A stretch of DNA of 64,000 bases, from NCBI GenBank assembly GCA_012729535.1, contig JAAYCY010000028.1, forward strand, positions 1 through 64,000, read 5' to 3'. Numbering within the stretch: the stretch's first letter is position 1; every line of letters begins with the position of its first letter. Positions 1 through 64,000 of the stretch are shown one piece after another. The position numbers and the translations under genes are program-made. The notes under the pieces are model-generated. The model was given only the letters and a program-made list of their open reading frames with translations, was not told where the DNA came from and searched no databases. This DNA comes from Methanomicrobiales archaeon. GTDB lineage: Archaea > Halobacteriota > Methanomicrobia > Methanomicrobiales > Methanospirillaceae.

Positions 1-2
1 AA

Positions 3-75
3 TGCTGATATGGGGATTTGAACCCCAGTCGCAGGAGTGAGAGTCCTGCATGATTGACCCCTACACTATATCAGC
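3..75 (-). tRNA. tRNA-Glu (anticodon CTC)
   Basis: The minus strand folds as a complete cloverleaf. The acceptor stem GCTGATA pairs with TATCAGC, followed by discriminator A. The anticodon stem CAGGA/TCCTG encloses the loop CTCTCAC, so the anticodon is CTC, reading GAG. The T arm contains GGTTCAAATCC. CCA is not encoded and there is no intron. It diverges from the GTPase gene that follows. Confidence 0.93.
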
Positions 76-176
76 CGTGCCTCTAAATGTTAGCACTTTA
101 TTCATATAAAGAAAACGGTTTTTTGGATAGAGATCCCAAGGATATATCACTCACAGAGGGGAACGTATTAGGATAC

Positions 177-1289
177 ATGGCAGGTATTGAGGATCAAATC
201 AAGGAAATAGAGGACGAGATCCAGAATACCGTATATAACAAGGCAACTTCAAAGCATATCGGGCGGCTCAAGGCAAAACTTGCCAAGATGAAAGAAGATG
301 CCGTCAACCGTGCGATGAAAGCCGGAGGTGGCGGTGAAGGATACTCCGTCAAAAAATCCGGAGATGCAACCGTTGTTCTTGTAGGTTTTCCATCTACGGG
401 TAAATCCACCCTCCTGAATGTACTCACCGGAACTGAAAGCGAGACCGGAGCGTATGCATTCACCACATTGACCGTGGTTCCTGGAGCTCTTGAACACAAG
501 GGTGCGAAAATCCAACTGCTGGATATTCCGGGTCTCATTGCCGGTGCCGCAATGGGTAAAGGAAGGGGGAAGGAAGTAATTGCAGTGGTCAGAAATGCTG
601 ACATGATCGTCCTTCTCGTGGATGTTTTTAATGAAAAACACGTCGACGTCCTCTTTCGCGAACTCTATGATGCAGGTATCAGGGTCAACGTCCCCAGACC
701 TGACATTACTATCAAAAAAACCTCCCGTGGCGGTGTCCGCCTTAATGCCGTGGGAGTCCTGGACTTGGATATAGAAGAAGTAAGATCCATCCTTACAGAA
801 AACCGTATTGCAAGTGCAGATATTCTTATCAGAGGCAATTCAACCCAGGATGATCTCATTGATGCCATCATGGGAAGCAGAGTGTACGTTCCTGCAATTA
901 TAGCGGTGAACAAGGTGGATCTGATTGATGAACCTGATCGGAAGAAAATAGAAAAAGAACTCACAGAACGTTTCGGTCAACACCCGATGATGATTTCAGC
1001 GGTTACTGGATATCACATGGAAGAACTAAAAGATTCTGTCTATGATGCTCTTGGGTTTATCCGGGTATTCTTAAAACCTCAGGCAGGCCCTGCTGACCTG
1101 GATGAACCACTCATCATGAGGACGAATTCAAGAATTGAGGATGTCTGTCGTAAACTTCATCGTGATTTTGTCGATAAATTCAGATATGCGCGGGTCTGGG
1201 GAAACTCAGTCAAACATGAAGCTCAACGGGTAGGTATTGCACACAAACTGGAAGATGGAGATATCCTTCAGATAATCATAGAAAGATAA
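177..1289 (+). CDS. DRG-family GTP-binding protein with TGS domain
   Basis: OBG/DRG-type GTPase of about 370 residues, the usual archaeal size. These proteins associate with ribosomes or translation factors. Visible motifs are the P-loop GFPSTGKST, the G3 motif DIPGL and the G4 motif NKVD. An N-terminal charged helical region (IEDQIKEIEDEIQ) matches the DRG helix-turn-helix region, and the last 75 or so residues fit a TGS domain. The frame is open upstream to position 87, but I chose the ATG at 177. Family members start near MAGIEDQIKEIE, and an AT-rich TATA-like stretch around 95-108 would place transcription start inside the longer version. It stands alone, convergent with trm1. Confidence 0.92.
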   Translation: MAGIEDQIKEIEDEIQNTVYNKATSKHIGRLKAKLAKMKEDAVNRAMKAGGGGEGYSVKKSGDATVVLVGFPSTGKSTLLNVLTGTESETGAYAFTTLTVVPGALEHKGAKIQLLDIPGLIAGAAMGKGRGKEVIAVVRNADMIVLLVDVFNEKHVDVLFRELYDAGIRVNVPRPDITIKKTSRGGVRLNAVGVLDLDIEEVRSILTENRIASADILIRGNSTQDDLIDAIMGSRVYVPAIIAVNKVDLIDEPDRKKIEKELTERFGQHPMMISAVTGYHMEELKDSVYDALGFIRVFLKPQAGPADLDEPLIMRTNSRIEDVCRKLHRDFVDKFRYARVWGNSVKHEAQRVGIAHKLEDGDILQIIIER

Positions 1290-1337
1290 TTTTACCAGAA
1301 AATGGATTATCTTATTGAAAAAACCGGTAAATTTATC

Positions 1338-2459
1338 TCACTTTTTTGAAACATCCAGGCATGTGCGGATATCCTCGAGTGGTGCATCTGTTTTAATTCC
1401 ATATCCGGAATAATGGACTCGGCCGGCGATATATCCCATATCCCTGAGGCAATTAATCACCGATTCCACCGGACCAGGTGAGAGACGGTAAAATTTCCCA
1501 AGTTTATGGTAATCATAACTGAATGAAATACCTGGTTCATCCATGCAAAAATCAAGGAGTTTAGAGAGAGCTGCAGGATCACCCATTTCAGTAGTAGCAC
1601 TTTCACGAATCATCCAACTGATAATAGCCGGATCGCTGACACTTCCAATCCAGAGAGGCCCTGCAGGAATCAGACCGGCCCCGCAGAGAGGGCATGTATA
1701 GACTCCCGGGAAAAACCGTCTCTCCTCCTTGCGGTACGGACATTTCGGACATTGATAAATATATCCAAGTTGTGCAATGCTTTGGTCTGCAAAAGAAGCA
1801 CTGCTTTTTAGTTGAAGATGAAGCCTGACAAAATGCTCATGTGCATAACAAAAGAGTGGAATTACCCCTTTATCATAGACTGCTGCATGCCTGACCACAT
1901 TTCCAAGTAATATGCGAAGACCGACCTCGGTGTGATAATCAGTATTCAATGGTCGGGCCATGTATCTTCTCATTCCGGCTTTGAGGTGTGCCCCACACAG
2001 TGGTGCGGTATCAGTTGCAGTCACTCCCAGATATTTCCCGGATGAACGGATTGCAGCATCAATAAATGGAGCGGGTGTCCCAAATGGGTCAAGATCGACA
2101 AATCCGAATTTTTCTTCAGACATGAGGCTGTTAGCATCACGACAGGTTACCCGTGCATCAATGTTCAGAGCCTTGACATTGTGCGTGATGAGATCAGTTG
2201 CCAGCGGATCCTGGTCATTGAGTGTAATCGGAACACCAGTTTCATGTCCCACCCGAAGACCCCTGATCCCCGATGCAGCCATGGCATCAAGGTATGAATG
2301 AGGTGATGTCTGCCGTACAAGCAGAACTGTCGTATCCCGGTTCAGCGCCATACGGGAGTTATAAAACACCGGCGCAGTGCCGGGCGGGAAGGGCACGTCA
2401 GGATTCTGGCAGGGCACAGCAATTGTAGTCCTGCCTTCCATGACCCATGTGAGGTCCAT
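1338..2459 (-). CDS. trm1: tRNA (guanine26-N2)-dimethyltransferase Trm1
   Basis: S-adenosylmethionine-dependent enzyme that makes N2,N2-dimethylguanosine at position 26 of tRNA. The 373-residue length is normal for archaeal Trm1. Signature stretches are FYNSRMALNRD near the N terminus, the SAM-site region DAMAASGIRGLR and the catalytic motif DLDPFGTP. A zinc-binding insertion follows with CPKCPYRKEE and, later, CPLCG. The gene is flanked by tRNA-Arg (divergent) and the DRG gene (convergent) and appears to be its own transcription unit. Confidence 0.95.
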   Translation of the reverse strand: MDLTWVMEGRTTIAVPCQNPDVPFPPGTAPVFYNSRMALNRDTTVLLVRQTSPHSYLDAMAASGIRGLRVGHETGVPITLNDQDPLATDLITHNVKALNIDARVTCRDANSLMSEEKFGFVDLDPFGTPAPFIDAAIRSSGKYLGVTATDTAPLCGAHLKAGMRRYMARPLNTDYHTEVGLRILLGNVVRHAAVYDKGVIPLFCYAHEHFVRLHLQLKSSASFADQSIAQLGYIYQCPKCPYRKEERRFFPGVYTCPLCGAGLIPAGPLWIGSVSDPAIISWMIRESATTEMGDPAALSKLLDFCMDEPGISFSYDYHKLGKFYRLSPGPVESVINCLRDMGYIAGRVHYSGYGIKTDAPLEDIRTCLDVSKK

Positions 2460-2517
2460 TCCGCTAAAAATGGTGTTCGATAATCTTATACCTATCCCTG
2501 TTCCAAGTAATAAGGCA

Positions 2518-2592
2518 GGACGTGTGGCCTAGTCAGGATATGGCGTCAGCCTCCTAAGCTGAATGCCGGGGGTTCAAATCCCTCCACGTCCG
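2518..2592 (+). tRNA. tRNA-Arg (anticodon CCT)
   Basis: The acceptor stem GGACGTG pairs with CACGTCC, with discriminator G. The anticodon stem TCAGC/GCTGA encloses the loop CTCCTAA, so the anticodon is CCT, reading AGG. The T arm contains GGTTCAAATCC. There is no encoded CCA and no intron. The prenyltransferase gene starts 26 bp downstream on the same strand. Confidence 0.93.
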
Positions 2593-2618
2593 TTTCGCTT
2601 TTTTGTAACAGGAGCAAA

Positions 2619-3461
2619 ATGAACGGCGCATTCTATATCTCGATAATCAGACCGGTCAATGCTATCGTCGCAGGACTCGCCGGAATTCTTGCTGCTGTTA
2701 TTGCAACTGGGGCCATCCCTGTAGAATCAGGATTCATTTTCCTGATAGTTATGCTTGTCACATCAGCAGGAAATGTCATCAATGATTATTATGACCGGGA
2801 AATTGATGCGATAAACCAGCCAGAGCGGCCTATTCCTTCAGGACATATCAGTCCGCACCAGGCTCTGGTTTATGCAATATTACTCTTTCTTTCGGGCAAT
2901 GTACTTGCATTCATTTTTACTCCGCTCCCCCTTGTCTGCATCACACTGTTCAATACAATAATTCTCTGGCAATATGCAGCATACCTAAAAGTAACACCCC
3001 TTTTTGGAAATATTTCTGTTTCATACCTTGCTGCAAGTATTTTTCCTTTTGGTGGAGCAATCATGGGAATTCCCGGAATCATATCTGTCCTTCCCATTGC
3101 AGGAGCTACCTTTGGCGTCATGCTGGCAAGGGAACTTATTAAGGATGCAGAAGACATGCCCGGTGACAAAGAACACGGAGCACGGACGTTCCCATTACTC
3201 TATGGGATACGTGCAACCCTTTACCTGGCCCTTGTAAGCACTCTTGCAGGAATTGGAGTAAGTCTTTTACTGGTAGGCAAATGGGGTATTCCATACCTTA
3301 TCGCTATTATAATTATTGATATTTTTATCCTGTATGGAGTAGTATCAGGAATGCGAGCAAAAAATTCAGACGAAATTATTCAGGCAAAATCATCAGGAAA
3401 ATTAAAAATAGGAATGTTTGCTTCCCTTCTGGTATTCCTGGGATCAGCAATCCTACTGTAA
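2619..3461 (+). CDS. Digeranylgeranylglyceryl phosphate synthase (UbiA family)
   Basis: Membrane prenyltransferase that adds the second geranylgeranyl chain to geranylgeranylglyceryl phosphate in archaeal ether-lipid synthesis. The first Asp motif is NDYYDREID and the second is KDAEDMPGD, both diagnostic of UbiA enzymes and placed as in archaeal DGGGP synthases. The 280-residue protein is almost entirely hydrophobic, consistent with eight or nine membrane helices. Its stop codon abuts the stop of the convergent DUF116 gene with no spacer. Substrate identity is inferred from the archaeal setting and size. Confidence 0.9.
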   Translation: MNGAFYISIIRPVNAIVAGLAGILAAVIATGAIPVESGFIFLIVMLVTSAGNVINDYYDREIDAINQPERPIPSGHISPHQALVYAILLFLSGNVLAFIFTPLPLVCITLFNTIILWQYAAYLKVTPLFGNISVSYLAASIFPFGGAIMGIPGIISVLPIAGATFGVMLARELIKDAEDMPGDKEHGARTFPLLYGIRATLYLALVSTLAGIGVSLLLVGKWGIPYLIAIIIIDIFILYGVVSGMRAKNSDEIIQAKSSGKLKIGMFASLLVFLGSAILL

Positions 3462-4160
3462 TTATTCAAGGTATTTTATCATCTCATCAGGAACGTCTTT
3501 AGGATCAATTCCTAATACTGCAATCCGGAAGACCTGGTCCCAGTCTGCCGTTGTTTCTACGCATCCGTCTGATAAATTAACAATGCCCATGGCGATGATA
3601 TCAACCTGGGTGGACATCTCTACCCCTTCTTTTACCTCCATTAGACAGCCAATGCCAATAATTGCCCTCGGATGGTACCGTTTTATCATTCTTTTGATAA
3701 ACGACGAACCAGGTATGATAAAAACACGGTAACCAAGGATTTCCAGAAGTCTTTTTCCTTCACCCACCCTGCATAACCCGCATTCCCGGCATTTTAATCC
3801 TTCATCGTGGAGGTGTGCAGGACATGCATTTGACCGGAGACAATGAGGAATAAAAACAGCACGTTCAGATATAGGAACTGCCATGAATGCCTTTCGGTTC
3901 AGGGTATTCTGAAGAGTAACAATGATTTTTAAAAAATCACTATCCTCGAATCCAAAAAGACGAAATAATGCCCGCATCAGACCTTCAAGAAAAAGAAGTC
4001 CTGCCCTCATGAACCGTGGGAACAAAAGATTTCCTGATTTAATAGCATATGCAGCAAGAATAAGAAGGATAAATCCACTGATAACAATGGACAATATAAT
4101 TAGAACAGTTAATTCTCCGACGAGTGTTATTACCGGCATGTATGGATTTAATAAGCTCAT
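3462..4160 (-). CDS. DUF116 family protein, membrane-anchored, cysteine-rich
   Basis: 232 residues. Residues about 12-45 form one or two membrane helices, followed by a soluble domain with the cysteine cluster HCLRSNACPAHLHDEGLKC and then CRECGLC, typical of DUF116 (function unknown). The cysteines could hold an Fe-S cluster or zinc; this is an inference. It is the last gene of a minus-strand run with the gamma-carbonic anhydrase, HdrA-like and MtnA genes, 19 bp after mtnA. The redox partner next door makes a role in electron transfer possible but unproven. Confidence 0.82.
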   Translation of the reverse strand: MSLLNPYMPVITLVGELTVLIILSIVISGFILLILAAYAIKSGNLLFPRFMRAGLLFLEGLMRALFRLFGFEDSDFLKIIVTLQNTLNRKAFMAVPISERAVFIPHCLRSNACPAHLHDEGLKCRECGLCRVGEGKRLLEILGYRVFIIPGSSFIKRMIKRYHPRAIIGIGCLMEVKEGVEMSTQVDIIAMGIVNLSDGCVETTADWDQVFRIAVLGIDPKDVPDEMIKYLE

Positions 4161-4179
4161 AACCTGATGACCTCCCGAT

Positions 4180-5223
4180 TTATTTTCCCATCTTTAATTG
4201 TTTTATGGTTTCAAGGTCACGGGGTAGAGTGAAAATCCCATACTCGGTGATAATTCCAGTTACAAGATTAACCGGTGTTCCATCAAAAGCCGGGTTCCAC
4301 ACCGGCACATTAAAAGGTCCAGTCCTGCAATGTCTGACTGTCCTGACCTCATCAGGATTACGCTCTTCAACGATAACCTGTTCCTCACAGTTATCAGGAT
4401 CAAACGTAGAAAGGGGAGCGGCTATGTAAAAAGGAATACTATGCGCCTTTGCACAAACGGCATGCATATACGTCCCAATTTTATTAAATACTGCATCTGA
4501 TACAATTCGGTCTGCTCCAACAATAACAAGATCAATTTTTCCTTTTCTCATAAGAACTGCTGCCATAGAATCGGTGATGAGTGTTACATCAATACCATCC
4601 CGAAGCAGTTCCCACGTGGTGAGTCTTGCACCCTGGAGCAGTGGGCGGGTTTCACATGCATAAACAGATATTTTTTTATCAGCTTCATGTGCTGATCTGA
4701 TGACACCAAGAGCAGTTCCCCATTCTGCACAGGCAAGTGCTCCTGCATTACAATGTGTCAGTATTTTTGCTCCATCAGGAATTACTGACAGACCGGTTTT
4801 TCCAATTGCATGACAGGTCCGGGAATCAGATTCAAGAACATCCCTGGCTGCATCAACAGCCCTGATTCTGACATCTTCAATTGAAGAGGCTGACAGTATA
4901 GCGTTGAAAACCTTATCAATTCCAAAAAAAAGGTTTACTGCAGTCGGTCGGGTCCCTCTTAGCAGATCTGCGTCAGATCTCACTGCAGCCAGGAGTTCAG
5001 GAACTGATCCAGCTTTTGAAACCAGGGCTGATAATGCAACACCACATGCACCGGCACAACCAAGAGCCGGAGCTCCCCTGATACCAAGTCGTTTAATCGC
5101 TTCTGCAAGATCCTGAACCGTCCCTGCTTTCCTGACTTCGTAGGTGTCAGGGAGAAGGGTCTGCTCAATATATTCAATCTCAGGAATATGGGGATTAAAA
5201 ATAACCGGACGAAGGGGCAGCAT
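4180..5223 (-). CDS. mtnA: S-methyl-5-thioribose-1-phosphate isomerase (MtnA/eIF2B-like)
   Basis: 347-residue aldose-ketose isomerase of the eIF2B-alpha/MtnA fold, acting in methylthioadenosine salvage. The family hallmarks are IRGAPALG near residue 50, the catalytic-cysteine segment LTHCNAGALA, TRPLLQGARLT, and GADRI with the catalytic aspartate. In archaea related proteins can act on other pentose phosphates (ribose-1,5-bisphosphate isomerase), but the RGTRPTAVN and HCNAGALA segments fit MtnA best. It starts 2 bp after the HdrA-like gene ends, so the two are almost certainly cotranscribed. Confidence 0.88.
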   Translation of the reverse strand: MLPLRPVIFNPHIPEIEYIEQTLLPDTYEVRKAGTVQDLAEAIKRLGIRGAPALGCAGACGVALSALVSKAGSVPELLAAVRSDADLLRGTRPTAVNLFFGIDKVFNAILSASSIEDVRIRAVDAARDVLESDSRTCHAIGKTGLSVIPDGAKILTHCNAGALACAEWGTALGVIRSAHEADKKISVYACETRPLLQGARLTTWELLRDGIDVTLITDSMAAVLMRKGKIDLVIVGADRIVSDAVFNKIGTYMHAVCAKAHSIPFYIAAPLSTFDPDNCEEQVIVEERNPDEVRTVRHCRTGPFNVPVWNPAFDGTPVNLVTGIITEYGIFTLPRDLETIKQLKMGK

Positions 5224-5225
5224 AT

Positions 5226-6509
5226 TCAGCCCTGAAGAGTGGTTATTACCGCCTGCATGGCTGCAGCCCCACCTTCCATGACAGAATCAGGAATATCCAT
5301 TGGTTCTTTACATGTTCCAGCGATAAAAATTCCTGGTCGAAGTGATTTCACCGGCCCACATTTCTCATCAGCAGATGCAAAAAATCCTGAATCATCACAG
5401 GTGATACCAAGCTTTTCTGCCAAGACTGAAGCATCACCAGTTGGCCGTATTCCAACAGAAAGAACGATCAGGTCAGCTTCTATCTTTTCTACTTCCGTTG
5501 TTTCGGTATTTTCTACCTGGATGACCACTTTCCCATCTGCCTGATAGAGGTCACCAGGCATTCCCCTGATAAATCGTATACCAAGAGATTCCGCCCGGTC
5601 ATAATATTCCTGGTATCCCTTCCCGTATGCCCTGATGTCCATGTACAGAACACTGATCCGACAGGAAGGGTCTTTTTCTTTTATGAGCATTGCATTTTTT
5701 ATCGCATACATACAGCAGACAGCAGAACAGTACGTGCACCCGAGCGGGATATCCCGGGAGCCTACGCACTGAATAAAGACAATCTCTTTAGGTTTTTCTC
5801 CATTAGATATCCTTTTAACTTTGCCACCAGTCGGACCACTGGCATTAATCAGACGTTCAAGTTCAAGACTGGTAATCACGTCAGGAATCCGGAGATATTT
5901 ATAGGGCAATTTCTCTCTGGCATCAAAGACTTCATAGCCCGTAGCCAGGACAATGGTCATCGCCTGCAGGGATATTTCTCGCTTTTCGTCTTCGTCATCA
6001 TGAAGAACTGCATTTCTTCCGCATATGTCATAACAAAGTCCACAATCAATGCAGTGTTCCTTATCCCGGATAACAAGGTTTGGAACCACCTGGGGATGTG
6101 ATTTGAATATTGCTTTCCTGACTCCCACCCCGGCATCAAACCGGTTATAGACCTCAACTGGACAAACTTCAACACAATCACCACACCCATTGCACTCGTT
6201 TTCCAGGATATACCGGGGGTGACGGAGTATGGTCACGATAAAGTTGCCAACCTCCCCTTCAACCTTTACCACCTCGCTACAGGTATACAAGGTGATGTTG
6301 GGATGACGCCCAACCTCAACCATCTTCGGACTTAAGATACACATTGAACAGTCATTTGTCGGAAATGTCTTGTCGAGCATTGCCATATGGCCGCCAATGG
6401 TTGGTTCACGCTCAATTAACGATACATGAATTCCATGATTTGCAATATCCAGTGCTGCAGTGATCCCTGCAATACCCCCTCCAATTACAACGCAATTATT
6501 CATGGGCAT
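5226..6509 (-). CDS. Short HdrA-like FAD/Fe-S oxidoreductase
   Basis: A 427-residue relative of heterodisulfide reductase subunit A. It starts directly with the FAD-binding Rossmann motif VVIGGGIAGI. It keeps the HdrA segment DCSMCILSPKM and an inserted two-cluster ferredoxin region (CNGCGDCVEVCP, then CIDCGLCYDICG). It also keeps the QCVGSRD region and the second nucleotide-binding half ending in GTCKEPMDIPDSV. Methanogen HdrA is normally about 650 residues, with an extra N-terminal cluster domain and a C-terminal ferredoxin; both are absent here, and no hdrB or hdrC lies nearby. It overlaps the carbonic anhydrase gene by 14 bp. It probably transfers electrons to or from a flavin; partners are unknown. 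Confidence 0.85.
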   Translation of the reverse strand: MPMNNCVVIGGGIAGITAALDIANHGIHVSLIEREPTIGGHMAMLDKTFPTNDCSMCILSPKMVEVGRHPNITLYTCSEVVKVEGEVGNFIVTILRHPRYILENECNGCGDCVEVCPVEVYNRFDAGVGVRKAIFKSHPQVVPNLVIRDKEHCIDCGLCYDICGRNAVLHDDEDEKREISLQAMTIVLATGYEVFDAREKLPYKYLRIPDVITSLELERLINASGPTGGKVKRISNGEKPKEIVFIQCVGSRDIPLGCTYCSAVCCMYAIKNAMLIKEKDPSCRISVLYMDIRAYGKGYQEYYDRAESLGIRFIRGMPGDLYQADGKVVIQVENTETTEVEKIEADLIVLSVGIRPTGDASVLAEKLGITCDDSGFFASADEKCGPVKSLRPGIFIAGTCKEPMDIPDSVMEGGAAAMQAVITTLQG

Positions 6510-6987
6510 GTTCCTTTGCCAGGTTTACATAGCTTTCAGCATTAGACACGATTCCTGTGATTTCATCTTCATTAAGCTGCCGAATGACTTTACCAGGCAG
6601 ACCGATGACCAGTGAACCAGGAGGAATTTCTTTTCCTTCCGTTACAAGAGCACCGGCACCGATTATAGAATTATCTCCAATATTTGCACCGTTTAAAATG
6701 ATAGCTCCCATTCCTACCAGGACGGAATTTCCAATGGTGCAGCCATGAAGTATTGCGCCATGTCCAACAGAGACATCATCTCCAATAGTCACCGGGTGCC
6801 CCTTAGAGGTGTGGACAATACAATTATCCTGAATATTTGAACGCTCACCGATACTGATTTGATCTTTATCTGCACGGATTACTGCCCCATACCAGATATT
6901 AACATCCGGGTGAACGGTAACATCTCCAATCACCGTGGAGTTTGGTGCAATAAATGCAGCTTGAGGGATATTTTTATGAATCTGCAT
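6496..6987 (-). CDS. Gamma-class carbonic anhydrase-like hexapeptide protein
   Basis: Left-handed beta-helix protein of the CamH/YrdA type. Repeated hexapeptides run through about residues 10-130 (IGDVTV, IGERSN, IGDDVS, IGNSVL, IGDNSI). The metal-ligand histidine pattern lies in HTSKGHPVTIGDDVSVGHG. The acidic loop of the true Cam enzyme is absent, so activity is uncertain. The frame is open to 7050, but the ATG at 6987 (MQIHKNIPQ) follows a GAAGGA site and gives the normal 163-residue family length. It is first in the run with the HdrA-like, mtnA and DUF116 genes. Confidence 0.85.
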   Translation of the reverse strand: MQIHKNIPQAAFIAPNSTVIGDVTVHPDVNIWYGAVIRADKDQISIGERSNIQDNCIVHTSKGHPVTIGDDVSVGHGAILHGCTIGNSVLVGMGAIILNGANIGDNSIIGAGALVTEGKEIPPGSLVIGLPGKVIRQLNEDEITGIVSNAESYVNLAKEHAHE

Positions 6988-7170
6988 AAGTCCTTCACAA
7001 TTTTTTTTGCACATACCTGGGTTACAGGAAAACTTGTGTATATTGATCATAAGTTGGGTGTGAAATAGTATAATAAGATCAGTAAATACCTGGATTTTTT
7101 TTATCTGAATCTGTTTTTACCGGTATTAGTCAGGATGGAACAACGCAGGAAAAAAGAAAAACCACCAGAC

Positions 7171-7178
7171 TTAATAAA
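7171..7178 (+). promoter_or_regulatory. TATA-box candidate for coaD
   Basis: TTAATAAA is centred 25-26 bp before the coaD ATG, the spacing expected if transcription begins at or next to the start codon. There is no clear ribosome-binding site in between, so the coaD message may be leaderless. Confidence 0.45.
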
Positions 7179-7199
7179 TTTTCAAATGAGAGTACTTCT

Positions 7200-7682
7200 A
7201 TGAAAATAATGGTGGGGGGCACATTTGATCCTCTGCATGACGGACACCGACTCCTCATCCGACGCGCTTTTGACCTTGCAACACCTGATGGAACGGTCAT
7301 CATCGGACTTACCAGTGATTCCTTTGCAAACAGGAAGGTACACCCTATTCATTCCTACAATAACCGGTATAACGACTTGGTTCTGTTCGTGAGATCTCTT
7401 CATTCACCAGTTCACTGGGAAATTGAAGAGTTGCACGATCAGTATGGTTCAACCCTGGATGAAGACTTTGATGCATTGGTCGTCAGTGAGGAAACCTTCC
7501 CTGTTGGTCAGAATATCAACCAGAAACGGAGAGAACTAGGAAAATCCTGCGTCGAAATCCATATGATACGATGTGTCCTTGCAGAAGACGGAAAATGGAT
7601 ATCCAGCACCAGAATATGGCGTGGCGAGATAGATATCCATGGAAAACTGATAAAAAATGAGGATACGGAATTATTCAGATAA
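7200..7682 (+). CDS. coaD: Phosphopantetheine adenylyltransferase, archaeal type
   Basis: Transfers AMP from ATP to 4'-phosphopantetheine in coenzyme A synthesis. The 160-residue nucleotidyltransferase has the motif GGTFDPLHDGH at residues 6-16 and the distal ISSTRI motif that contacts ATP. Length and sequence match the archaeal family, which differs from bacterial CoaD. It converges with pyrI, overlapping it by 8 bp, and appears leaderless. Confidence 0.93.
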   Translation: MKIMVGGTFDPLHDGHRLLIRRAFDLATPDGTVIIGLTSDSFANRKVHPIHSYNNRYNDLVLFVRSLHSPVHWEIEELHDQYGSTLDEDFDALVVSEETFPVGQNINQKRRELGKSCVEIHMIRCVLAEDGKWISSTRIWRGEIDIHGKLIKNEDTELFR

Positions 7683-8142
7683 TATGAGTGGAAATATCTG
7701 AAGAAATTACCGCATCACAATAAGAACAAACCGCTTTTTTTCCCAGCATTTCAAACCGGCTCAGTACTGGTTCATTGGTGTTTGTAATGCAGCAGGGATT
7801 CGGACACTTTAAAACACCCATAAGGACAGACGGGATGATAACACCTTTCTTATCAATTACCCGGTAGTTGCGAATAATGTTAATCGTCGCATTTGGGGCA
7901 ACAAGTGCTATCCTATCTACTTCTTTGGCCTTAAGTTCCCGGTTTTCTATTTTTACTACGTCTTTTTTTGTTAATGCTTCACTGGTAACATTGGTTGCAA
8001 CACTGACACACTCAGAGGTACTCCCGGTAATTCCCAGAATCCGAAGGACGATAAGTGCCTCACCTGCCGTAATATGATCAATAACAGTCCCGTCACGAAT
8101 AGTATTAATCACGAGGGTATTCTCAGGATTGTTCTCCGTCAT
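7675..8142 (-). CDS. pyrI: Aspartate carbamoyltransferase regulatory chain
   Basis: Regulatory subunit of the pyrimidine-pathway enzyme aspartate carbamoyltransferase, 155 residues. The N-terminal allosteric domain contains LRILGITGSTSE. The C-terminal zinc domain has the four cysteines in CPNPCC and CSYC (spaced as C-x4-C ... C-x2-C) that hold the interface with the catalytic chain. It overlaps the end of pyrB by 4 bp, a normal pyrBI operon with translational coupling. Confidence 0.95.
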   Translation of the reverse strand: MTENNPENTLVINTIRDGTVIDHITAGEALIVLRILGITGSTSECVSVATNVTSEALTKKDVVKIENRELKAKEVDRIALVAPNATINIIRNYRVIDKKGVIIPSVLMGVLKCPNPCCITNTNEPVLSRFEMLGKKAVCSYCDAVISSDISTHII

Positions 8143-9041
8143 CTCATCACCTCGGTAAGCATTGCCATCCTGACCGGAACACCATTTCTTGCCTGTTGAA
8201 AGTATCGGGCATAGGGTGTATTGTCTACGGCAGGATCAATCTCATCAACCCGTGGAAGGGGATGAAGTATTGCCAGGTGTTCTTTTACATCTGATAACTG
8301 TGAAGGAGTTATCCGGTATCCCTGAGATATATCAAAGAATTTTGCCGGGTCAGGAAACCGTTCACGCTGCAGCCGGGTAACGTATAATACATCAAGTTCA
8401 CTGATTATCTCCTCGATGGTATCATGTTCGATTACTTTTGCTCCTTTTTCGACCAGGTTGTCATGAATTGAGTCCGGAAGTCCGAGACCTTTTGGTGCTA
8501 TGGTGTGAATCCGTGCATTATAACGGGCTAATGCATATGCCAGGGAATGAGTAGTCCGGCCGTACATCAGGTCTCCGATAAGACCAATTTCAATATTATC
8601 CAGTGGCATTGACTGACGGATGGTATACAGATCAATCAAAGTCTGTGACGGGTGCTGACCAGCACCATCTCCCCCGTTCAGAATAGGAATATCTGAAAAC
8701 TCGCTTGCCAGCCGTGCTGCTCCCACTTTTGGATGACGCAAAACTATGGCGTCAGCATACCCGCTTACTACCCGTATGGTATCAGCGAGTGTCTCACCCT
8801 TGGCCATTGAACTAACTTCAACTCCACCAAGGTTCATACATGAACCACCAAGCCTGAGCATTGCAGATTCAAAAGACATACGGGTCCGTGTACTGGGTTC
8901 AAAAAAGAGGAGACCTAGAATTTTTCCTTTTAATGGTTCTTTATCAATATATTCTTTGGTTATTTCTCCAGCCCGCGTAAGGAGCTGATCTATCTGGTCC
9001 CTGTCCAGATCATGGATGGAGATGATATGGTTAATAGACGT
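8139..9041 (-). CDS. pyrB: Aspartate carbamoyltransferase catalytic chain, non-standard start
   Basis: Condenses carbamoyl phosphate and aspartate. Motifs visible are FFEPSTRTR (carbamoyl-phosphate loop), HPSQTLIDLYTI, GDLMYGRTTHS and HPLPRVDEI. The first in-frame ATG (8879) falls inside the STRTRMSF motif and would delete the active site, so translation must start upstream. The open frame continues as INHIISIHDLDRDQIDQLL, a normal PyrB N terminus. No ATG, GTG or TTG is available there. A strong GGAGGAG site (9048-9054) lies 7 bases before an in-frame ACG at 9041; I use that as the provisional start, giving 300 residues, the family length. An ATT at 9035 is the other candidate. Confidence 0.88.
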   Translation of the reverse strand, partial: TSINHIISIHDLDRDQIDQLLTRAGEITKEYIDKEPLKGKILGLLFFEPSTRTRMSFESAMLRLGGSCMNLGGVEVSSMAKGETLADTIRVVSGYADAIVLRHPKVGAARLASEFSDIPILNGGDGAGQHPSQTLIDLYTIRQSMPLDNIEIGLIGDLMYGRTTHSLAYALARYNARIHTIAPKGLGLPDSIHDNLVEKGAKVIEHDTIEEIISELDVLYVTRLQRERFPDPAKFFDISQGYRITPSQLSDVKEHLAILHPLPRVDEIDPAVDNTPYARYFQQARNGVPVRMAMLTEVMR

Positions 9042-9094
9042 AAGTGTTCTCCTCCATAGTACTAATGATATTATCCTGCTAGTATTTTTTTGTA

Positions 9095-12000
9095 TTATGT
9101 CTGGATAGAGTCGCGTATTGCTGTCAGTGCTTCCCGTGACCGCTCCCTGATTTCTGCATCATCATCATGAAGGCCCCGGGCAAGAATATCCACGGCAGGT
9201 GGTCCAATCTGAATAAGGTCATCAAACAGTTCCTTTGCAAAAAGGAAACTTAACCGGTCTGTTGTATATTTGGGTTTAAAGCCGCTGTTTTCCAATAACC
9301 GGGCTACAGCACTTCGAACATTCCTATCTTTATCATCAAGGGACTGAATAAGCATGAACTGGGCAGGTTCTCCAATTTTAGCGATTCCTGTTATTGCAGC
9401 TGCCCTGATGTTACCGTCACTATCCTTTAATGCAGAGATTAATTGATCTAATACCGGAAGCCCGATATCTCCAAGCGATTCCACAGCAGCTGCCCTGACA
9501 TGAGGGTCTTTATCATGCATTGCATCTGTCAGCGGTTCTAATGCCTCACGTCCGAATTTTCCAAGTTCTCGAATTGCAGTCATTCTGATTTCATGATCAG
9601 GATCTTTTAAGGAATCATACATTATCTGGGCAGAGGAGGGCTCTTTCATTAATCCCAATACCTGTAGCAATCCTATCTTCTTGCGATCACCCGGTTTTAA
9701 TGAATGCATGAGTTTTGTTGCTACATTCTGTGTCTGAGGGCGCATTGAAGAGAAGATCCCCTGGGCCAGATCAGGAATCCGGGGTTCATCCAGAGTAGCT
9801 TCCAGAACAGGGGCAAGAATAGGTTCACCTTTTGATATAAAAATCCGTTCAAACATTCCAGTGAGTTCGGGATCCTGGATTAAAAACAGTTTTTTCATAT
9901 CTTCATGGTTAGAGAGTCCGATTTCTGTAATAAGGGACATGACTGCAATGCCCCTGTTGCTTCCCTCCTCTCCTGACTCCTTCAGGGTCTGCAGTTCCTG
10001 TACCAGTTCAGGAAGGGCTGAACCTCCCATTTTTGCAAGAATCCGGCTTATCATTGGAACTAAACTCTCATCTTCCTGCATAAGCGACATAAGAGCTGAA
10101 GCAGCAGGTGTTCCAATCCGGGTCAGGGCATGAATGGCGTACTGCTGGGCAACCTGATCCTTATCTTTCAGGAATGGGAGCAGTGCCGGAACTGCCGGTT
10201 CTCCAATAGCACTCAACGCTGCCATTGCATATGGAGCAATGTTTTCATCACCTAAGTGGGTTACAAGTTCAGGGACTACATCCGGACCTATTTTAATTAA
10301 AAATGTGGTTATCTCAAGTTTGCGGTCTTCATCAGTCTCATTTTTGAGGGCAGTTATGAAAGGATCAATGGCAGCTTTTCCAAATCTTGACAGTAATTCA
10401 CCGGCAACAAGGGATTTTGAACTGTCGTCTCCCTGGAAGAGTTCAATCAGGTATGGAATGACCCTGTCAGGAGAAGAACTGACAAGTTCATACATAAAAT
10501 CCGTATCAACAATATTCCCTGAGAAGAGTTGTTCAACAAATTTCTCTGATTCCTGGCTAAAGAGTTCTTCAAGGTGCTTTTTTATGGAAACTGAAAGTTC
10601 AGGGCCAGCTTCTTGCAATGCATCGAGCAGATATGGAGTGGCATCAGTTCCAGTTTCTGTTATGATTATCATCGCTTCCTGGTGGCCATCTTTTCCGGGA
10701 ACCATGAATGGAATAAGATAGGGGAGAGCTTCTTTCTTATTTTCCCGGATAATGTCCATAATCAGGTCATGATTTGATCCCATGGGATCGGTCAGTGAAT
10801 CAACCAGATGTGGAAGAGCATCCTCTCCATTACGGATAAGAGCTATCTTTGAAAGATTTACTGCATCCTCATTTCCTGAACCAAGAACCTGGACTAGTCG
10901 GGGGATTGCCATCTCTCCTGTTTCAACCAGGTTTTCAAGGGCAGTTTCACGGACTTCCTGGTCGGTATGATACAAAGCGGTTATCATTGGCTCAACAGCA
11001 CGGACCGGATCAATATCCCGAAGAATTTCAACAGAAAAAACTGCAGTTTTACCCCGTTCCCTTTCCGATGCCTCTTCGAGGAAGGGAAAAGATAATCTCC
11101 CCATCGAAAGAAATGCCTCACGAAGGGCAGATGTATCCGTCTGTTCTTTTACAGAATTGATAAGATAGGGCATGGTAATTGCTCCCATCCGGGAGAGGAG
11201 TTGGATCATTGTCTTTTTCGTATCATCCCTGCCCTCGTTCAGGTTTTTTATCAGGTAAGGAATGGCCGGCTCTCCGATATTCTGAATAACTGATAGGAGT
11301 GGTTCACGTTCTGCTTCTTTCTTATAATTTAATTCATCGACCAGGTGGGGAATTATTGGCTCCCCAATCCGGACAAGTGCGTTTTCAGAAACTTTTCGTA
11401 TCTCAAAGTCATCATCATACAGTCCGGATATAAGAGGCACTATTGCTGATTCCCCAAATTCAAGAAACGCTTTTTGTGCCATCGAGGAAGTAACCGGGTT
11501 TGGATCCTTTAATGCCTGGTACAGGGGATCCAAAGCAGGTTTCCCGATTTCGCTGATTATGTAAAACTTCAGTTCACGAAGCCATTCCTCATCCTGACCA
11601 CATGAACTTAGCAGATCACCAACCACCTGATCTCCAAGAACGATGAGGAGTGAAGAAATTCTGGCTCTGACTTCTTCATTATCGTGGGAAAGACCATTAA
11701 TAAGATGATGAATAGCAGCTCTGCCAAATGTTTCAAGAAGCCCTTCAATAAACCGGATAGTAGTAGGATCAGGTGTGGCAAGAGCATCGATGAGGACTGG
11801 AATAACGTCTGTTCCCATCATATTCAGAACAAAACCTGCCCTTTCATATCCGATTCCATGAAGTCTGGGAATGTTTTTAACTATTTCCCGTGCAGCATCG
11901 CCCTCCATTTCTGCGAGGGTGACGTGAACCATCCAGGCCGCCTGGTCATCACATGTAGATAGCGATGAAATGAGAGGGCCCAATGCATCAATTCCTATAT

Positions 12001-12220
12001 GGACAAGCGCATGAGAAGCTGCTGTCCTGATTTCAGGATCAGGATCCTGAAATTGTAAAATTAGAGGGTCTACGGCTGAAGGAGTCTGCATTCTTCCAAG
12101 CGCAAGAATCGCTTCTGTTCTGAGAGTGATGTCATGTTTGCTATCCAATAATTTGAGCAGTCCATGTAGATCCCCCTTCAATCTCATTCGTTCAGGATTT
12201 TTTTTAAAAATTGATTTCAT
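9095..12220 (-). CDS. Large HEAT-repeat protein
   Basis: 1041 residues built almost entirely of HEAT/PBS-lyase-like helical repeats of about 31-37 residues. They carry recurring phrases such as DPDPEIRTAASHALVHIG, IGEPAIPYLI, LKDSDGNIRAAAITGIAKIG and DDDAEIRERSREALTAI. No signal peptide, membrane segment or catalytic domain is visible, so it is probably a cytoplasmic scaffold or adaptor. It ends about 50 bp before the provisional pyrB start on the same strand. A link to pyrimidine synthesis is not implied. Function is unknown. Confidence 0.85.
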   Translation of the reverse strand: MKSIFKKNPERMRLKGDLHGLLKLLDSKHDITLRTEAILALGRMQTPSAVDPLILQFQDPDPEIRTAASHALVHIGIDALGPLISSLSTCDDQAAWMVHVTLAEMEGDAAREIVKNIPRLHGIGYERAGFVLNMMGTDVIPVLIDALATPDPTTIRFIEGLLETFGRAAIHHLINGLSHDNEEVRARISSLLIVLGDQVVGDLLSSCGQDEEWLRELKFYIISEIGKPALDPLYQALKDPNPVTSSMAQKAFLEFGESAIVPLISGLYDDDFEIRKVSENALVRIGEPIIPHLVDELNYKKEAEREPLLSVIQNIGEPAIPYLIKNLNEGRDDTKKTMIQLLSRMGAITMPYLINSVKEQTDTSALREAFLSMGRLSFPFLEEASERERGKTAVFSVEILRDIDPVRAVEPMITALYHTDQEVRETALENLVETGEMAIPRLVQVLGSGNEDAVNLSKIALIRNGEDALPHLVDSLTDPMGSNHDLIMDIIRENKKEALPYLIPFMVPGKDGHQEAMIIITETGTDATPYLLDALQEAGPELSVSIKKHLEELFSQESEKFVEQLFSGNIVDTDFMYELVSSSPDRVIPYLIELFQGDDSSKSLVAGELLSRFGKAAIDPFITALKNETDEDRKLEITTFLIKIGPDVVPELVTHLGDENIAPYAMAALSAIGEPAVPALLPFLKDKDQVAQQYAIHALTRIGTPAASALMSLMQEDESLVPMISRILAKMGGSALPELVQELQTLKESGEEGSNRGIAVMSLITEIGLSNHEDMKKLFLIQDPELTGMFERIFISKGEPILAPVLEATLDEPRIPDLAQGIFSSMRPQTQNVATKLMHSLKPGDRKKIGLLQVLGLMKEPSSAQIMYDSLKDPDHEIRMTAIRELGKFGREALEPLTDAMHDKDPHVRAAAVESLGDIGLPVLDQLISALKDSDGNIRAAAITGIAKIGEPAQFMLIQSLDDKDRNVRSAVARLLENSGFKPKYTTDRLSFLFAKELFDDLIQIGPPAVDILARGLHDDDAEIRERSREALTAIRDSIQT

Positions 12221-12273
12221 ATCCCCCGCATCCCCATCTTTTTTTTTATATAATTTAAGAAAAAAGAAAACAA

Positions 12274-12465
12274 TCAGTCGTATTTACCCCGAAGACCTCC
12301 CCACCCGGTATACCCGCAGTAAATGCAACCAACGCCGTTACAATGTCTGCACATTTTTTCTGGCCATTTTACGCTAACGGTTCCTTTCGTATCACAAAAA
12401 CAGCAACCTTCACCACCACAATGCTGGCAGGTGACTTCTACATATTCTGGTTTTTCACCAGTCAT
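12274..12465 (-). CDS. Small DnaJ-type zinc-finger-like protein
   Basis: 63 residues with two cysteine clusters of the same design: CQHCGGEGCCFC and CRHCNGVGCIYC. Each resembles half of the DnaJ central domain CxxCxGxG pattern, so the protein probably folds around one or two zinc ions. There is no J domain. The ATG at 12465 lies close to tRNA-Lys, and the gene ends 53 bp before the HEAT gene begins on the same strand. Function unknown. Confidence 0.75.
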   Translation of the reverse strand: MTGEKPEYVEVTCQHCGGEGCCFCDTKGTVSVKWPEKMCRHCNGVGCIYCGYTGWGGLRGKYD

Positions 12466-12531
12466 CAGAAGATTTTATGAGAGACAGATTTAAATAACCG
12501 ATCTAATCTTTTCAAAAAAAAGAACAACGAG

Positions 12532-12604
12532 CGGGCCTGAAGGGACTCGAACCCCTGGCCTGCGGATTAAGAGTCCGCCGCTCTACCGACTAAGCTACAG
12601 ACCC
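12532..12604 (-). tRNA. tRNA-Lys (anticodon CTT)
   Basis: The acceptor stem GGGTCTG pairs with CAGGCCC (one G-T wobble), with discriminator G. The anticodon stem GCGGA/TCCGC encloses the loop CTCTTAA, so the anticodon is CTT, reading AAG. The T arm contains GGTTCGAGTCC. There is no intron and no encoded CCA. Confidence 0.93.
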
Positions 12605-12689
12605 GTTGTGCCAATACATGTTAGCATATTTATCATATAAACATTTCTTGCACCCTTTTATACCTCTATAATCCAACCTATACCTGAAT

Positions 12690-14153
12690 ATGCCTGGATT
12701 CAGCCCTGCATCCTTACCGGGAATCAGAACATACCTCATCTGTGGTTGTGGAAGTGTTGGTTACCTGATACTTGAAGAATTGAAAAAAGAAGGAGGCAGA
12801 CTTCTCTGCATGGATAGTAATCCTGAACGTGTTCAGGAACTACGTGAGCAGAAAATCGAAGCTTTTCTTCGGGACCTGACAGATCCTGAAATGCTTCAGG
12901 GAATAGACCAGTTTGATATCGCATTTCTCGTAAGTGACAATCATGAGGCGAACCTTGCAGGGCTGAAAACTGTCCGGAAAATAAATCCAAAGGTGCATAT
13001 TGTTGCCAGGGCGCAGGATCCCATCAATGAAAAACTTCTCATGCAGGAAGGCGCGGACCTGGTTCTTTACCCGCAGCATGTAGTGGCAAAAGCTGCGATA
13101 GAACATCTACACCGTTTAGAAAAACACCATTTATCCAGAGATCTTTATGCACTACTAGGTTCCTGGTCAGGAGTTTTTGGAATCGTTACTCATACTAATC
13201 CTGATCCTGATGCAATTGCCAGTGCCATGGCACTTTCTGCAATTGCAAAACATGCCAACCCGAATCTGGAAACCCGGATATTTTATGATGGTATCATTGG
13301 ACACCAGGAAAACAGGACCCTGGTAAACCTTCTGGACATCAGAATGGAAAAACTTCGGCCGGAAGTCCTAAATGATTGCACCCATATCGCACTTGTGGAT
13401 AGTAAAGGACCAGGTACAAATAACGGCTTAATCCACTCTATGCCGGTTGATATTATTATCGATCACCACCAGGAAGATATTTCAGGATTACAAAAAACCC
13501 AGTTTATTGATATCAGACAAAATGTCGGGGCTTGTGCAACAATTCTTACCGAATACATGAAAGAACTCGGCATTGAACCTGATGAAAAGGTAGCTACTGC
13601 ACTTCTCTATGGAATCAGGGCCGATACAAAACAGTTTCGAAGAAATGTTTCAAAGAATGATTTAATTTTTGCTGCATTTCTTCTTGAATTCAGTGATGCG
13701 GATCTTCTTGAAAAGATTATGTCACCGCAATATTCTCATGAAACCATTGACATTATCGGAGCAGCGATTCGAAACCGGAAAACACGGAATGGATATCTTT
13801 TTTCAAATGTTGGTTATGTCAGAAACAGGGATGCACTGCCTCAGGCTGCAGACCTCCTGATTAATCTTGAGGGTATCAGTACCGCGATGGTCTATGGAAT
13901 AACTGATGAAGCAATCATTATGTCCGGAAGAAACCGCGACCTTCGGCTTAACCTTGGCAATGTAATGAGTGAAGCTTTTTCTGATATAGGAGATGCAGGG
14001 GGTCATGCAACCATGGCTGCGGCAAGTATTCCCCTTCATGTGTTTGCAAACGTAAAAGAGAAGGAGGAACTCTTACAATTGGTTATTGACCCTGTTTTAC
14101 AAAATTTCCACCGGCTTGTCGGGCTTCTGGAGGATGAGGAGAGTGAGGTTTGA
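12690..14153 (+). CDS. Rossmann (TrkA-N) - DHH/DHHA1 phosphoesterase fusion
   Basis: 487 residues. Residues about 13-130 form a nucleotide-binding Rossmann domain of the TrkA-N/RCK type (YLICGCGSVGY). Residues about 160-480 form a DHH-DHHA1 phosphoesterase with the metal motifs THTNPDPDAIAS, LVDSKG and IIDHHQ, and the DHHA1 motif DAGGHATMAAAS. DHH-DHHA1 enzymes cleave cyclic dinucleotides, nanoRNA or pyrophosphate-type substrates. The RCK-like partner suggests NAD(H) or nucleotide sensing. The exact substrate is not readable here. Its end overlaps mptE, so the genes are cotranscribed. Confidence 0.88.
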   Translation: MPGFSPASLPGIRTYLICGCGSVGYLILEELKKEGGRLLCMDSNPERVQELREQKIEAFLRDLTDPEMLQGIDQFDIAFLVSDNHEANLAGLKTVRKINPKVHIVARAQDPINEKLLMQEGADLVLYPQHVVAKAAIEHLHRLEKHHLSRDLYALLGSWSGVFGIVTHTNPDPDAIASAMALSAIAKHANPNLETRIFYDGIIGHQENRTLVNLLDIRMEKLRPEVLNDCTHIALVDSKGPGTNNGLIHSMPVDIIIDHHQEDISGLQKTQFIDIRQNVGACATILTEYMKELGIEPDEKVATALLYGIRADTKQFRRNVSKNDLIFAAFLLEFSDADLLEKIMSPQYSHETIDIIGAAIRNRKTRNGYLFSNVGYVRNRDALPQAADLLINLEGISTAMVYGITDEAIIMSGRNRDLRLNLGNVMSEAFSDIGDAGGHATMAAASIPLHVFANVKEKEELLQLVIDPVLQNFHRLVGLLEDEESEV

Positions 14154-14760
14154 TGAATGGGAACCGATATACCAGGAAATTTGCGAGTACTTCTCTTTTG
14201 ATCCTGCTGAAGATGACAGGGCAGCCCATATACTCGCAACTCTGACAACCGTTGATGCGTCTGAACATCTAAGAGACCTCATTAAGGGAAAGACCGTAAC
14301 CGTATGCGGTAATGCCCCAGTTCTTGCCAGTGAACTTAAAAAAATCAGGGGTGTTATTATTGCAGCAGATGCAGCTTCTGCAGTGCTTATAAAAAACAAT
14401 ATCATTCCGGATGTAATTGCCACAGATCTAGACGGGATAGAAGATTATGCGATAGATATTAACAAGAATGGCACCATCCTTGTGGTCCACGCTCATGGAG
14501 ATAATATTCCACGATTACAAACCTGGGTTCCAAAATTTGAAGGACCTGTAGTTCTTACCACACAGGGAAAACCCTTCGATCATGTTTATAATTTTGGTGG
14601 TTTTACTGACGGTGATCGTGCAGTCTTCCTTGCACATGCCATGGAAGCTGAAATTATTAATATTATAGGGTTTGATTTTAATGACCCTGAGGTAACACCG
14701 ATGAAAAAAGGAAAACTTATTTGGGCGAAAAAACTGCTCTCCTCTTTTAACCATGAATGA
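14143..14760 (+). CDS. mptE: 6-hydroxymethyl-7,8-dihydropterin pyrophosphokinase MptE
   Basis: DUF115-family enzyme that pyrophosphorylates hydroxymethyl-dihydropterin on the way to tetrahydromethanopterin. The 205 residues include GNAPVLASELKKI, the DLDGIEDYAID segment and VVLTTQGKPFDHVYNFGGFTDGDRA cut by conserved glycines. I chose the GTG at 14143 (reading MRFDEWEPIY). GGAGG at 14129-14133 sits 9 bases ahead, while the in-frame ATG at 14134 touches that site directly. The gene overlaps the DHH gene by 11 bp and the radical SAM gene by 8 bp. Confidence 0.87.
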   Translation: MRFDEWEPIYQEICEYFSFDPAEDDRAAHILATLTTVDASEHLRDLIKGKTVTVCGNAPVLASELKKIRGVIIAADAASAVLIKNNIIPDVIATDLDGIEDYAIDINKNGTILVVHAHGDNIPRLQTWVPKFEGPVVLTTQGKPFDHVYNFGGFTDGDRAVFLAHAMEAEIINIIGFDFNDPEVTPMKKGKLIWAKKLLSSFNHE

Positions 14761-16405
14761 AAAAGCCTGGATAATTGACGGATATGTTGATGAACCAGCA
14801 TGTCTTGGTGTGCCTCCATACATATCTCCCTATATCAGAACTCTTGCAGGAGTATTCAGGGAGAATAAAGTACCCGTTACGTATCATACTATTGATGAGA
14901 TCAGAAAAGATCCAACCCTTTTACAAAAAGCTGAAAAAGCAGACTATGTGGTAATGATTGCAGGGATGACAGTCCCGGGCAAATATCTTGGGGGAACTCC
15001 GGCAAACTGGCAGGAAATAACTCAGATTGGAACCGCCCTTGCTCATCCCCATACATTTCTGGGTGGCCCGGTTCATTTTGGTGCGGGAAAAAGCGGGGGA
15101 AAAAACGCTATCAGAAAGCAGAATTATAACTTTGACATCAATCTTATAGGATCTCCAGCCGGAGCCCTGCACCGATGGATGGAAGGAGTTGATCCAGTAT
15201 CTCCGTTTACGTATCATGACGAAGATACCTGGGCAGCTTTAGGAGCCGGCATTATCAGCCAGCATCCTTCTTATCCCCATGTAATGTGCGAGATTGAAAC
15301 CGCACGGGGATGCAGCAGGGAGGTTGTGGGTGGATGCTCTTTTTGCACCGAACCATTCTATGGAAAACCACAATATCGTTCACATGATGGAATCATTGCA
15401 GAAATATCTGCACTGCATAAGTCAGGGGGGATGCACTTTCGTATCGGAAGACAACCCGATATCCTGACCTGGCAGGCAGGAACGGGAGAGTTCCCAAAAC
15501 CACAGCCAGATCTTTTGGAAGAACTCTTTTCTTCTATCAGAAATGTTGCACCTTATCTTAAAACCCTTCACATTGACAATGTGAACCCGGGAACCATTGT
15601 CCATCACCCTGACCAAGCACGGGAGGCTTTATCTGCGATTGTCAGGTATCATACTCCGGGAGATATTGCAGCATTCGGCATGGAGACTGCAGACCCGATA
15701 GTCATTGAGGAAAATAACCTTAAGGCTTCACCAGAAATGGTTCTTGAGGCCATACGGATAGTAAATGAATTAGGAAATAGCCGTAAAGATGGTATTCCTG
15801 AACTTCTTCCAGGTCTGAATTTTATTGCTGGTCTTGCTGGTGAAACTGCGAGGACATATGAACTGAACCGAATGTTCCTTGAAACAGTTCAAAAAAAGGG
15901 ATACCTTATCCGGAGAATAAACATCCGACAACTTATGCCTTTTGAAGGAACAGAGGCCTTTAGAAACAATGCCCTTCCGGTCCCAGAAAAAGAATTCCGC
16001 TCATTCAAGGAATGGACCAGGAAAAATTTTGACTTACCTATGCTGCTGAAGGTATATCCCAATTATACCATTTTACGAGATGTAATAATTGAAGAAGAAG
16101 GAGACATCTCATTTGGAAGACAGATGGGATCCTATCCAATCCTTGTAGGTATTCCTCTTCATATTACAGTTGGAACGGTTATCGATGTGACCATAATCGG
16201 ACATGGGATGAGATCTCTTACAGCCCTTCCATACCCGATAAAAATAAACGAGATTTCCCACAGGACGATAAAATGGATTCCGGGTGTCTCAAAAAAAGGG
16301 GTTGCCAGAGTCCTTGCACAACGACCAATTTCTACTCATGAAGCATTTGAAAATGCTACAGAAATCATTATTCCAACCGGAATTTTAGATTTTACAATTC
16401 CCTGA
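14753..16405 (+). CDS. Radical SAM protein with C-terminal helix-hairpin-helix (COG1031-like)
   Basis: 550 residues. An N-terminal alpha/beta domain (residues 1-165) precedes the radical SAM core. Its cluster motif is the unusual CSREVVGGCSFC (C-x7-C-x2-C) preceded by ETARG. TRAM-like beta sequence follows (IPLHITVGTVIDVTIIG), and the end carries a helix-hairpin-helix (PGVSKKGVARVLAQRP), suggesting binding to nucleic acid. This architecture matches COG1031, a family mostly of methanogens with no assigned reaction. It overlaps mptE by 8 bp and ends inside the convergent protease gene by 14 bp. Confidence 0.85.
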   Translation: MNEKAWIIDGYVDEPACLGVPPYISPYIRTLAGVFRENKVPVTYHTIDEIRKDPTLLQKAEKADYVVMIAGMTVPGKYLGGTPANWQEITQIGTALAHPHTFLGGPVHFGAGKSGGKNAIRKQNYNFDINLIGSPAGALHRWMEGVDPVSPFTYHDEDTWAALGAGIISQHPSYPHVMCEIETARGCSREVVGGCSFCTEPFYGKPQYRSHDGIIAEISALHKSGGMHFRIGRQPDILTWQAGTGEFPKPQPDLLEELFSSIRNVAPYLKTLHIDNVNPGTIVHHPDQAREALSAIVRYHTPGDIAAFGMETADPIVIEENNLKASPEMVLEAIRIVNELGNSRKDGIPELLPGLNFIAGLAGETARTYELNRMFLETVQKKGYLIRRINIRQLMPFEGTEAFRNNALPVPEKEFRSFKEWTRKNFDLPMLLKVYPNYTILRDVIIEEEGDISFGRQMGSYPILVGIPLHITVGTVIDVTIIGHGMRSLTALPYPIKINEISHRTIKWIPGVSKKGVARVLAQRPISTHEAFENATEIIIPTGILDFTIP

Positions 16406-17522
16406 GTTCTATTACCGTAAATATATCAGACTTGGTAATAATTCCCAAAATTTTTCCATCTTCAACCACGGGAATTCTTCCGATATCCTTACGAGTCATT
16501 ATTCCAAGAGCATCCATGATAGGTGCCTGAGGAGGAAGCGTAATAACATCACGGGTCATTACATCCCTAACCTGCATCGCATCACGGTCAAGTACAGAAG
16601 TTCGCGCAATATCTGTCAGGGTGATAATTCCCATGAGAGTTTCCCGTTCGATTACTGGAAATCCGAGGTGTTTTGTCTGGTACATCAGGGATAAAACCTC
16701 GGACAAGGGCATCTGGGGGGGAAGAGAAACTACCGGTTTTGACATTACATGTTCTGCAGTAACATCCTTAAGAAGAAAATTGTACCTGGTGACTGCTGAT
16801 TCCTGCCCGGCTCCAATGTAAATAAAAAAAGCAATCAGAATTAGGACAGGAGAGAAGAGCAATAAACCAATAAGACCAAAGGCTACGGCAAATCCTTTCC
16901 CAATCGTTGAAGCAATAGAGGTTGCCTGATGGAGAGGCATTCGTCCGGCAAGATAAGCCCGTAAAACCCGTCCACCGTCCATGGGGAAAGCAGGAAGCAG
17001 ATTGAATGCAAAAAGCATGAAATTCAGGATAGCAAGATATCCAAAGATAAAGGTTATTACTCCCGCCAGGGGTCCATTCTGGATGAAAAACGTGGTGAGG
17101 TACATCAGGATTGTGCAAATGATACCAATTGCAAAACTTGTCAACGGGCCTGCAAGAGCCATAACAAATTCTGTCCGGGGTTCTGGTTCTTTTTCATCAA
17201 TTGAGGCTACCCCCCCAAAAAAGAGAAGAGTAATGCTGTCAATTTTCATCCCTGCACGAAGAGCAACAAGTGAGTGAGACAGTTCATGAATATATACTCC
17301 GATAAAAAGTCCAAGGGCAATTACTGCTCCGATAATATAGGGGAAATATCCACTGGCTATAACAGAAGCATCAATTGGAACTTTGAAGACGTTTCTTACA
17401 ATTTCCATATAAAATGAAATTTCTGTCCCAATTATCCAGGCAAATAATGGTATGATGAGAAGAAATGTGAAATGAATAAGGACGGGTATTCCAAATAGTC
17501 TGCCTAGTTTAATTGAACCATC
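16392..17522 (-). CDS. Site-2 protease (M50) with two CBS domains
   Basis: Intramembrane zinc metalloprotease. The HELSH motif supplies the zinc histidines and catalytic glutamate, and NLLPAFPMDGGRVLR supplies the third ligand. Five or six hydrophobic segments surround them. The last 120 or so residues hold two CBS domains (from DVTAEHVMSKPVV and VRDVMTRDVITL), which normally bind adenosine nucleotides and may gate activity. The frame opens at 17549, but I prefer ATG 17522 (MDGSIKLGRLFG). A TATA-like CTTATACT around 17552-17560 would start transcription near 17530, and AAGGAT precedes this ATG. Confidence 0.9.
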   Translation of the reverse strand, partial: DGSIKLGRLFGIPVLIHFTFLLIIPLFAWIIGTEISFYMEIVRNVFKVPIDASVIASGYFPYIIGAVIALGLFIGVYIHELSHSLVALRAGMKIDSITLLFFGGVASIDEKEPEPRTEFVMALAGPLTSFAIGIICTILMYLTTFFIQNGPLAGVITFIFGYLAILNFMLFAFNLLPAFPMDGGRVLRAYLAGRMPLHQATSIASTIGKGFAVAFGLIGLLLFSPVLILIAFFIYIGAGQESAVTRYNFLLKDVTAEHVMSKPVVSLPPQMPLSEVLSLMYQTKHLGFPVIERETLMGIITLTDIARTSVLDRDAMQVRDVMTRDVITLPPQAPIMDALGIMTRKDIGRIPVVEDGKILGIITKSDIFTVIELREL

Positions 17523-18051
17523 CATGATATCCTTATCATGGTTTCTCAAAACCAGTATAAGTATCGTAACCTACCTGTAGTCAGGACATCCCATTTCAGA
17601 TTGATTACTGATTTATAAATGATTTCATAAGATCACCTAACTTTTAGGAGCGGATATCGGAGACACCATCATCAGATTCCAAACAGGAGGCGTATAGACA
17701 ATAACCTGCGCTTTTCGGTATATCCATTCAATCTGTTATCACCTTACGCTTCCAATTCAGAAGATATTTGTATGTTTTTTTTGATTGGGAAGGAAAAAAA
17801 TCATATAAAAAACCATATCAATCACTGGTTACCATTTTTGAATTCTCGTGCATATATGGCAAATTACTGCCTGTATTCTACATGCTGGATTGGAATCATA
17901 CCGAGATAATCGCTAATTTGGACTTTATCTCTGGATACATTATCCCGGTAGTATTCATGATAGTATTGGATCCTTCATAAAACAGCTATTTCAGATTATA
18001 TCAATAAATTAGATAACATTTTTATCTATCCGGTAGTAATGTCAATGCAAT
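17523..18051. other. 529-bp intergenic region, no convincing gene
   Basis: Between the protease and the PRC-barrel gene. It holds the protease promoter near 17552-17560 and an AT-rich stretch with TTTTTATC near 18020 that could serve the PRC-barrel gene. A 70-codon open frame at 17768-17980 has no ribosome-binding site and no recognisable domain. No tRNA-like fold or repeat was seen. Confidence 0.6.
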
Positions 18052-18312
18052 ATGAAGAATCAGATAACAGACCTGATAGGACTGAAAATTTATTCGGAAA
18101 ACGGGATGTTTATCGGAGAAGTGGAAGATATTGTCCTTGATATAGATTCAAAACGTATTGATGCTCTTGCGGCAGGTAAACTCAACCCTGAAGTCGTGGA
18201 AGTGAAGACTCATAAAGGAGTGAAAATTCCATACCGTCTGGTCAAAAGCATCTCTGATGTAATTGTAATCAGGCATATCCCCCATATGTTCACGGAAGGT
18301 GGAGAGCTTTAA
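18052..18312 (+). CDS. PRC-barrel domain protein
   Basis: 86 residues covering a single PRC-barrel. It opens with ITDLIGLKIYSENGMFIGEVEDIVLDID and closes with KIPYRLVKSISDVIVI, where the second half carries the typical short beta strands. Stand-alone archaeal PRC-barrels are linked to RNA metabolism and, more recently, cell division (CdpB-type proteins); which applies here cannot be told. thg1 starts 12 bp downstream, so the two are probably cotranscribed. Confidence 0.83.
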   Translation: MKNQITDLIGLKIYSENGMFIGEVEDIVLDIDSKRIDALAAGKLNPEVVEVKTHKGVKIPYRLVKSISDVIVIRHIPHMFTEGGEL

Positions 18313-18324
18313 TCTCTGGTTTTT

Positions 18325-19053
18325 ATGAAAGAGAGAGAGATATTTGCAGATCTTAGAACTCTCTCTCCGCTTATGGTGCGTCTTGACGGGAGGGCATTCC
18401 ATCAGGTAACCAAAAATCTTTCCTTTTCAGAACCTTTTGATGAAAAGTTTTCATCAGCTATGGCTGAGGTTACAAAACAACTTCTCGGTGATGCAGGATT
18501 CGCTCCAGTATTTGGGTATACTTTTTCTGATGAGATCAGCCTGTATTTTACTGAATGTCCATACCAGGGCAGAATAGAAAAAATTAATTCTGTTCTCGCA
18601 TCATTTACATCAAGTTCCCTGACGATTCTCCTAAACCTTACATCTCCGGTTTCATTTGACGCCAGGATAATTCCCATTACTCCGGACCTGGTGTTACCTT
18701 ACCTTATATGGAGACAGCAGGAAGCATGGAGAAATCATGTAAACGGGTGGAGTCAGAAACTCTTAAAAGATGAGGGATATTCACCTCGGGATGCAGCCTC
18801 CATGCTTCATTCAATGAAAGCTTCAGAACTTCACGAATTATGTTTTACTCGTGGAATAAACCTCGCTTTGACCCCTGCCTGGCAACGCCGTGGAATTCTT
18901 GTTTATCGAAAAGAGATTGAAAAAGAAGGATATAACCCGATAACACAGGAAAAAACACTTGCTACAAGAAGAAAGATCTATATTGACAGAGATGTTCCGT
19001 TATTTGGAAAACCAGACGGGCAAAAAATGCTTTTTCAAATTATAAATGGTTAA
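18325..19053 (+). CDS. thg1: tRNA-His guanylyltransferase / Thg1-like 3'-5' polymerase
   Basis: 242-residue reverse polymerase that adds nucleotides to tRNA 5' ends. The metal-binding palm motifs are visible: VRLDGRAFHQVTK (residues about 18-30) and YTFSDEISLYF, followed by FDARI and the QQEAWRNHVNGW segment conserved in Thg1. In archaea such enzymes either add G-1 to tRNA-His or repair 5'-truncated tRNAs. tRNA-His is not in this window, so I cannot say which. A T8 tract at about 19089-19096 just downstream probably ends the transcript. Confidence 0.92.
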   Translation: MKEREIFADLRTLSPLMVRLDGRAFHQVTKNLSFSEPFDEKFSSAMAEVTKQLLGDAGFAPVFGYTFSDEISLYFTECPYQGRIEKINSVLASFTSSSLTILLNLTSPVSFDARIIPITPDLVLPYLIWRQQEAWRNHVNGWSQKLLKDEGYSPRDAASMLHSMKASELHELCFTRGINLALTPAWQRRGILVYRKEIEKEGYNPITQEKTLATRRKIYIDRDVPLFGKPDGQKMLFQIING

Positions 19054-19245
19054 TGAGTAAATAATATTAAAATACCCTAATTATCAATAATATTTTTTTT
19101 CTCATGGAATTAAATAGTAAAGCCAGGATTACTATTCTTTAACCAACACCCAAAGGTTTTTAGAAGAATTATAAGAGTGGCTTGTTAAAAAGGGATTATT
19201 TAAATAAAAAATTTCGTTATTTGATAGTCACAAAATATCGGCATC

Positions 19246-22200
19246 TCATCTAGTAAGAGAGATCCCCAGAGTAACATTCACTCCTTCGATATCCCACTCG
19301 CGGTCTAACTGACATAACACCGATCCACTCCTGCCATCCACGGAAGAATGAATAATCAGGATTTTTCCCCTGACTTCCTGTTTAATAAGATCCTGCCATG
19401 AAGCGGTAAGAGACTCCCTGATATAATTATCACCTATGATTGCATCAATGTCAATGAAATCATCTACATTGAGATCCAGTTGTTTTCTCATTTCCTGAAG
19501 ACGACGTATGATTTCACGGGTGTACCCTTCCGCTTCTATATCTTTTGTCAGGGTTGTATCAACATAAACCGAAGCATCAGTCATTTCAGCACCGAAAAAT
19601 CCTTCGGGTAAAGACTGGGTAAAGGTAATATTTTCAGCAGTCAGAACAAACTCCTCTTTTTCATCTGAAAGAGTAACAGAACCAGATTCAGCGAGTTGTT
19701 TTCTCAGTGCGGTCCCGTTTGATGCTTCAATGAGACCTTTTACTACCGGTCCCTTTTTTCCAAAAGAAGGTCCTATCTTTTTCATGACAGGTTCTGCCTT
19801 ATACTGCATTTTCTCCCATGTTCCACAAATTACCTCGATGTTTCGTGCATTTGCACGATCTTTTGCAAGATCTTCCATCTTTTGGAATGAATCTACAACA
19901 GACTCGTTTGACGTAACCACGATGACGTTCTGAACCGGCCATCGGAGTTTTCTCTTTCCTGCCTGACGGGCATTTGCAACCGCTTCATCAAACGATCTGA
20001 TAACATCCATTCTTCGCTCAAGATCTTCATCAATAAGGCGGATATCTCCGGAAGGCCAGGTCAGCATGTGCACTGAAACCGGATCTGAACCAAGACGAAG
20101 GTTTTCAAACATCGCCTCTGTTACATGTGGGCTGAAAGGTGCCATAAGACGGCAAAGCATCCTGAGACAGTACACCATCGTCTCATATGCAAACTTCTTG
20201 TCAGGAGAGTCCTCCTCAAGCCACATCCGGGGCCTGACAATCTGGACATACCACCGTGACAGGTCTTCAAGAATGAAATTCATCAGTTGTCTGGTAACCC
20301 GGTGAATCTGGTATTCGTTCATGTCAGTAGTGACCTGTTTTGCGATGGAATTAATCCGTGAAATGATCCACCGGTCAATCTCAGGCATCTCTCGGGCAGA
20401 ACGGAGAATGTACTCCTCGTCATACGATCCATCAGGTGTGGAGACTGGTGAGAAACCATCCAGAATCATGTACGGCAGCGGGAACCGGTATACGTTCCAG
20501 AGAATATTCATGGTCCTGTTAACTGTCGAAACTCCATCCCAGTTAAATTTCAGATCTTCCCAGGGTGCATTGGATGAAAGAACATAGAAACGAAGAACAT
20601 CCACACTGAATTTTTGAACTACTTCTTCTGGTGTAACAACGTTTCCAAAACTCTTACTCATCTTCCGGCCTTCTGCATCCAGGGCGAATCCGTGCATGAG
20701 AACGCTCTTATACGGTGACCGGTTAAAGGCAATCGTTGATGCACCAAGTTGTGAGTAAAACCATCCCCTGGTCTGATCCTGTCCTTCAGTGATGAAATCA
20801 GCAGGCCACATCTCATGAAATAAGGTATCATTGCGTGGAAAACCAAGAGTTGCCCATGAAGACATGGCAGAATCAAACCAGACATCAAAGATATCCTCTA
20901 CCCGTTTCATACTTCCACCACAGGAACATGGAACAACAATTGCATCAACGTACGGGCGGTGAGGGTCAGTCAGGGAACTGCCTGCCGCTTCATTAAGATC
21001 TGCAACTGTTCCAAAAGCCCGCTCTGCTCCACATGATGAGCATTGCCAGACAGGAATCGGTATTCCCCAGTATCGTTGTCGTGATATACACCAGTCCCGT
21101 GCATCAGAAACAAAATCGTAAAATCTTGCACTTCCAGCCCATTCAGGGTACCAGGTTGTTGCCCTAATCTCTGAAAGCATTTTATCCTTCATCTTCGGGA
21201 CAGAGATGAACCATTGCTCAGTTGCACGATATATAATCGGCGTTTTGCATCGCCAGCAATGACCATACCGGTGAGTGATTTTCAGCCTGGCCAGCAGATG
21301 TGAACCAAGATCTTCAAGGATTGCCTCATTTGCATCCCTGACAAACCGGCCTGCATAAACTCCGCCTTCATCAGTATAGTTTCCTGCTCCGTCAACAGGA
21401 CAGAAAATTTCCAGTCCTTTCTCTATACCCAGCAGGTAATCGTCCCATCCATGTCCTGGGGCAATATGAACCATTCCGGTGTTATCCATCTCGACAAAAT
21501 CCGCCGTTACAACCTGGTGATCAATTTCCTTCTGTCGTGGTATGAGATGAACAAGCGGAGAGGAATACCTGGTTCCAACCAGTTCTGATCCGGTTTTTTC
21601 CGAAAGGATGGTATAGTCCTGGTATTTTCCACGTTTTAACACCGGTTCAACCAGTTCTTTTGCTATCCAGAGAATCTCCTTATTTCCATCCTTTACTGCT
21701 TCAACCCGGGCATACACAAAATCCTTGTCAACTGCCACTGCTACATTTGCCGGGAGTGTCCAGGGAGTTGTGGTCCAGATAAGGAGATATTCATTTTCAA
21801 GACCCTGGATTGGAAATTTAACGAATATTGAGGGATCCTGTTCATCCCAGTATTCCACTTCAGAATCAGCAATTGCTGTTTCGCACCGGGGACACCAGTT
21901 TACCACCCGGTGACCTTTCTCGAGCAGCCCCTTTTCATGGGCCTGTTTTAAGGTCCACCATGCTGCTTCTATATATTCAGGAGTAATAGTCTGGTATGGA
22001 TCGTCAAAATCCATCCAGACCCCTAAGGCTTTAAACTGCTCAGACATGATGTCTTTGTGGCTTAAGGCAAACTGTTTGCACCGTTCAATAAAAGCCCCGA
22101 TTCCATAAGATTCAATGTCTTTTTTATTCTCAAAGCCCAGTTCATGCTCTACCCTGACTTCAATAGGCAGTCCATGCATGTCATAACCAGCCCGGTCTAT

Positions 22201-22434
22201 TACACGAAGTCCATGCATTCTTTTAAACCGGAGAATACTGTCTTTGAGGATCTTGTTCCAGGCTGTTCCAAGGTGAATGTGACCGGTGGTATATGGGGGC
22301 CCGTCAACAAAAAACCAGGTTTTTCCATTCCGGTTCTGATCTTTGACCCTGGCATAGATATTCTCTGTATTCCAAAATTTCTGGACAGAAAACTCAATAT
22401 CCCTGGGATTAAAATTGCTGGTAACCTCTCGCAC
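19246..22434 (-). CDS. ileS: Isoleucyl-tRNA synthetase
   Basis: Class I synthetase of 1062 residues, the archaeal/eukaryotic-type length. The HIGH motif is GHIHLGTAWNKIL near residue 50 and the KMSKS motif is GRKMSKSFGN near residue 600. The editing CP1 domain and two cysteine pairs (CPRCE; CWRCKT) lie between them. DWCISRQRYWG is present. Translation starts at a GTG (MREVTSNFNP) preceded 8 bases upstream by GAGG. It is monocistronic; the 192-bp gap to thg1 is AT-rich and gene-free. Confidence 0.96.
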   Translation of the reverse strand: MREVTSNFNPRDIEFSVQKFWNTENIYARVKDQNRNGKTWFFVDGPPYTTGHIHLGTAWNKILKDSILRFKRMHGLRVIDRAGYDMHGLPIEVRVEHELGFENKKDIESYGIGAFIERCKQFALSHKDIMSEQFKALGVWMDFDDPYQTITPEYIEAAWWTLKQAHEKGLLEKGHRVVNWCPRCETAIADSEVEYWDEQDPSIFVKFPIQGLENEYLLIWTTTPWTLPANVAVAVDKDFVYARVEAVKDGNKEILWIAKELVEPVLKRGKYQDYTILSEKTGSELVGTRYSSPLVHLIPRQKEIDHQVVTADFVEMDNTGMVHIAPGHGWDDYLLGIEKGLEIFCPVDGAGNYTDEGGVYAGRFVRDANEAILEDLGSHLLARLKITHRYGHCWRCKTPIIYRATEQWFISVPKMKDKMLSEIRATTWYPEWAGSARFYDFVSDARDWCISRQRYWGIPIPVWQCSSCGAERAFGTVADLNEAAGSSLTDPHRPYVDAIVVPCSCGGSMKRVEDIFDVWFDSAMSSWATLGFPRNDTLFHEMWPADFITEGQDQTRGWFYSQLGASTIAFNRSPYKSVLMHGFALDAEGRKMSKSFGNVVTPEEVVQKFSVDVLRFYVLSSNAPWEDLKFNWDGVSTVNRTMNILWNVYRFPLPYMILDGFSPVSTPDGSYDEEYILRSAREMPEIDRWIISRINSIAKQVTTDMNEYQIHRVTRQLMNFILEDLSRWYVQIVRPRMWLEEDSPDKKFAYETMVYCLRMLCRLMAPFSPHVTEAMFENLRLGSDPVSVHMLTWPSGDIRLIDEDLERRMDVIRSFDEAVANARQAGKRKLRWPVQNVIVVTSNESVVDSFQKMEDLAKDRANARNIEVICGTWEKMQYKAEPVMKKIGPSFGKKGPVVKGLIEASNGTALRKQLAESGSVTLSDEKEEFVLTAENITFTQSLPEGFFGAEMTDASVYVDTTLTKDIEAEGYTREIIRRLQEMRKQLDLNVDDFIDIDAIIGDNYIRESLTASWQDLIKQEVRGKILIIHSSVDGRSGSVLCQLDREWDIEGVNVTLGISLTR

Positions 22435-22495
22435 GATTTTTCCTCAAAAAATTCCGTAAATAATTTGCCGCAATGGCACATAGGTGTTTCTTAAA

Positions 22496-24316
22496 TTACC
22501 AGCCACCAGCACCACCACCTCCAAAACCTCCGCCACCACCAAAGCCTCCTCCTCCAAAGGAGCCACCTGATCCAGATGAGGGAGGTGTATATGCAAGCAT
22601 TGGTAAGAATCCGGTATGTAAAAGCGCTGGTGCATACCATCCTCCCGAAGGCAGGTCAGGGACTTGAATATCTAACGAGCGTAGTGTTTTTGAAACCTGA
22701 TCTCCCACCCCAAGAGCAGTGCCATAAACCATCCAGTCACCCCACATGGAGATTTCTTCCGGCTTGTACCGTTGGATCATGACAGAATCGGAAAGAAAAT
22801 TCCTGAACGATTCCCACTGTAATCTTTCATGGTAATAATCTGCTTTCCAGGTTCCGAATAATGAGATGGGAAAAATTAACGCTATTATTACCTGTAAAAT
22901 ACTGAGGCATGAATAATACACCGCCTGCCCTAAAATAAGCCGGTCTCCGGGTCCGACTAGAATAAGAACGAGGGAAATGAAAAAAAAACCAATTGCCAGT
23001 ACCAGGAGAGGAATAAGGTGTGTGTACCCACTTTTGATATATTTGGATACCATCTGTTCAGACAGGGTTTCCGGAATTTCCCTGAATGATTTCTGAAATT
23101 CTACAAGCTGAGTTCTCATCGCAGAGTTAGAATTAGCATCTTCTGCCATTTGTTTAAACGTCTCATTGGTAATCTCTCCATCTTGTGACAGAATGGAGAG
23201 GGTCCTGATGACCTGATCTTCATAGTGATCGCTTGTATCATTTTTTAGAACACGGATTTTAAATTCTTCATTGGATGATGGTTCTATTGAAATTATCCCC
23301 CTTCTGTGAAGGTCGAGCAGTGTTGCATGAAGACCATCCTCGTCAAATTTCTGAGGATCTCCTGCAAAAATTAATGCCACAAGCCAGGGCTTAATACCAG
23401 GATCAGGAACAAAACTTAGATGTTCCGGAACAGAGTAGGTCTTTTCCCGTCCAAATAAGTACCATATGAGGAGCAATATCACGGGGACCAGAAAGGTAAA
23501 TACCAGAGTGACACATGAAATCATCCAGTATATACTATTAATGAAAGATTCATAACCTGGATTTGCCTTTTCAGTTAAATCCCTGACTGATCCAGAAACG
23601 AAAGATACATGGCCGTCAAGACTATTAGTAACTGATTTATCAATAAGAACTTCAAACCCAAGTGGAATATCTTCAGGTGCTTTTCCCGTCAGAATATATG
23701 AATTGCCGGTTTTTTCCACAGTAAGATCCGCAGGATGAGGATACAGTGCAAGGACTCCCTCTGAAGGTATGACAATTCTGACCGATTCATACGGAATGTG
23801 AGTTGTTGCCAGGTTGATATTCAAATGATCACTATCACTGCCACGTTCTACCGGGGGCACAACATCCCAGACATACGAAACTTCGTATGTTCCACGAGAA
23901 TAATATCCAGGGTTGAAAGCCCCTGCTTCATTCCTACCTGCACGATCCTCAATGACCGAAACATACTGGTTTTGGTCATTAGTCAGTATTACTTCTCCAT
24001 TTGCGTCTTTGATATACCCAATGATTCCCTGAGGAGGTGTCATGGAGATAAACTGAATGTGAGGACTGGTTCCCTCCTGAGTATACACAGGAATTTCAAA
24101 ATTTCTATTAAGGCTTCGATACTGGTCATCTACAGAAACAAGATAAGTATATGATTCAGTTAGTGTTCCATCCCAGGAAAAAGAAGCGTCATATGAATTG
24201 ATCATAAGGTCCGGAACAAAGATTCCCTGAAAAAACGAAAAGATGAGAAAGCCAAAGATTGCTATTCCTCCCGTGATAAAAAGGATGAGAATGAGATCCT
24301 TATGTTCACTCTGCAT
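22496..24316 (-). CDS. DUF2207 membrane protein with glycine-rich tail
   Basis: 606 residues. An N-terminal membrane helix (about 9-31) is followed by an extracytoplasmic beta-rich domain (DUF2207, residues 35-250). Further membrane helices lie near 265-288 and 425-485, with a soluble segment between. The C terminus is a glycine-rich low-complexity tail, GSGGSFGGGGFGGGG and on. This arrangement is typical of DUF2207 (TPM-adjacent) proteins of unknown function. It sits downstream of the MoxR/VWA operon on the same strand. Confidence 0.85.
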   Translation of the reverse strand: MQSEHKDLILILFITGGIAIFGFLIFSFFQGIFVPDLMINSYDASFSWDGTLTESYTYLVSVDDQYRSLNRNFEIPVYTQEGTSPHIQFISMTPPQGIIGYIKDANGEVILTNDQNQYVSVIEDRAGRNEAGAFNPGYYSRGTYEVSYVWDVVPPVERGSDSDHLNINLATTHIPYESVRIVIPSEGVLALYPHPADLTVEKTGNSYILTGKAPEDIPLGFEVLIDKSVTNSLDGHVSFVSGSVRDLTEKANPGYESFINSIYWMISCVTLVFTFLVPVILLLIWYLFGREKTYSVPEHLSFVPDPGIKPWLVALIFAGDPQKFDEDGLHATLLDLHRRGIISIEPSSNEEFKIRVLKNDTSDHYEDQVIRTLSILSQDGEITNETFKQMAEDANSNSAMRTQLVEFQKSFREIPETLSEQMVSKYIKSGYTHLIPLLVLAIGFFFISLVLILVGPGDRLILGQAVYYSCLSILQVIIALIFPISLFGTWKADYYHERLQWESFRNFLSDSVMIQRYKPEEISMWGDWMVYGTALGVGDQVSKTLRSLDIQVPDLPSGGWYAPALLHTGFLPMLAYTPPSSGSGGSFGGGGFGGGGGFGGGGAGGW

Positions 24317-24350
24317 ATAACTCTCCCTCTATGATAATCGGGCAGAAGTA

Positions 24351-24530
24351 TTAATACCTCACATAATAACAGGCTTCAGCATTCAAATGTTCACCAGGAG
24401 AGAGATTTTTTAAAAAGGAACTCGCATGATCTTCACATACAACCTGTTTACAACAACCCAGGATTTCTATCCCGATTGCAGGTTTTCCACAAATCTGACA
24501 AAACTTTTCATTTTCGGGAGGGATGTTCAT
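24351..24530 (-). CDS. 59-residue cysteine-rich (zinc-finger) protein
   Basis: A short frame of 59 codons. It begins MNIPPENEKFCQICGK and continues with a second cluster GCCKQVVCEDH, with a further Cys near the C terminus. The order C-x2-C ... CC-x4-C-x2-H looks like a compact zinc finger. It lies on the same strand as its neighbours, between the DUF2207 and BatD-like genes, with no overlapping alternative frame of similar quality. Upstream AAGG at about 11 bases is a weak ribosome-binding site. Function unknown. Confidence 0.6.
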   Translation of the reverse strand: MNIPPENEKFCQICGKPAIGIEILGCCKQVVCEDHASSFLKNLSPGEHLNAEACYYVRY

Positions 24531-24624
24531 AATAGTTATTGCCTTAATGGTATACTATAAGGATAGCAATTGCATAAAAAAACATTATATTCATGTATCT
24601 TTAGAAAAAAAATAACAATCAGAT

Positions 24625-26235
24625 TTAGTTATCAAAAACCATCAGATCTTTTGCAGCTTTTAATATTGTGAAATATTCATTATCATCCGGTTCTCCTTTC
24701 ACATATTCCACGATAGTACATGATTGAAGGATGTCGTGAATTATTTTTTTCTCAGTATTATTTAACCCCAATTTTCCTGACAAAATTTCCTCACTAGTCA
24801 TTGCCTGTCCTGATCCATACCGAAATGAGATGTACGTTCTGAGAGCCTGACCAAGTAACACATACCCCTCTTTTTTGTCTCCTGCAGCATACGATATTTC
24901 AGATTTTTCCATCATCTCCCGGACAATTTCACGATAATCTATTGGAGTGATGAAAGGCTCCTCATTCAATTGATGATTTTCTTCTCTCGTGGAATAATAC
25001 CACCATGCAACACCTGCACATAACACGATAAGAATAATAACAAGGAACAAACCTGCAAGCCAGAAAATTGGAAAAGGTTCATCTCTGACCATTTTTATTT
25101 CTTCAACAGATCCGTTGGCGATCCTTGCAGACAAAGTTGCATTCCTGCCATCCGGGCTGATATAATACTGAGTGACGGTGATATTTGTCGGAGTCCGGGT
25201 AACTATTCCAGTTGATTCAGTCATCGCATTGGTATGTAATGATTCTTTCATCTCTTTCCAGGTAGTATTAGAAGCAAGCTCATTCGGAGCAGGAATTTCT
25301 CCAAAAGTTTCTGCACTAAGAGTGAACACCTGGTTTTCTATTGCTTCACCAGTGACTGAAACCTTGTTCCCATCAGCATTCTCAAAGTCTATAAAAAATT
25401 CTCCACTTTCAGGTCCGGTTGAGACAATTCTCCCATTTGTCTGATTATACCCTGCTTCTTTCAGTTCAGATACCTGGTTCATGATAAGGGGGTCTTTTTC
25501 AAGAACGGAAGATAATTTTTCTTTATCTTCTCTCATCTGCTGGCTCTCTTTTATCATCTGTTGCATAAGAGATGAAGAGGAGGTAGACATCTGATTATTC
25601 TGCAAAGCCTGTTGTGGGTTTTGCATTGCCTGTGGTGAACGGGAGTTCATCTGCTGTCCTGACTGGGATAACAAGTTTTGCAAAAGTTCTTCCTGTTCCT
25701 TTCGCACTTGTTCCATCTGTCTGTCCATTGCTGAGAACGGATCCGACGATACCAGGGAAGCTGGCGTCTTTGTTACCGGAGATGTAGACGAGCGGACCGT
25801 ATTTTTTTGTTGAGATATATCTTTGGAATCAGAAACAAAATGGACCGAAATTGCCGGCAATACAACGGCTAAATCCTGTCCGTTTTGCGTATACATGAGC
25901 ATAAGTGAGAGATCATAAACGGTCTCACTTTCTGCAGAAAGAGTTAAGGCATGGGCAGATTTACCTGGTGCGACAGGAAATGACTGGGATTTGGTACTGG
26001 TCTGAGATATGGATAATCCCCCTTCATCCTGGTGCTTGGTAAGGCTGTATTGTAATGTGCCAACAAGGGTATTACTATACCCACTATCAATAGTAAAGGG
26101 CACTTTTGCTTCAGTACCGATGAGATAATAATAATCAGACTGCTCAGATGACATGGCGATATCATCTGCCATAACCGGCAGCATAGACAGAATGAACCAT
26201 CCTGCCAGAATAATCAGGAATTTTTTCATCTTCAT
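24625..26235 (-). CDS. BatD-like secreted membrane protein of a MoxR/VWA operon
   Basis: 536 residues from the ATG at 26235. A signal peptide (MKMKKFLIILAGWFIL and a cleavage region near VMADD) leads into a beta-rich ectodomain. A Gln/Ser-rich, probably coiled, middle follows (QNPQQALQNNQ), then one membrane helix near residues 405-428 and a helical cytoplasmic tail. The tail resembles the C-terminal part of BatD/DUF4129-type proteins. The start overlaps the VWA stop as ATGA, which rules out the longer upstream frame to 26310. A T8 tract follows the stop. The family assignment rests on position and architecture. Confidence 0.75.
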   Translation of the reverse strand: MKMKKFLIILAGWFILSMLPVMADDIAMSSEQSDYYYLIGTEAKVPFTIDSGYSNTLVGTLQYSLTKHQDEGGLSISQTSTKSQSFPVAPGKSAHALTLSAESETVYDLSLMLMYTQNGQDLAVVLPAISVHFVSDSKDISQQKNTVRSSTSPVTKTPASLVSSDPFSAMDRQMEQVRKEQEELLQNLLSQSGQQMNSRSPQAMQNPQQALQNNQMSTSSSSLMQQMIKESQQMREDKEKLSSVLEKDPLIMNQVSELKEAGYNQTNGRIVSTGPESGEFFIDFENADGNKVSVTGEAIENQVFTLSAETFGEIPAPNELASNTTWKEMKESLHTNAMTESTGIVTRTPTNITVTQYYISPDGRNATLSARIANGSVEEIKMVRDEPFPIFWLAGLFLVIILIVLCAGVAWWYYSTREENHQLNEEPFITPIDYREIVREMMEKSEISYAAGDKKEGYVLLGQALRTYISFRYGSGQAMTSEEILSGKLGLNNTEKKIIHDILQSCTIVEYVKGEPDDNEYFTILKAAKDLMVFDN

Positions 26236-27182
26236 TGAATAATCCGCCTCCGCCCATATCGAAGAATAATCTCGGTAACCATAAATACCAGTGCCAGCAA
26301 GTAAAACCATTCAGCAATACTGGTCTCTTCTTTTTCCCGTACAATCTCTTTGTTCAGATTCCTGTATATTTCTGATAATGTCTGGTCATCAACTGATTTG
26401 TAGTACTTTCCGTTGGTAATTTGAGCAATCGATTGTAATAGTTCTTCATCGAGTGTCGCGTATTGTGGATTTCCAAACCAGTCATATCCGAGCACAACCG
26501 GGTTGTCTGAACCCATCCCAATAGTAAAGACCTGAATATCTTTTTCCCGGGCAAATTCCGCCGCCTGGTCAGGAGCAATAACACCTGCATTATTCACTCC
26601 GTCTGAAAGAAGAATTACTACTTTTTTCTTGTTTGGTATTGATTCAGCCATATCAATTCCAAGTCCAAGACCATCTCCTATAGCTGTAGCTCCCTCCTTT
26701 GGCTCAATTGCCCGCAATTTCCTGATAACCCGTTCTTTATCAGGTGAAAGATATGCAGCACTTGATGCTCCTGATTCAAAGGTAATTATTCCGGCATAAT
26801 CTTTGGAATCTAATGAATGAATAAGAATCTCTGCAGATCTTTTAGCCGAATCAAGCCGAGTTGGTTTATAATCACCCGCCTGCATACTACCTGACACATC
26901 AATGACAAGGATAACATTAACTCCTTCTTTTGTCTGTTCCAGCGGGATATGTGGACCTGCAAGACCGATAATTAGGCATCCAATTGAGATAAGAATAAAA
27001 AATAAAAGTGTTCTTGGGCGAAATGATTGCGTACTTCCATGTAAAGCACTTTTTAAAAAACTAAGGTTAGAAAAAACGATTGCTTCCTGTTTTTTTCGGT
27101 TGGTTTCATGAATATAATAATAATAGAGCAAGGGAAGAATACACAATCCAATGAGCCATTCAGGATGATAAAATCCGGTCAT
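26232..27182 (-). CDS. VWA-domain membrane protein (BatA-like)
   Basis: 316 residues. Two hydrophobic N-terminal segments (about 8-22 and 57-77) are followed by a von Willebrand A domain with a complete MIDAS motif: DVSGSMQAGD, TAIGDGLGL and LLSDGVNN. A C-terminal membrane helix follows (EWFYLLALVFMVTEIIL). This is the BatA arrangement. The gene overlaps both neighbours by 4 bp (ATGA), so the MoxR, DUF58, VWA and BatD-like genes form one operon. Such MoxR-VWA systems act as chaperone-like or assembly machines; the client here is unknown. Confidence 0.9.
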   Translation of the reverse strand: MTGFYHPEWLIGLCILPLLYYYYIHETNRKKQEAIVFSNLSFLKSALHGSTQSFRPRTLLFFILISIGCLIIGLAGPHIPLEQTKEGVNVILVIDVSGSMQAGDYKPTRLDSAKRSAEILIHSLDSKDYAGIITFESGASSAAYLSPDKERVIRKLRAIEPKEGATAIGDGLGLGIDMAESIPNKKKVVILLSDGVNNAGVIAPDQAAEFAREKDIQVFTIGMGSDNPVVLGYDWFGNPQYATLDEELLQSIAQITNGKYYKSVDDQTLSEIYRNLNKEIVREKEETSIAEWFYLLALVFMVTEIILRYGRRRIIQ

Positions 27183-28066
27183 AACTCACCTCCTGGCCTG
27201 GTCTTCATCAGTCGCTCAAGATCGGGGATGAAATCATCTCCTGAATGGATATGAATAAACGGGATACTGAACTTTTTCATCGTCATAGTCACAGACAAAT
27301 TATGTTTTATGGCTGCCAACAAATACTGGTCCCTGATTATGGGATCTGAAGTATCTACCAGGACTTGTTCACCGGTTTCTGCATCTTCCAGTTGAATCAG
27401 TCCGACATCAGGAAGTTCTCCTTCACGGATATCTGAAACCCTGATTGAAAGCAGATCATGATGACGCGTTACCATGGACAGTTCACGTGAACAATCAGGA
27501 GTAAAAAAATCCGATAGAATTACTACGGTTGACATTTTTCGTACTCGCTGAACTATCGTTACTAATGCCGGGCGAAGATCTGAACCCTTTGATGCTGGTT
27601 CATGAGTAATTATGGTCTGGAGAAGATGAATCACATGATTTCGTCCACTTCTGGCAGGGATAAATTTTTCAACATGGTCAGATACCAAAATTAAACCCAC
27701 GCGGTCATGGTATTGAACCGCAGAAAATGCGAGAGTGGCAAGTATTGATAGAATAGTTTTGAATTTCGTTACAGTATTTCCAAATGTTTCTGAACCGGAA
27801 ATATCAGCGATTAAATACAGAGTATGGTCACGTTCTTCAACAAATTCCTTAACATAAGGAATTCCATACCGGGCAGTGATTTTCCAGTCAATAGACCTGA
27901 TGTCATCTCCTGGAATATATTCCCTGATATCTGAAAATTCAACTCCCTGACCCTTGAAAAGTGAAATGTGGACTCCGGCCTGTTGTCCGCATACTCTTGC
28001 TCTTGTCAGAATCTCACAGGCCCTTACGGTTTTTATCAAGTCCGAATACGTTTCATTATCCGGCAT
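27179..28066 (-). CDS. DUF58 domain protein
   Basis: 295 residues, all soluble. The DUF58 core motif is GQGVEFSDIREYIPGDDIR followed by IDWKITARYG. A degenerate VWA-like fold comes next (LYLIADISGSETFG and VVILSDFF). DUF58 proteins accompany MoxR ATPases and VWA proteins. It begins 12 bp after MoxR and overlaps the VWA start by 4 bp. Confidence 0.92.
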   Translation of the reverse strand: MPDNETYSDLIKTVRACEILTRARVCGQQAGVHISLFKGQGVEFSDIREYIPGDDIRSIDWKITARYGIPYVKEFVEERDHTLYLIADISGSETFGNTVTKFKTILSILATLAFSAVQYHDRVGLILVSDHVEKFIPARSGRNHVIHLLQTIITHEPASKGSDLRPALVTIVQRVRKMSTVVILSDFFTPDCSRELSMVTRHHDLLSIRVSDIREGELPDVGLIQLEDAETGEQVLVDTSDPIIRDQYLLAAIKHNLSVTMTMKKFSIPFIHIHSGDDFIPDLERLMKTRPGGEL

Positions 28067-28078
28067 ACATCACCTGGC

Positions 28079-29065
28079 TTATGGAATCGGTACAGTTTTT
28101 AGAATCTGTTCGATGACGGCATCAACACTGATTTCTTCTGCCTCGGCAAGATATGAGAGGAGAATGCGGTGGCGAAGCACGTCATATGCTACAGCCCGGA
28201 CATCATCAGGAAGAACAAATCCACGCCCCCGGAGGAGAGCATGGGCTTTCGCACCCAGCATCAGGTATATTGATGCCCGGGGAGATGCACCGTACCGGAC
28301 ATATGATGCAAGGGGAATATTATAATCCCCTGGATTTCTGGTTGCATCGACAAGAGAAGTGACATATTTTTTTATTTCAAGATCCGCATAAATAGTAGGA
28401 ACGACTTTTTGAATTTTTTTGATATCTGCTGCGGTGATTACGGATTTTGGTTGATAAAAATTCCCTTCCGTAAATCGGTCAAGAATAATTAATTCTTCAG
28501 ATTTTGACGGGTATCCCATCATAACCTTGAACATGAACCGGTCCATCTGGGCTTCAGGTAGAGGATATGTTCCCTCATGTTCAATCGGATTTTCTGTTGC
28601 CAGAACAAAAAATGGATCCGGAAGTTCATAGGTCTCTCCCTGGATAGTTACCTGTCTTTCCTGCATCGCTTCAAGAAGAGCCGACTGTACCTTTGGTGGA
28701 GCACGGTTGATCTCATCGGCAAGCAAAAACTGGGTAAAAACCGGACCTTTTACCGTTTTGAATGTGCAATCCTGCTGATTGAAGATCTTTGTTCCGGTAA
28801 TGTCTGCAGGAAGAAGATCAGGAGTAAACTGTACTCTGCAAAAACCAGAATCTATACACTGTGCAAGTGTCTTGATCATGAGGGTTTTTGCAATTCCAGG
28901 AACACCTTCGAGAAGGACATGTCCGTCGGCTATTAAAGCAATAATGAGACGTTCAAGGACAAGCTTTTGACCTGCAATAACCTGTCCGATTTCATATTCC
29001 AGGGGAATGAGCAGATCTGTACATTCCTTTGCCTGATTGGTAAGTGATTGAATTTCTGCATTCAT
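28079..29065 (-). CDS. MoxR-family AAA+ ATPase
   Basis: 328 residues. Walker A is LEGVPGIAKTLM, Walker B is FLLADEINRAPP, with the MoxR signature TQFLLADEINR and sensor LATENPIEHEGTYPLPEAQ. The C-terminal lid is the usual AAA_lid region ending in LAEAEEISVDAVIEQIL. It is first gene of the operon with DUF58, VWA and BatD-like proteins. MoxR ATPases remodel or insert cofactors into partner proteins, often through VWA domains. Confidence 0.94.
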   Translation of the reverse strand: MNAEIQSLTNQAKECTDLLIPLEYEIGQVIAGQKLVLERLIIALIADGHVLLEGVPGIAKTLMIKTLAQCIDSGFCRVQFTPDLLPADITGTKIFNQQDCTFKTVKGPVFTQFLLADEINRAPPKVQSALLEAMQERQVTIQGETYELPDPFFVLATENPIEHEGTYPLPEAQMDRFMFKVMMGYPSKSEELIILDRFTEGNFYQPKSVITAADIKKIQKVVPTIYADLEIKKYVTSLVDATRNPGDYNIPLASYVRYGASPRASIYLMLGAKAHALLRGRGFVLPDDVRAVAYDVLRHRILLSYLAEAEEISVDAVIEQILKTVPIP

Positions 29066-29384
29066 ACTAATATGACTCCTGAATTATTTTTCAGACAAAT
29101 TACCTCTGATGCCAGGAGATATTTCTTTCAAAGTAAAGTTCGCTTTCCATTTAGATAAATATGTAGTACATTATAATAAAATAGGAAAAAATAAACTACG
29201 CGATATTATGTGACAGAAATGCTATTTGTAAATCAATGAACAAGTATCCATACTCATAGTCTTCCTGCAATTCGTACCTGGTTATAGAAAAATCAAAACG
29301 TAACAGTGGGGCAACAGTTCATATAACCCGAACCATACAGAAAAGAACTGAACATACCATAGGTATAGCTAGAAAAAAAGGTGA
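29066..29384. other. 319-bp intergenic region upstream of the MoxR operon
   Basis: AT-rich and gene-free. On the minus strand it should hold the MoxR promoter; the stretch around 29150-29185, with TATTTATC and TTATTATAATG, is the best TATA candidate. Near 29372 a run of A on the plus strand (T on the minus strand) lies just past the stop of the giant PKD gene and could be its terminator. No RNA gene was recognised. Confidence 0.55.
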
Positions 29385-32300
29385 TTACTGTATCCCAACC
29401 AGATTATCATCCGGTACAGATGCAGCAATTATTGGAGTATCCTCACTGGTGTCATTTGGAATATCTGAAGGATTCTTTTTTTCCGCAGGAATTACTCCGC
29501 TGTTTTTTAGTTCTATCTGTAGATCTGCTCCTGGTTTAAATGCTATTGACTGGACCCACGTTCCTGTTTTTGGATCCTTAAGTTCAGCAACATACTGATT
29601 ACCACAGGCGGCATCGTAGAGAAGGAAAGTTATCGGAGTTCCAGTTTCAATCTCTCCCTGTATAGTTAGTTTTCTTCCGTCACCAAATTTACCGTTATTA
29701 CCAACAGAGACAGGGTTTCCATCAATGCCGACTCTGACATTCTTACCTTCAGCGGTAACCATAGAACCGGGTGTAATCGGTTTTCCATCAATCAGTACCG
29801 TACCTGAAAAAGTCATGGGAACAACAGGAATAGGAGGGGTTCCTCCTTCAATCCGAATATCAAGGCGGGTAAGACCACCTTCAATGTATGGATATGATCC
29901 TGCCCATTCACCGCCACCGTCAACATCCCTGACCTGTGCCATGATAGGTTCTCCGGAGCCAGCCGGAATTACCCAGAATGTCAGTGATTGTCCTGCTTTC
30001 AGGTCACCCTGTGCAACAAGCTTATTGAGTTCATTAAATCCGTATACACCAGGCGATGTTACAGCAAGCGGATTTCCACGATGTCCTTCAACAACATTGT
30101 CGCCCTTGACCATAATCATGGTTCCTACCGGCATTGCCATTCCATTGGAAGTAACTTCCCCATAGAATTCATGTGGTAATACCGGCATGGGTGGAATCGG
30201 TGCTTCTCCGACACGAAGATCAAGTCTTGTCTTAGAACCTGCCTTAAAGGCAAAGGACTTCTCCCATTCCTTTCCGGAATAGACATCATAACAATCTGCC
30301 TGGACAAAGTCCCTCATTCCTGGTGCCTTGACCCAGAATGTAATCATTTCACCGTTCTTGATAGTGCCCTTGACCTTGAGTGGATCCGGAGTTCCATAAC
30401 ATCCCTCAATTGAAGTTGTAACCGGGTTTCCGAATATTCCTGTTTCAATACCGCTGCCACGGGCTTCAACAATGGATCCCAGCCTTGCGGGTTCACCATC
30501 AATGGTAATGTCACCAAAGAACTCTGCAGGTTTTAATGGTGCCTCAGTGACCCTGATGAGGTTATCTTTACAGGTTGCTGCAGATCCATACTCATTGGAT
30601 GCTTCAAGACATACTGTATAGGTTCCAACAGTCATATACCGGTGTAATGGGTGCTGCTCTGAAGAGGAGGTTCCATCACCAAAGTCCCATCTCCATGCCG
30701 TCGGCTTGTCAGTACTTAGGTCAGTAAACTGAACATCCAGCGGGAGATGACCAGTAGTCGGCGACGCAACAAAGTCCGGAACCGGTGGCTTTCCTGCCGG
30801 AAGAACGGTAATATAGTTATATCTGATTTCACTGGACCGGTCATCACCACGGGTAACCGTCAGGAATACGGTGTAAGTTCCTGCTTTCTGGTATACATGA
30901 ACCGGGTTTCTTTCCGTGGATGTTCCTTCATCCCCAAAGTTCCACATCCATGTTTCCGGATTTCCTGCTGAAAGATCAGTAAACTGGACTGTCAGGGGTT
31001 CTTTTCCTGATGTTGGCTCACCCATGAATGAAGCCTTCAGTGGTACCGGCTTTTCAAAGACACGGATGTACTTCTCCCGTATCTCTGTTGACATCCCAAA
31101 GGCATTCACTGCAGTCAGGGTTACCGTGTATTCTCCTGGTTTGTCATAAATGTGTTCTGGATGCTGCTCCTGTGAGGTAACTCCATCGCCAAACTCCCAC
31201 TGCCATTGGTTCGGGCTTCCAGAAGACAAGTCAGTAAAGCTGACTGATAGCGGTGCAGTCCCTGAAGTCGGATATCCACGGAACTGTGCATCTGGTGGGT
31301 ATCCTGCCGGATTTACAACAATATAATCTGGAACAATCTTTGTATCTGCTCCACCTTCGTTGCTGACAGTCAGTTCAACCGTGTATTTCCCTTCTTTTGC
31401 ATACGTGTGAACAGGGTTACGCTCTTCAGAGGTGGTTCCATCGCCAAACTTCCAGTACCACTGTTTTGGATTATTCTTTGAAAGGTCAAGGAAGGTGACC
31501 GTCAGGGGTGCCTTGCCTTCTCTTGGTGCCCCGGAGAAATCAGCAGTGGGTGGAAGGATCGGCTCATTGACGATGATATAATTCTGTTCAATGAGAGTAT
31601 CCGAACCCGCAGAATTCTTTACAGTAAGTGAAACGGTGTACTTTCCGGCACTCTTGTATTCATGGACCGGATTCTGTTCGATGGAAGTTGCCCCATCGCC
31701 AAAGTTCCACTCCCAGCTGGTCGGATTATTTTCTGAAAGATCGGTAAAGGTTACCCGGAGTGGTGCTGTACCAACCCTGGGTTCACCAACAAACTTAGCC
31801 ACTGGAACAATGACTGCAGGCTGGGCATGGATGAACTCTGGTTTTGTAATCTGGTCTGATCCTGCACTGTTGCTACAATTTAAGGTAACATCGAAGGTAC
31901 CGACATTTGCATATGTATATACCGGGTTTTGTTCAGTTGAGGAACCACCATCTCCAAATGTCCAGCGCCATGCAGTAGGACCGTTCTTTGATGCATCAGT
32001 GAAGGTCACAGTTAACGGGACCATGCCTGAAGTCGGGTTGGCATTGAAGTCGGCAACCGGCGGAATGACTGCAGGTTGGGCGTGAATTAATTCAGGTTTA
32101 GTAATTTCGTCAGAACCTGCACTGTTGCTACAGTTAAGAGTTACCGAGTATGTTCCTACCGCAGTGTATGTATGGACCGGATTTTGTTCTACAGATGTTG
32201 CATTATCACCAAAGAACCATTTCCATGCAGTCGGGCTGTTCTTTGATGCATCAGTAAAGGTCACAGTTAACGGGACCATACCTGAAGTCGGGTTGGCATT

Positions 32301-35000
32301 GAAGTCGGCAACTGGTGGAATGACTGCAGGCTGAGCATAGATATACTCTGGTTTCTCCTTTGACGAAGTGCCTGCACGGTTACTTACCGTAAGATTAACG
32401 GTGAACTTACCAACTTCGGTATAGGTATGGACAGGGTTCTTTTCAGCTGATGTTGCTCCGTCCCCAAACTTCCATGCCCAGGTTTCCGGATCATTGGTTG
32501 AAAGATCGGTAAAGGTCACGGTTAGCGGGACCATACCTGAAGTCGGGTTTCCGGAAAAGTCTGCTACCGGGGGTTTTACGGGTTCATATACCTTTATGTA
32601 ATCTGGTTTTGTTGCTTTCTGACTAGAGACAATGTTCTTTGCAGTCAGGGAGACCGTATACGTTCCCGGGTTCTGATACACATGCAACGGGTTCCTTTCT
32701 GTTGAGGTCTCTCCGTCTCCAAACTCCCATAACCAGGAAGTTGGAACACCATGAGATTTATCTGTGAACTGAACGGTGAGCGGTGCATCGCCTTCGGTTG
32801 GAACACCGATAAAGTCAGGCACCGGGATGATATCATGTTCGGAGAGTGAGACGATAAATGCGTCACGGTCTCCATCACCAAAGTTTTGTTGGTATGGCCA
32901 GACTTTCGGGAAATTCTTAGATTCAGTATATCCGGTCAGATATGCTTCTCCTTCGGGGAGAACATCAATGGCCCGGCCTTCATCAATACTTCCACCGCCA
33001 AGGTAGGTTACATACCCGATTCCAGTAATTCCCGGAAGAAGTTTAGCAATCATTACATCTGAACTTCCACCTGGTTTAGACTGGTATGCCATGGTAACCG
33101 GAAGATCAGGGGAATTTGTTGTCCCAACAACATAGATACTGCCTTCTAAATCACGGGCAGCACCAGTAATTGAATCGATGAGTGAACCACCAAAGTAGGT
33201 AGACTGCGTGAGTGCTGAACCATCCGGGTTAAGAGTAGTGATAAATCCGTCCTGGAGTCCTTTCAGTTCACCCTGTATTGGATTTACCATGGGGAAATCC
33301 TTAGACTTTGTAATACCAACAACAATCAGGCTGCCGTCAGGAAGAGTAATGATGTCACGGGCATCATCAGATCCTGAACCTCCCAGATAGGTCGAATACA
33401 TTGCAGGGTACTTCCCTTCAGGATCAAATTTCGTGACAAAGGCATCAAAAGTTCCACGGAGCTTGTCCTGGAATGGCTTGATAGTCAGGAAATTTGGAGA
33501 TTCGGTTTGTCCTACAATACACGCATATCCGTTTGCATCAACTGATACAGCAGTTCCAGCATCAAATGCTGACCCACCAATAAAGTTGGAATAAACGATG
33601 GAATTTCCTTCTGATGTGAACTTCGTAATGAATGCATCAGGCAGACCACCATATGGAGAAAGCTGGTACCGGTTTACAACAGGGAAGTTCCACGAGGCCG
33701 TCTGACCGGTAACGAATACATTCTTGCTGGAATCGATGTCGATATCATACCCGAAGTCATCGTGTTCACCACCGAAATATGTAGAATAAACAAGTTCATT
33801 TCCGGTTGGATCCAGCTTAGCCATCCAGGCATCATAACCGCCTGCCAGATTGCTACGGTAAGCGTTCTTTACTGGGAAGTTTGGTGAATTCGTGCCACCA
33901 GTGATATATGCATATCCTTCTTCGTCGATAACAAGCCCAGTGCCCTCATCAGTCCCGGTACCTCCGATATACGTGATGTAAATCAGTTCAGTACCGTCAG
34001 GATTGACCTTAACAACAAAAGCGTCTTTTTCACCACCACCGAAATATGGCTGAATACTACCAGGTGCGAGCCCTTCTGCGCTAATCTCACCTGCACTTTG
34101 TGCCTGGACAGCAGGTGGGTGATGATTGGAAAGAGGATCCTTGTCATAGTTCTTGAAGTACTTCAGGTGATCTGACCAGGAAGTTCCGATAAAATATGCA
34201 CAACCATTTTTATCGACTTTAATAGAATTACCCTGGTCACGTCCGTCTCCACCAAAATAAAGACTGTACCGAAGGACCGGATCTATAACTAGTGGATAGG
34301 ATGTGTCATAGTCACCAAGGCTGAATGTAACCGTAGAATTCTCACCAAGGACATAGGAACATTTAACATCAATTTTTGTTCCATTGATCTCCTGGTATGC
34401 AACCGGTGCTTCATCAATTATCTCCCGTGCCGGAGTAGTAATAATAAGATCACCGGTTGTTTCATTGAGTGCAAGACCGGAATGTCCCTGATACATCACT
34501 ATGATTTGATCAGGATCAGCACCGGCATCGAGAATAAATTCACTTTTTAGAAGTTCCTCGGTCCCGGATACCGTATAATCAATACCCTCGTAGACATCTT
34601 CATATTTGACACCCGAAGTAATGGTAGCTCCGGTGACCCATGCAGACGGATCAGTGCCATAATAGAAATTAGCCGTCCCGTTTAGTGGGTTCAGACCAAT
34701 TATCTTCTTTTCAGGATTTGAACCATCAAGAAGCATGAACACTGAACTGTTTCCAGGGTTCTGGCTGAATTCCATCCCATTTTCAAAGACCGTTATAACC
34801 TGGTCTGTTGAACGGGTCTGATACGATACATCATCTTCAAACTGCCCATTGTTCTGAATAAAAACAAGGGGCATTGAAGTAACTTTTGCTTGTAGAACCT
34901 TTGCATCTTCGCCAGCAATCTCGTCGGCAGATACCATTGTAACTGACAACAGAAATATGGCCAGAATGAGGCACCACACAGTCTTCGCATTCCCCATCAT
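29385..35000 (-). CDS. Giant secreted SBBP beta-propeller / PKD-repeat protein
   Basis: About 1871 residues. The signal peptide is TVWCLILAIFLLSVTM, ending near VSADE. An SBBP-associated N-terminal domain follows (IQNNGQFEDDVSYQ). Seven SBBP blades come next, each opening like YSTYFGGEHDDFG (YSLYFGGDGRD, YITYIGGTGTD, YSNFIGGSAFD, YSTYLGGSGSD, QSTYFGGSLID, YVTYLGGGSID). Then come nine PKD domains repeating every 85 residues (core WxFGDGxTSxExNPVHTY) and three copies of a C-terminal domain of about 115 residues. The end has no sorting motif or membrane helix. It is probably an envelope or secreted adhesin-like protein. I start it at 35000 because the frame to 35063 precedes the signal peptide and TATA-like TTATACTT lies about 40 bp upstream. 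Confidence 0.9.
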   Translation of the reverse strand: MMGNAKTVWCLILAIFLLSVTMVSADEIAGEDAKVLQAKVTSMPLVFIQNNGQFEDDVSYQTRSTDQVITVFENGMEFSQNPGNSSVFMLLDGSNPEKKIIGLNPLNGTANFYYGTDPSAWVTGATITSGVKYEDVYEGIDYTVSGTEELLKSEFILDAGADPDQIIVMYQGHSGLALNETTGDLIITTPAREIIDEAPVAYQEINGTKIDVKCSYVLGENSTVTFSLGDYDTSYPLVIDPVLRYSLYFGGDGRDQGNSIKVDKNGCAYFIGTSWSDHLKYFKNYDKDPLSNHHPPAVQAQSAGEISAEGLAPGSIQPYFGGGEKDAFVVKVNPDGTELIYITYIGGTGTDEGTGLVIDEEGYAYITGGTNSPNFPVKNAYRSNLAGGYDAWMAKLDPTGNELVYSTYFGGEHDDFGYDIDIDSSKNVFVTGQTASWNFPVVNRYQLSPYGGLPDAFITKFTSEGNSIVYSNFIGGSAFDAGTAVSVDANGYACIVGQTESPNFLTIKPFQDKLRGTFDAFVTKFDPEGKYPAMYSTYLGGSGSDDARDIITLPDGSLIVVGITKSKDFPMVNPIQGELKGLQDGFITTLNPDGSALTQSTYFGGSLIDSITGAARDLEGSIYVVGTTNSPDLPVTMAYQSKPGGSSDVMIAKLLPGITGIGYVTYLGGGSIDEGRAIDVLPEGEAYLTGYTESKNFPKVWPYQQNFGDGDRDAFIVSLSEHDIIPVPDFIGVPTEGDAPLTVQFTDKSHGVPTSWLWEFGDGETSTERNPLHVYQNPGTYTVSLTAKNIVSSQKATKPDYIKVYEPVKPPVADFSGNPTSGMVPLTVTFTDLSTNDPETWAWKFGDGATSAEKNPVHTYTEVGKFTVNLTVSNRAGTSSKEKPEYIYAQPAVIPPVADFNANPTSGMVPLTVTFTDASKNSPTAWKWFFGDNATSVEQNPVHTYTAVGTYSVTLNCSNSAGSDEITKPELIHAQPAVIPPVADFNANPTSGMVPLTVTFTDASKNGPTAWRWTFGDGGSSTEQNPVYTYANVGTFDVTLNCSNSAGSDQITKPEFIHAQPAVIVPVAKFVGEPRVGTAPLRVTFTDLSENNPTSWEWNFGDGATSIEQNPVHEYKSAGKYTVSLTVKNSAGSDTLIEQNYIIVNEPILPPTADFSGAPREGKAPLTVTFLDLSKNNPKQWYWKFGDGTTSEERNPVHTYAKEGKYTVELTVSNEGGADTKIVPDYIVVNPAGYPPDAQFRGYPTSGTAPLSVSFTDLSSGSPNQWQWEFGDGVTSQEQHPEHIYDKPGEYTVTLTAVNAFGMSTEIREKYIRVFEKPVPLKASFMGEPTSGKEPLTVQFTDLSAGNPETWMWNFGDEGTSTERNPVHVYQKAGTYTVFLTVTRGDDRSSEIRYNYITVLPAGKPPVPDFVASPTTGHLPLDVQFTDLSTDKPTAWRWDFGDGTSSSEQHPLHRYMTVGTYTVCLEASNEYGSAATCKDNLIRVTEAPLKPAEFFGDITIDGEPARLGSIVEARGSGIETGIFGNPVTTSIEGCYGTPDPLKVKGTIKNGEMITFWVKAPGMRDFVQADCYDVYSGKEWEKSFAFKAGSKTRLDLRVGEAPIPPMPVLPHEFYGEVTSNGMAMPVGTMIMVKGDNVVEGHRGNPLAVTSPGVYGFNELNKLVAQGDLKAGQSLTFWVIPAGSGEPIMAQVRDVDGGGEWAGSYPYIEGGLTRLDIRIEGGTPPIPVVPMTFSGTVLIDGKPITPGSMVTAEGKNVRVGIDGNPVSVGNNGKFGDGRKLTIQGEIETGTPITFLLYDAACGNQYVAELKDPKTGTWVQSIAFKPGADLQIELKNSGVIPAEKKNPSDIPNDTSEDTPIIAASVPDDNLVGIQ
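29480..30530 (-). repeat. Three tandem copies of a roughly 115-residue C-terminal domain
   Basis: Each copy opens with a phrase like FFGDITIDGEPARLGSIV, FYGEVTSNGMAMPVGTMI or FSGTVLIDGKPITPGSMV. Each contains GNPV or GNPL followed by a YG or FG element, then ITFWV or LTFWV or ITFLL, and closes with LDLRVGE, LDIRIEGG or IELKN. I do not recognise a named family. Predicted beta-rich. Confidence 0.75.
30530..32830 (-). repeat. Array of nine PKD-domain coding repeats, 255-bp period
   Basis: Nine consecutive repeats of exactly or nearly 85 codons. Two adjacent copies are almost identical at DNA level: 31984-32080 and 32239-32335 differ at only a few positions over about 95 bp, offset by exactly 255 bp. 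That points to recent duplication or gene conversion, while outer copies are diverged. Confidence 0.85.
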
Positions 35001-35385
35001 ACAAATTACCCGCGGTCGAACGTTATGTATACGAAAGTATAATTCACAATGAATTAAAAACATATCGAAAGATCCAGGAGTTTACAGAAAAAAATCTGAG
35101 CAGGATCAAAGATTCACGCCATAAATGACTAAATATTTTTTCCTCTATTATTATTCAAAGAATAAAATTTAACAAGGTAATTGAAGATTATTTCAGATTT
35201 AATTGATGAATACCTTGAATACATAAAATAGCAAAAAAAATTAAGTTCATGAACTGATATTTTTTACTAGAGATATTAGCGCAAAAATCTCGCATAGGCG
35301 CAGACCAGACCAATGTATCTATCAGTCTGCACCACCAACAAAAACGGCATACGTGACAAACAAAAAAATACACAATAATAATACC
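35001..35385. other. 385-bp divergent intergenic region
   Basis: Separates the giant PKD gene (leftward) from the RPA-associated gene (rightward). It is strongly AT-rich. A TATA-like TTATACTT (minus strand, near 35036-35046) probably serves the PKD gene. The rightward gene has A/T-rich sequence immediately ahead and no ribosome-binding site. No gene, repeat or RNA fold stood out. Confidence 0.5.
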
Positions 35386-36150
35386 ATGGGATCAGACATA
35401 CTTCCGATGTACAGGCCGTTGTTTGCTTGTGAAATAGCTACATCAGAGATCACTACATATGGACAGGAGATGGATTTTTCCATTCAGACTGTAACCGGGC
35501 TTTTTCTGAACCGTCTCTGGATTGTAGGTACCCTGACCTCATATGAACCTCAAAACAAAGATGGAATAATCAGAATTGCCGATCCGACAGGGGTTCTCTC
35601 CTTACAGTTAAAAAAAGTCACACATGAAATGATTGCCGATCCCTCTGATCTAATCCCCCCGCTCTTTCTATCCATTACGGCATATGGAGAGAAAATATCA
35701 GGACAGAGAAATGAAATCAGATGGATAGTTGAGACACTTCGTATTGCCTCCAGAGAAGAACGTGATTCATGGATTCTCATCACCGGTGAATTACTAATCA
35801 CCCGCTTACAGGAGATTAATACCGCAATACTGGCAGAAAAAGGTACAGAATCACTCCACTCTGGTATAAAACAAAATAAGATTAATACAGTTCATCTTAA
35901 AAATCTTGCAGTTCATGCCCGGAAAGCATGTGATGTGATAAAAGAATCAGCACCACCAGAAAACCCTACAGAACTGATTCTCTCGATTATCAGGGAATAC
36001 TCAGGCCCTAAGGGACTGAACATGGATGACATATTCAGATATACCAGAAAATCTTCCCTATCAGATGATCTTGTAAAGGATACCATCAGGAATCTCATAG
36101 CAGAGGATGAAGTATACCAGCCTTCACCAGGATATGTAAAACTCCTATAA
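35386..36150 (+). CDS. RPA-associated protein (COG3390-like)
   Basis: 254 residues. The N-terminal half contains an OB-fold-like region (LWIVGTLTSYEPQNKDGIIRIADPTGVLSLQL) cut by short loops. The last 65 residues look like a winged helix (EYSGPKGLNMDDIFRYTRK then LIAEDEVYQPSPGYVKL), as in RPA32-type C-terminal domains. This matches archaeal RPA-associated proteins (rpap in Haloferax). The phosphoesterase start is 5 bp downstream; in Haloferax an rpe phosphoesterase also follows rpap. The frame opens with a GTG at 35353, but MGSDILPMYRP at 35386 fits better. No RPA gene adjoins it. Confidence 0.78.
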   Translation: MGSDILPMYRPLFACEIATSEITTYGQEMDFSIQTVTGLFLNRLWIVGTLTSYEPQNKDGIIRIADPTGVLSLQLKKVTHEMIADPSDLIPPLFLSITAYGEKISGQRNEIRWIVETLRIASREERDSWILITGELLITRLQEINTAILAEKGTESLHSGIKQNKINTVHLKNLAVHARKACDVIKESAPPENPTELILSIIREYSGPKGLNMDDIFRYTRKSSLSDDLVKDTIRNLIAEDEVYQPSPGYVKLL

Positions 36151-36155
36151 CGTGA

Positions 36156-36902
36156 ATGAATATTGATTTTTTTCCGAATGGTCCTGCCGTGCAAATAGAA
36201 GAGGAGATGAGAATTCTCTTTATTGCCGATATTCATATGGGGATTGAACATGAACTCAAAAAGTTCGGATTTCATTTCAAAACCAGGGGACCCGAACGTA
36301 TTGAACGTATTTTAAGTCTCGTTAAAGAATCATCCCCTGATATTCTTGTAATTCTGGGTGATGTTAAGCACCGGGTACCAGGAACATCATATCAGGAATT
36401 TTTTGAACTGAAAAATCTGTTTTCTGCACTACGAGAAATTACTCCCTTCTGTGTTACACCCGGAAACCACGATCCCGGTATCGAAAGATTCTTAAAATCC
36501 AATGAAATCAGGAAGAAAGAAGGATCTATCATAGGTAATGTGGGAATAATGCACGGACATACCATACCAGATGAAAACCTGCAGGGCAACCTGATCCTCT
36601 GTGGACACCATCACCCTACTGTAGCACTTAAGGACCAGGTTGGTGTAGCCCTTCAGTCATCCTGTTTTGTTCTTGGAGAAGTAGATCCCCATATCTTTCC
36701 TGAAGTTAAAGAATATGAAACAACAAGACTGCTAATGGTACCTTCCCTGAATGAACTGACTGGTTATGGAATAGAGAAAACATTCCGTTCTCCCTTTTCT
36801 CCCCTTTCCCGATCACTTATCCTGGAAAGTGCTGAAGTGCTTTTACCAGACGGTACCTATGCAGGAGACCTGCTCTCTCACCTCCAGCATGATGCAAAAT
36901 GA
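36156..36902 (+). CDS. Metallophosphoesterase associated with RPA and Lhr (Rpe/COG1407-like)
   Basis: 248-residue calcineurin-type phosphoesterase with all metal-site motifs: FIADIHMG, LGDVKH, TPGNHDPG, GIMHGH and LCGHHHPT. COG1407 enzymes sit beside Lhr helicases in many bacteria and beside rpa/rpap genes in haloarchaea. Here the gene lies between an rpap-like gene and lhr, joining both contexts. It probably acts on DNA or RNA ends in repair. It overlaps lhr by about 11 bp. Confidence 0.88.
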   Translation: MNIDFFPNGPAVQIEEEMRILFIADIHMGIEHELKKFGFHFKTRGPERIERILSLVKESSPDILVILGDVKHRVPGTSYQEFFELKNLFSALREITPFCVTPGNHDPGIERFLKSNEIRKKEGSIIGNVGIMHGHTIPDENLQGNLILCGHHHPTVALKDQVGVALQSSCFVLGEVDPHIFPEVKEYETTRLLMVPSLNELTGYGIEKTFRSPFSPLSRSLILESAEVLLPDGTYAGDLLSHLQHDAK

Positions 36903-39585
36903 ACAACTTGACAAACGGATCGTCGCAGTTATCCGGGAACGTGGTTTTTCAGAACTATCAGTTGTACAGGAGCAGGCGATCCCGAAAATTTTGGCAGGCG
37001 GCCATCTTCTCCTGATTGCTCCAACCGGAACCGGAAAGACAGAGAGTGCAATGATCCCGGTTTTAAGCGGGATGCTTCAATCATCAGGAAAAGGCTTTAC
37101 TACTTTATATATTACTCCGCTCCGGGCATTAAACCGTGATATTCTTAGAAGGATGGAATGGTGGTGCCAAAAACTCGGACTTACCAGCGGAGTCAGGCAT
37201 GGGGATACAACACAGGCGGAAAGAAGAAAACAGGTGCTACATCCTCCTGATCTCCTCATTACAACCCCTGAAACTGTGCAGGCACTTTTCATGGGTAAAA
37301 GACTTCGGGAACATCTTCGTACTGTCAGGTACGTAATAGTCGATGAAATTCATGACCTGGCAGGGACGAAAAGAGGTGCCCAGCTTGCCATTGCCATGGA
37401 AAGGCTCTGCCGGTATGCCGGAGAGTTTCAAAGAATAGGTCTTTCAGCCACGGTTGGAAACCCCGATGAAGTATCTATCTTTCTTACCGGAGACAGGTCC
37501 TGCTCTATCGTTGAAGTGCCGGTCGCTAAAACTCTTGATATCCGGGTAGAAGTAACCGGAGAAAAATTCGAGAGCCAGGTTGAAGCTATCCGTCGGCACA
37601 CACGGAAAGATCATTCAACCCTGATCTTTGTAAACACGCGGTCAACAGCAGAGTCACTTGGCCATGCCCTTATCAAAGATGGTCGCACTGATGTTCACCA
37701 CGGATCATTATCCCGTGAAATCCGGATAGAAGCAGAAGACAGGTTTAAACAGGGTGATATTAAGACCCTGATCTGCACCTCCTCTATGGAACTGGGTATT
37801 GATATTGGACATGTGGAACATGTTATTCAGTTTGGCTCACCGAGGGAAGTTAGCAGGCTTGTCCAGAGAGTTGGACGGGCTGGACACCAGATAGGAAAAG
37901 TATCTACCGGGACCATAATCACCAGTGGATTTGATGATTTATGTGAATCACTGGTCATTGCATTACGGGCAAGAAACGGAGATGTGGAAAATATTGTCCC
38001 ATCATACCAGGCCGGTGATGTCATCGGAAACCAGGTTGCAGCCATTGCGGTAGAATATGGAGAAATAACTTTTAATGAAATATTCTCTATCATTTCTCAT
38101 TCGTCTGTTGGGATAAAAAACGAAGATACACTACAAGCAATAATCTCCCAACTTACAGAACACTATCTTGTCAGGGTGGATGGTGATAAGATTATTACTA
38201 CCAGCAGGGCAAGACGATATCTCTCCGGAAATCTATCCATGATCCCGGACGAAAGAAAATTTCCAATATTTGATATTGTTACCAGAAGGACTGTGGGGAC
38301 TCTTGATGAATCCTTCATTATTACATCATTACATACCGGTGCAGTTTTCATAGCACGCGGTCAGCTCTGGAGAGTATTAGATATGGAAGAGGGCAAGGTA
38401 ACCGTTGAACCTGCACGGAATACCGATGGTGAACTTCCTTCGTGGGAAGGAGAGCAGATACCTGTTCCTTTTGAAATTGCAAGGGAAGTTGGACAACTTC
38501 GCAGGACCAGGGCATTTGAAGACTATACAGGGGACAAGGCATCTATTGCATATGCTAACGGTTTTTTAAACCTGGTCATAAAAAACCATGGGCTGATTCC
38601 AACCGACCAGCTACTTACGATTGAGCAGTCAGATGATGGTATCCTCCTGAACATTTGTGCCGGACACAAAACAAATGAAGCTATTGGGAGAGTCATCTCT
38701 ATTCTTCTCTCTGCAAGGTTTGGCACGACAATTGGTCTGGAACTAGATGCATACCGTATCCTCCTTCGCGTCCCCAGGGAGGTATCCATTGCAGATATTA
38801 AGGAAACCTTGGAGAGACTTAAGCCAGAACATGTCCAGGGTATTCTTGAACTGGCATTGAAAAGGACATCGCTTTTTAAATGGAAACTGGTGCAGATAGC
38901 AAAAAAATTTGGTGCGATTGATCCTGATGCCGATTACGAACGGCTTTCTCTTCATAAAATGGCAGATCTTCTTTCTCATCCACAAATTCAGGAGGAAACA
39001 TACCGTGAAATCTTTACCAGGTACATGGATGTCACACATGCAATGGAAATTGTTAGTGCGATAAACACCGGAGATATTGATGTCGCTATAGGTCCAGTCA
39101 GCATGATTGGAGCCACAGGCCTGTTTACTTCTTCCCGCGACCTTATCCCACCCCCGACAGCTGATCAGGCGGTTATTTCTGCATTAAAGCATCGTCTCGA
39201 CCGGCAGGAAATTCTTCTGGTATGCATGAACTGTAGAAAATGGAAGAGTAAAACCCAGGTTGCCAGAGTTCCTGATTACCCGGTATGCGGAAATTGTGGA
39301 GCACGACTGATTGCAGCGTTAAAACCATACGAGACTGAACTTTATACCATGGCTAATAAAAAGGAAAAAAATTCAGAGGAAAAGACCATAGAACAAAAAC
39401 TTATCCGTAATGCCAATATCGTCCTTTCAAGTGGGAAAAAAGCAATACTTATTCTCTCAGCAAAAGGTGTCGGACCTGAAACCGCATCAAGGGTACTTGC
39501 AACCTACACCGAAGGCGATGCATTGATGCGTGAAATATTAAAAGCAGAACGCAATTTTGTAAAAACTCACAGATTCTGGCAATAA
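36892..39585 (+). CDS. lhr: Lhr-type superfamily 2 helicase
   Basis: About 897 residues. The helicase motifs are APTGTGKTES (Walker A), TPLRALNRD (Ia), VDEIHDL (DEIH box), LSATVGN (III), TSSMELGIDIG (V) and QRVGRAGH (VI). A winged-helix and Lhr-core C-terminal region follows. A zinc site (CMNCRKWKS and CGNCGARL) and a lysine-rich tail complete it. Lhr enzymes are 3'-5' translocases on single-stranded DNA that unwind RNA:DNA and branched DNA. The frame runs up to 36829; I start at the second of two adjacent ATGs (36889, 36892), where MQNEQLDKRI begins. No clear ribosome-binding site is present, suggesting coupling to the phosphoesterase. Confidence 0.92.
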   Translation: MQNEQLDKRIVAVIRERGFSELSVVQEQAIPKILAGGHLLLIAPTGTGKTESAMIPVLSGMLQSSGKGFTTLYITPLRALNRDILRRMEWWCQKLGLTSGVRHGDTTQAERRKQVLHPPDLLITTPETVQALFMGKRLREHLRTVRYVIVDEIHDLAGTKRGAQLAIAMERLCRYAGEFQRIGLSATVGNPDEVSIFLTGDRSCSIVEVPVAKTLDIRVEVTGEKFESQVEAIRRHTRKDHSTLIFVNTRSTAESLGHALIKDGRTDVHHGSLSREIRIEAEDRFKQGDIKTLICTSSMELGIDIGHVEHVIQFGSPREVSRLVQRVGRAGHQIGKVSTGTIITSGFDDLCESLVIALRARNGDVENIVPSYQAGDVIGNQVAAIAVEYGEITFNEIFSIISHSSVGIKNEDTLQAIISQLTEHYLVRVDGDKIITTSRARRYLSGNLSMIPDERKFPIFDIVTRRTVGTLDESFIITSLHTGAVFIARGQLWRVLDMEEGKVTVEPARNTDGELPSWEGEQIPVPFEIAREVGQLRRTRAFEDYTGDKASIAYANGFLNLVIKNHGLIPTDQLLTIEQSDDGILLNICAGHKTNEAIGRVISILLSARFGTTIGLELDAYRILLRVPREVSIADIKETLERLKPEHVQGILELALKRTSLFKWKLVQIAKKFGAIDPDADYERLSLHKMADLLSHPQIQEETYREIFTRYMDVTHAMEIVSAINTGDIDVAIGPVSMIGATGLFTSSRDLIPPPTADQAVISALKHRLDRQEILLVCMNCRKWKSKTQVARVPDYPVCGNCGARLIAALKPYETELYTMANKKEKNSEEKTIEQKLIRNANIVLSSGKKAILILSAKGVGPETASRVLATYTEGDALMREILKAERNFVKTHRFWQ

Positions 39586-39589
39586 AAAA

Positions 39590-40168
39590 TTACATGATAT
39601 TCCCAAGCTTCTGCTCAAGAAATGTAAGACCCTTTTTAATATCATCCATATTTTTCCCACCAGTCAGGATAATTTTCCCTGAAGAAAAGAGAAGGGCAAC
39701 GATTTTCGGATCGCTGATCCGGTATACTAATCCTGGAAACTGTTCAGGTTCATATTCAATATTTTCAAGATTCAAAGTCATAACAACTTTATTAAGGTTG
39801 ATCTTATTTCCGATATCATAGGAACATACTATGTTGGTGACTGCAACCCGGGGTTCTTCAAAACACTCAATTCCTGCTGCTTTCATCTTCTCGATAATGA
39901 GAAGAAGTCCTTTATCAAGTGAATCTGTGTCCCTGATCCCGGTAAGAACAACTTTTCCCGAAGAAAAAATTAATGAAGCAATCTTAGGATTTTCTATCCG
40001 GTATACAGCACCGGGGAAACGTTTGGTATTAAGCTCACAGCCATCGATATTTTTTGAAATAATCTCGAGATCTATTGAATCTGCGATAGCCCCTGAGGCA
40101 ACAATATTTTCAATCTTCAGGCTATCGTATCGTTTATCATCCATTCCAGATATCATGGGGTGTTCCAT
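39590..40168 (-). CDS. TATA-box-binding protein paralogue
   Basis: 192 residues with the two-fold TBP saddle. The first half has KIENIVASG and FPGAVYRIENPKIASLIFSS; the second has VTNIVCSYD and FPGLVYRISDPKIVALLFSS. Each half closes with SGKVVLTG or SGKIILTG. The asparagine and phenylalanine positions that bend TATA DNA are kept. It differs from the copy at 54834 mainly at surface positions. An N-terminal extension (MEHPMISGMDDKRYD) could shorten to MDDKRYD. I see no obvious TATA box in front. It is convergent with lhr, 4 bp apart. Confidence 0.9.
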   Translation of the reverse strand: MEHPMISGMDDKRYDSLKIENIVASGAIADSIDLEIISKNIDGCELNTKRFPGAVYRIENPKIASLIFSSGKVVLTGIRDTDSLDKGLLLIIEKMKAAGIECFEEPRVAVTNIVCSYDIGNKINLNKVVMTLNLENIEYEPEQFPGLVYRISDPKIVALLFSSGKIILTGGKNMDDIKKGLTFLEQKLGNIM

Positions 40169-40283
40169 ACCATAATACTAGTGGTGAATTCCTACAAATT
40201 GAGGGTTATTCTCAAATGGCAGAATAATTTTGTTAATCTTTTAATCATCCTTATAACTACTTTCAATTTTAATATTTCAATGG

Positions 40284-40290
40284 TATATTA
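40284..40290 (+). promoter_or_regulatory. TATA-box candidate for the acyl-CoA synthetase gene
   Basis: TATATTA is centred about 31 bp before the ATG at 40318, in the AT-rich gap divergent from the second tbp. Transcription would start within a few bases of the ATG, giving a very short leader or none. Confidence 0.5.
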
Positions 40291-40317
40291 AAGCAGGAAA
40301 CGCAACCTTTTGTTACC

Positions 40318-41985
40318 ATGAGATATGAGATCCCGCACCAGATGACATCTTATGAAGAATTCAACGAGTCATTCCACATAGATGTACCTGAATTTTATAA
40401 TTTTGGATTTGATGTCATCGATAAATGGTCAGAAACTGACAGGAATAAACTTGCGATGATATGGGTAAACCAGGAAGGAGAAGAGAAAAAATATACCTTT
40501 CGTGACTTTCGGAATCTCTCGGTTGAAGCCGCTAATATCCTTCTGAAATATGGTGTGAAAAAAGGAGACCGGGTTATGCTCATGCTCCACCGCGTTCCGG
40601 AATGGTGGATTTTTGTTATAGCTCTGATAAAACTTGGAGCTGTCATTTGTCCGGCGCCGACGATGCTGACATCAAAAGATCTGCAATATAGAATTAATGC
40701 AGGTAAGTTTAGTTTTATCATTACTGACACCGAAAATGCAGATAAAGTGGAAAAAATTTGTCGTTTTTGTCCAAGCTTAAAACACCGTATGCTTATCGAT
40801 GGTGACCTGCCAAACTGGATCAGTTACCAGTATGAACTTTTTTACCCTGCTCCGGTATCACGATCCGCAATAAGCACGCCGGTCACTCAGAAAACCCATG
40901 CATCAGATCCGATGCTTATTTACTTCACTTCCGGTACCACAGGTGAACCAAAAATGGTACTGCACAACCATGGACATCCTCTTGGTCATATTGTTACCGC
41001 AAAACTCTGGCAGGACCTGAATAGTAATGATCTGCACTTTACTTCTTCTGATACTGGTTGGGCAAAATGCGGATGGGGAAAAATATTTGGACAATGGATT
41101 GTTGGTGCCTGTATTTTTGTATATGATGCCAGGGGAAAATTTAAAGCTACCGAATTACTCCCTCTCATAGAGAAATACGAAATTACAACCTTTTGCTGTC
41201 CGCCAACAATTTATCGGATGCTCATTATCGCAGACCTTGCAAAATATGACCTGCGATCTTTACGTCACTGTATTTCTGCAGGTGAACCATTAAACCCTGA
41301 AGTTATCAGGATATGGAAGGAAGAGACCGGTCTTCCAATTTATGAGGGATATGGGCAAAGTGAAACCTGCTGTTGTGTTGCAACATTTCCCTGTATGAAC
41401 CATAAACCCGGTTCCATGGGAAAACCCTCACCCGGATGGAAGATAGAATTGCACGATGAAGACGGAAAAACAGTTCCCCTGGGAACCGAAGGAAGAATCG
41501 CCATCAATCTTAATCCAAGACCGGTGGGTCTTGTTGTTGAATATCTTGATAATCCTGAAGCAAATGCCGAAGTATTCAGTAACGGGTTTTATTACACCGG
41601 TGATAAGGCCTACATGGATGAAGAAGGATATTTATGGTTTGTTGGCCGTGATGATGATGTTATTAAGAGTTCCGGTTACCGCATCGGTCCATTTGAAGTG
41701 GAAAGCGCTCTCCAGGAACATCCCGCAGTTCAGGAATCAGCTGTGGTCGGTTCTCCTGATCCGATCAGAGGGCTGGTAATTAAAGCATTTGTTATCCTCA
41801 AACCCGGTTATGATCCATCAGACCAGTTAATTCGCGATATCCAGAAACATGTGAAAAAAATCACTGCCCCGTATAAATATCCAAGGCTCATTGAATTCGT
41901 TGAAGAACTGCCAAAGACCCTTTCTGGAAAAATAAAACGAGGTGAACTCAGGGAACGAGAAATGAAAAAGTACAAAGATTCATAA
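40318..41985 (+). CDS. AMP-forming acyl-CoA synthetase (medium-chain type)
   Basis: 555-residue ANL enzyme that activates a carboxylic acid through an acyl-adenylate. The P-loop motif is YFTSGTTGEPKM, followed by GYGQSETCCC, YTGDKAYMDEEGY and PKTLSGKIKRGELR with the catalytic lysine. Length and the DTGWAKCGWGK segment fit the medium-chain acyl-CoA synthetase branch rather than acetyl-CoA synthetase. The true acid (butyrate, benzoate-like or branched acids) is not readable. It stands alone, divergent from the second tbp. Confidence 0.9.
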   Translation: MRYEIPHQMTSYEEFNESFHIDVPEFYNFGFDVIDKWSETDRNKLAMIWVNQEGEEKKYTFRDFRNLSVEAANILLKYGVKKGDRVMLMLHRVPEWWIFVIALIKLGAVICPAPTMLTSKDLQYRINAGKFSFIITDTENADKVEKICRFCPSLKHRMLIDGDLPNWISYQYELFYPAPVSRSAISTPVTQKTHASDPMLIYFTSGTTGEPKMVLHNHGHPLGHIVTAKLWQDLNSNDLHFTSSDTGWAKCGWGKIFGQWIVGACIFVYDARGKFKATELLPLIEKYEITTFCCPPTIYRMLIIADLAKYDLRSLRHCISAGEPLNPEVIRIWKEETGLPIYEGYGQSETCCCVATFPCMNHKPGSMGKPSPGWKIELHDEDGKTVPLGTEGRIAINLNPRPVGLVVEYLDNPEANAEVFSNGFYYTGDKAYMDEEGYLWFVGRDDDVIKSSGYRIGPFEVESALQEHPAVQESAVVGSPDPIRGLVIKAFVILKPGYDPSDQLIRDIQKHVKKITAPYKYPRLIEFVEELPKTLSGKIKRGELREREMKKYKDS

Positions 41986-42098
41986 TCATTTTTTGGGTTT
42001 ATTTCCGAATCATTAATAATTGAAGAGAACAAATATGTAAAAGCACGAGTGCATCCAGTACAATTGTGCCTTGCATCTGCTCATATCTTACATGCTAT

Positions 42099-42183
42099 GC
42101 GAGGATCGCCGAGCCAGGTCAAAGGCGTTAGGTTCAGGGCCTAATCCCGTAGGGGTTCGCCGGTTCAAATCCGGCTCCTCGCA
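42099..42183 (+). tRNA. tRNA-Leu (anticodon CAG)
   Basis: An 85-nt tRNA with a long variable arm, as expected for leucine. The acceptor stem GCGAGGA pairs with TCCTCGC, with discriminator A. The anticodon stem TTAGG/CCTAA encloses the loop TTCAGGG, so the anticodon is CAG, reading CTG. The T arm contains GGTTCAAATCC. There is no intron. Confidence 0.93.
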
Positions 42184-42201
42184 TTAACAAAATATTTACA
42201 C

Positions 42202-42209
42202 TTTTTTTT
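42202..42209 (+). terminator. Oligo-T terminator after tRNA-Leu
   Basis: Eight consecutive T residues begin 19 bp after the tRNA 3' end, with a second short T run just before. Archaeal RNA polymerase stops at such T tracts. Confidence 0.6.
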
Positions 42210-42396
42210 AATTCTTGACCAGAAATTTCGGAACAGATTTATTCAAATACTGAAGAATTGCCCTTAAAATGGAAACCTGATAATTATACTCAACAGCATA
42301 GATCTCCAGACCATTCAAACATCATGATGGAAATGACCTTTATGAAATGATAGCTTTATCGGGATAGTATGTAAAGTTCAATACAGGAGGAATCGT

Positions 42397-43110
42397 ATGG
42401 AAGATGTTATCAGAACGAAAATCGATTACCCCAAAGTAGCAAATACGATCAAAGAACTTCTAAACCTGGATGGTTCACCAGTAGCAGTCAAATTCATTAA
42501 GAGTGAGGATCACCTTCCCGATGGCGTGAAAAATATCGGGGAAACGATACAACATTGCCAGATGGTAAACCGGGCACGGAGAGACGGAGCAATATTCTAT
42601 GCGACAAAGGATAACCATGCCTGTATGGGAGGAGCTTATGCACTCGGCCTTCGTGAGATTACTCCTACTTTAAAGTCAGGAGAATTTTATTATAAATTAG
42701 GGAAATATGATAGTTGGCCTTCCTGTAAACGGACAATAGACAGGATTCCTCACCTGGAATCCGGAACTACGTATGCAACTGCATATGCTCCACTCGAAAA
42801 AACTCCTTTTGATCCCACCATTGTCCTTATTGTCTCTACCCCAAAAGTAATGTTAAAACTGGCACAGAGTAGCCTGTATCACCTTGGAGGCAGAATAAAC
42901 AGCAATTTTGCAGGAATTCAATCAGTGTGTGCTGATGCTTCTGCCCAGGTATACCTGAGTGGCACTGTCAACTTCTCATTAGGGTGTGATGGTTCCAGGA
43001 AATTCTCCGGAATACAGGAGGGTGAAATGGTAATGGGAATACCTGCTGAAATGTTGCCACAAATAATCGAAGCCTTACCTGTCGTTGTCGGGGCTCCAGG
43101 ATCATCCTGA
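42397..43110 (+). CDS. DUF169 family protein
   Basis: 237 residues matching the DUF169 layout. SPVAVKFIKSEDHLP lies near the N terminus, CQMVNRARRDGAIFY in the first third, and CMGGAYALGL a little later. CADASAQVYLSGTVNFSLGCDGSR is the distal conserved stretch. The conserved cysteines suggest a metal or cofactor site. These proteins are common in methanogens and anaerobes, with no known reaction. An excellent ribosome-binding site, CAGGAGG, lies 6 bases ahead of the ATG. It is monocistronic, with a T-rich tract straight after the stop. Confidence 0.88.
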   Translation: MEDVIRTKIDYPKVANTIKELLNLDGSPVAVKFIKSEDHLPDGVKNIGETIQHCQMVNRARRDGAIFYATKDNHACMGGAYALGLREITPTLKSGEFYYKLGKYDSWPSCKRTIDRIPHLESGTTYATAYAPLEKTPFDPTIVLIVSTPKVMLKLAQSSLYHLGGRINSNFAGIQSVCADASAQVYLSGTVNFSLGCDGSRKFSGIQEGEMVMGIPAEMLPQIIEALPVVVGAPGSS

Positions 43111-43358
43111 TTCTTTTTTTCTGATATTTTTACCATATCAATTCAGCATTGAAGGTGTTCTGGAACTGTACCCGATAGATAACTTAAAAAAAAACCAAAA
43201 GCCTTCCATACTTAAAATATACAAGCCCTTACTAATTGTAAAAAAAAACCTGCAGAGTTTTTTTCCAAGTCCATATCTTTTATCATAATAAACAAAATTT
43301 TTTAAACAGATAACCCGAATCCTGTTTACTAACAAGGATAACTCAGATTCCGGATCAT

Positions 43359-44255
43359 ATGTCAAAATTAGAAGATTTTCTAGACCCCCTTCATAAAGGA
43401 GTATGGGAAGTAGTGATACCCAAAGAAACAGTTACTGATTCATTAAGCGATGAATGGAAAAGATCTCCTATTAACATTCCATCTCCGGGAACTATTGCAA
43501 GTTTTCGGAATGGGCAGTATCATGTCCATGAAACAAAAACCGAATGGAGGGTCCACCTGGATAGGTATGATCCATCAGTCCATCCAGTTTTGCACCTTAT
43601 TGATGACGCTCCACTTTTTTTAATGATTTCTGAAACTATTGTTACTCTCTTCTCCGAAGCCAGAGGAAAATCAGATAACATTCAAAGCAGCCTGAAAAAT
43701 CAGGATATGTTTGTGAAAAATGGAAGCTTGTTCGGTTTTATTATGATCCTGATCGGTTTTACTTTTATTATCGACCCTGACATGGTTTATTATGGCATTC
43801 TGCACATTATTGTTCCTCTTGCTGTAATTCTGGTGGGAATACTCTCTTTTGTAAAGAATGTCCAATGGAAGCCACTGAAAATTCCACATATAAAAAATCA
43901 GGTGAACGGTATAGCCTTAATACTCATTGGAATTATTCTCCATGCATTTCCGATAATTATCTGGAGTCTGATTCTCATTTCAATACTCGGTATCTGGATG
44001 TTTTTTAGTGCCGCATACCTGTTAAACAGGGTAAGAAAAGGAAAGTCAGCTGTACCTGAGGGTTTTTATAGCAGATTAGCAATAGCAGTTATTTCTTTGA
44101 TACTATTCATCGCCATTTTTTATGCTCCAGCGGCAATAATCGAACTTTTAATGATAATCGCCGGAGTTATTATTATGCTTATCGGGTTTATTCTGGTGAC
44201 AACAACCTTCTCATTAGAAGAAAGAACAGAAAGCCACCTATTTAACCCCAGTTAA
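43359..44255 (+). CDS. Membrane protein with soluble N-terminal domain, unknown function
   Basis: 298 residues. Residues 1-105 form a soluble domain (GVWEVVIPKETV and WRVHLDRYDPSVHP). Six hydrophobic segments follow, from about 120 to 290, arranged as three hairpins, each separated by a short charged loop. The repeated short GxxMxLIGF / IPLAVILVGI style of helix recalls HdeD/DUF308 proteins, but I cannot assign it firmly. Flanking gaps are AT-rich and it appears monocistronic. The 248-bp gap upstream shows no gene. Confidence 0.72.
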   Translation: MSKLEDFLDPLHKGVWEVVIPKETVTDSLSDEWKRSPINIPSPGTIASFRNGQYHVHETKTEWRVHLDRYDPSVHPVLHLIDDAPLFLMISETIVTLFSEARGKSDNIQSSLKNQDMFVKNGSLFGFIMILIGFTFIIDPDMVYYGILHIIVPLAVILVGILSFVKNVQWKPLKIPHIKNQVNGIALILIGIILHAFPIIIWSLILISILGIWMFFSAAYLLNRVRKGKSAVPEGFYSRLAIAVISLILFIAIFYAPAAIIELLMIIAGVIIMLIGFILVTTTFSLEERTESHLFNPS

Positions 44256-44321
44256 AAGATTTTTTTTATATAGTAACTGGTATTATCTTTGCCAGTCAAT
44301 TGTTTTTGGGCGCAATGACCC

Positions 44322-47300
44322 CTAATTATTATTCATATCTAAAAAGAGACTTTTTTGAAATGAAAGAATAACCTCAGTTCCCATCCCCTGTCCTTCACTA
44401 GTAATTGTAATAGAACCACCAATTAACTGAATGAGCCTGCGGGTTACAGATAATCCCAGACCGGGTGAAGAGCGATCATGACGTGATGTATCTTCTTTAT
44501 AAAAAGGTTCGAAGATCATGTTTATGTGTTCTTTACATATTCCAGCGCCATTATCCCGGATTGAGAGAATAGTCATATCATCATTTTCATTTCCTGTAAT
44601 CCAGACATTACCATCAGGATATGAAAATTTTACTGCATTCGAGATGATATTGTCAATTATTGAAACCAGGTGTGGGAGGGAAGTGCGAAGTATTAGTTTA
44701 TCCGAGATATTGGTGATAAAAGCGATATTCTCTTTTTCAGCTGTAATAGCATAAATATTCAGAATATTTTCCACGACTGCAAGAATATTCACATCCGATA
44801 TTTCATCTATCTCATACATTGTACCAAGATTTGCCAGTTGAAGAATTTGTTCGACTATACTTGCAATCTTTTCAGTATTTTTTTCCATTACCCCGATTAT
44901 TTCGGTCCTACTGTCATGATTATCCTCTTTTAAAAGATAAGGTAAGAGAACCTTCAGAGGTGTCAGGGGTGTACGCAATTCATGTGCTATTGCAGTTATC
45001 AAAGAATTTTTAAGTTTTAATAAATCTGTAACTTCCCGGGTTCTCTCCTGGACCGTTCGTTCCAGAATTTCTTTCTGAGTCAGACTGGTATCCAGTTTTA
45101 TCTCAGTTTTTCTATGGTCAGTAATATCTCTTGCTGTTACAAGAATACCATTAATTGCAGGGTTGTCAACACAGTTTACAGCAATACCCTCTAAAAGCAT
45201 GTATGATCCGTCTCTTTTTAATGAGCGGAATTCTGCTGTTTCAGTTGATGATGGATTGCTGATCAACCGGTATAACTGGTCTGATATTCTTTCATAATCA
45301 TCAGAATGGATAAATCTTTGAACCGGCCCAATTATTTCCTCAGCTAAATACCCGGATAATTTTTCAATACGGGGGCTGATAAAAGTAATTTCCAGCCTGG
45401 AATTTATGATGACGAAGATATCTAAACTCTGGGTAATTATCATCCTGAATAATTCTTCCCGGTTTCTCAGTTCATTTGTTAATTTTAACGTATCAGAAAT
45501 ATCCAGAATTGCCCCGACTATTCCACCAATATTCCCTTCATGGTCATAAAAAAAATTCTTGGTGATTATTACATCATGTTCGTTTCCGAGTTTATCAATA
45601 ACTTTCGTGTGAGTAGGGTGAAAAATACCACTTCTCATTAAATCATGGTCAAACTCAATAATTTTATCAACATCTTTTTTTCTTGTCCAGATTTCATCTA
45701 TAGTTTTACCGACAAATTCTTCCGGGGGAATATGCAGGAATTCTGTTAAAGTCTGGTTACATCCTAAATATTTCTGTTTTAGACTTTTCCAGTAAACAGG
45801 AATTGGAACCGCATGCAAAAGGGCGTCAGTTAGTTCTCTCTGGACTAAAAGATTTTTATAATATAGCTCTTTTTCTTCTTCATGGAATTTGGTTTTCGTA
45901 ACATCACGAATAGAGGTAGTAACAGCTGCTACAACATTATCATGACTAAAATCAGGATATATCAGGTAATCCAGCCAGATTCCTGATGGCATTTTCCATT
46001 CCTTTCTTACTGGTATTCCATTTTCAAAGACCTGTGTGACATGTTGTATCCAGTCCTCTGTATACTGATCATAAGCAGAAAAATTCCTTGCATCCGTACC
46101 AAGAATTTTTTCAGGAGATATATCCAGATAGTCCGAAATTCTCGGATTGCAGTATAATATTTTAAAATCCCGATTTACTCGTACAATAATATCCGGAGAA
46201 CTTTCTGCTATCACCCGTAAATGATTCTCCCTCTCCTTTAAAGCCGTCTCATAATTTATCCTGTCAGTAATATTCCGTGCAGAGACAAGAACAGCATGTG
46301 AATCAAGATAGGGAATTTTTGTTCCGATACACTCTATCCATATTTCTCTTTTTTTTGCAGTGATGAGTTTATATTGAACCGTATAGGCTTCAATACCCAA
46401 GTATACCTGCTTTAATTCTTTTCTTATACCTTCATGACATTTTGGGTGAATGTAATCCAGTATATTTTTTTCCCCAATAATAAGGTCAAAATCACTTTCT
46501 TCAATCATCTGAAGACCTTTTGGATTGATAAATTGAATGATTCCTGAAAAAGAGATTATTAGTATGGCATCCTTGGAATATTCAACAAGATTTTTGAATT
46601 TTATCTCACTCTGTGTAAGTTGGTCTCTGGTTCTTACTAGTTCAGTAATATCTCGGAGAGATTCAACCGCTCCGATAACCTCACCTGCAATATTGTAGAG
46701 ATGATAAGTAATTATCTGAACGATAATTTCAGGTTTATCAGGCAAAGAAATGGTGGCATTGGCAAAAAGTGAACTTCCCGCACGGAAAAAATCAGAATAA
46801 TATTGACTGATTTTTTCATCTGGTTCATCTATCAGATCGATAAGAAGCGGACGTCGAATACCATAAAACGGGATAGAATGTTCATAATTACATTTTCCAA
46901 CAATGTCAATGGATGGTACTTGGGTGAGTTTTTCTATCGCCCTGTTCCATCCGACTACCTGACCTGACCTGTTTATTGCATATGTGGCATCTAATAACGA
47001 GTGAATAAAGTCAAAATATTGTTTTTCTGATAACATAAGAGAATATTCAGCCTGTTTTCGTCGTACAGCCTGCCTAATCTTATGTGATAATTCTACAAAC
47101 AGCGGTTTGGGATCTCCCCCTTTTTGCAGGTAAAAATCAGCTCCGTTGTTTATTGCCTCTATCACAACTTCTTCTCTTCCCCGACCGGTAAAAAGGATAA
47201 AGGGTATATCCGGGAATTTTTTTCTTACAAGTTTTAGGAATTTTATGCCATCAATACCGGGCATCTGGTAATCTGATACAATGGCATCATAGCACTCAAT

Positions 47301-47462
47301 ATTACCATTTTCCAAGGCATCCTCTGCAGATGTAAGAATGTGTACCCTGAATTCTCCTTCTCTTTCAAGGAAAAATTTGCCAAGGGTGAGGAGATCCTCT
47401 TCATCATCAACATAAAGAAGTGAAATGGGATCTCGCCTTTCGTGAGATTCAATTATTGCCAT
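44322..47462 (-). CDS. REC-PAS(x5)-histidine kinase
   Basis: 1046-residue signalling protein. An N-terminal receiver (residues about 10-135, phospho-site in DAIVSDYQMPG, switch threonine in FILFTGRG) is followed by five PAS-type segments, roughly 145-275, 285-405, 410-535, 550-665 and 675-795. A HisKA domain with the H-box AIAHELRTPLTPL follows. The HATPase_c domain has N-box IDNIISNAVKFS, DNGAGICKEH and GLGLSVTRRL. No membrane segment is present, so it senses in the cytoplasm. The receiver at the front suggests it is itself the target of another kinase. It is divergent from the gene at 47826, whose receiver is clearly related. Confidence 0.92.
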   Translation of the reverse strand: MAIIESHERRDPISLLYVDDEEDLLTLGKFFLEREGEFRVHILTSAEDALENGNIECYDAIVSDYQMPGIDGIKFLKLVRKKFPDIPFILFTGRGREEVVIEAINNGADFYLQKGGDPKPLFVELSHKIRQAVRRKQAEYSLMLSEKQYFDFIHSLLDATYAINRSGQVVGWNRAIEKLTQVPSIDIVGKCNYEHSIPFYGIRRPLLIDLIDEPDEKISQYYSDFFRAGSSLFANATISLPDKPEIIVQIITYHLYNIAGEVIGAVESLRDITELVRTRDQLTQSEIKFKNLVEYSKDAILIISFSGIIQFINPKGLQMIEESDFDLIIGEKNILDYIHPKCHEGIRKELKQVYLGIEAYTVQYKLITAKKREIWIECIGTKIPYLDSHAVLVSARNITDRINYETALKERENHLRVIAESSPDIIVRVNRDFKILYCNPRISDYLDISPEKILGTDARNFSAYDQYTEDWIQHVTQVFENGIPVRKEWKMPSGIWLDYLIYPDFSHDNVVAAVTTSIRDVTKTKFHEEEKELYYKNLLVQRELTDALLHAVPIPVYWKSLKQKYLGCNQTLTEFLHIPPEEFVGKTIDEIWTRKKDVDKIIEFDHDLMRSGIFHPTHTKVIDKLGNEHDVIITKNFFYDHEGNIGGIVGAILDISDTLKLTNELRNREELFRMIITQSLDIFVIINSRLEITFISPRIEKLSGYLAEEIIGPVQRFIHSDDYERISDQLYRLISNPSSTETAEFRSLKRDGSYMLLEGIAVNCVDNPAINGILVTARDITDHRKTEIKLDTSLTQKEILERTVQERTREVTDLLKLKNSLITAIAHELRTPLTPLKVLLPYLLKEDNHDSRTEIIGVMEKNTEKIASIVEQILQLANLGTMYEIDEISDVNILAVVENILNIYAITAEKENIAFITNISDKLILRTSLPHLVSIIDNIISNAVKFSYPDGNVWITGNENDDMTILSIRDNGAGICKEHINMIFEPFYKEDTSRHDRSSPGLGLSVTRRLIQLIGGSITITSEGQGMGTEVILSFQKSLFLDMNNN

Positions 47463-47825
47463 TATGAGTAGAAAATACCAGATAAATCCTGATTATTAGG
47501 TGGTTTGAACATTATCATTACATTTTCAAAGATCATATTTTAACTTTAAAAGTAAAAAGGATTTCCATAAAAATACCCCTTTTTTTTCGTTCGTTGGCCT
47601 TAGTAACATGAAATAAATCGCATTTTTACATTTTCTGTTTTTAAGATAAAAACAGGTAAAACGGTTTTAAAGGAGAACCGGACATCTTATTTATCGATAC
47701 ATATTAGGGATAAGAAAACTAATATAAGAATTAATAAATCCGAGCACTTATAATACGGGTTTTATTCAAGTTATCAGAAATATCCCCTGATAATATGCAA
47801 AACAGAGCCATACACGGATTAGTAT
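47463..47825. promoter_or_regulatory. 363-bp divergent promoter region with two dyads
   Basis: Lies between two divergent signalling genes. It contains a perfect 9-bp inverted repeat, CTGTTTTTA-AGA-TAAAAACAG (47635-47655), directly followed by a second dyad TAAAAC-G-GTTTTA (47657-47669). A T8 run at 47580-47587 and several TATA-like AT stretches are also present. The dyads could be operator sites or a small hairpin. No coding frame was found. Confidence 0.5.
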
Positions 47826-49277
47826 ATGACTGAAACAGGATTGGAATCAGAAAATATAAAACCAATTTCCATTCTTTTTGTTGATGATGAACCTGAGATT
47901 CTCAACATAACAAAGATATTTCTGGAAGAAACAGGTGATTTTGTTGTGGATACCATCACCTCTGCAGTAGATGCACTTAAATCCTCTCCCATTCAGTCTT
48001 ATGATGCCATTGTTTCGGATTATCTAATGCCAGACATGGATGGAATTGCCTTTCTGAAAATAATCAGAGAAGAGTATGGTTATATCCCATTTATTCTATT
48101 CATCGGCCATGGTTGCGAAGAAATAGTGATAGAGGCAATAAACAACGGTGCTGACTTTTACCTGCAAAAAAGCGGAACATCCAAATCTCCTTTTGCTGAA
48201 CTCGCATACCGGATTAAACAAGCAGTTAAGAAAAAACGTGCGGAAGAAAAACTTCGGAAAAGCGAAGAAAAGTTTCGTTCATTTGTTGAGAATGCCAATG
48301 AAATAGTTTTTTCCTTAAATCCTGACGGAACATTTTCTTATATTTCTCCTAACTGTTTTAGTATACTTGGTCATAATCCAATTGAGATTATTGGAAAATC
48401 TTCTAAAATTTTTATTCATCCAGATGATCTGCAGGAAAACTTGAAAGTATTCAATATGGCCATAAAAAATGGTGAAAGTGCTACGGGAGTAGAATACCGG
48501 ATACAACATAAAAATGGAAACTATAGGTGGCATTCCCAGAGTATTGTCCCTGTTCGCGACATTAACGGAAATATTGTCGGAGTTCAGGGAATATGCCATG
48601 ATATTACCGGTAGAAAAAAGATTGAAGCTGCTCTTCGGAAAGCAAACCGTCAACTTAACCTCCTAACCAGCATCACCAGGCATGATATCCTAAACAAAAT
48701 TACCACGATATATGGATATCTTGAGATTGCTGAAATGGAAGTCAAAAACCATCAAATCTCAGAATACCTGCAGAAAATGAAAGAAACAACCAAAGAGATT
48801 CAGTCACAGATAGAATTTACCAGCATATATGAAAACCTGGGAGTACAAGAACCCCAATGGATTACCCTTGAAACAGCATTACCCCACTTATCAATCCCAA
48901 GTTCTGTATCCATAATCGCCGAAGTAAAGAATATTGATATTTTTGCTGATCCAATGCTCGAAAAGGTTTTTTTTAATCTTTTTGATAACTCTTTGAGACA
49001 TGGAAAAAATGTTTCAACTATCAGGATTACCACTCACCAGTCTGGTGATAACCTGGTGATTATTTGGGAAGATAATGGCATTGGGGTATCTGATGAAGAA
49101 AAAGATAATATTTTTGAACCGGGTATTGGAGCGAATACCGGATTTGGAATGTTCCTGGTCAGGGAAATTTTATTATTAACAGGAATCAGGATCCGGGAAA
49201 CCGGTGTATATGGGAAGGGAGCCAGGTTTGAAATTATGGTTCCAAAAGCAGGTTGGAAATATGCGCAAAATCAGTAA
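47826..49277 (+). CDS. REC-PAS-histidine kinase
   Basis: 483 residues. The receiver (about 12-135) keeps the DD acidic pair (FVDDEPEIL), phospho-Asp (DAIVSDYLMPDMDG) and lysine (FYLQKSG). Its conserved threonine is replaced by isoleucine (FILFIGHG). One PAS/PAC segment follows (about 150-275). A methanogen-type H-box comes next (SITRHDILNKITTI), then HATPase_c motifs FFNLFDNSLRHG, EDNGIGV and GFGMFLVREI. Cytoplasmic. Its promoter is shared with the larger kinase on the other strand. Confidence 0.91.
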   Translation: MTETGLESENIKPISILFVDDEPEILNITKIFLEETGDFVVDTITSAVDALKSSPIQSYDAIVSDYLMPDMDGIAFLKIIREEYGYIPFILFIGHGCEEIVIEAINNGADFYLQKSGTSKSPFAELAYRIKQAVKKKRAEEKLRKSEEKFRSFVENANEIVFSLNPDGTFSYISPNCFSILGHNPIEIIGKSSKIFIHPDDLQENLKVFNMAIKNGESATGVEYRIQHKNGNYRWHSQSIVPVRDINGNIVGVQGICHDITGRKKIEAALRKANRQLNLLTSITRHDILNKITTIYGYLEIAEMEVKNHQISEYLQKMKETTKEIQSQIEFTSIYENLGVQEPQWITLETALPHLSIPSSVSIIAEVKNIDIFADPMLEKVFFNLFDNSLRHGKNVSTIRITTHQSGDNLVIIWEDNGIGVSDEEKDNIFEPGIGANTGFGMFLVREILLLTGIRIRETGVYGKGARFEIMVPKAGWKYAQNQ

Positions 49278-49358
49278 AAAATTCATTCACTTCCTAATAA
49301 TCAAAAAAGGGCAGCGTATGCAGATCAGTCTATTAAAAAACCTGTTCTAATGATTCTG

Positions 49359-49366
49359 AAAAAAAA
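49359..49366 (-). terminator. Oligo-T terminator after the histone gene
   Basis: Eight consecutive T residues on the minus strand begin one base after the histone stop codon. Confidence 0.55.
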
Positions 49367-49367
49367 G

Positions 49368-49697
49368 TTATGCGGTTTTTTCCGCGGCCATTTCAACATC
49401 TTCTTCCTTAATGGTCTTTCGACCAGCATGAGATGCGAGTTTATTTGCCTCTTTTACCAGTTTGCTTAGGTAATCTTCTGCCATTGTTACCAAAGCTGCC
49501 GCCCCATCGCTTCCCACTCGTTCTGCTCCACTAGCTTTTGCAATCCGAACCACTGCAGCTGTTGGCAAATCTTTTGTTTTGACAGCTGACTCCTGTTTAA
49601 CATGAGTGGTCGTTTTTGAAGCTGTTTGCTTTGCTTTCACAGCCGATTTTCCCGGTTTCTTTGTTGACGCATGTTTTGGCACCGATTTTGCTACCAT
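49368..49697 (-). CDS. Archaeal histone with lysine-rich N-terminal tail
   Basis: 109 residues. The last 67 form a standard archaeal histone fold: LPTAAVVRIAKASGAERVG (helix 1, loop 1), the long central helix LVTMAEDYLSKLVKEANKLA, and loop 2 with GRKTIKEEDVEMA. The first 42 residues are a disordered-looking tail with 11 lysines plus Ser, Thr, Ala and Pro, including KAKQTASKTTTH. Most archaeal histones start at MxELPxA and have no tail. The ATG at 49697 is preceded by TTGGGGGA at 4-5 bases; no good start exists at the core boundary, so the tail appears to be translated. Confidence 0.92.
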   Translation of the reverse strand: MVAKSVPKHASTKKPGKSAVKAKQTASKTTTHVKQESAVKTKDLPTAAVVRIAKASGAERVGSDGAAALVTMAEDYLSKLVKEANKLASHAGRKTIKEEDVEMAAEKTA

Positions 49698-49797
49698 TTT
49701 TCCCCCAATATCTCATGATGTGCTACACATGGTCATGGAAAGCAGCATTAACACAAAAGTTATGACAGGTTTCTTCTCCATTAACACCATCATGATC

Positions 49798-49806
49798 CTT
49801 TTATAA
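49798..49806 (-). promoter_or_regulatory. TATA-box candidate for the histone gene
   Basis: On the minus strand the sequence reads TATTATAAAAGG. If used, transcription would begin near 49775, leaving a leader of about 75 bases before the histone ATG. That is long for an archaeal message and contains the GGGGGA ribosome-binding site. Confidence 0.4.
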
Positions 49807-49906
49807 TATGAATAAGAGGTTTAAAAATTTTATGGTGAATTCATTATTAATTTGAGACGATAGAAATAGTTAGGTAAATTTTCAGAAATAAACGTAACAT
49901 CTGGAG

Positions 49907-50350
49907 TTATTTCAGATTTTTACCACAACCATCATGATGCAAGAACCTTCTGATTACATCAAGAAGAATACCTGGTTCAGATGGTTTAATAATATATTCA
50001 TCAGCACCAATAGAGAATCCATAATCTATGTGTCTCTTTTCAGTATAAGATGCAGTATAGAAAATTAAAGGAATATGAGAGGTTTTTGGATCACCTTTTA
50101 TTGCTTTACAGATATCATACCCATCCTGTCCGGGCATCAGAATATCAGTTACAATCACATCAATCGTTTCATTATTTATAATATTCAGCGCTTCTTCACC
50201 ATCTTTAACTAGAATTACCCGGTATCCGTTTCCAGTAAGTAATTTTTCCAGATAATAACGGTTTTCATACCGGTCATCTGCAACCAGGATTGTTATACCT
50301 GTGGTTTCTATATTTTTTTCATTTTGTGATGAACAATCAACCGTATTCAT
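49907..50350 (-). CDS. Stand-alone response regulator receiver protein
   Basis: 147 residues, a single CheY-like receiver with no output domain. The acidic pair is VADDRYENR (a D-D-R variant), phospho-Asp lies in VIVTDILMPGQDGYD, the switch threonine in IFYTAS and the lysine in YIIKPSEPG. About 20 residues precede the domain. It is probably a phosphotransfer partner of the PAS kinases nearby, though not adjacent to either. The gene lies 209 bp upstream of the histone gene, in the same orientation. Confidence 0.9.
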   Translation of the reverse strand: MNTVDCSSQNEKNIETTGITILVADDRYENRYYLEKLLTGNGYRVILVKDGEEALNIINNETIDVIVTDILMPGQDGYDICKAIKGDPKTSHIPLIFYTASYTEKRHIDYGFSIGADEYIIKPSEPGILLDVIRRFLHHDGCGKNLK

Positions 50351-50601
50351 AGTAAGCCCATGCTACAGATTAGAATTGAAAGAATTTTATCCACATTTGA
50401 AACACAATATAAGAAAATTTTTCTCACAATGCCATATACTTTTCCCATCATTGACCAAGATAACTTCCTAAAACCAATAAAAGGCAATCAACCGGCCTCA
50501 TATAGTTCGTCTAAACTGATATCGTGTTGTGAATATTTAGAGAAAACCAATAGATCAACCGAACATAACTCCACAAATAACAATGAACAGCAATAATACC
50601 A
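50351..50601. other. 251-bp intergenic region, no convincing gene
   Basis: Between the response regulator start and the zinc-ribbon gene end. It probably holds the response-regulator promoter on the minus strand. A 78-codon plus-strand frame at 50360-50596 is Asn/Ser-rich with no domain or ribosome-binding site. Confidence 0.5.
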
Positions 50602-50859
50602 TTACTCTTTTTTGACACGGTCAAGTTGGACACCATCATACGGACAGTATCGTTCATTGCCTGAGGTCTCCCACCCACATACGGGACACCTGTGGAATTC
50701 GTGATTGTGTCTGAAAAATGGGATCAGCGGGATAATGAGAAACAGGAAAAAAAATGGAAATCCAATTATCCAAAGAAAAACACTGAACCCCAAGGAACCC
50801 AGAAAAAGTAAAAGGGAGAGATCTACCCGTTTCGTAAATATGCCTCCCTGACTGCCCAT
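50602..50859 (-). CDS. Small membrane protein with C-terminal zinc ribbon
   Basis: Up to 85 residues. Two hydrophobic stretches (about 15-48) form one long or two short membrane helices. A zinc ribbon follows: CPVCGWETSGNERYCPYDG (C-x2-C ... C-x2-D, with the fourth ligand possibly Asp or His). It overlaps the end of mfnF by 37 bp. The ATG at 50859 has no ribosome-binding site. Inside the overlap, GGGAGG stands 7 bases before an in-frame ACG at 50835, which would give a tidier start (KRVDLSLLLFLG). The start is therefore uncertain. Confidence 0.7.
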   Translation of the reverse strand: MGSQGGIFTKRVDLSLLLFLGSLGFSVFLWIIGFPFFFLFLIIPLIPFFRHNHEFHRCPVCGWETSGNERYCPYDGVQLDRVKKE

Positions 50860-51746
50860 GCAGGCATTGCGTCAGATATCTTTCCCATTTCAATATTCAG
50901 ATTGATGGTATCAAACCATCCAGATAGTATGCCTGACCCGATACCAGCGGTTATTATCCTGTTACATGCATATCGGTCAATTAAGGTGCGAACATACTCC
51001 TCGATAAGTTTTTTCTCCTCCTTTACATAGGATTCTGCGATAAAAAGGGCACTTTCTTCTCCGATCTCTGAAACATCTGCACAGACCATTCTGGCCATCC
51101 TTCGGAGGCACTCATACCGCGAAGTGTGAAAGTTATCCGGAGTCTGGGTTGTATAATCCTCTTGCGTAATCATTCCCATGAGCAGATGAGCATCACCAGA
51201 ACAGGCAAAATATTCAGTGCTTATCCCTACTTTCTGGCCGTCCAGGCTGACAGAACGGAGAAGTGAAGAGATAGGAGTCCGGAGAACTCCATAATACGCA
51301 AGGAGGCCACTTTTCAGACGCGAAAAATCGGTCTGCCTCTTTAAAAAATCCCAGGCATTGAGAGGAATAATATCTGTTGTAGTGCTCCCCATGTCGATAA
51401 GCAATGAATTGGGATAGAAGTCACGCAGAATATCAGCCATAACAAGCCAGTTGGCTGCGGCCAGTTCTGGAACAGGAAAATCATGAAATAACCCATCAGT
51501 CCCGTAAAACCGGGCATCAGGAAAAACATCCTTTACCGCTGAAACAATAAATTCAATACCCTCCTGCTTTGACGAAAAACAATCTGCTAGTTCTCCGCTC
51601 ATCACTACCGCTGCATTTTTTGCTTCAGAATATCCCTGTAATATCTCCCTGATAGGTGTCTCTTTCCAAAGTGGACAATAGTGAATAAAAACACCTGATT
51701 CAGAAACAACCTTCAGGTTTGCACCACCAATATCAACTCCTATCAT
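50823..51746 (-). CDS. mfnF: Methanofuran biosynthesis protein MfnF (hydantoinase-like)
   Basis: COG1548 protein that joins the furan amine and gamma-glutamyltyramine in methanofuran synthesis, belonging to the ASKHA/hydantoinase fold. Visible segments are IGVDIGGANLKVV at the start, LLIDMGSTTTDIIPL in the middle and ITAGIGSGIL near the end. I start at ATG 51746 (MIGVDIGG), the family start, not at 51779. It overlaps the end of mfnD by 14 bp, making an mfnD-mfnF operon. Confidence 0.9.
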   Translation of the reverse strand: MIGVDIGGANLKVVSESGVFIHYCPLWKETPIREILQGYSEAKNAAVVMSGELADCFSSKQEGIEFIVSAVKDVFPDARFYGTDGLFHDFPVPELAAANWLVMADILRDFYPNSLLIDMGSTTTDIIPLNAWDFLKRQTDFSRLKSGLLAYYGVLRTPISSLLRSVSLDGQKVGISTEYFACSGDAHLLMGMITQEDYTTQTPDNFHTSRYECLRRMARMVCADVSEIGEESALFIAESYVKEEKKLIEEYVRTLIDRYACNRIITAGIGSGILSGWFDTINLNIEMGKISDAMPAWAVREAYLRNG

Positions 51747-52632
51747 ACGTGACCGTCCCATCTGAAGAAAACTTTGCATGACCTTTCAGGTGAACTGATG
51801 CGGGTGCTTTTCCATACGAGGCATCAATTATAATTTGTCCTATCTCTTCTTCCATGCATGCAGCAATCCCGACTATGCTCGTTGTGGGTCTTGGATTTAC
51901 ATCAACAATTACTATACGGTCTGAATTGACAATTATATCAATTCCAACATAACCCTGACAACCTAGAACCATAACGGCTTTTGAGGCTGATTCATATATT
52001 TCCTTCATCCGGGGATGGTCAACAGGGGTTTTTCCTCCATGGTAACTAACCAGACCATCTGGTGAAAACCTGATATCCTGTCGGTTTAACGCCAGAAGAA
52101 GCGGAGTATCTCCGGTATAATAAAGACAGGATTCTCCCACAACCCTGGATCCAACAAGGCTAATGGAGAGATGCTCACCATCAATAAATTCCTGACCAAA
52201 TTCTCCTTCTCTTGCAGGATCTTCAGTAAGCCTGACACCAACCGTCCCGCACCCGGATATTTGCTTTACAATCCTTTTTCCAGAAAAGACTTCTCTTGGA
52301 ACATCTATTCCATGAGACAGTAAAATCTGTCCAGTACGTTTTTTATTTGCACAAATTGCTGCAGAAAAGGAATTACATCCAATATTTCGGGTAACATCCT
52401 CAAGTTGCTTGTTATATCGAGCAAGCAGGTGATCTGGTGCGATAACGAGACCTTCGTCACATAGTTTTCCAAGCCTGATTATTTCTTCATTAAAATCTTT
52501 TCCTTCCGTTGGGGAATGAACCGTATGTCCAGATTTCAAAAAACTTGAGGTAAGAATATCAAGCATGGCGCGACCCTCAGGAGCAAGGGCAGGATCATGG
52601 CTGACCGCATATTCAGCAAGCAGAATATTCAT
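51733..52632 (-). CDS. mfnD: Tyramine--L-glutamate ligase MfnD
   Basis: ATP-grasp ligase of 299 residues that makes gamma-glutamyltyramine for methanofuran. ATP-grasp motifs include IVKQISGCGTVGVRL (ATP-binding lysine), FGQEFIDGEHLSISLV, and the metal-binding VGIDIIVNSD followed by IVDVNPRPTTS. Placement next to mfnF supports the assignment. It is divergent from surE across a 181-bp gap, which should contain both promoters. Confidence 0.9.
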   Translation of the reverse strand: MNILLAEYAVSHDPALAPEGRAMLDILTSSFLKSGHTVHSPTEGKDFNEEIIRLGKLCDEGLVIAPDHLLARYNKQLEDVTRNIGCNSFSAAICANKKRTGQILLSHGIDVPREVFSGKRIVKQISGCGTVGVRLTEDPAREGEFGQEFIDGEHLSISLVGSRVVGESCLYYTGDTPLLLALNRQDIRFSPDGLVSYHGGKTPVDHPRMKEIYESASKAVMVLGCQGYVGIDIIVNSDRIVIVDVNPRPTTSIVGIAACMEEEIGQIIIDASYGKAPASVHLKGHAKFSSDGTVTYDRS

Positions 52633-52813
52633 CGCTACTTGTTTGCGGGATCAGGAAAAAAATAATCCGGTAATCACATCGATTACCCCAGTTAAAAATA
52701 TCTGCTACATGGTATCCGCTCATCACTTTAAGAATCTGAAGAGCAAATAATCCGGATACATGATATCAGGATTGCCCCCTGAAACCCTTGTCACGAACAA
52801 TCCTCATGAGAGT

Positions 52814-53593
52814 ATGAAACCCTGTATTCTTCTGACGAACGATGACGGGGTAAATTCTGAGGGACTTTGGGCAGCATATGATGCACTCTCTGAAATTGGT
52901 GATGTTGTTGTTTGTGCACCTGCAACGCAGCAGAGTGCAGTCGGCAGATCTCTTTCAATCTTTGAACCGCTCAGAGTCAACACGATACACCGGGGGGACA
53001 TAATTGCGTATGCAGTTGGCGGAAAACCCACTGATTCAGTTATCCTTGCGTTGTTTGCTCTCGGAGTGAAACCAGATATTGTTGTTTCAGGGATTAATAT
53101 TGGAGAAAATGTCTCATATGAAGCGATTACCACATCCGGAACCGTTGGTGCTGCATTGGAAGCTGCAAACCATGGATTTCCATCAGTAGCATTCTCTCTC
53201 CAGATAGAGGACCAGAAAGAAAAATTTGACGATGCCAGACACATAGCAGACAGGTTTTCAGAGTCAAAAGGGGTTGTCAGAAGTGTAATATCACACATTC
53301 TTGAGAAGGGATTCCCATCCTTTACTCATGTAATTAATGTAAACATCCCATCAGTGATTACTGGAGGATACGAAATTACTCATCTGGCTGAACACTTGTT
53401 TATTACCGGGGTCGAAAAACGTCTGGATCCACGGGGAAAACCTTATTACTGGATTAATGGGCCCCTTATCACCGATGCACCAGAAGGGACTGATGTCCAT
53501 GCAATTCATTCAGGAAACATATCCATTACCCCCATTACTCTGGATTGTACGGCTTACGCAGGTTCAAATGAACTCAAAAAAATTTTTTTTTAA
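52814..53593 (+). CDS. surE: 5'/3'-nucleotidase SurE
   Basis: Metal-dependent nucleoside monophosphate phosphatase, 259 residues. The metal-binding N terminus is ILLTNDDGVNSEG, followed by VCAPATQQSAVGRS, the glycine loop AVGGKPTDSV, and VVSGINIGEN with the last ligands. The frame opens at 52760, but the family begins at MKPCILLTNDDG, so I use ATG 52814. It precedes rpiA by 23 bp; both may be cotranscribed. Confidence 0.93.
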   Translation: MKPCILLTNDDGVNSEGLWAAYDALSEIGDVVVCAPATQQSAVGRSLSIFEPLRVNTIHRGDIIAYAVGGKPTDSVILALFALGVKPDIVVSGINIGENVSYEAITTSGTVGAALEAANHGFPSVAFSLQIEDQKEKFDDARHIADRFSESKGVVRSVISHILEKGFPSFTHVINVNIPSVITGGYEITHLAEHLFITGVEKRLDPRGKPYYWINGPLITDAPEGTDVHAIHSGNISITPITLDCTAYAGSNELKKIFF

Positions 53594-53616
53594 TTGACTC
53601 TTAGCAGGAAATCAGC

Positions 53617-54333
53617 ATGAACAATCAGGAATTTTCTCCTCAGGAAAGAGCAAAACAGAAAGCAGGATATAAAGCTGCAGAATACGTGAGTAATGGCATG
53701 ATTATCGGCCTTGGAACCGGTTCCACAGTTGCTTTCACCATGGCCCGCCTCAAAGAGCGAATAGAGACAGAGGGTCTTTCCATCCATGGCGTACCGACTT
53801 CTATTCAAACAATGATACGTGCAACCGAACTAGGCATCCCGATTATCGGACTTGAACAGGCAGATAAAATCGATATTACTATTGATGGTGCTGACCAGAT
53901 AGACCCAAAACTCAGGTTAATCAAAGGAAGAGGAGCTGCACACGTAAGAGAGAGAATTATCGCTGATGCATCATTACATCTCATCATTGTTGCAGATTCA
54001 TCCAAAATGTATGATACATTATCTGGACCAATACCAGTAGAAATAATCCCCTTTGCTCTCTCCCATGTTCAGAAAAGACTTAAGAAATTGGGAGGAAAAC
54101 CAAACACCAGGGAAGGAGTCAAAAAGGATGGCCCGGTCATATCTGACAATGGAAATATTGTCCTTGATTATTATCCTTCAGAACGATTTGACCCGATAAA
54201 ACTGGAAACTGAAATTAATATGATTCCCGGAGTAGTCAGTTGCGGAATTTTTGCCGAATTTGCAAGTAAAACAACGGTTATCATTGGAGATGAAGAACCA
54301 AAAATAATCACATTATTAGATCTTAATCAGTAA
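53617..54333 (+). CDS. rpiA: Ribose-5-phosphate isomerase A
   Basis: Interconverts ribose 5-phosphate and ribulose 5-phosphate; 238 residues. Conserved segments are IGLGTGSTVAF (phosphate loop), TIDGADQIDP with the catalytic aspartates, LIKGRGAAHVRE and VADSSKM. The gene has an AGGA site 8-9 bases before the ATG and overlaps the convergent regulator gene by 11 bp. Confidence 0.94.
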   Translation: MNNQEFSPQERAKQKAGYKAAEYVSNGMIIGLGTGSTVAFTMARLKERIETEGLSIHGVPTSIQTMIRATELGIPIIGLEQADKIDITIDGADQIDPKLRLIKGRGAAHVRERIIADASLHLIIVADSSKMYDTLSGPIPVEIIPFALSHVQKRLKKLGGKPNTREGVKKDGPVISDNGNIVLDYYPSERFDPIKLETEINMIPGVVSCGIFAEFASKTTVIIGDEEPKIITLLDLNQ

Positions 54334-54739
54334 AGCCAGTATAACCATGTATTTCTGATAACCGAACACGGATTGTTTCTAAAATAGCAACCCGGTTTTT
54401 ACAAACATCCTCGGTTTCTGTCCGGATACTATCTAGAACAATGTCAATCGAATGGAGCAGACGATAATGCTTCATGGTTCTGACAGAATCTCCTTTACAT
54501 TGTTCTGACACAAGGATCCAACCTCTATTTATCAGATCATGGATAGCAATACTCACTTCAGGTTGTCGTAAACCAGTAATTTTTTCAATCTCACGTGAAG
54601 TCAAACCTGTATTATAATGAAGTGATAGCAGAACACGGGAACTATTCGGTTTTAACCCTGCCCGTATAAGCATATCGAATATTGACTCATCTTTTGAAGA
54701 AAAAAATGATAATGTGCCGTATCCTTGTGATAACACCAC
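54323..54739 (-). CDS. Winged-helix transcriptional regulator next to tbp
   Basis: 138 residues. A helix-turn-helix region (LTSREIEKITGLRQPEVSIAIHDL) and wing (NRGWILVSEQ) match MarR/TrmB-like archaeal regulators. The C-terminal helix may dimerise. It starts at a GTG (54739) preceded by GGGGGAT. A perfect 8-bp dyad lies in its own promoter, which suggests it controls itself. The main tbp gene begins 94 bp upstream on the same strand. Its targets are unknown. Confidence 0.85.
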   Translation of the reverse strand: MVLSQGYGTLSFFSSKDESIFDMLIRAGLKPNSSRVLLSLHYNTGLTSREIEKITGLRQPEVSIAIHDLINRGWILVSEQCKGDSVRTMKHYRLLHSIDIVLDSIRTETEDVCKNRVAILETIRVRLSEIHGYTGFTD

Positions 54740-54759
54740 AACAATCCCCCGGATAGCGG

Positions 54760-54784
54760 TACTATAGCATTTAGTTCTATAGTA
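54760..54784. promoter_or_regulatory. Dyad operator candidate TACTATAG-n9-CTATAGTA
   Basis: Perfect 8-bp inverted repeat (54760-54767 and 54777-54784) with a 9-bp spacer. On the minus strand it lies just downstream of TTTAAATA (about 54785-54792), so it would cover the transcription start of the regulator gene. That position fits repression by a dimeric winged-helix protein. Confidence 0.6.
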
Positions 54785-54833
54785 TTTAAAAATATAGAAT
54801 TGGAATTATATAAGAAGATTAATTATAAGAAAA

Positions 54834-55394
54834 TTATAAAAGCCCAAGGCCCTTGAGATCATCTACAATCTTATGAACTGCTTTCTTTGCATCTTCCGGC
54901 TCCTTGCCTCCGGTAATGATCAGCTTGCCTGATCCAAACAAAAGGACAACAACCTTTGGTTCATCAAGCCGGTAAACAAGACCTGGAAACTGTTCGGGTT
55001 CATACTCAATTTTTTCGAGATTGAATCCAACTGCAATTTTATTCAGATTAATACCAGAGCCGAGATCAGCTGATGTTACAATATTCTGAACTTTATACGT
55101 TAAATCATTTGAAATTTCAATATTGAGATCTCGTAACAGTCCACCCAGTATTTCAAGTCCCTTATTCAGACTTTCAATACTTTTTGCACCGGTGAGAACC
55201 ACCTTGCCTGATCCAAAGACTAATGCAGCGATTTTTGGATTTTGCATCCTGATAACCACACCGGGAAACCTTTTTTTGTTATATTCTGCATCTTTGATGC
55301 TCGATGCAATCTGAGGAAGGTCCAGGGATTCAGAGATCTTCGCCGAAGCTACGATATTTTCTATCCGAAGGGAGGTATCGGGAGTTGCAGACAT
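54834..55394 (-). CDS. tbp: TATA-box-binding protein (main copy)
   Basis: 186-residue general transcription factor. Both saddle halves are intact: RIENIVASAK, FPGVVIRMQNPKIAALVFGS and VQNIVTSADLG, FPGLVYRLDEPKVVVLLFGS. Asparagine and phenylalanine contacts are in place. It looks leaderless: TATATAAA at 55417-55424 on the plus strand is the reverse of a consensus TTTATATA box centred 26 bp before the ATG. A second TBP lies 15 kb away. Confidence 0.96.
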   Translation of the reverse strand: MSATPDTSLRIENIVASAKISESLDLPQIASSIKDAEYNKKRFPGVVIRMQNPKIAALVFGSGKVVLTGAKSIESLNKGLEILGGLLRDLNIEISNDLTYKVQNIVTSADLGSGINLNKIAVGFNLEKIEYEPEQFPGLVYRLDEPKVVVLLFGSGKLIITGGKEPEDAKKAVHKIVDDLKGLGLL

Positions 55395-55416
55395 GGTTAT
55401 AAATCTATTAAAACAG

Positions 55417-55424
55417 TATATAAA
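55417..55424 (-). promoter_or_regulatory. TATA box of tbp
   Basis: Minus strand reads TTTATATA, a near-perfect archaeal box, centred 26 bp from the tbp ATG. No ribosome-binding site lies between, consistent with a leaderless message. Confidence 0.7.
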
Positions 55425-55435
55425 TAGTTGGATGA

Positions 55436-57292
55436 TTATTCATCCAGGGTAGAGATGTCACCAGGATCCATACCCATTTCCTGAGCCTTTAATACTCTCC
55501 GCATGATCTTACCACTTCTGGTTTTTGGAAGGCTATCAACAAAAACAAGCTCAGCAGGAACAGATATTGGCCCAAGCATTATTCGGACATGGTATTTCAG
55601 TTCATTGATGAGTTTGGGGGTGGGTTCCATACTATTTCTAAGAATTACAAATGCCTTGATAATGTTACCTTTTAGTGGATCAGGTTTGCCAATAGCGGCT
55701 GCTTCAGCAACTGCGCTATGAGAAACCAGAGCACTTTCAATCTCTGCGGTTCCGACATTATGCCCAGCAACAATAATAATATCATCCGACCGACCCAGAA
55801 GCATGATATAGCCATCCTCATCCATCATTGCCATATCATTACTACTATAATACCCGTATTTTCCAAAACTCCAATACTGGCGATACCGTTCATCATTATT
55901 GTACACAGTCTTCATCATTGATGGCCATGGTTCCTTTATCGCAAGAAATCCGTTGGTTCCCGGAGGGATCTGCTCTCCCTGTTCATCAACAACGGTTGCG
56001 ACAACACCAGGTATTGGTTTGCCTGCAAATCCAGGTTTCATCGGAAGACCAACCATGGTTGTTACCATGTGCATACCAGTTTCTGTCTGCCACCAGGTAT
56101 CAAGAATCGGGCACTTTTCTTTTCCAATATGCTTATAAAACCATTCGAATGCCTCAGGATTGAGAGGTTCCCCAACAGAACCTAACAGCCGTAATGAAGA
56201 AAGGTCATACTTACCCGGCCATTCTTCTCCCATTCTCATGAACATTCTGATTGCAGTCGGAGCAGTGTAGAGTATAGTCACTCCATAATCCTCGATAAGT
56301 TTCCACCAGATGCCTGGATCCGGATAATCAGGAGTGTATTCAGTGAGAAAAATTGTCCCACCAGCCAGAAGTGGACCATAAATGCCATAGGTATGCCCAG
56401 TAATCCAACCAGGATCAGCAGTACACCAATATAGATCATTTTCTCTGATAGTGAGGACATATTTCGTAGTGTAATATGCCCCAACCATGTACCCACCGGC
56501 TGCATGAACAATACCTTTCGGGGCTCCGGTAGTCCCTGAAGTATACAGGATAAATAACGGGTCTTCAGAATTTACATGGACTGGTTCACAATACCTGTCT
56601 GCCTGTGCAATCAGCTCCTCATAATCCAGCTCAAAATCATCAAGTAATCCGACTTTGGGGATCTGGGTTCGCAGGATGATAACCTTTTCAACCGTTGGAG
56701 CGTTAATCAGGGCTTCTTCCACGATAGGCTTTAAGGGAATGCTCCCTCCTCTACGAACCGATGCATCAGCGGTGATAACAATTTTCGCTCCTGCACCAGT
56801 GATGCGTTCATTCAGCGCTTTAGCTCCATAACCGGCAAATACAACAGTATGAACAGCACCAATGCGTGCACAGGCAAGCATGGACACAACAAGTTCAGGA
56901 ATGCCGGGAAGATAGATACACACCCGATCACCTTTCGAAACGCCGAGAGATTTTAAGGCATTTCCCATCTTCATGACATCTTTGTATAGTTGGTAGTAAG
57001 TGAAAATCCGTTCCTTTCCGTTTTCACCAGCCCAGATTATGGCAACCTTATTTCTTCGGTCATTATTGACATGCCGCTCAAGACAATTATAGGTGATATT
57101 CAGCTCAGCACCAATAAACCAACTGGCATAGGGGTGGTCCCAGACCTTTATCTTATCCCAGGGTTTAAACCAGAGCATATCCGATGCGATCCTGCGCCAG
57201 AATGCATCTGGGTTCTTCTCAAATTCATGATATAATTCATTATAATCAGGAATAAGTGCTGAATTCTGATTGGAAGGACTTGGATAATACAC
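55436..57292 (-). CDS. acs: Acetyl-CoA synthetase (AMP-forming)
   Basis: Activates acetate to acetyl-CoA using ATP; at least 618 residues. Motifs are LYTSGTTGAPKGIVH, DTWWQTETGMHM, YSSNDMAMMDEDGY and PKTRSGKIMRRVLKA with the regulated catalytic lysine. The GTG at 57292 has no ribosome-binding site. The frame continues upstream as ISADELKKPEPR without a standard start until a stop at 57335, and GGGGTGAG at 57334-57341 stands just ahead of in-frame ATC/ATA codons. The true N terminus may be about 12 residues longer. It is divergent from an ADP-forming ligase. Confidence 0.93.
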   Translation of the reverse strand: MYYPSPSNQNSALIPDYNELYHEFEKNPDAFWRRIASDMLWFKPWDKIKVWDHPYASWFIGAELNITYNCLERHVNNDRRNKVAIIWAGENGKERIFTYYQLYKDVMKMGNALKSLGVSKGDRVCIYLPGIPELVVSMLACARIGAVHTVVFAGYGAKALNERITGAGAKIVITADASVRRGGSIPLKPIVEEALINAPTVEKVIILRTQIPKVGLLDDFELDYEELIAQADRYCEPVHVNSEDPLFILYTSGTTGAPKGIVHAAGGYMVGAYYTTKYVLTIRENDLYWCTADPGWITGHTYGIYGPLLAGGTIFLTEYTPDYPDPGIWWKLIEDYGVTILYTAPTAIRMFMRMGEEWPGKYDLSSLRLLGSVGEPLNPEAFEWFYKHIGKEKCPILDTWWQTETGMHMVTTMVGLPMKPGFAGKPIPGVVATVVDEQGEQIPPGTNGFLAIKEPWPSMMKTVYNNDERYRQYWSFGKYGYYSSNDMAMMDEDGYIMLLGRSDDIIIVAGHNVGTAEIESALVSHSAVAEAAAIGKPDPLKGNIIKAFVILRNSMEPTPKLINELKYHVRIMLGPISVPAELVFVDSLPKTRSGKIMRRVLKAQEMGMDPGDISTLDE

Positions 57293-57352
57293 ACGTGGTT
57301 CAGGTTTTTTTAACTCATCGGCAGATATGATTTCTCACCCCAATTATCATTA

Positions 57353-57409
57353 TTTATCATGGACAATTCCTTAAATTCTTTATTATTTATTGAGATTGTT
57401 CATGATAAA
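57353..57409. promoter_or_regulatory. 15-bp inverted repeat in the acs / acd divergent promoter
   Basis: TTTATCATGGACAAT (57353-57367) and ATTGTTCATGATAAA (57395-57409) form an inverted repeat with a single mismatch and a 27-bp spacer. The arm centres are 42 bp apart, about four helical turns, so a protein could bind both on one face. The spacer is AT-rich and may hold the acs TATA box. Confidence 0.65.
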
Positions 57410-57421
57410 TTATTACAAATC

Positions 57422-57429
57422 ATTTATAT
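57422..57429 (+). promoter_or_regulatory. TATA-box candidate for the ADP-forming ligase
   Basis: TTTATATG lies 13 bp downstream of the right arm of the inverted repeat. Transcription would start near 57450, leaving a leader of about 75 bases. Confidence 0.5.
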
Positions 57430-57525
57430 GGATTGATGGTTCAAATCGTAAGTGAAGAATTTGACGAATAGTTATACGTCATTTGTTGATGCAGGTGACC
57501 CTGCACAAACGCTTAGAGGTTATAC

Positions 57526-59592
57526 ATGACAGAATGGATGCTTAGTGAATCTGAAGGATATGATCTCCTTTCCAAATATGGTATACCAACACCCAAGTAT
57601 AGGATTGTCAGTAAGGCTGAGGATGCAGGATCTGCCGCCGAGGCCATCGGATTTCCGGTAGTCATGAAAATTATTTCACCGGAAATCAGCCATAAAAGTG
57701 ATGCTGGCGGTGTAATTGTTGGAATAGGAACAAAAGAAGCGGCTCAATCTGCATTTAACCAGATTATTTCCAACGCACGTGCATATAACCAGAATGCAAT
57801 AATTGAGGGAGTAATAATTGAAAACCAGGCGCATCCAGGTTTGGAGCTTATCATCGGAGGAAAAACTGATCCGACTTTTGGCAAAGTTATCACCTTTGGT
57901 ATTGGTGGGACACTCGTTGAGTTAATGAAGGATGTGACTCTTCGGATTCTGCCTATCGAAGAGGACGAAATACGCAGGATGGTTACTGAAATAGAGTCAT
58001 ATCCGCTCATCACCGGATACCGGGGTTCAAAACCAAAAGATGAGGAATGCCTGATCCAGATTATAAAAAATGTCTGTAAGATGTTTGAAACCCATCCAAA
58101 TTTAAGAGAATTTGATATAAATCCCATACGTCTGTATGATTCAGGTGCATGTGCGGTAGATGCACGTATAATCCTGGATGACAATATTTCTCTTATTCAT
58201 TCTGAAGAGAAAGAAGAGATACCAGTCGAATATTTCAAACCGAAATCCGTTGCAATAATTGGAGCTTCTGACGAAAAGTCAAAGATGGGATATGCAGTAA
58301 TGCACAACCTGCTCCATTTCCCTGGAAAAATCTTTCCGGTCAATAATAAGCGTGATACTATTCAGGGACTCAAAGCGTATCCAACAGTTCTCGATATCCC
58401 AGAAGAAGAGATTGATCTGGCAGTTATCACTGTCCCTGCCCGTCACGTTCCTGGCGTCATGGAAGAATGCGGGAAGAAAGGAGTAAAAATTGCGGTTGTT
58501 ATTACAGCCGGATTTAAAGAGATGAGCGAGGAAGGCAAACACCTTGAAGAGCGTATTGTGGAAATAGCCAACCGTTATGGAACCAGAATTGTCGGACCAA
58601 ACTGTCTTGGACTTATTATTCCACCAATCGGGCTTGATACTACGTACGTTGCCCAGTCACCAAATCCAGGTAATATAGCGTTTATTTCACAAAGCGGTGC
58701 TATCGTCAACACAGTAGTTGACTGGTCTCTAAAAGAGGACATTGGTTTTTCTCTTGTTGTATCTGTGGGAAATCAGGCAGACCTTAATTTCTTTGATTAT
58801 CTCCGGGTTGCTGCAGCAGATCCTGAGACAAAAGTCATCATCATGTACATCGAGCAAATCAAAAACGGTAAGGCATTCATGGATATCGTGAGTGAAGTAT
58901 CCAGGCACAAACCAGTTGTAGCGCTTAAAGCCGGTTCATCCGCCCGTGGACAGGCAGCTGCTGCTTCACATACCGGATCCCTGTCAGGCTCGTATGAAGT
59001 TTACGTTGAAGCCTTTAGAAAATCCGGAGTTCTTCTCGTTCACACCCTGACTGGTGCCTTCCTCGCAGCAGAGATGCTTTCTCACCCAAAACGATATCCA
59101 AAAGGTCGTCGTGCAATTATTGTTACCAATGCAGGAGGATTTGCAGTTCTTTCAACTGACTATTCTGAACGGTATGGTATCAGACTCATTGACCTTCCTG
59201 ATTACCTTGTTAAAGAATTGGATGCATTCCTTCCCGAGTTCTGGAACCGTGGAAACCCTGTGGATCTTCTTGGTGACGCAACAGAGGCACGGTTTGAGAA
59301 GACATTTGAGGTTCTTGCTAAAAATGATGCTCTTTGGGACATGTGCTTTATTGTCGGTTTTCCAAACAATATCCTATCTTCAGAGCAACTGGCTAACCAG
59401 ATTTTAAAGTTCTCCAAATCCACTGATAAAAGAATTATTCCAACACTTCTCGGTGGGGAATCAATGGACCGGGGAAGAAATATTCTTCATGCACATAGTA
59501 TCCCAACCTTTGAGGAACTGGATATGATGTTCAGGGTTGTTGGAAGACTACTTTACCAGATCTACCGCGTAAGAGCGCAGGGTGTCTATTAA
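57526..59592 (+). CDS. ADP-forming acyl-CoA synthetase, fused beta-alpha order
   Basis: 688 residues. Residues 1-225 are the ATP-grasp (beta) part with VVMKIISPEISHKSDAGGV and its phosphohistidine. Residues about 240-670 are the alpha part with a CoA-binding Rossmann domain (VAIIGASDEKSKMGYAV) and the succinyl-CoA-ligase-like core holding the phospho-His segment AAASHTGSLSGS. The enzyme interconverts acyl-CoA, ADP and phosphate with acid and ATP. Many fused archaeal members place alpha first; here beta leads. Acetate is a likely but unproven substrate. It faces acs across a shared control region. Confidence 0.9.
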   Translation: MTEWMLSESEGYDLLSKYGIPTPKYRIVSKAEDAGSAAEAIGFPVVMKIISPEISHKSDAGGVIVGIGTKEAAQSAFNQIISNARAYNQNAIIEGVIIENQAHPGLELIIGGKTDPTFGKVITFGIGGTLVELMKDVTLRILPIEEDEIRRMVTEIESYPLITGYRGSKPKDEECLIQIIKNVCKMFETHPNLREFDINPIRLYDSGACAVDARIILDDNISLIHSEEKEEIPVEYFKPKSVAIIGASDEKSKMGYAVMHNLLHFPGKIFPVNNKRDTIQGLKAYPTVLDIPEEEIDLAVITVPARHVPGVMEECGKKGVKIAVVITAGFKEMSEEGKHLEERIVEIANRYGTRIVGPNCLGLIIPPIGLDTTYVAQSPNPGNIAFISQSGAIVNTVVDWSLKEDIGFSLVVSVGNQADLNFFDYLRVAAADPETKVIIMYIEQIKNGKAFMDIVSEVSRHKPVVALKAGSSARGQAAAASHTGSLSGSYEVYVEAFRKSGVLLVHTLTGAFLAAEMLSHPKRYPKGRRAIIVTNAGGFAVLSTDYSERYGIRLIDLPDYLVKELDAFLPEFWNRGNPVDLLGDATEARFEKTFEVLAKNDALWDMCFIVGFPNNILSSEQLANQILKFSKSTDKRIIPTLLGGESMDRGRNILHAHSIPTFEELDMMFRVVGRLLYQIYRVRAQGVY

Positions 59593-59610
59593 GGTAATTC
59601 AAAAAATTTT

Positions 59611-59901
59611 TTAGGAATAACCAGTCATAGCCGTAACATTCTGTTGTTTGTCCTTCGGTGTTTCCAGAGTCCTGAATTTTTGTTCATATTCCCCGACGGT
59701 ACGTTGCAGTACTGCAAGAAGGTTTTTCGCATGGTTAGGACTGATGCTGACAACTGCCTTACCCCGTGCCTGGTTAATACCTGGAATCTGGTGGAGAAAG
59801 AGAAAGGTAAATTCATCTTCTTTATACGCAATCTGGATCATATTACTGTAAACAGGTTCCACATTTGGCGGGATGGTAACCTGTATTTCGTTTGATGCCA
59901 T
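59611..59901 (-). CDS. DUF3467 family protein
   Basis: 96 residues with the DUF3467 pattern: VEPVYSNMIQIAYKEDEF near the start, FLHQIPG in the middle and VVSISPNHAKNLLAVLQ leading to a helix. The family is widespread in archaea and bacteria and has no known role. It converges with the ADP-forming ligase and is divergent from the Cas4-like gene, 31 bp apart. Confidence 0.85.
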   Translation of the reverse strand: MASNEIQVTIPPNVEPVYSNMIQIAYKEDEFTFLFLHQIPGINQARGKAVVSISPNHAKNLLAVLQRTVGEYEQKFRTLETPKDKQQNVTAMTGYS

Positions 59902-59932
59902 CTCTCACCTATGTGACAGCCACTCCCATAAA

Positions 59933-60631
59933 ATGACCGAATCTCCATATGACAAAAACCCATATTCCGGAATTGCGATCTCATCACTGATACGGGCATT
60001 TCGTTGTCCCAGGCAGTACTATTTTTACAAGAAGAATGAATTTGCCTCCAATGGAAAATATATCATCTGCAGAGAAGTCTCATCTTCAGGGCAGGATGAA
60101 ACCTTTGATCAGATATGGAAGACTGTTAACCTGCTGGATCCAACAATACCTTCAAAATTACAGGATTTTCTTCATGTATGCCTGGATGCAAATAAAAACG
60201 CACCCAGAAGACCATGGACTGAACTTGACAGAACTGTCAGATCAAAACAACTTTCGATATATGGCCAGCTTGATAAATTTGACGAGAGAACGGGTGAGTG
60301 TACACTGACAAGATGCACGAAAGCTCCAAAAACCGGATGCTGGCCTGATGACCGTGTGAGAGCGACTGCTCTTCTCCTTTGTGTTTCTGAAACTGCTGAT
60401 ATCAGACCCAAAGGAATATATATTGAGTATATACCCTCCGGAATAATCAGGTATTATACACCGACACCAAAAGACAGAAGAATTGTTATTCATACCCTTC
60501 GGCAGATTCATGCAATAGACAAAGGGAATTTCCCCCCAAGACCTTTAAATCCGCCATGTAAAGGATGCCGGTTTGAGGACACCTGTACCAGTTATGAACC
60601 AAGAAAATTATCAGGCCTTTTCAAGAAGTGA
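59933..60631 (+). CDS. Cas4/RecB-like protein with degenerate nuclease motif
   Basis: 232 residues. A cysteine near the N terminus (FRCPRQYYFYKK) and the cluster CKGCRFEDTC near the C terminus match the four 4Fe-4S ligands of Cas4. The GxxD motif is kept (YGQLDKFD). The expected D/E-x-K motif reads RCTK, and the expected glutamine of the Q motif is Arg (DDRVRATALL). It could be a non-catalytic Cas4 relative or a divergent nuclease. No CRISPR array or other cas gene is in the window. I start at ATG 59933 because the longer frame to 59873 overlaps DUF3467. Confidence 0.75.
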   Translation: MTESPYDKNPYSGIAISSLIRAFRCPRQYYFYKKNEFASNGKYIICREVSSSGQDETFDQIWKTVNLLDPTIPSKLQDFLHVCLDANKNAPRRPWTELDRTVRSKQLSIYGQLDKFDERTGECTLTRCTKAPKTGCWPDDRVRATALLLCVSETADIRPKGIYIEYIPSGIIRYYTPTPKDRRIVIHTLRQIHAIDKGNFPPRPLNPPCKGCRFEDTCTSYEPRKLSGLFKK

Positions 60632-61537
60632 TAATGAACTGATGAACTCCCCTTTTGCTTCCCGGGTTGTTCCCACAACCAGCCATTTTTCTTTTCCATG
60701 TTGTTCGACTATTCCCTTAGCCTGGATTAATTCCCCGGCAAATGCCTGACCAGTATAAGTATGAGTAAATGACAACACCTTTGATATTTCCGGGTGATCA
60801 ATTTTGTATATCGCCGGACTGTCAAACACAAACAGGTCATCGGTTACTGTTGCTTCGATAGTTTTTTTCCCAATTATGGCACCTTTTTCCATGGTATATC
60901 CATGCATATCCTGGTATGCCCGTACAAACAGTAGATCAAAATAGGTCCCATCCACTTGTCCACGGTTTAATTTCCTCTTCTCATGAAGTAAAAACTCTTC
61001 ATATGAGGTTTCCGGATTTCTTTTCCGGTATACTGTCTGCCAAAGTTCCTCACTCAACTCTTCTACACTTCCTTCCCTGATAGAACGGTTAAGTTGTTTT
61101 CGCGCATACTGAAATGCATCTCCATATACAACTCCATCAATATCAGAACTCTTACAGCCAAGACCACAAAGCAGTGAACCGGTGACACCAAAGGAACAGG
61201 GTGGAAGATGCAGGGCTTTTACCAGTTTTGCGACCTTTGGATGTGATAAAGCAATGTCAGAAATCCGCTTATCAGGTTTAAGGACAGATGTAACCTCGGT
61301 TGTAGGCACACGATGAACCAGTGAAACCCAGTCAGGATGTATTCTGGCTATAAGATCAAATGCTTCCGAAAAATCAACCTTGCGATATCGTTTACCGGAG
61401 TTATCTATCCTGTCACCTGCACTGTCTGGTATATACCGGAGAACACATCCGATTTTTATTGTGTTATCGTATGCAGCTACTGCATAATACCATCCATTCT
61501 TATCCTGAATAAAATCACGAAGCCGAATCGGAAGCAT
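60611..61537 (-). CDS. Predicted nucleotidyltransferase (COG1665-like)
   Basis: 308 residues. The middle holds a DNA-polymerase-beta-type motif, GVTGSLLCGLGCKSSDIDG, with the paired aspartates. A long N-terminal region of mixed beta character precedes it. Archaeal COG1665 proteins have no proven substrate. The start at 61537 overlaps the tsaC stop as TGATG, so translation is coupled. The 3' end overlaps the convergent Cas4-like gene by 21 bp. Confidence 0.78.
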   Translation of the reverse strand: MLPIRLRDFIQDKNGWYYAVAAYDNTIKIGCVLRYIPDSAGDRIDNSGKRYRKVDFSEAFDLIARIHPDWVSLVHRVPTTEVTSVLKPDKRISDIALSHPKVAKLVKALHLPPCSFGVTGSLLCGLGCKSSDIDGVVYGDAFQYARKQLNRSIREGSVEELSEELWQTVYRKRNPETSYEEFLLHEKRKLNRGQVDGTYFDLLFVRAYQDMHGYTMEKGAIIGKKTIEATVTDDLFVFDSPAIYKIDHPEISKVLSFTHTYTGQAFAGELIQAKGIVEQHGKEKWLVVGTTREAKGEFISSLSLLEKA

Positions 61538-62115
61538 CAGGACCACTTTGCTAAAAACTGTGCTACGTTTTCAATATCAGCACCAATACGAATAATATCT
61601 TTATTAACCAGATCTACAACAGTCGATGGAACTCCACTGAGCTGGCCTGCATTAACACCATAGTCGTAAGGCACAGAGCACATTTCAATGCAGACCGGAT
61701 CTGGACCACCTGAAATATTTGCACTAGTTGAAGTAATTGGACTATCAAATTCGGATATGATCTTCAGGGCTATCTCTTGATCAGGATAGCGGATTCCAAT
61801 TAAACCTGACCCTGCAGAAAGTTTTGGTGAGATAATATTTCTCGCCTTAAGAACAATGGTAACGGGTCCGGGCATAAACTCATCGATGAATGCCTGTGCA
61901 ATTTCATCGATATACGCTACAGCACAGATCATATCGGGATCTGATACTGCGATTGATATGGGTTTGAGATAATCCCTCCCTTTTGCTTCGAATACTTTTA
62001 AAATTGCCTCGTCTGATAGCGCATCGGCTCCCAGACCATACAAAGTATCAGTCGGGTAAACGATAAGACCATCATGCATCAGGACATGAATCGCCCGTTC
62101 AATTTTTTCATTCAG
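61537..62115 (-). CDS. tsaC: L-threonylcarbamoyladenylate synthase (TsaC/YrdC), non-standard start
   Basis: Makes threonylcarbamoyl-AMP for the t6A37 tRNA modification. Core motifs are VYPTDTLYGLGADA, KGRDYLKPISI, MPGPVTIVLKA and STSANISGGPDP. The only standard in-frame start (62079) gives MHDGLIVYPTD, dropping the first helix of the YrdC fold. The frame continues upstream as LNEKIERAIHVLMHDG, with a stop at 62128. GGGGGAG (62122-62128) sits 6 bases before an in-frame CTG at 62115, which overlaps the upstream stop as CTGA. I use it provisionally. Alternatively a missing A in an A6 run would restore an ATG start. Confidence 0.88.
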   Translation of the reverse strand: MNEKIERAIHVLMHDGLIVYPTDTLYGLGADALSDEAILKVFEAKGRDYLKPISIAVSDPDMICAVAYIDEIAQAFIDEFMPGPVTIVLKARNIISPKLSAGSGLIGIRYPDQEIALKIISEFDSPITSTSANISGGPDPVCIEMCSVPYDYGVNAGQLSGVPSTVVDLVNKDIIRIGADIENVAQFLAKWS

Positions 62116-62798
62116 AATTTTCTCCCCCTAACACGATATACATTAAAAACTGCAATTTTTGAAACATGCATAACGGCAAATACTCCGGCCTGAATGGGAT
62201 CGGTAACAACTAGATCAGCATGGTCAACAACACTTCCCGCCATGTTTAAGGCAATAACCGGAATACCAGCTCTCTTTACCCGATCTACAGACTGGCTTAC
62301 CTCTCCTCCCATGATTGATCCGGCAAGAACAAGAATCTCAACACGGGGAAGCCTGGTTACGGCATCAATTGCCTGCATAAGTGTTTTCTCACCGACAAGG
62401 GGAATCGTATCTACAGAAATTCGCTCTCCCCTGATATTGTGCCGGTCAGCTTCATTGACTGCTCCCATGGCAACCTGGGCTACCTGGGCACCACCACCGA
62501 TGATGATTACCCTTTTCCCGTAGATATCTCCAAAAGAAACATGTTCAATTACGTCTTTTACTCCGGATAAAGACCGAAGAGCCTGCAAAAGACCATCTGG
62601 CTCTACGACGCCTTCGTACTCCACATAGAGTTCGTCAAATACATCTTCCCCTCTTCCCTGAATTGTTTCAAGGTGGATCATTACAATATTGGCATCATGA
62701 TCTGCAAATGTTCCTGAAATATCTTTAAGGACACCTTTTTTATTACGTGCATAAATGCAGACGGCCTTCAGATTGTCTTCTGACACCAGTCTTTTCAC
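62112..62798 (-). CDS. ACT-domain protein (DUF5612-like)
   Basis: 228 residues. The N-terminal ACT domain (KAVCIYARNKKGVLKDISG) normally binds amino acids or other small ligands. From about residue 95 a Rossmann-like region follows, with VIIIGGGAQVAQVAMGAV and ILVLAGSIMGGEVSQS. This match to archaeal DUF5612 proteins is moderate. First gene of the run with tsaC and the nucleotidyltransferase. Function is unknown. Confidence 0.82.
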   Translation of the reverse strand: MKRLVSEDNLKAVCIYARNKKGVLKDISGTFADHDANIVMIHLETIQGRGEDVFDELYVEYEGVVEPDGLLQALRSLSGVKDVIEHVSFGDIYGKRVIIIGGGAQVAQVAMGAVNEADRHNIRGERISVDTIPLVGEKTLMQAIDAVTRLPRVEILVLAGSIMGGEVSQSVDRVKRAGIPVIALNMAGSVVDHADLVVTDPIQAGVFAVMHVSKIAVFNVYRVRGRKF

Positions 62799-62983
62799 TC
62801 CATTGATATCAGTAATCTATCTTCTAAAAGGTGAGAGGTATACAAAGATACACCTTTCTGCTCAAAACATTGAGAGCTCTTTATCACCCGGTCAGGGAAT
62901 CAGGTAAACCTCCATGAAGGCAGTTACAACCTCAAAAAAAATGAATGGGAGATGAGAATCTTTAATTAATAATAGAAATTCAA

Positions 62984-63054
62984 TGCGGTAACCGGGGATC
63001 GAACCCGGGCTAAGGGCTTGGGAAGCCCCTGTCCTGCCGCTAGACTATTACCGC
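62984..63054 (-). tRNA. tRNA-Gly (anticodon CCC)
   Basis: A 71-nt tRNA. The acceptor stem GCGGTAA pairs with TTACCGC, with discriminator A. The anticodon stem ending GGGC/GCCC encloses the loop TTCCCAA, so the anticodon is CCC, reading GGG. The T arm contains GGTTCGATCC. No intron. Confidence 0.92.
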
Positions 63055-63110
63055 AGATGCACCAATTATGTTATTGATAATTACAGATAAAGGTTACAAT
63101 TGAAAGGATG

Positions 63111-64000
63111 TTATCTTTCTTTTTTAAGCCTTCTGATTTCATTAATAAACTCACGCTGGTTTGCAAGTTGAATATCTGACTGAATACCAAACATAATTAC
63201 CTGTAGCCCGACAATGACCAGCATAATGGTGAGAATTGTCAGAGGAAGGTGATCAATATTTTTAAACCAGTCTATGACAATGTAAATTCCAATAAGACCC
63301 CCTGCAAGAAGAAATGTCAGACCGATAAGCCCAAAATAAAACATCGGGTTGTTCATTTTTGCCAGACGGTAAATAGTCCTTGCAATTTTTATTCCATCAT
63401 GGACTGGATCCAATTTTGTCTCGGTTCCTATTCTCATCCCATAACTAACCGGAATGACTGCAATCTTATCATCATTTCGAATTGCTTCTGAGGAGATTTC
63501 TGTTTCTATTCCAAATCCCTGCTCGTAAAGTCTCATCCGTTGCAATGATTCAAGAGTAAATGAACGATAACCAGTGAGTATATCGTACAGATAACTACCA
63601 TGCCCGACTTTGAATAACCAGTTAAGAATCTGGTTTCCAAAGAGATTCAGGCGATTAAATGCCACATTATTAGTTTTTATTAGTCTGTTGCCGATAACCT
63701 GATCATGTCCTTTCAGTAAAGGTTCCACAAGTGCATCCGTATCCTCAGGGTCATACGTATTATCTCCGTCTATAAGGACAACATACGGTTGAGAAATATA
63801 CGATATTGCCTGAATAAATGCTGCACCTTTCCCTTTTCCTTCCTGGATAATAACCCTGGCACCAGCATCTTTTGCAATATCCCGGGTTTTATCGGTACTA
63901 TTTCCATCAATGACCAAGATATCAGAATATCCACAGTTTAGGAAATGTTTTATTAATGTTCCTATTGTAGGTTCTTCATTCAAAGTGGGAATGAGGATAC
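63111..64000 (-). CDS. Family 2 glycosyltransferase with C-terminal membrane helices (5' end cut off)
   Basis: The gene runs off the right edge of the window. The frame is open to the edge and reads ILIPTLNEEPTIGTL, the normal GT2 start region, so only a few residues are missing. The sugar-nucleotide motif is VVLIDGDNTYDPED. Two membrane helices lie near the C terminus (FGLIGLTFLLAGGLIGIYIV and LTILTIMLVIVGLQVIMFG). It resembles archaeal AglJ/dolichol-phosphate glycosyltransferases that start N-glycan assembly on lipid carriers. Donor and acceptor are inferred. Confidence 0.88.
   Translation of the reverse strand, partial: ILIPTLNEEPTIGTLIKHFLNCGYSDILVIDGNSTDKTRDIAKDAGARVIIQEGKGKGAAFIQAISYISQPYVVLIDGDNTYDPEDTDALVEPLLKGHDQVIGNRLIKTNNVAFNRLNLFGNQILNWLFKVGHGSYLYDILTGYRSFTLESLQRMRLYEQGFGIETEISSEAIRNDDKIAVIPVSYGMRIGTETKLDPVHDGIKIARTIYRLAKMNNPMFYFGLIGLTFLLAGGLIGIYIVIDWFKNIDHLPLTILTIMLVIVGLQVIMFGIQSDIQLANQREFINEIRRLKKER

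Follow-up and report, generated by a model that had tools for sequence, protein, structure and literature searches.

The locus considered here raises the question of whether a histone gene in a methane-making archaeon (genus Methanospirillum, order Methanomicrobiales) encodes a genuine N-terminal tail and, if so, what such a tail might do. The gene lies in a 64,000-nucleotide stretch of DNA, analysed as a whole and here called the window, at 49368..49697 on the minus strand, and its product is predicted to have 109 residues: residues 1-42 (49572..49697, minus strand) form a Lys/Ser/Thr/Ala-rich, Arg-free tail, MVAKSVPKHASTKKPGKSAVKAKQTASKTTTHVKQESAVKTK, and residues 43-109 (49371..49571, minus strand) a histone-fold core. 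A sequence-only reading of this DNA, which had guessed the order correctly, had described an archaeal histone with a 42-residue lysine-rich tail; the reading frame, coordinates, strand and length all proved correct, and four orthologs share both the tail and its start. Its count of 11 lysines amid many Ser, Thr, Ala and Pro residues also agrees with ours (11 Lys, 0 Arg, 5 Ser, 6 Thr, 6 Ala, 2 Pro and 1 Glu; net charge +10).

The core had been called that of a normal archaeal histone, and this is borne out by a match to the Pfam family CBFD_NFYB_HMF (PF00808) of 46 bits, above the cut-off of 21.4, and by matches to HMfA and HMfB (E 6e-13 for HMfA). The HMfB DNA-contact and dimer-dimer residues that we examined are all kept (R10, R19, L46, H49, R52, K53, T54 and D59), including each of the seven that we tested by role: R10, R19, K53 and T54 for DNA contact, and L46, H49 and D59 for the dimer-dimer interface. 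An AlphaFold2 model derived from a five-row alignment leaves the tail disordered, with a pLDDT of about 45-51 for residues 1-40, and folds the core into three helices only, at residues 44-55, 63-90 and 98-108. As the nearest solved structures Foldseek retrieved HMfB (TM by target 0.83) and HMfA (0.81), at E values slightly over 0.001, the score being presumably depressed by the disordered tail. The window histone is like the HMfA/HMfB-type nucleosomal histones in fold, Pfam family, and DNA-contact and dimer-dimer residues; it differs from them in its 42-residue N-terminal tail, in a promoter of its own with paired TCATGA sites (see below) and in an A24 to G replacement.

Is the tail real protein? 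The ribosome-binding site that had been judged well placed is a GGGGG stretch at 49702..49706 (minus strand), which lies 4 nt ahead of the ATG (GGGGG-AAAA) and has G-rich counterparts at the same spot in the orthologs; the only other in-frame starts within the tail are GTG codons at residues 6 and 20. Among 12 genomes of the genus we found four full orthologs, so that the gene is present in 5/12: they belong to M. stamsii Pt1 (G011; 68-69% identical to the window protein), Methanospirillum sp. OWC_0038 (G007) and two further genomes, G004 and G010. The ortholog tails start at the same place, are 32-41 residues long and Lys-rich, and carry a net charge of +8 to +13. Each of the five tailed histones has 9-13 tail lysines and no stops; five of these lysines (window positions 13, 17, 21, 28 and 34) are invariant in the five-way alignment, as is a VK pair. 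Synonymous sites in the tail are saturated, and non-synonymous sites are constrained: pS is 0.68 and pN 0.22 between the window tail and that of M. stamsii, the corresponding values for G004 and G010 are 0.69 and 0.19, and pN is below pS in all ten tail pairs (pN 0.19-0.50, pS 0.55-0.87). Furthermore, the indels between species are whole codons. From this codon constraint we infer translation, and conclude that the tail is, by its sequence, real protein; the same constraint, together with the conserved leader, leads us to reject a mis-called start. With an N-terminal extension that exceeds 20 residues and is predicted to be translated, disordered and basic, the window protein fits the description of a tailed archaeal histone. 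The tail, which was to be sought in related genomes, is conserved in the four orthologs, within a length range and with a lysine pattern, and this strengthens the tailed-histone claim. The tails evolve faster than the cores and are far looser in sequence, so that composition, not motif, may be what matters.

In a tree restricted to the core (65 columns), the tailed proteins of all five species group together (support 91/88), with a single origin in 94% of bootstrap trees; with so short a core, this support is no more than fair. A tree of a single marker gene (window 52632-51733) splits the genus into two groups (100/100), and tailed species fall in both: the window species and M. stamsii in one, G004 and G010 in the other. 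OWC_0038 is absent from the marker tree, its marker being interrupted by a contig end; that marker is about 59% identical to the window copy, from which OWC_0038 looks nearer to the second group. Across this basal split most pairs of tails align better than shuffles do (p 0.005-0.044 for the window species or M. stamsii against G004 or G010). The M. hungatei clade yielded no tailed gene, whether in G001 (which we take to be M. hungatei JF-1), G003 and G005 or in the less complete G006 and G009. Synteny around the gene is confined to G004 and G010, with a partial overlap to OWC_0038. Our screen of the order covered 232 genomes from 40 genera, 220 of them outside the genus, and could recognise only tails resembling that of the window protein; among the matches listed, none outside the genus gave a stop-free tail alignment. 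A viral origin was also considered and rejected, IMG/VR having yielded no relative. At the level of sequence, then, the tail is constrained, the tailed proteins make up one clade that spans the basal split, and M. hungatei and its close kin are without the gene. Bearing in mind that span, the simplest reading is a single gain at or before the last common ancestor of the genus, and later loss in the M. hungatei clade; lateral transfer may offer an alternative history.

The tailed protein is one of many histones in its genome. We count 11 PF00808 loci (L001-L008, L017-L019) in 3.1 Mb, about ten of which are ordinary and tail-less; the paralogs that we inspected start beside the core, as do nearly all other histones seen in the genus. 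This number exceeds the seven of Methanosphaera stadtmanae, which were termed unusually many (PMC7776873). Some copies may be strain variants within the assembly, since those on contigs C15 and C51 are near-identical (C15:7-165 sits at a contig end). We also noted that the core of one paralog, L017 (G000:C81), ends abnormally after GRKTLKAGDIED and continues into an unrelated C-terminal stretch; it is perhaps a frameshifted copy.

The region upstream of the tailed gene has an order that is conserved in all five species: a TATA-like element, TCATGATG, the leader, a second TCATGA site, a G-rich stretch and the ATG. On the minus strand of the window, the putative promoter element TATAAAA, conserved in the upstream alignment, is at 49799..49805, and a second TATA-like candidate, AATTTTTAAA, is apparent from the sequence at 49820-49829. 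The promoter-proximal site TCATGATG (49788..49795) abuts the TATA-like element and is invariant in the five species; of the start-proximal site CATCATGA (49713..49720), the TCATGA core is invariant. Measured from their outer ends, the two sites cover 75-83 bp in 5/5 species. Such a pair is missing upstream of eight of the nine tail-less histone genes examined in the same genome; the exception, on C41 (L005), has two TCATGA occurrences in a different arrangement. The conserved leader with its two sites suggests that the tailed gene is separately regulated. An RNA hairpin joining the two sites is disfavoured, as no fold clearly beats shuffles (z -1.6 to +0.8), and a putative protein-bound operator pair is the better guess. 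We do not claim a genome-wide regulon: there are six such spaced pairs in the genome, two of which are the one palindromic histone site read on both strands. Elsewhere in the window, a perfect palindrome with the core of the histone site, CATCATGATG, occurs at 42320-42329, with a DUF169 gene (42397-43110) starting about 70 bp downstream.

In the window, a PAS/receiver histidine-kinase gene (47826-49277, plus strand) is convergent with the histone gene, and a response-regulator gene (49907-50350, minus strand) lies upstream in the same orientation. G004 and G010 likewise have a related kinase (about 45% over 285-292 aa) beside the tailed histone. In G004, and by synteny in G010, a ClpB-type chaperone gene immediately precedes the tailed histone gene in the same orientation (L073 2692-5283; L074 6248-8860); this adjacency, which is absent from the window, is a hint of stress-linked expression.

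What might such a protein do? The explanation that we consider probable is that it is a specialised minor paralog under its own regulation, whose tail, conserved, disordered and cationic, would bind DNA and alter compaction wherever the protein is incorporated. The core would dimerise, either with itself or with one of the roughly ten tail-less paralogs, and the dimer would wrap DNA as HMfB does. The tail, with its charge of +8 to +13, would project from the wrapped DNA and, acting in cis or in trans, attach to nearby DNA by electrostatic attraction, so that the dosage of the variant would tune compaction and bridging in certain regions or in certain conditions. In its favour are the occurrence of the gene in 5/12 genomes, the constraint on the tails and their alignability across the basal split, the single clade of tailed cores, the modelled disordered tail on a folded HMfB-like core that keeps its DNA-contact residues, and the conserved promoter with its paired sites. 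The absence of the gene from the M. hungatei clade, by which it is dispensable on an evolutionary scale, counts against this explanation, as do the looser sequence of the tail relative to the core, the restriction of synteny to close relatives and the altered dimer-dimer residues of G004 and G010.

One alternative, which we regard as unlikely, is that the tail mainly sets assembly by disfavouring homodimers or stacking, so that the variant serves as a cap or as a heterodimer partner in mixed hypernucleosomes. The coexistence of the variant with about ten tail-less paralogs is in keeping with this proposal, and a bias in dimer choice has been suggested for histone tails in a review (PMC10919886). 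In addition, two dimer-dimer residues are altered in G004 and G010 (loci L022 and L023), H49 to Glu or Asp and L46 to Phe or Ile; judging from the known HMfB structure, polymerisation there should weaken, and the tailed histone of these two genomes may be a capping variant that does not polymerise as HMfB does. On the other hand, the window protein and that of OWC_0038 keep all three of L46, H49 and D59, and the one change in M. stamsii is L46M.

Improbable, in our estimation, is a role for the tail as a signalling platform, on which general archaeal enzymes would acetylate or methylate lysines, altering DNA contact or recruiting readers. A Lys-rich disordered tail with Ser and Thr residues would suit such a role, and an HDAC-family (PF00850) protein is encoded in 11 of the 12 genus genomes. 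These proteins, however, occur with or without a tailed histone, and in many prokaryotes besides. Three members of the M. hungatei clade (G001, G003 and G006) encode an additional HDAC-family protein, for which the tailed species gave no counterpart. No SET-domain protein was detected in the 12 genomes by a search that matched its positive control, Methanosarcina acetivorans, and searches for YEATS domains and bromodomains, both run without a positive control, were likewise empty. Nor, beyond scattered lysines, does the tail contain a strictly conserved motif. Lysine modification is possible, and it is compatible with, though unnecessary for, the DNA-binding explanation that we favour. It is a long shot that the genus has evolved an independent tail-based chromatin control, in which a separately regulated variant would be exchanged into hypernucleosomes conditionally and its lysines reversibly acetylated by general enzymes.

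We think it very improbable that the tail is a mere by-product, in which translation from an upstream start codon turned an A+T-rich leader into a cationic extension of no selective consequence. This route of tail gain has been proposed by reviewers (PMC10919886), and the faster evolution of tails relative to cores could be taken in its favour. Against it stand the non-synonymous constraint in all pairs and the persistence of the tail across the genus split. Moreover, when the leaders of tail-less histones are read in frame they contain, for every 40 codons, a mean of 2.4 Lys and 2.2 stops and bear no resemblance to the tails, from which we reject leader read-through as a sufficient explanation. 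It may be the origin of the tail, not its present state.

The sequence-only reading had further likened the tail to that of eukaryotic histone H3, possibly by convergence. The match on which this was based does exist: KQTASKTT, at residues 23-30 of the window tail, is identical to KQTARKST of H3 at 6/8 positions. It is limited to the window species, and KQTASKTT itself occurs in 0/4 orthologs. Shuffles of the window tail reach 6/8 with p about 0.02 for H3 alone and about 0.08 over four core-histone tails; the best match in the four orthologs is no higher than 4/8, a level that nearly every shuffle attains (p > 0.98). Alignments of whole tails to H3 score at shuffle level (p 0.38-0.90), and in some species H2A and H2B match as well as or better than H3 (the eukaryotic tails used here were typed from textbook knowledge). 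The wider H3 motif, ARTKQTARKS, is matched partially in one species and is absent from the four orthologs. The archaeal tails have 0-1 Arg and 0-1 Gly each, as against 5 and 4 in the H3 tail, and no alpha-N helix precedes the core in the five-row-alignment model (tail pLDDT about 45-51). The tail shares with H3 a basic, disordered character in front of a generic histone fold; it differs in having no significant similarity, no Arg, no conserved KQTARKS and no modelled helix before the core. Shuffles and orthologs together refute the likeness as a conserved feature, and the claim of an H3-like tail falls: on these comparisons the resemblance is chance plus shared composition. Homology to the H3 tail, or functional convergence on it in sequence, is extremely improbable, given one 6/8 match in a single species set against the orthologs, the shuffle-level scores, the scarcity of Arg and Gly, and core structures nearest to HMfB and HMfA.

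N-terminal histone tails are known from Asgard archaea, Huberarchaea and Bathyarchaeota (PMC6136690; PMC11390915; PMC10919886). The window protein resembles these in its disordered Lys-rich tail on an archaeal core (PMC6136690, PMC10919886), but the lineages are distant and the likeness is one of tail character, with no shared tail sequence claimed; the Heimdall LC_3 tail, for example, has an R17-R19 triplet, whereas Methanospirillum tails are almost Arg-free. Mycobacterial HupB and Leptospira histones, compared via PMC10919886 only, also have Lys-rich, low-complexity tails that presumably bind DNA electrostatically; the HupB core is unrelated and the Leptospira histones differ in dimer geometry. 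A 2026 survey places tails in a select few archaea, mainly Asgards (PMC13260811), and a 2026 review describes methanogen histones as being without such extensions (PMC12993045). Our literature search found nothing linking Methanospirillum with histone N-terminal tails. A 2022 study that surveyed archaeal histones by proteomics (Grau-Bove et al.) may reportedly have included M. stamsii. As far as this search shows, a genus-conserved tailed histone paralog in a methanogen is new.

The tailed histone is a clear exception to the rule that methanogen histones are without tails (PMC12993045), and it extends across a genus with cultured members. Discussion of tailed archaeal histones has so far centred almost exclusively on Asgards, a group known mostly through metagenomes; the present histone provides a cultured, non-Asgard case, and an instance of a Lys-rich tail whose origin was most likely independent of the eukaryotic ones. 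Furthermore, M. stamsii has the tailed histone and M. hungatei JF-1 is without it, so that natural tailed and tail-less relatives are at hand; what a tail adds to an archaeal nucleosome, and why tails come and go, become testable.
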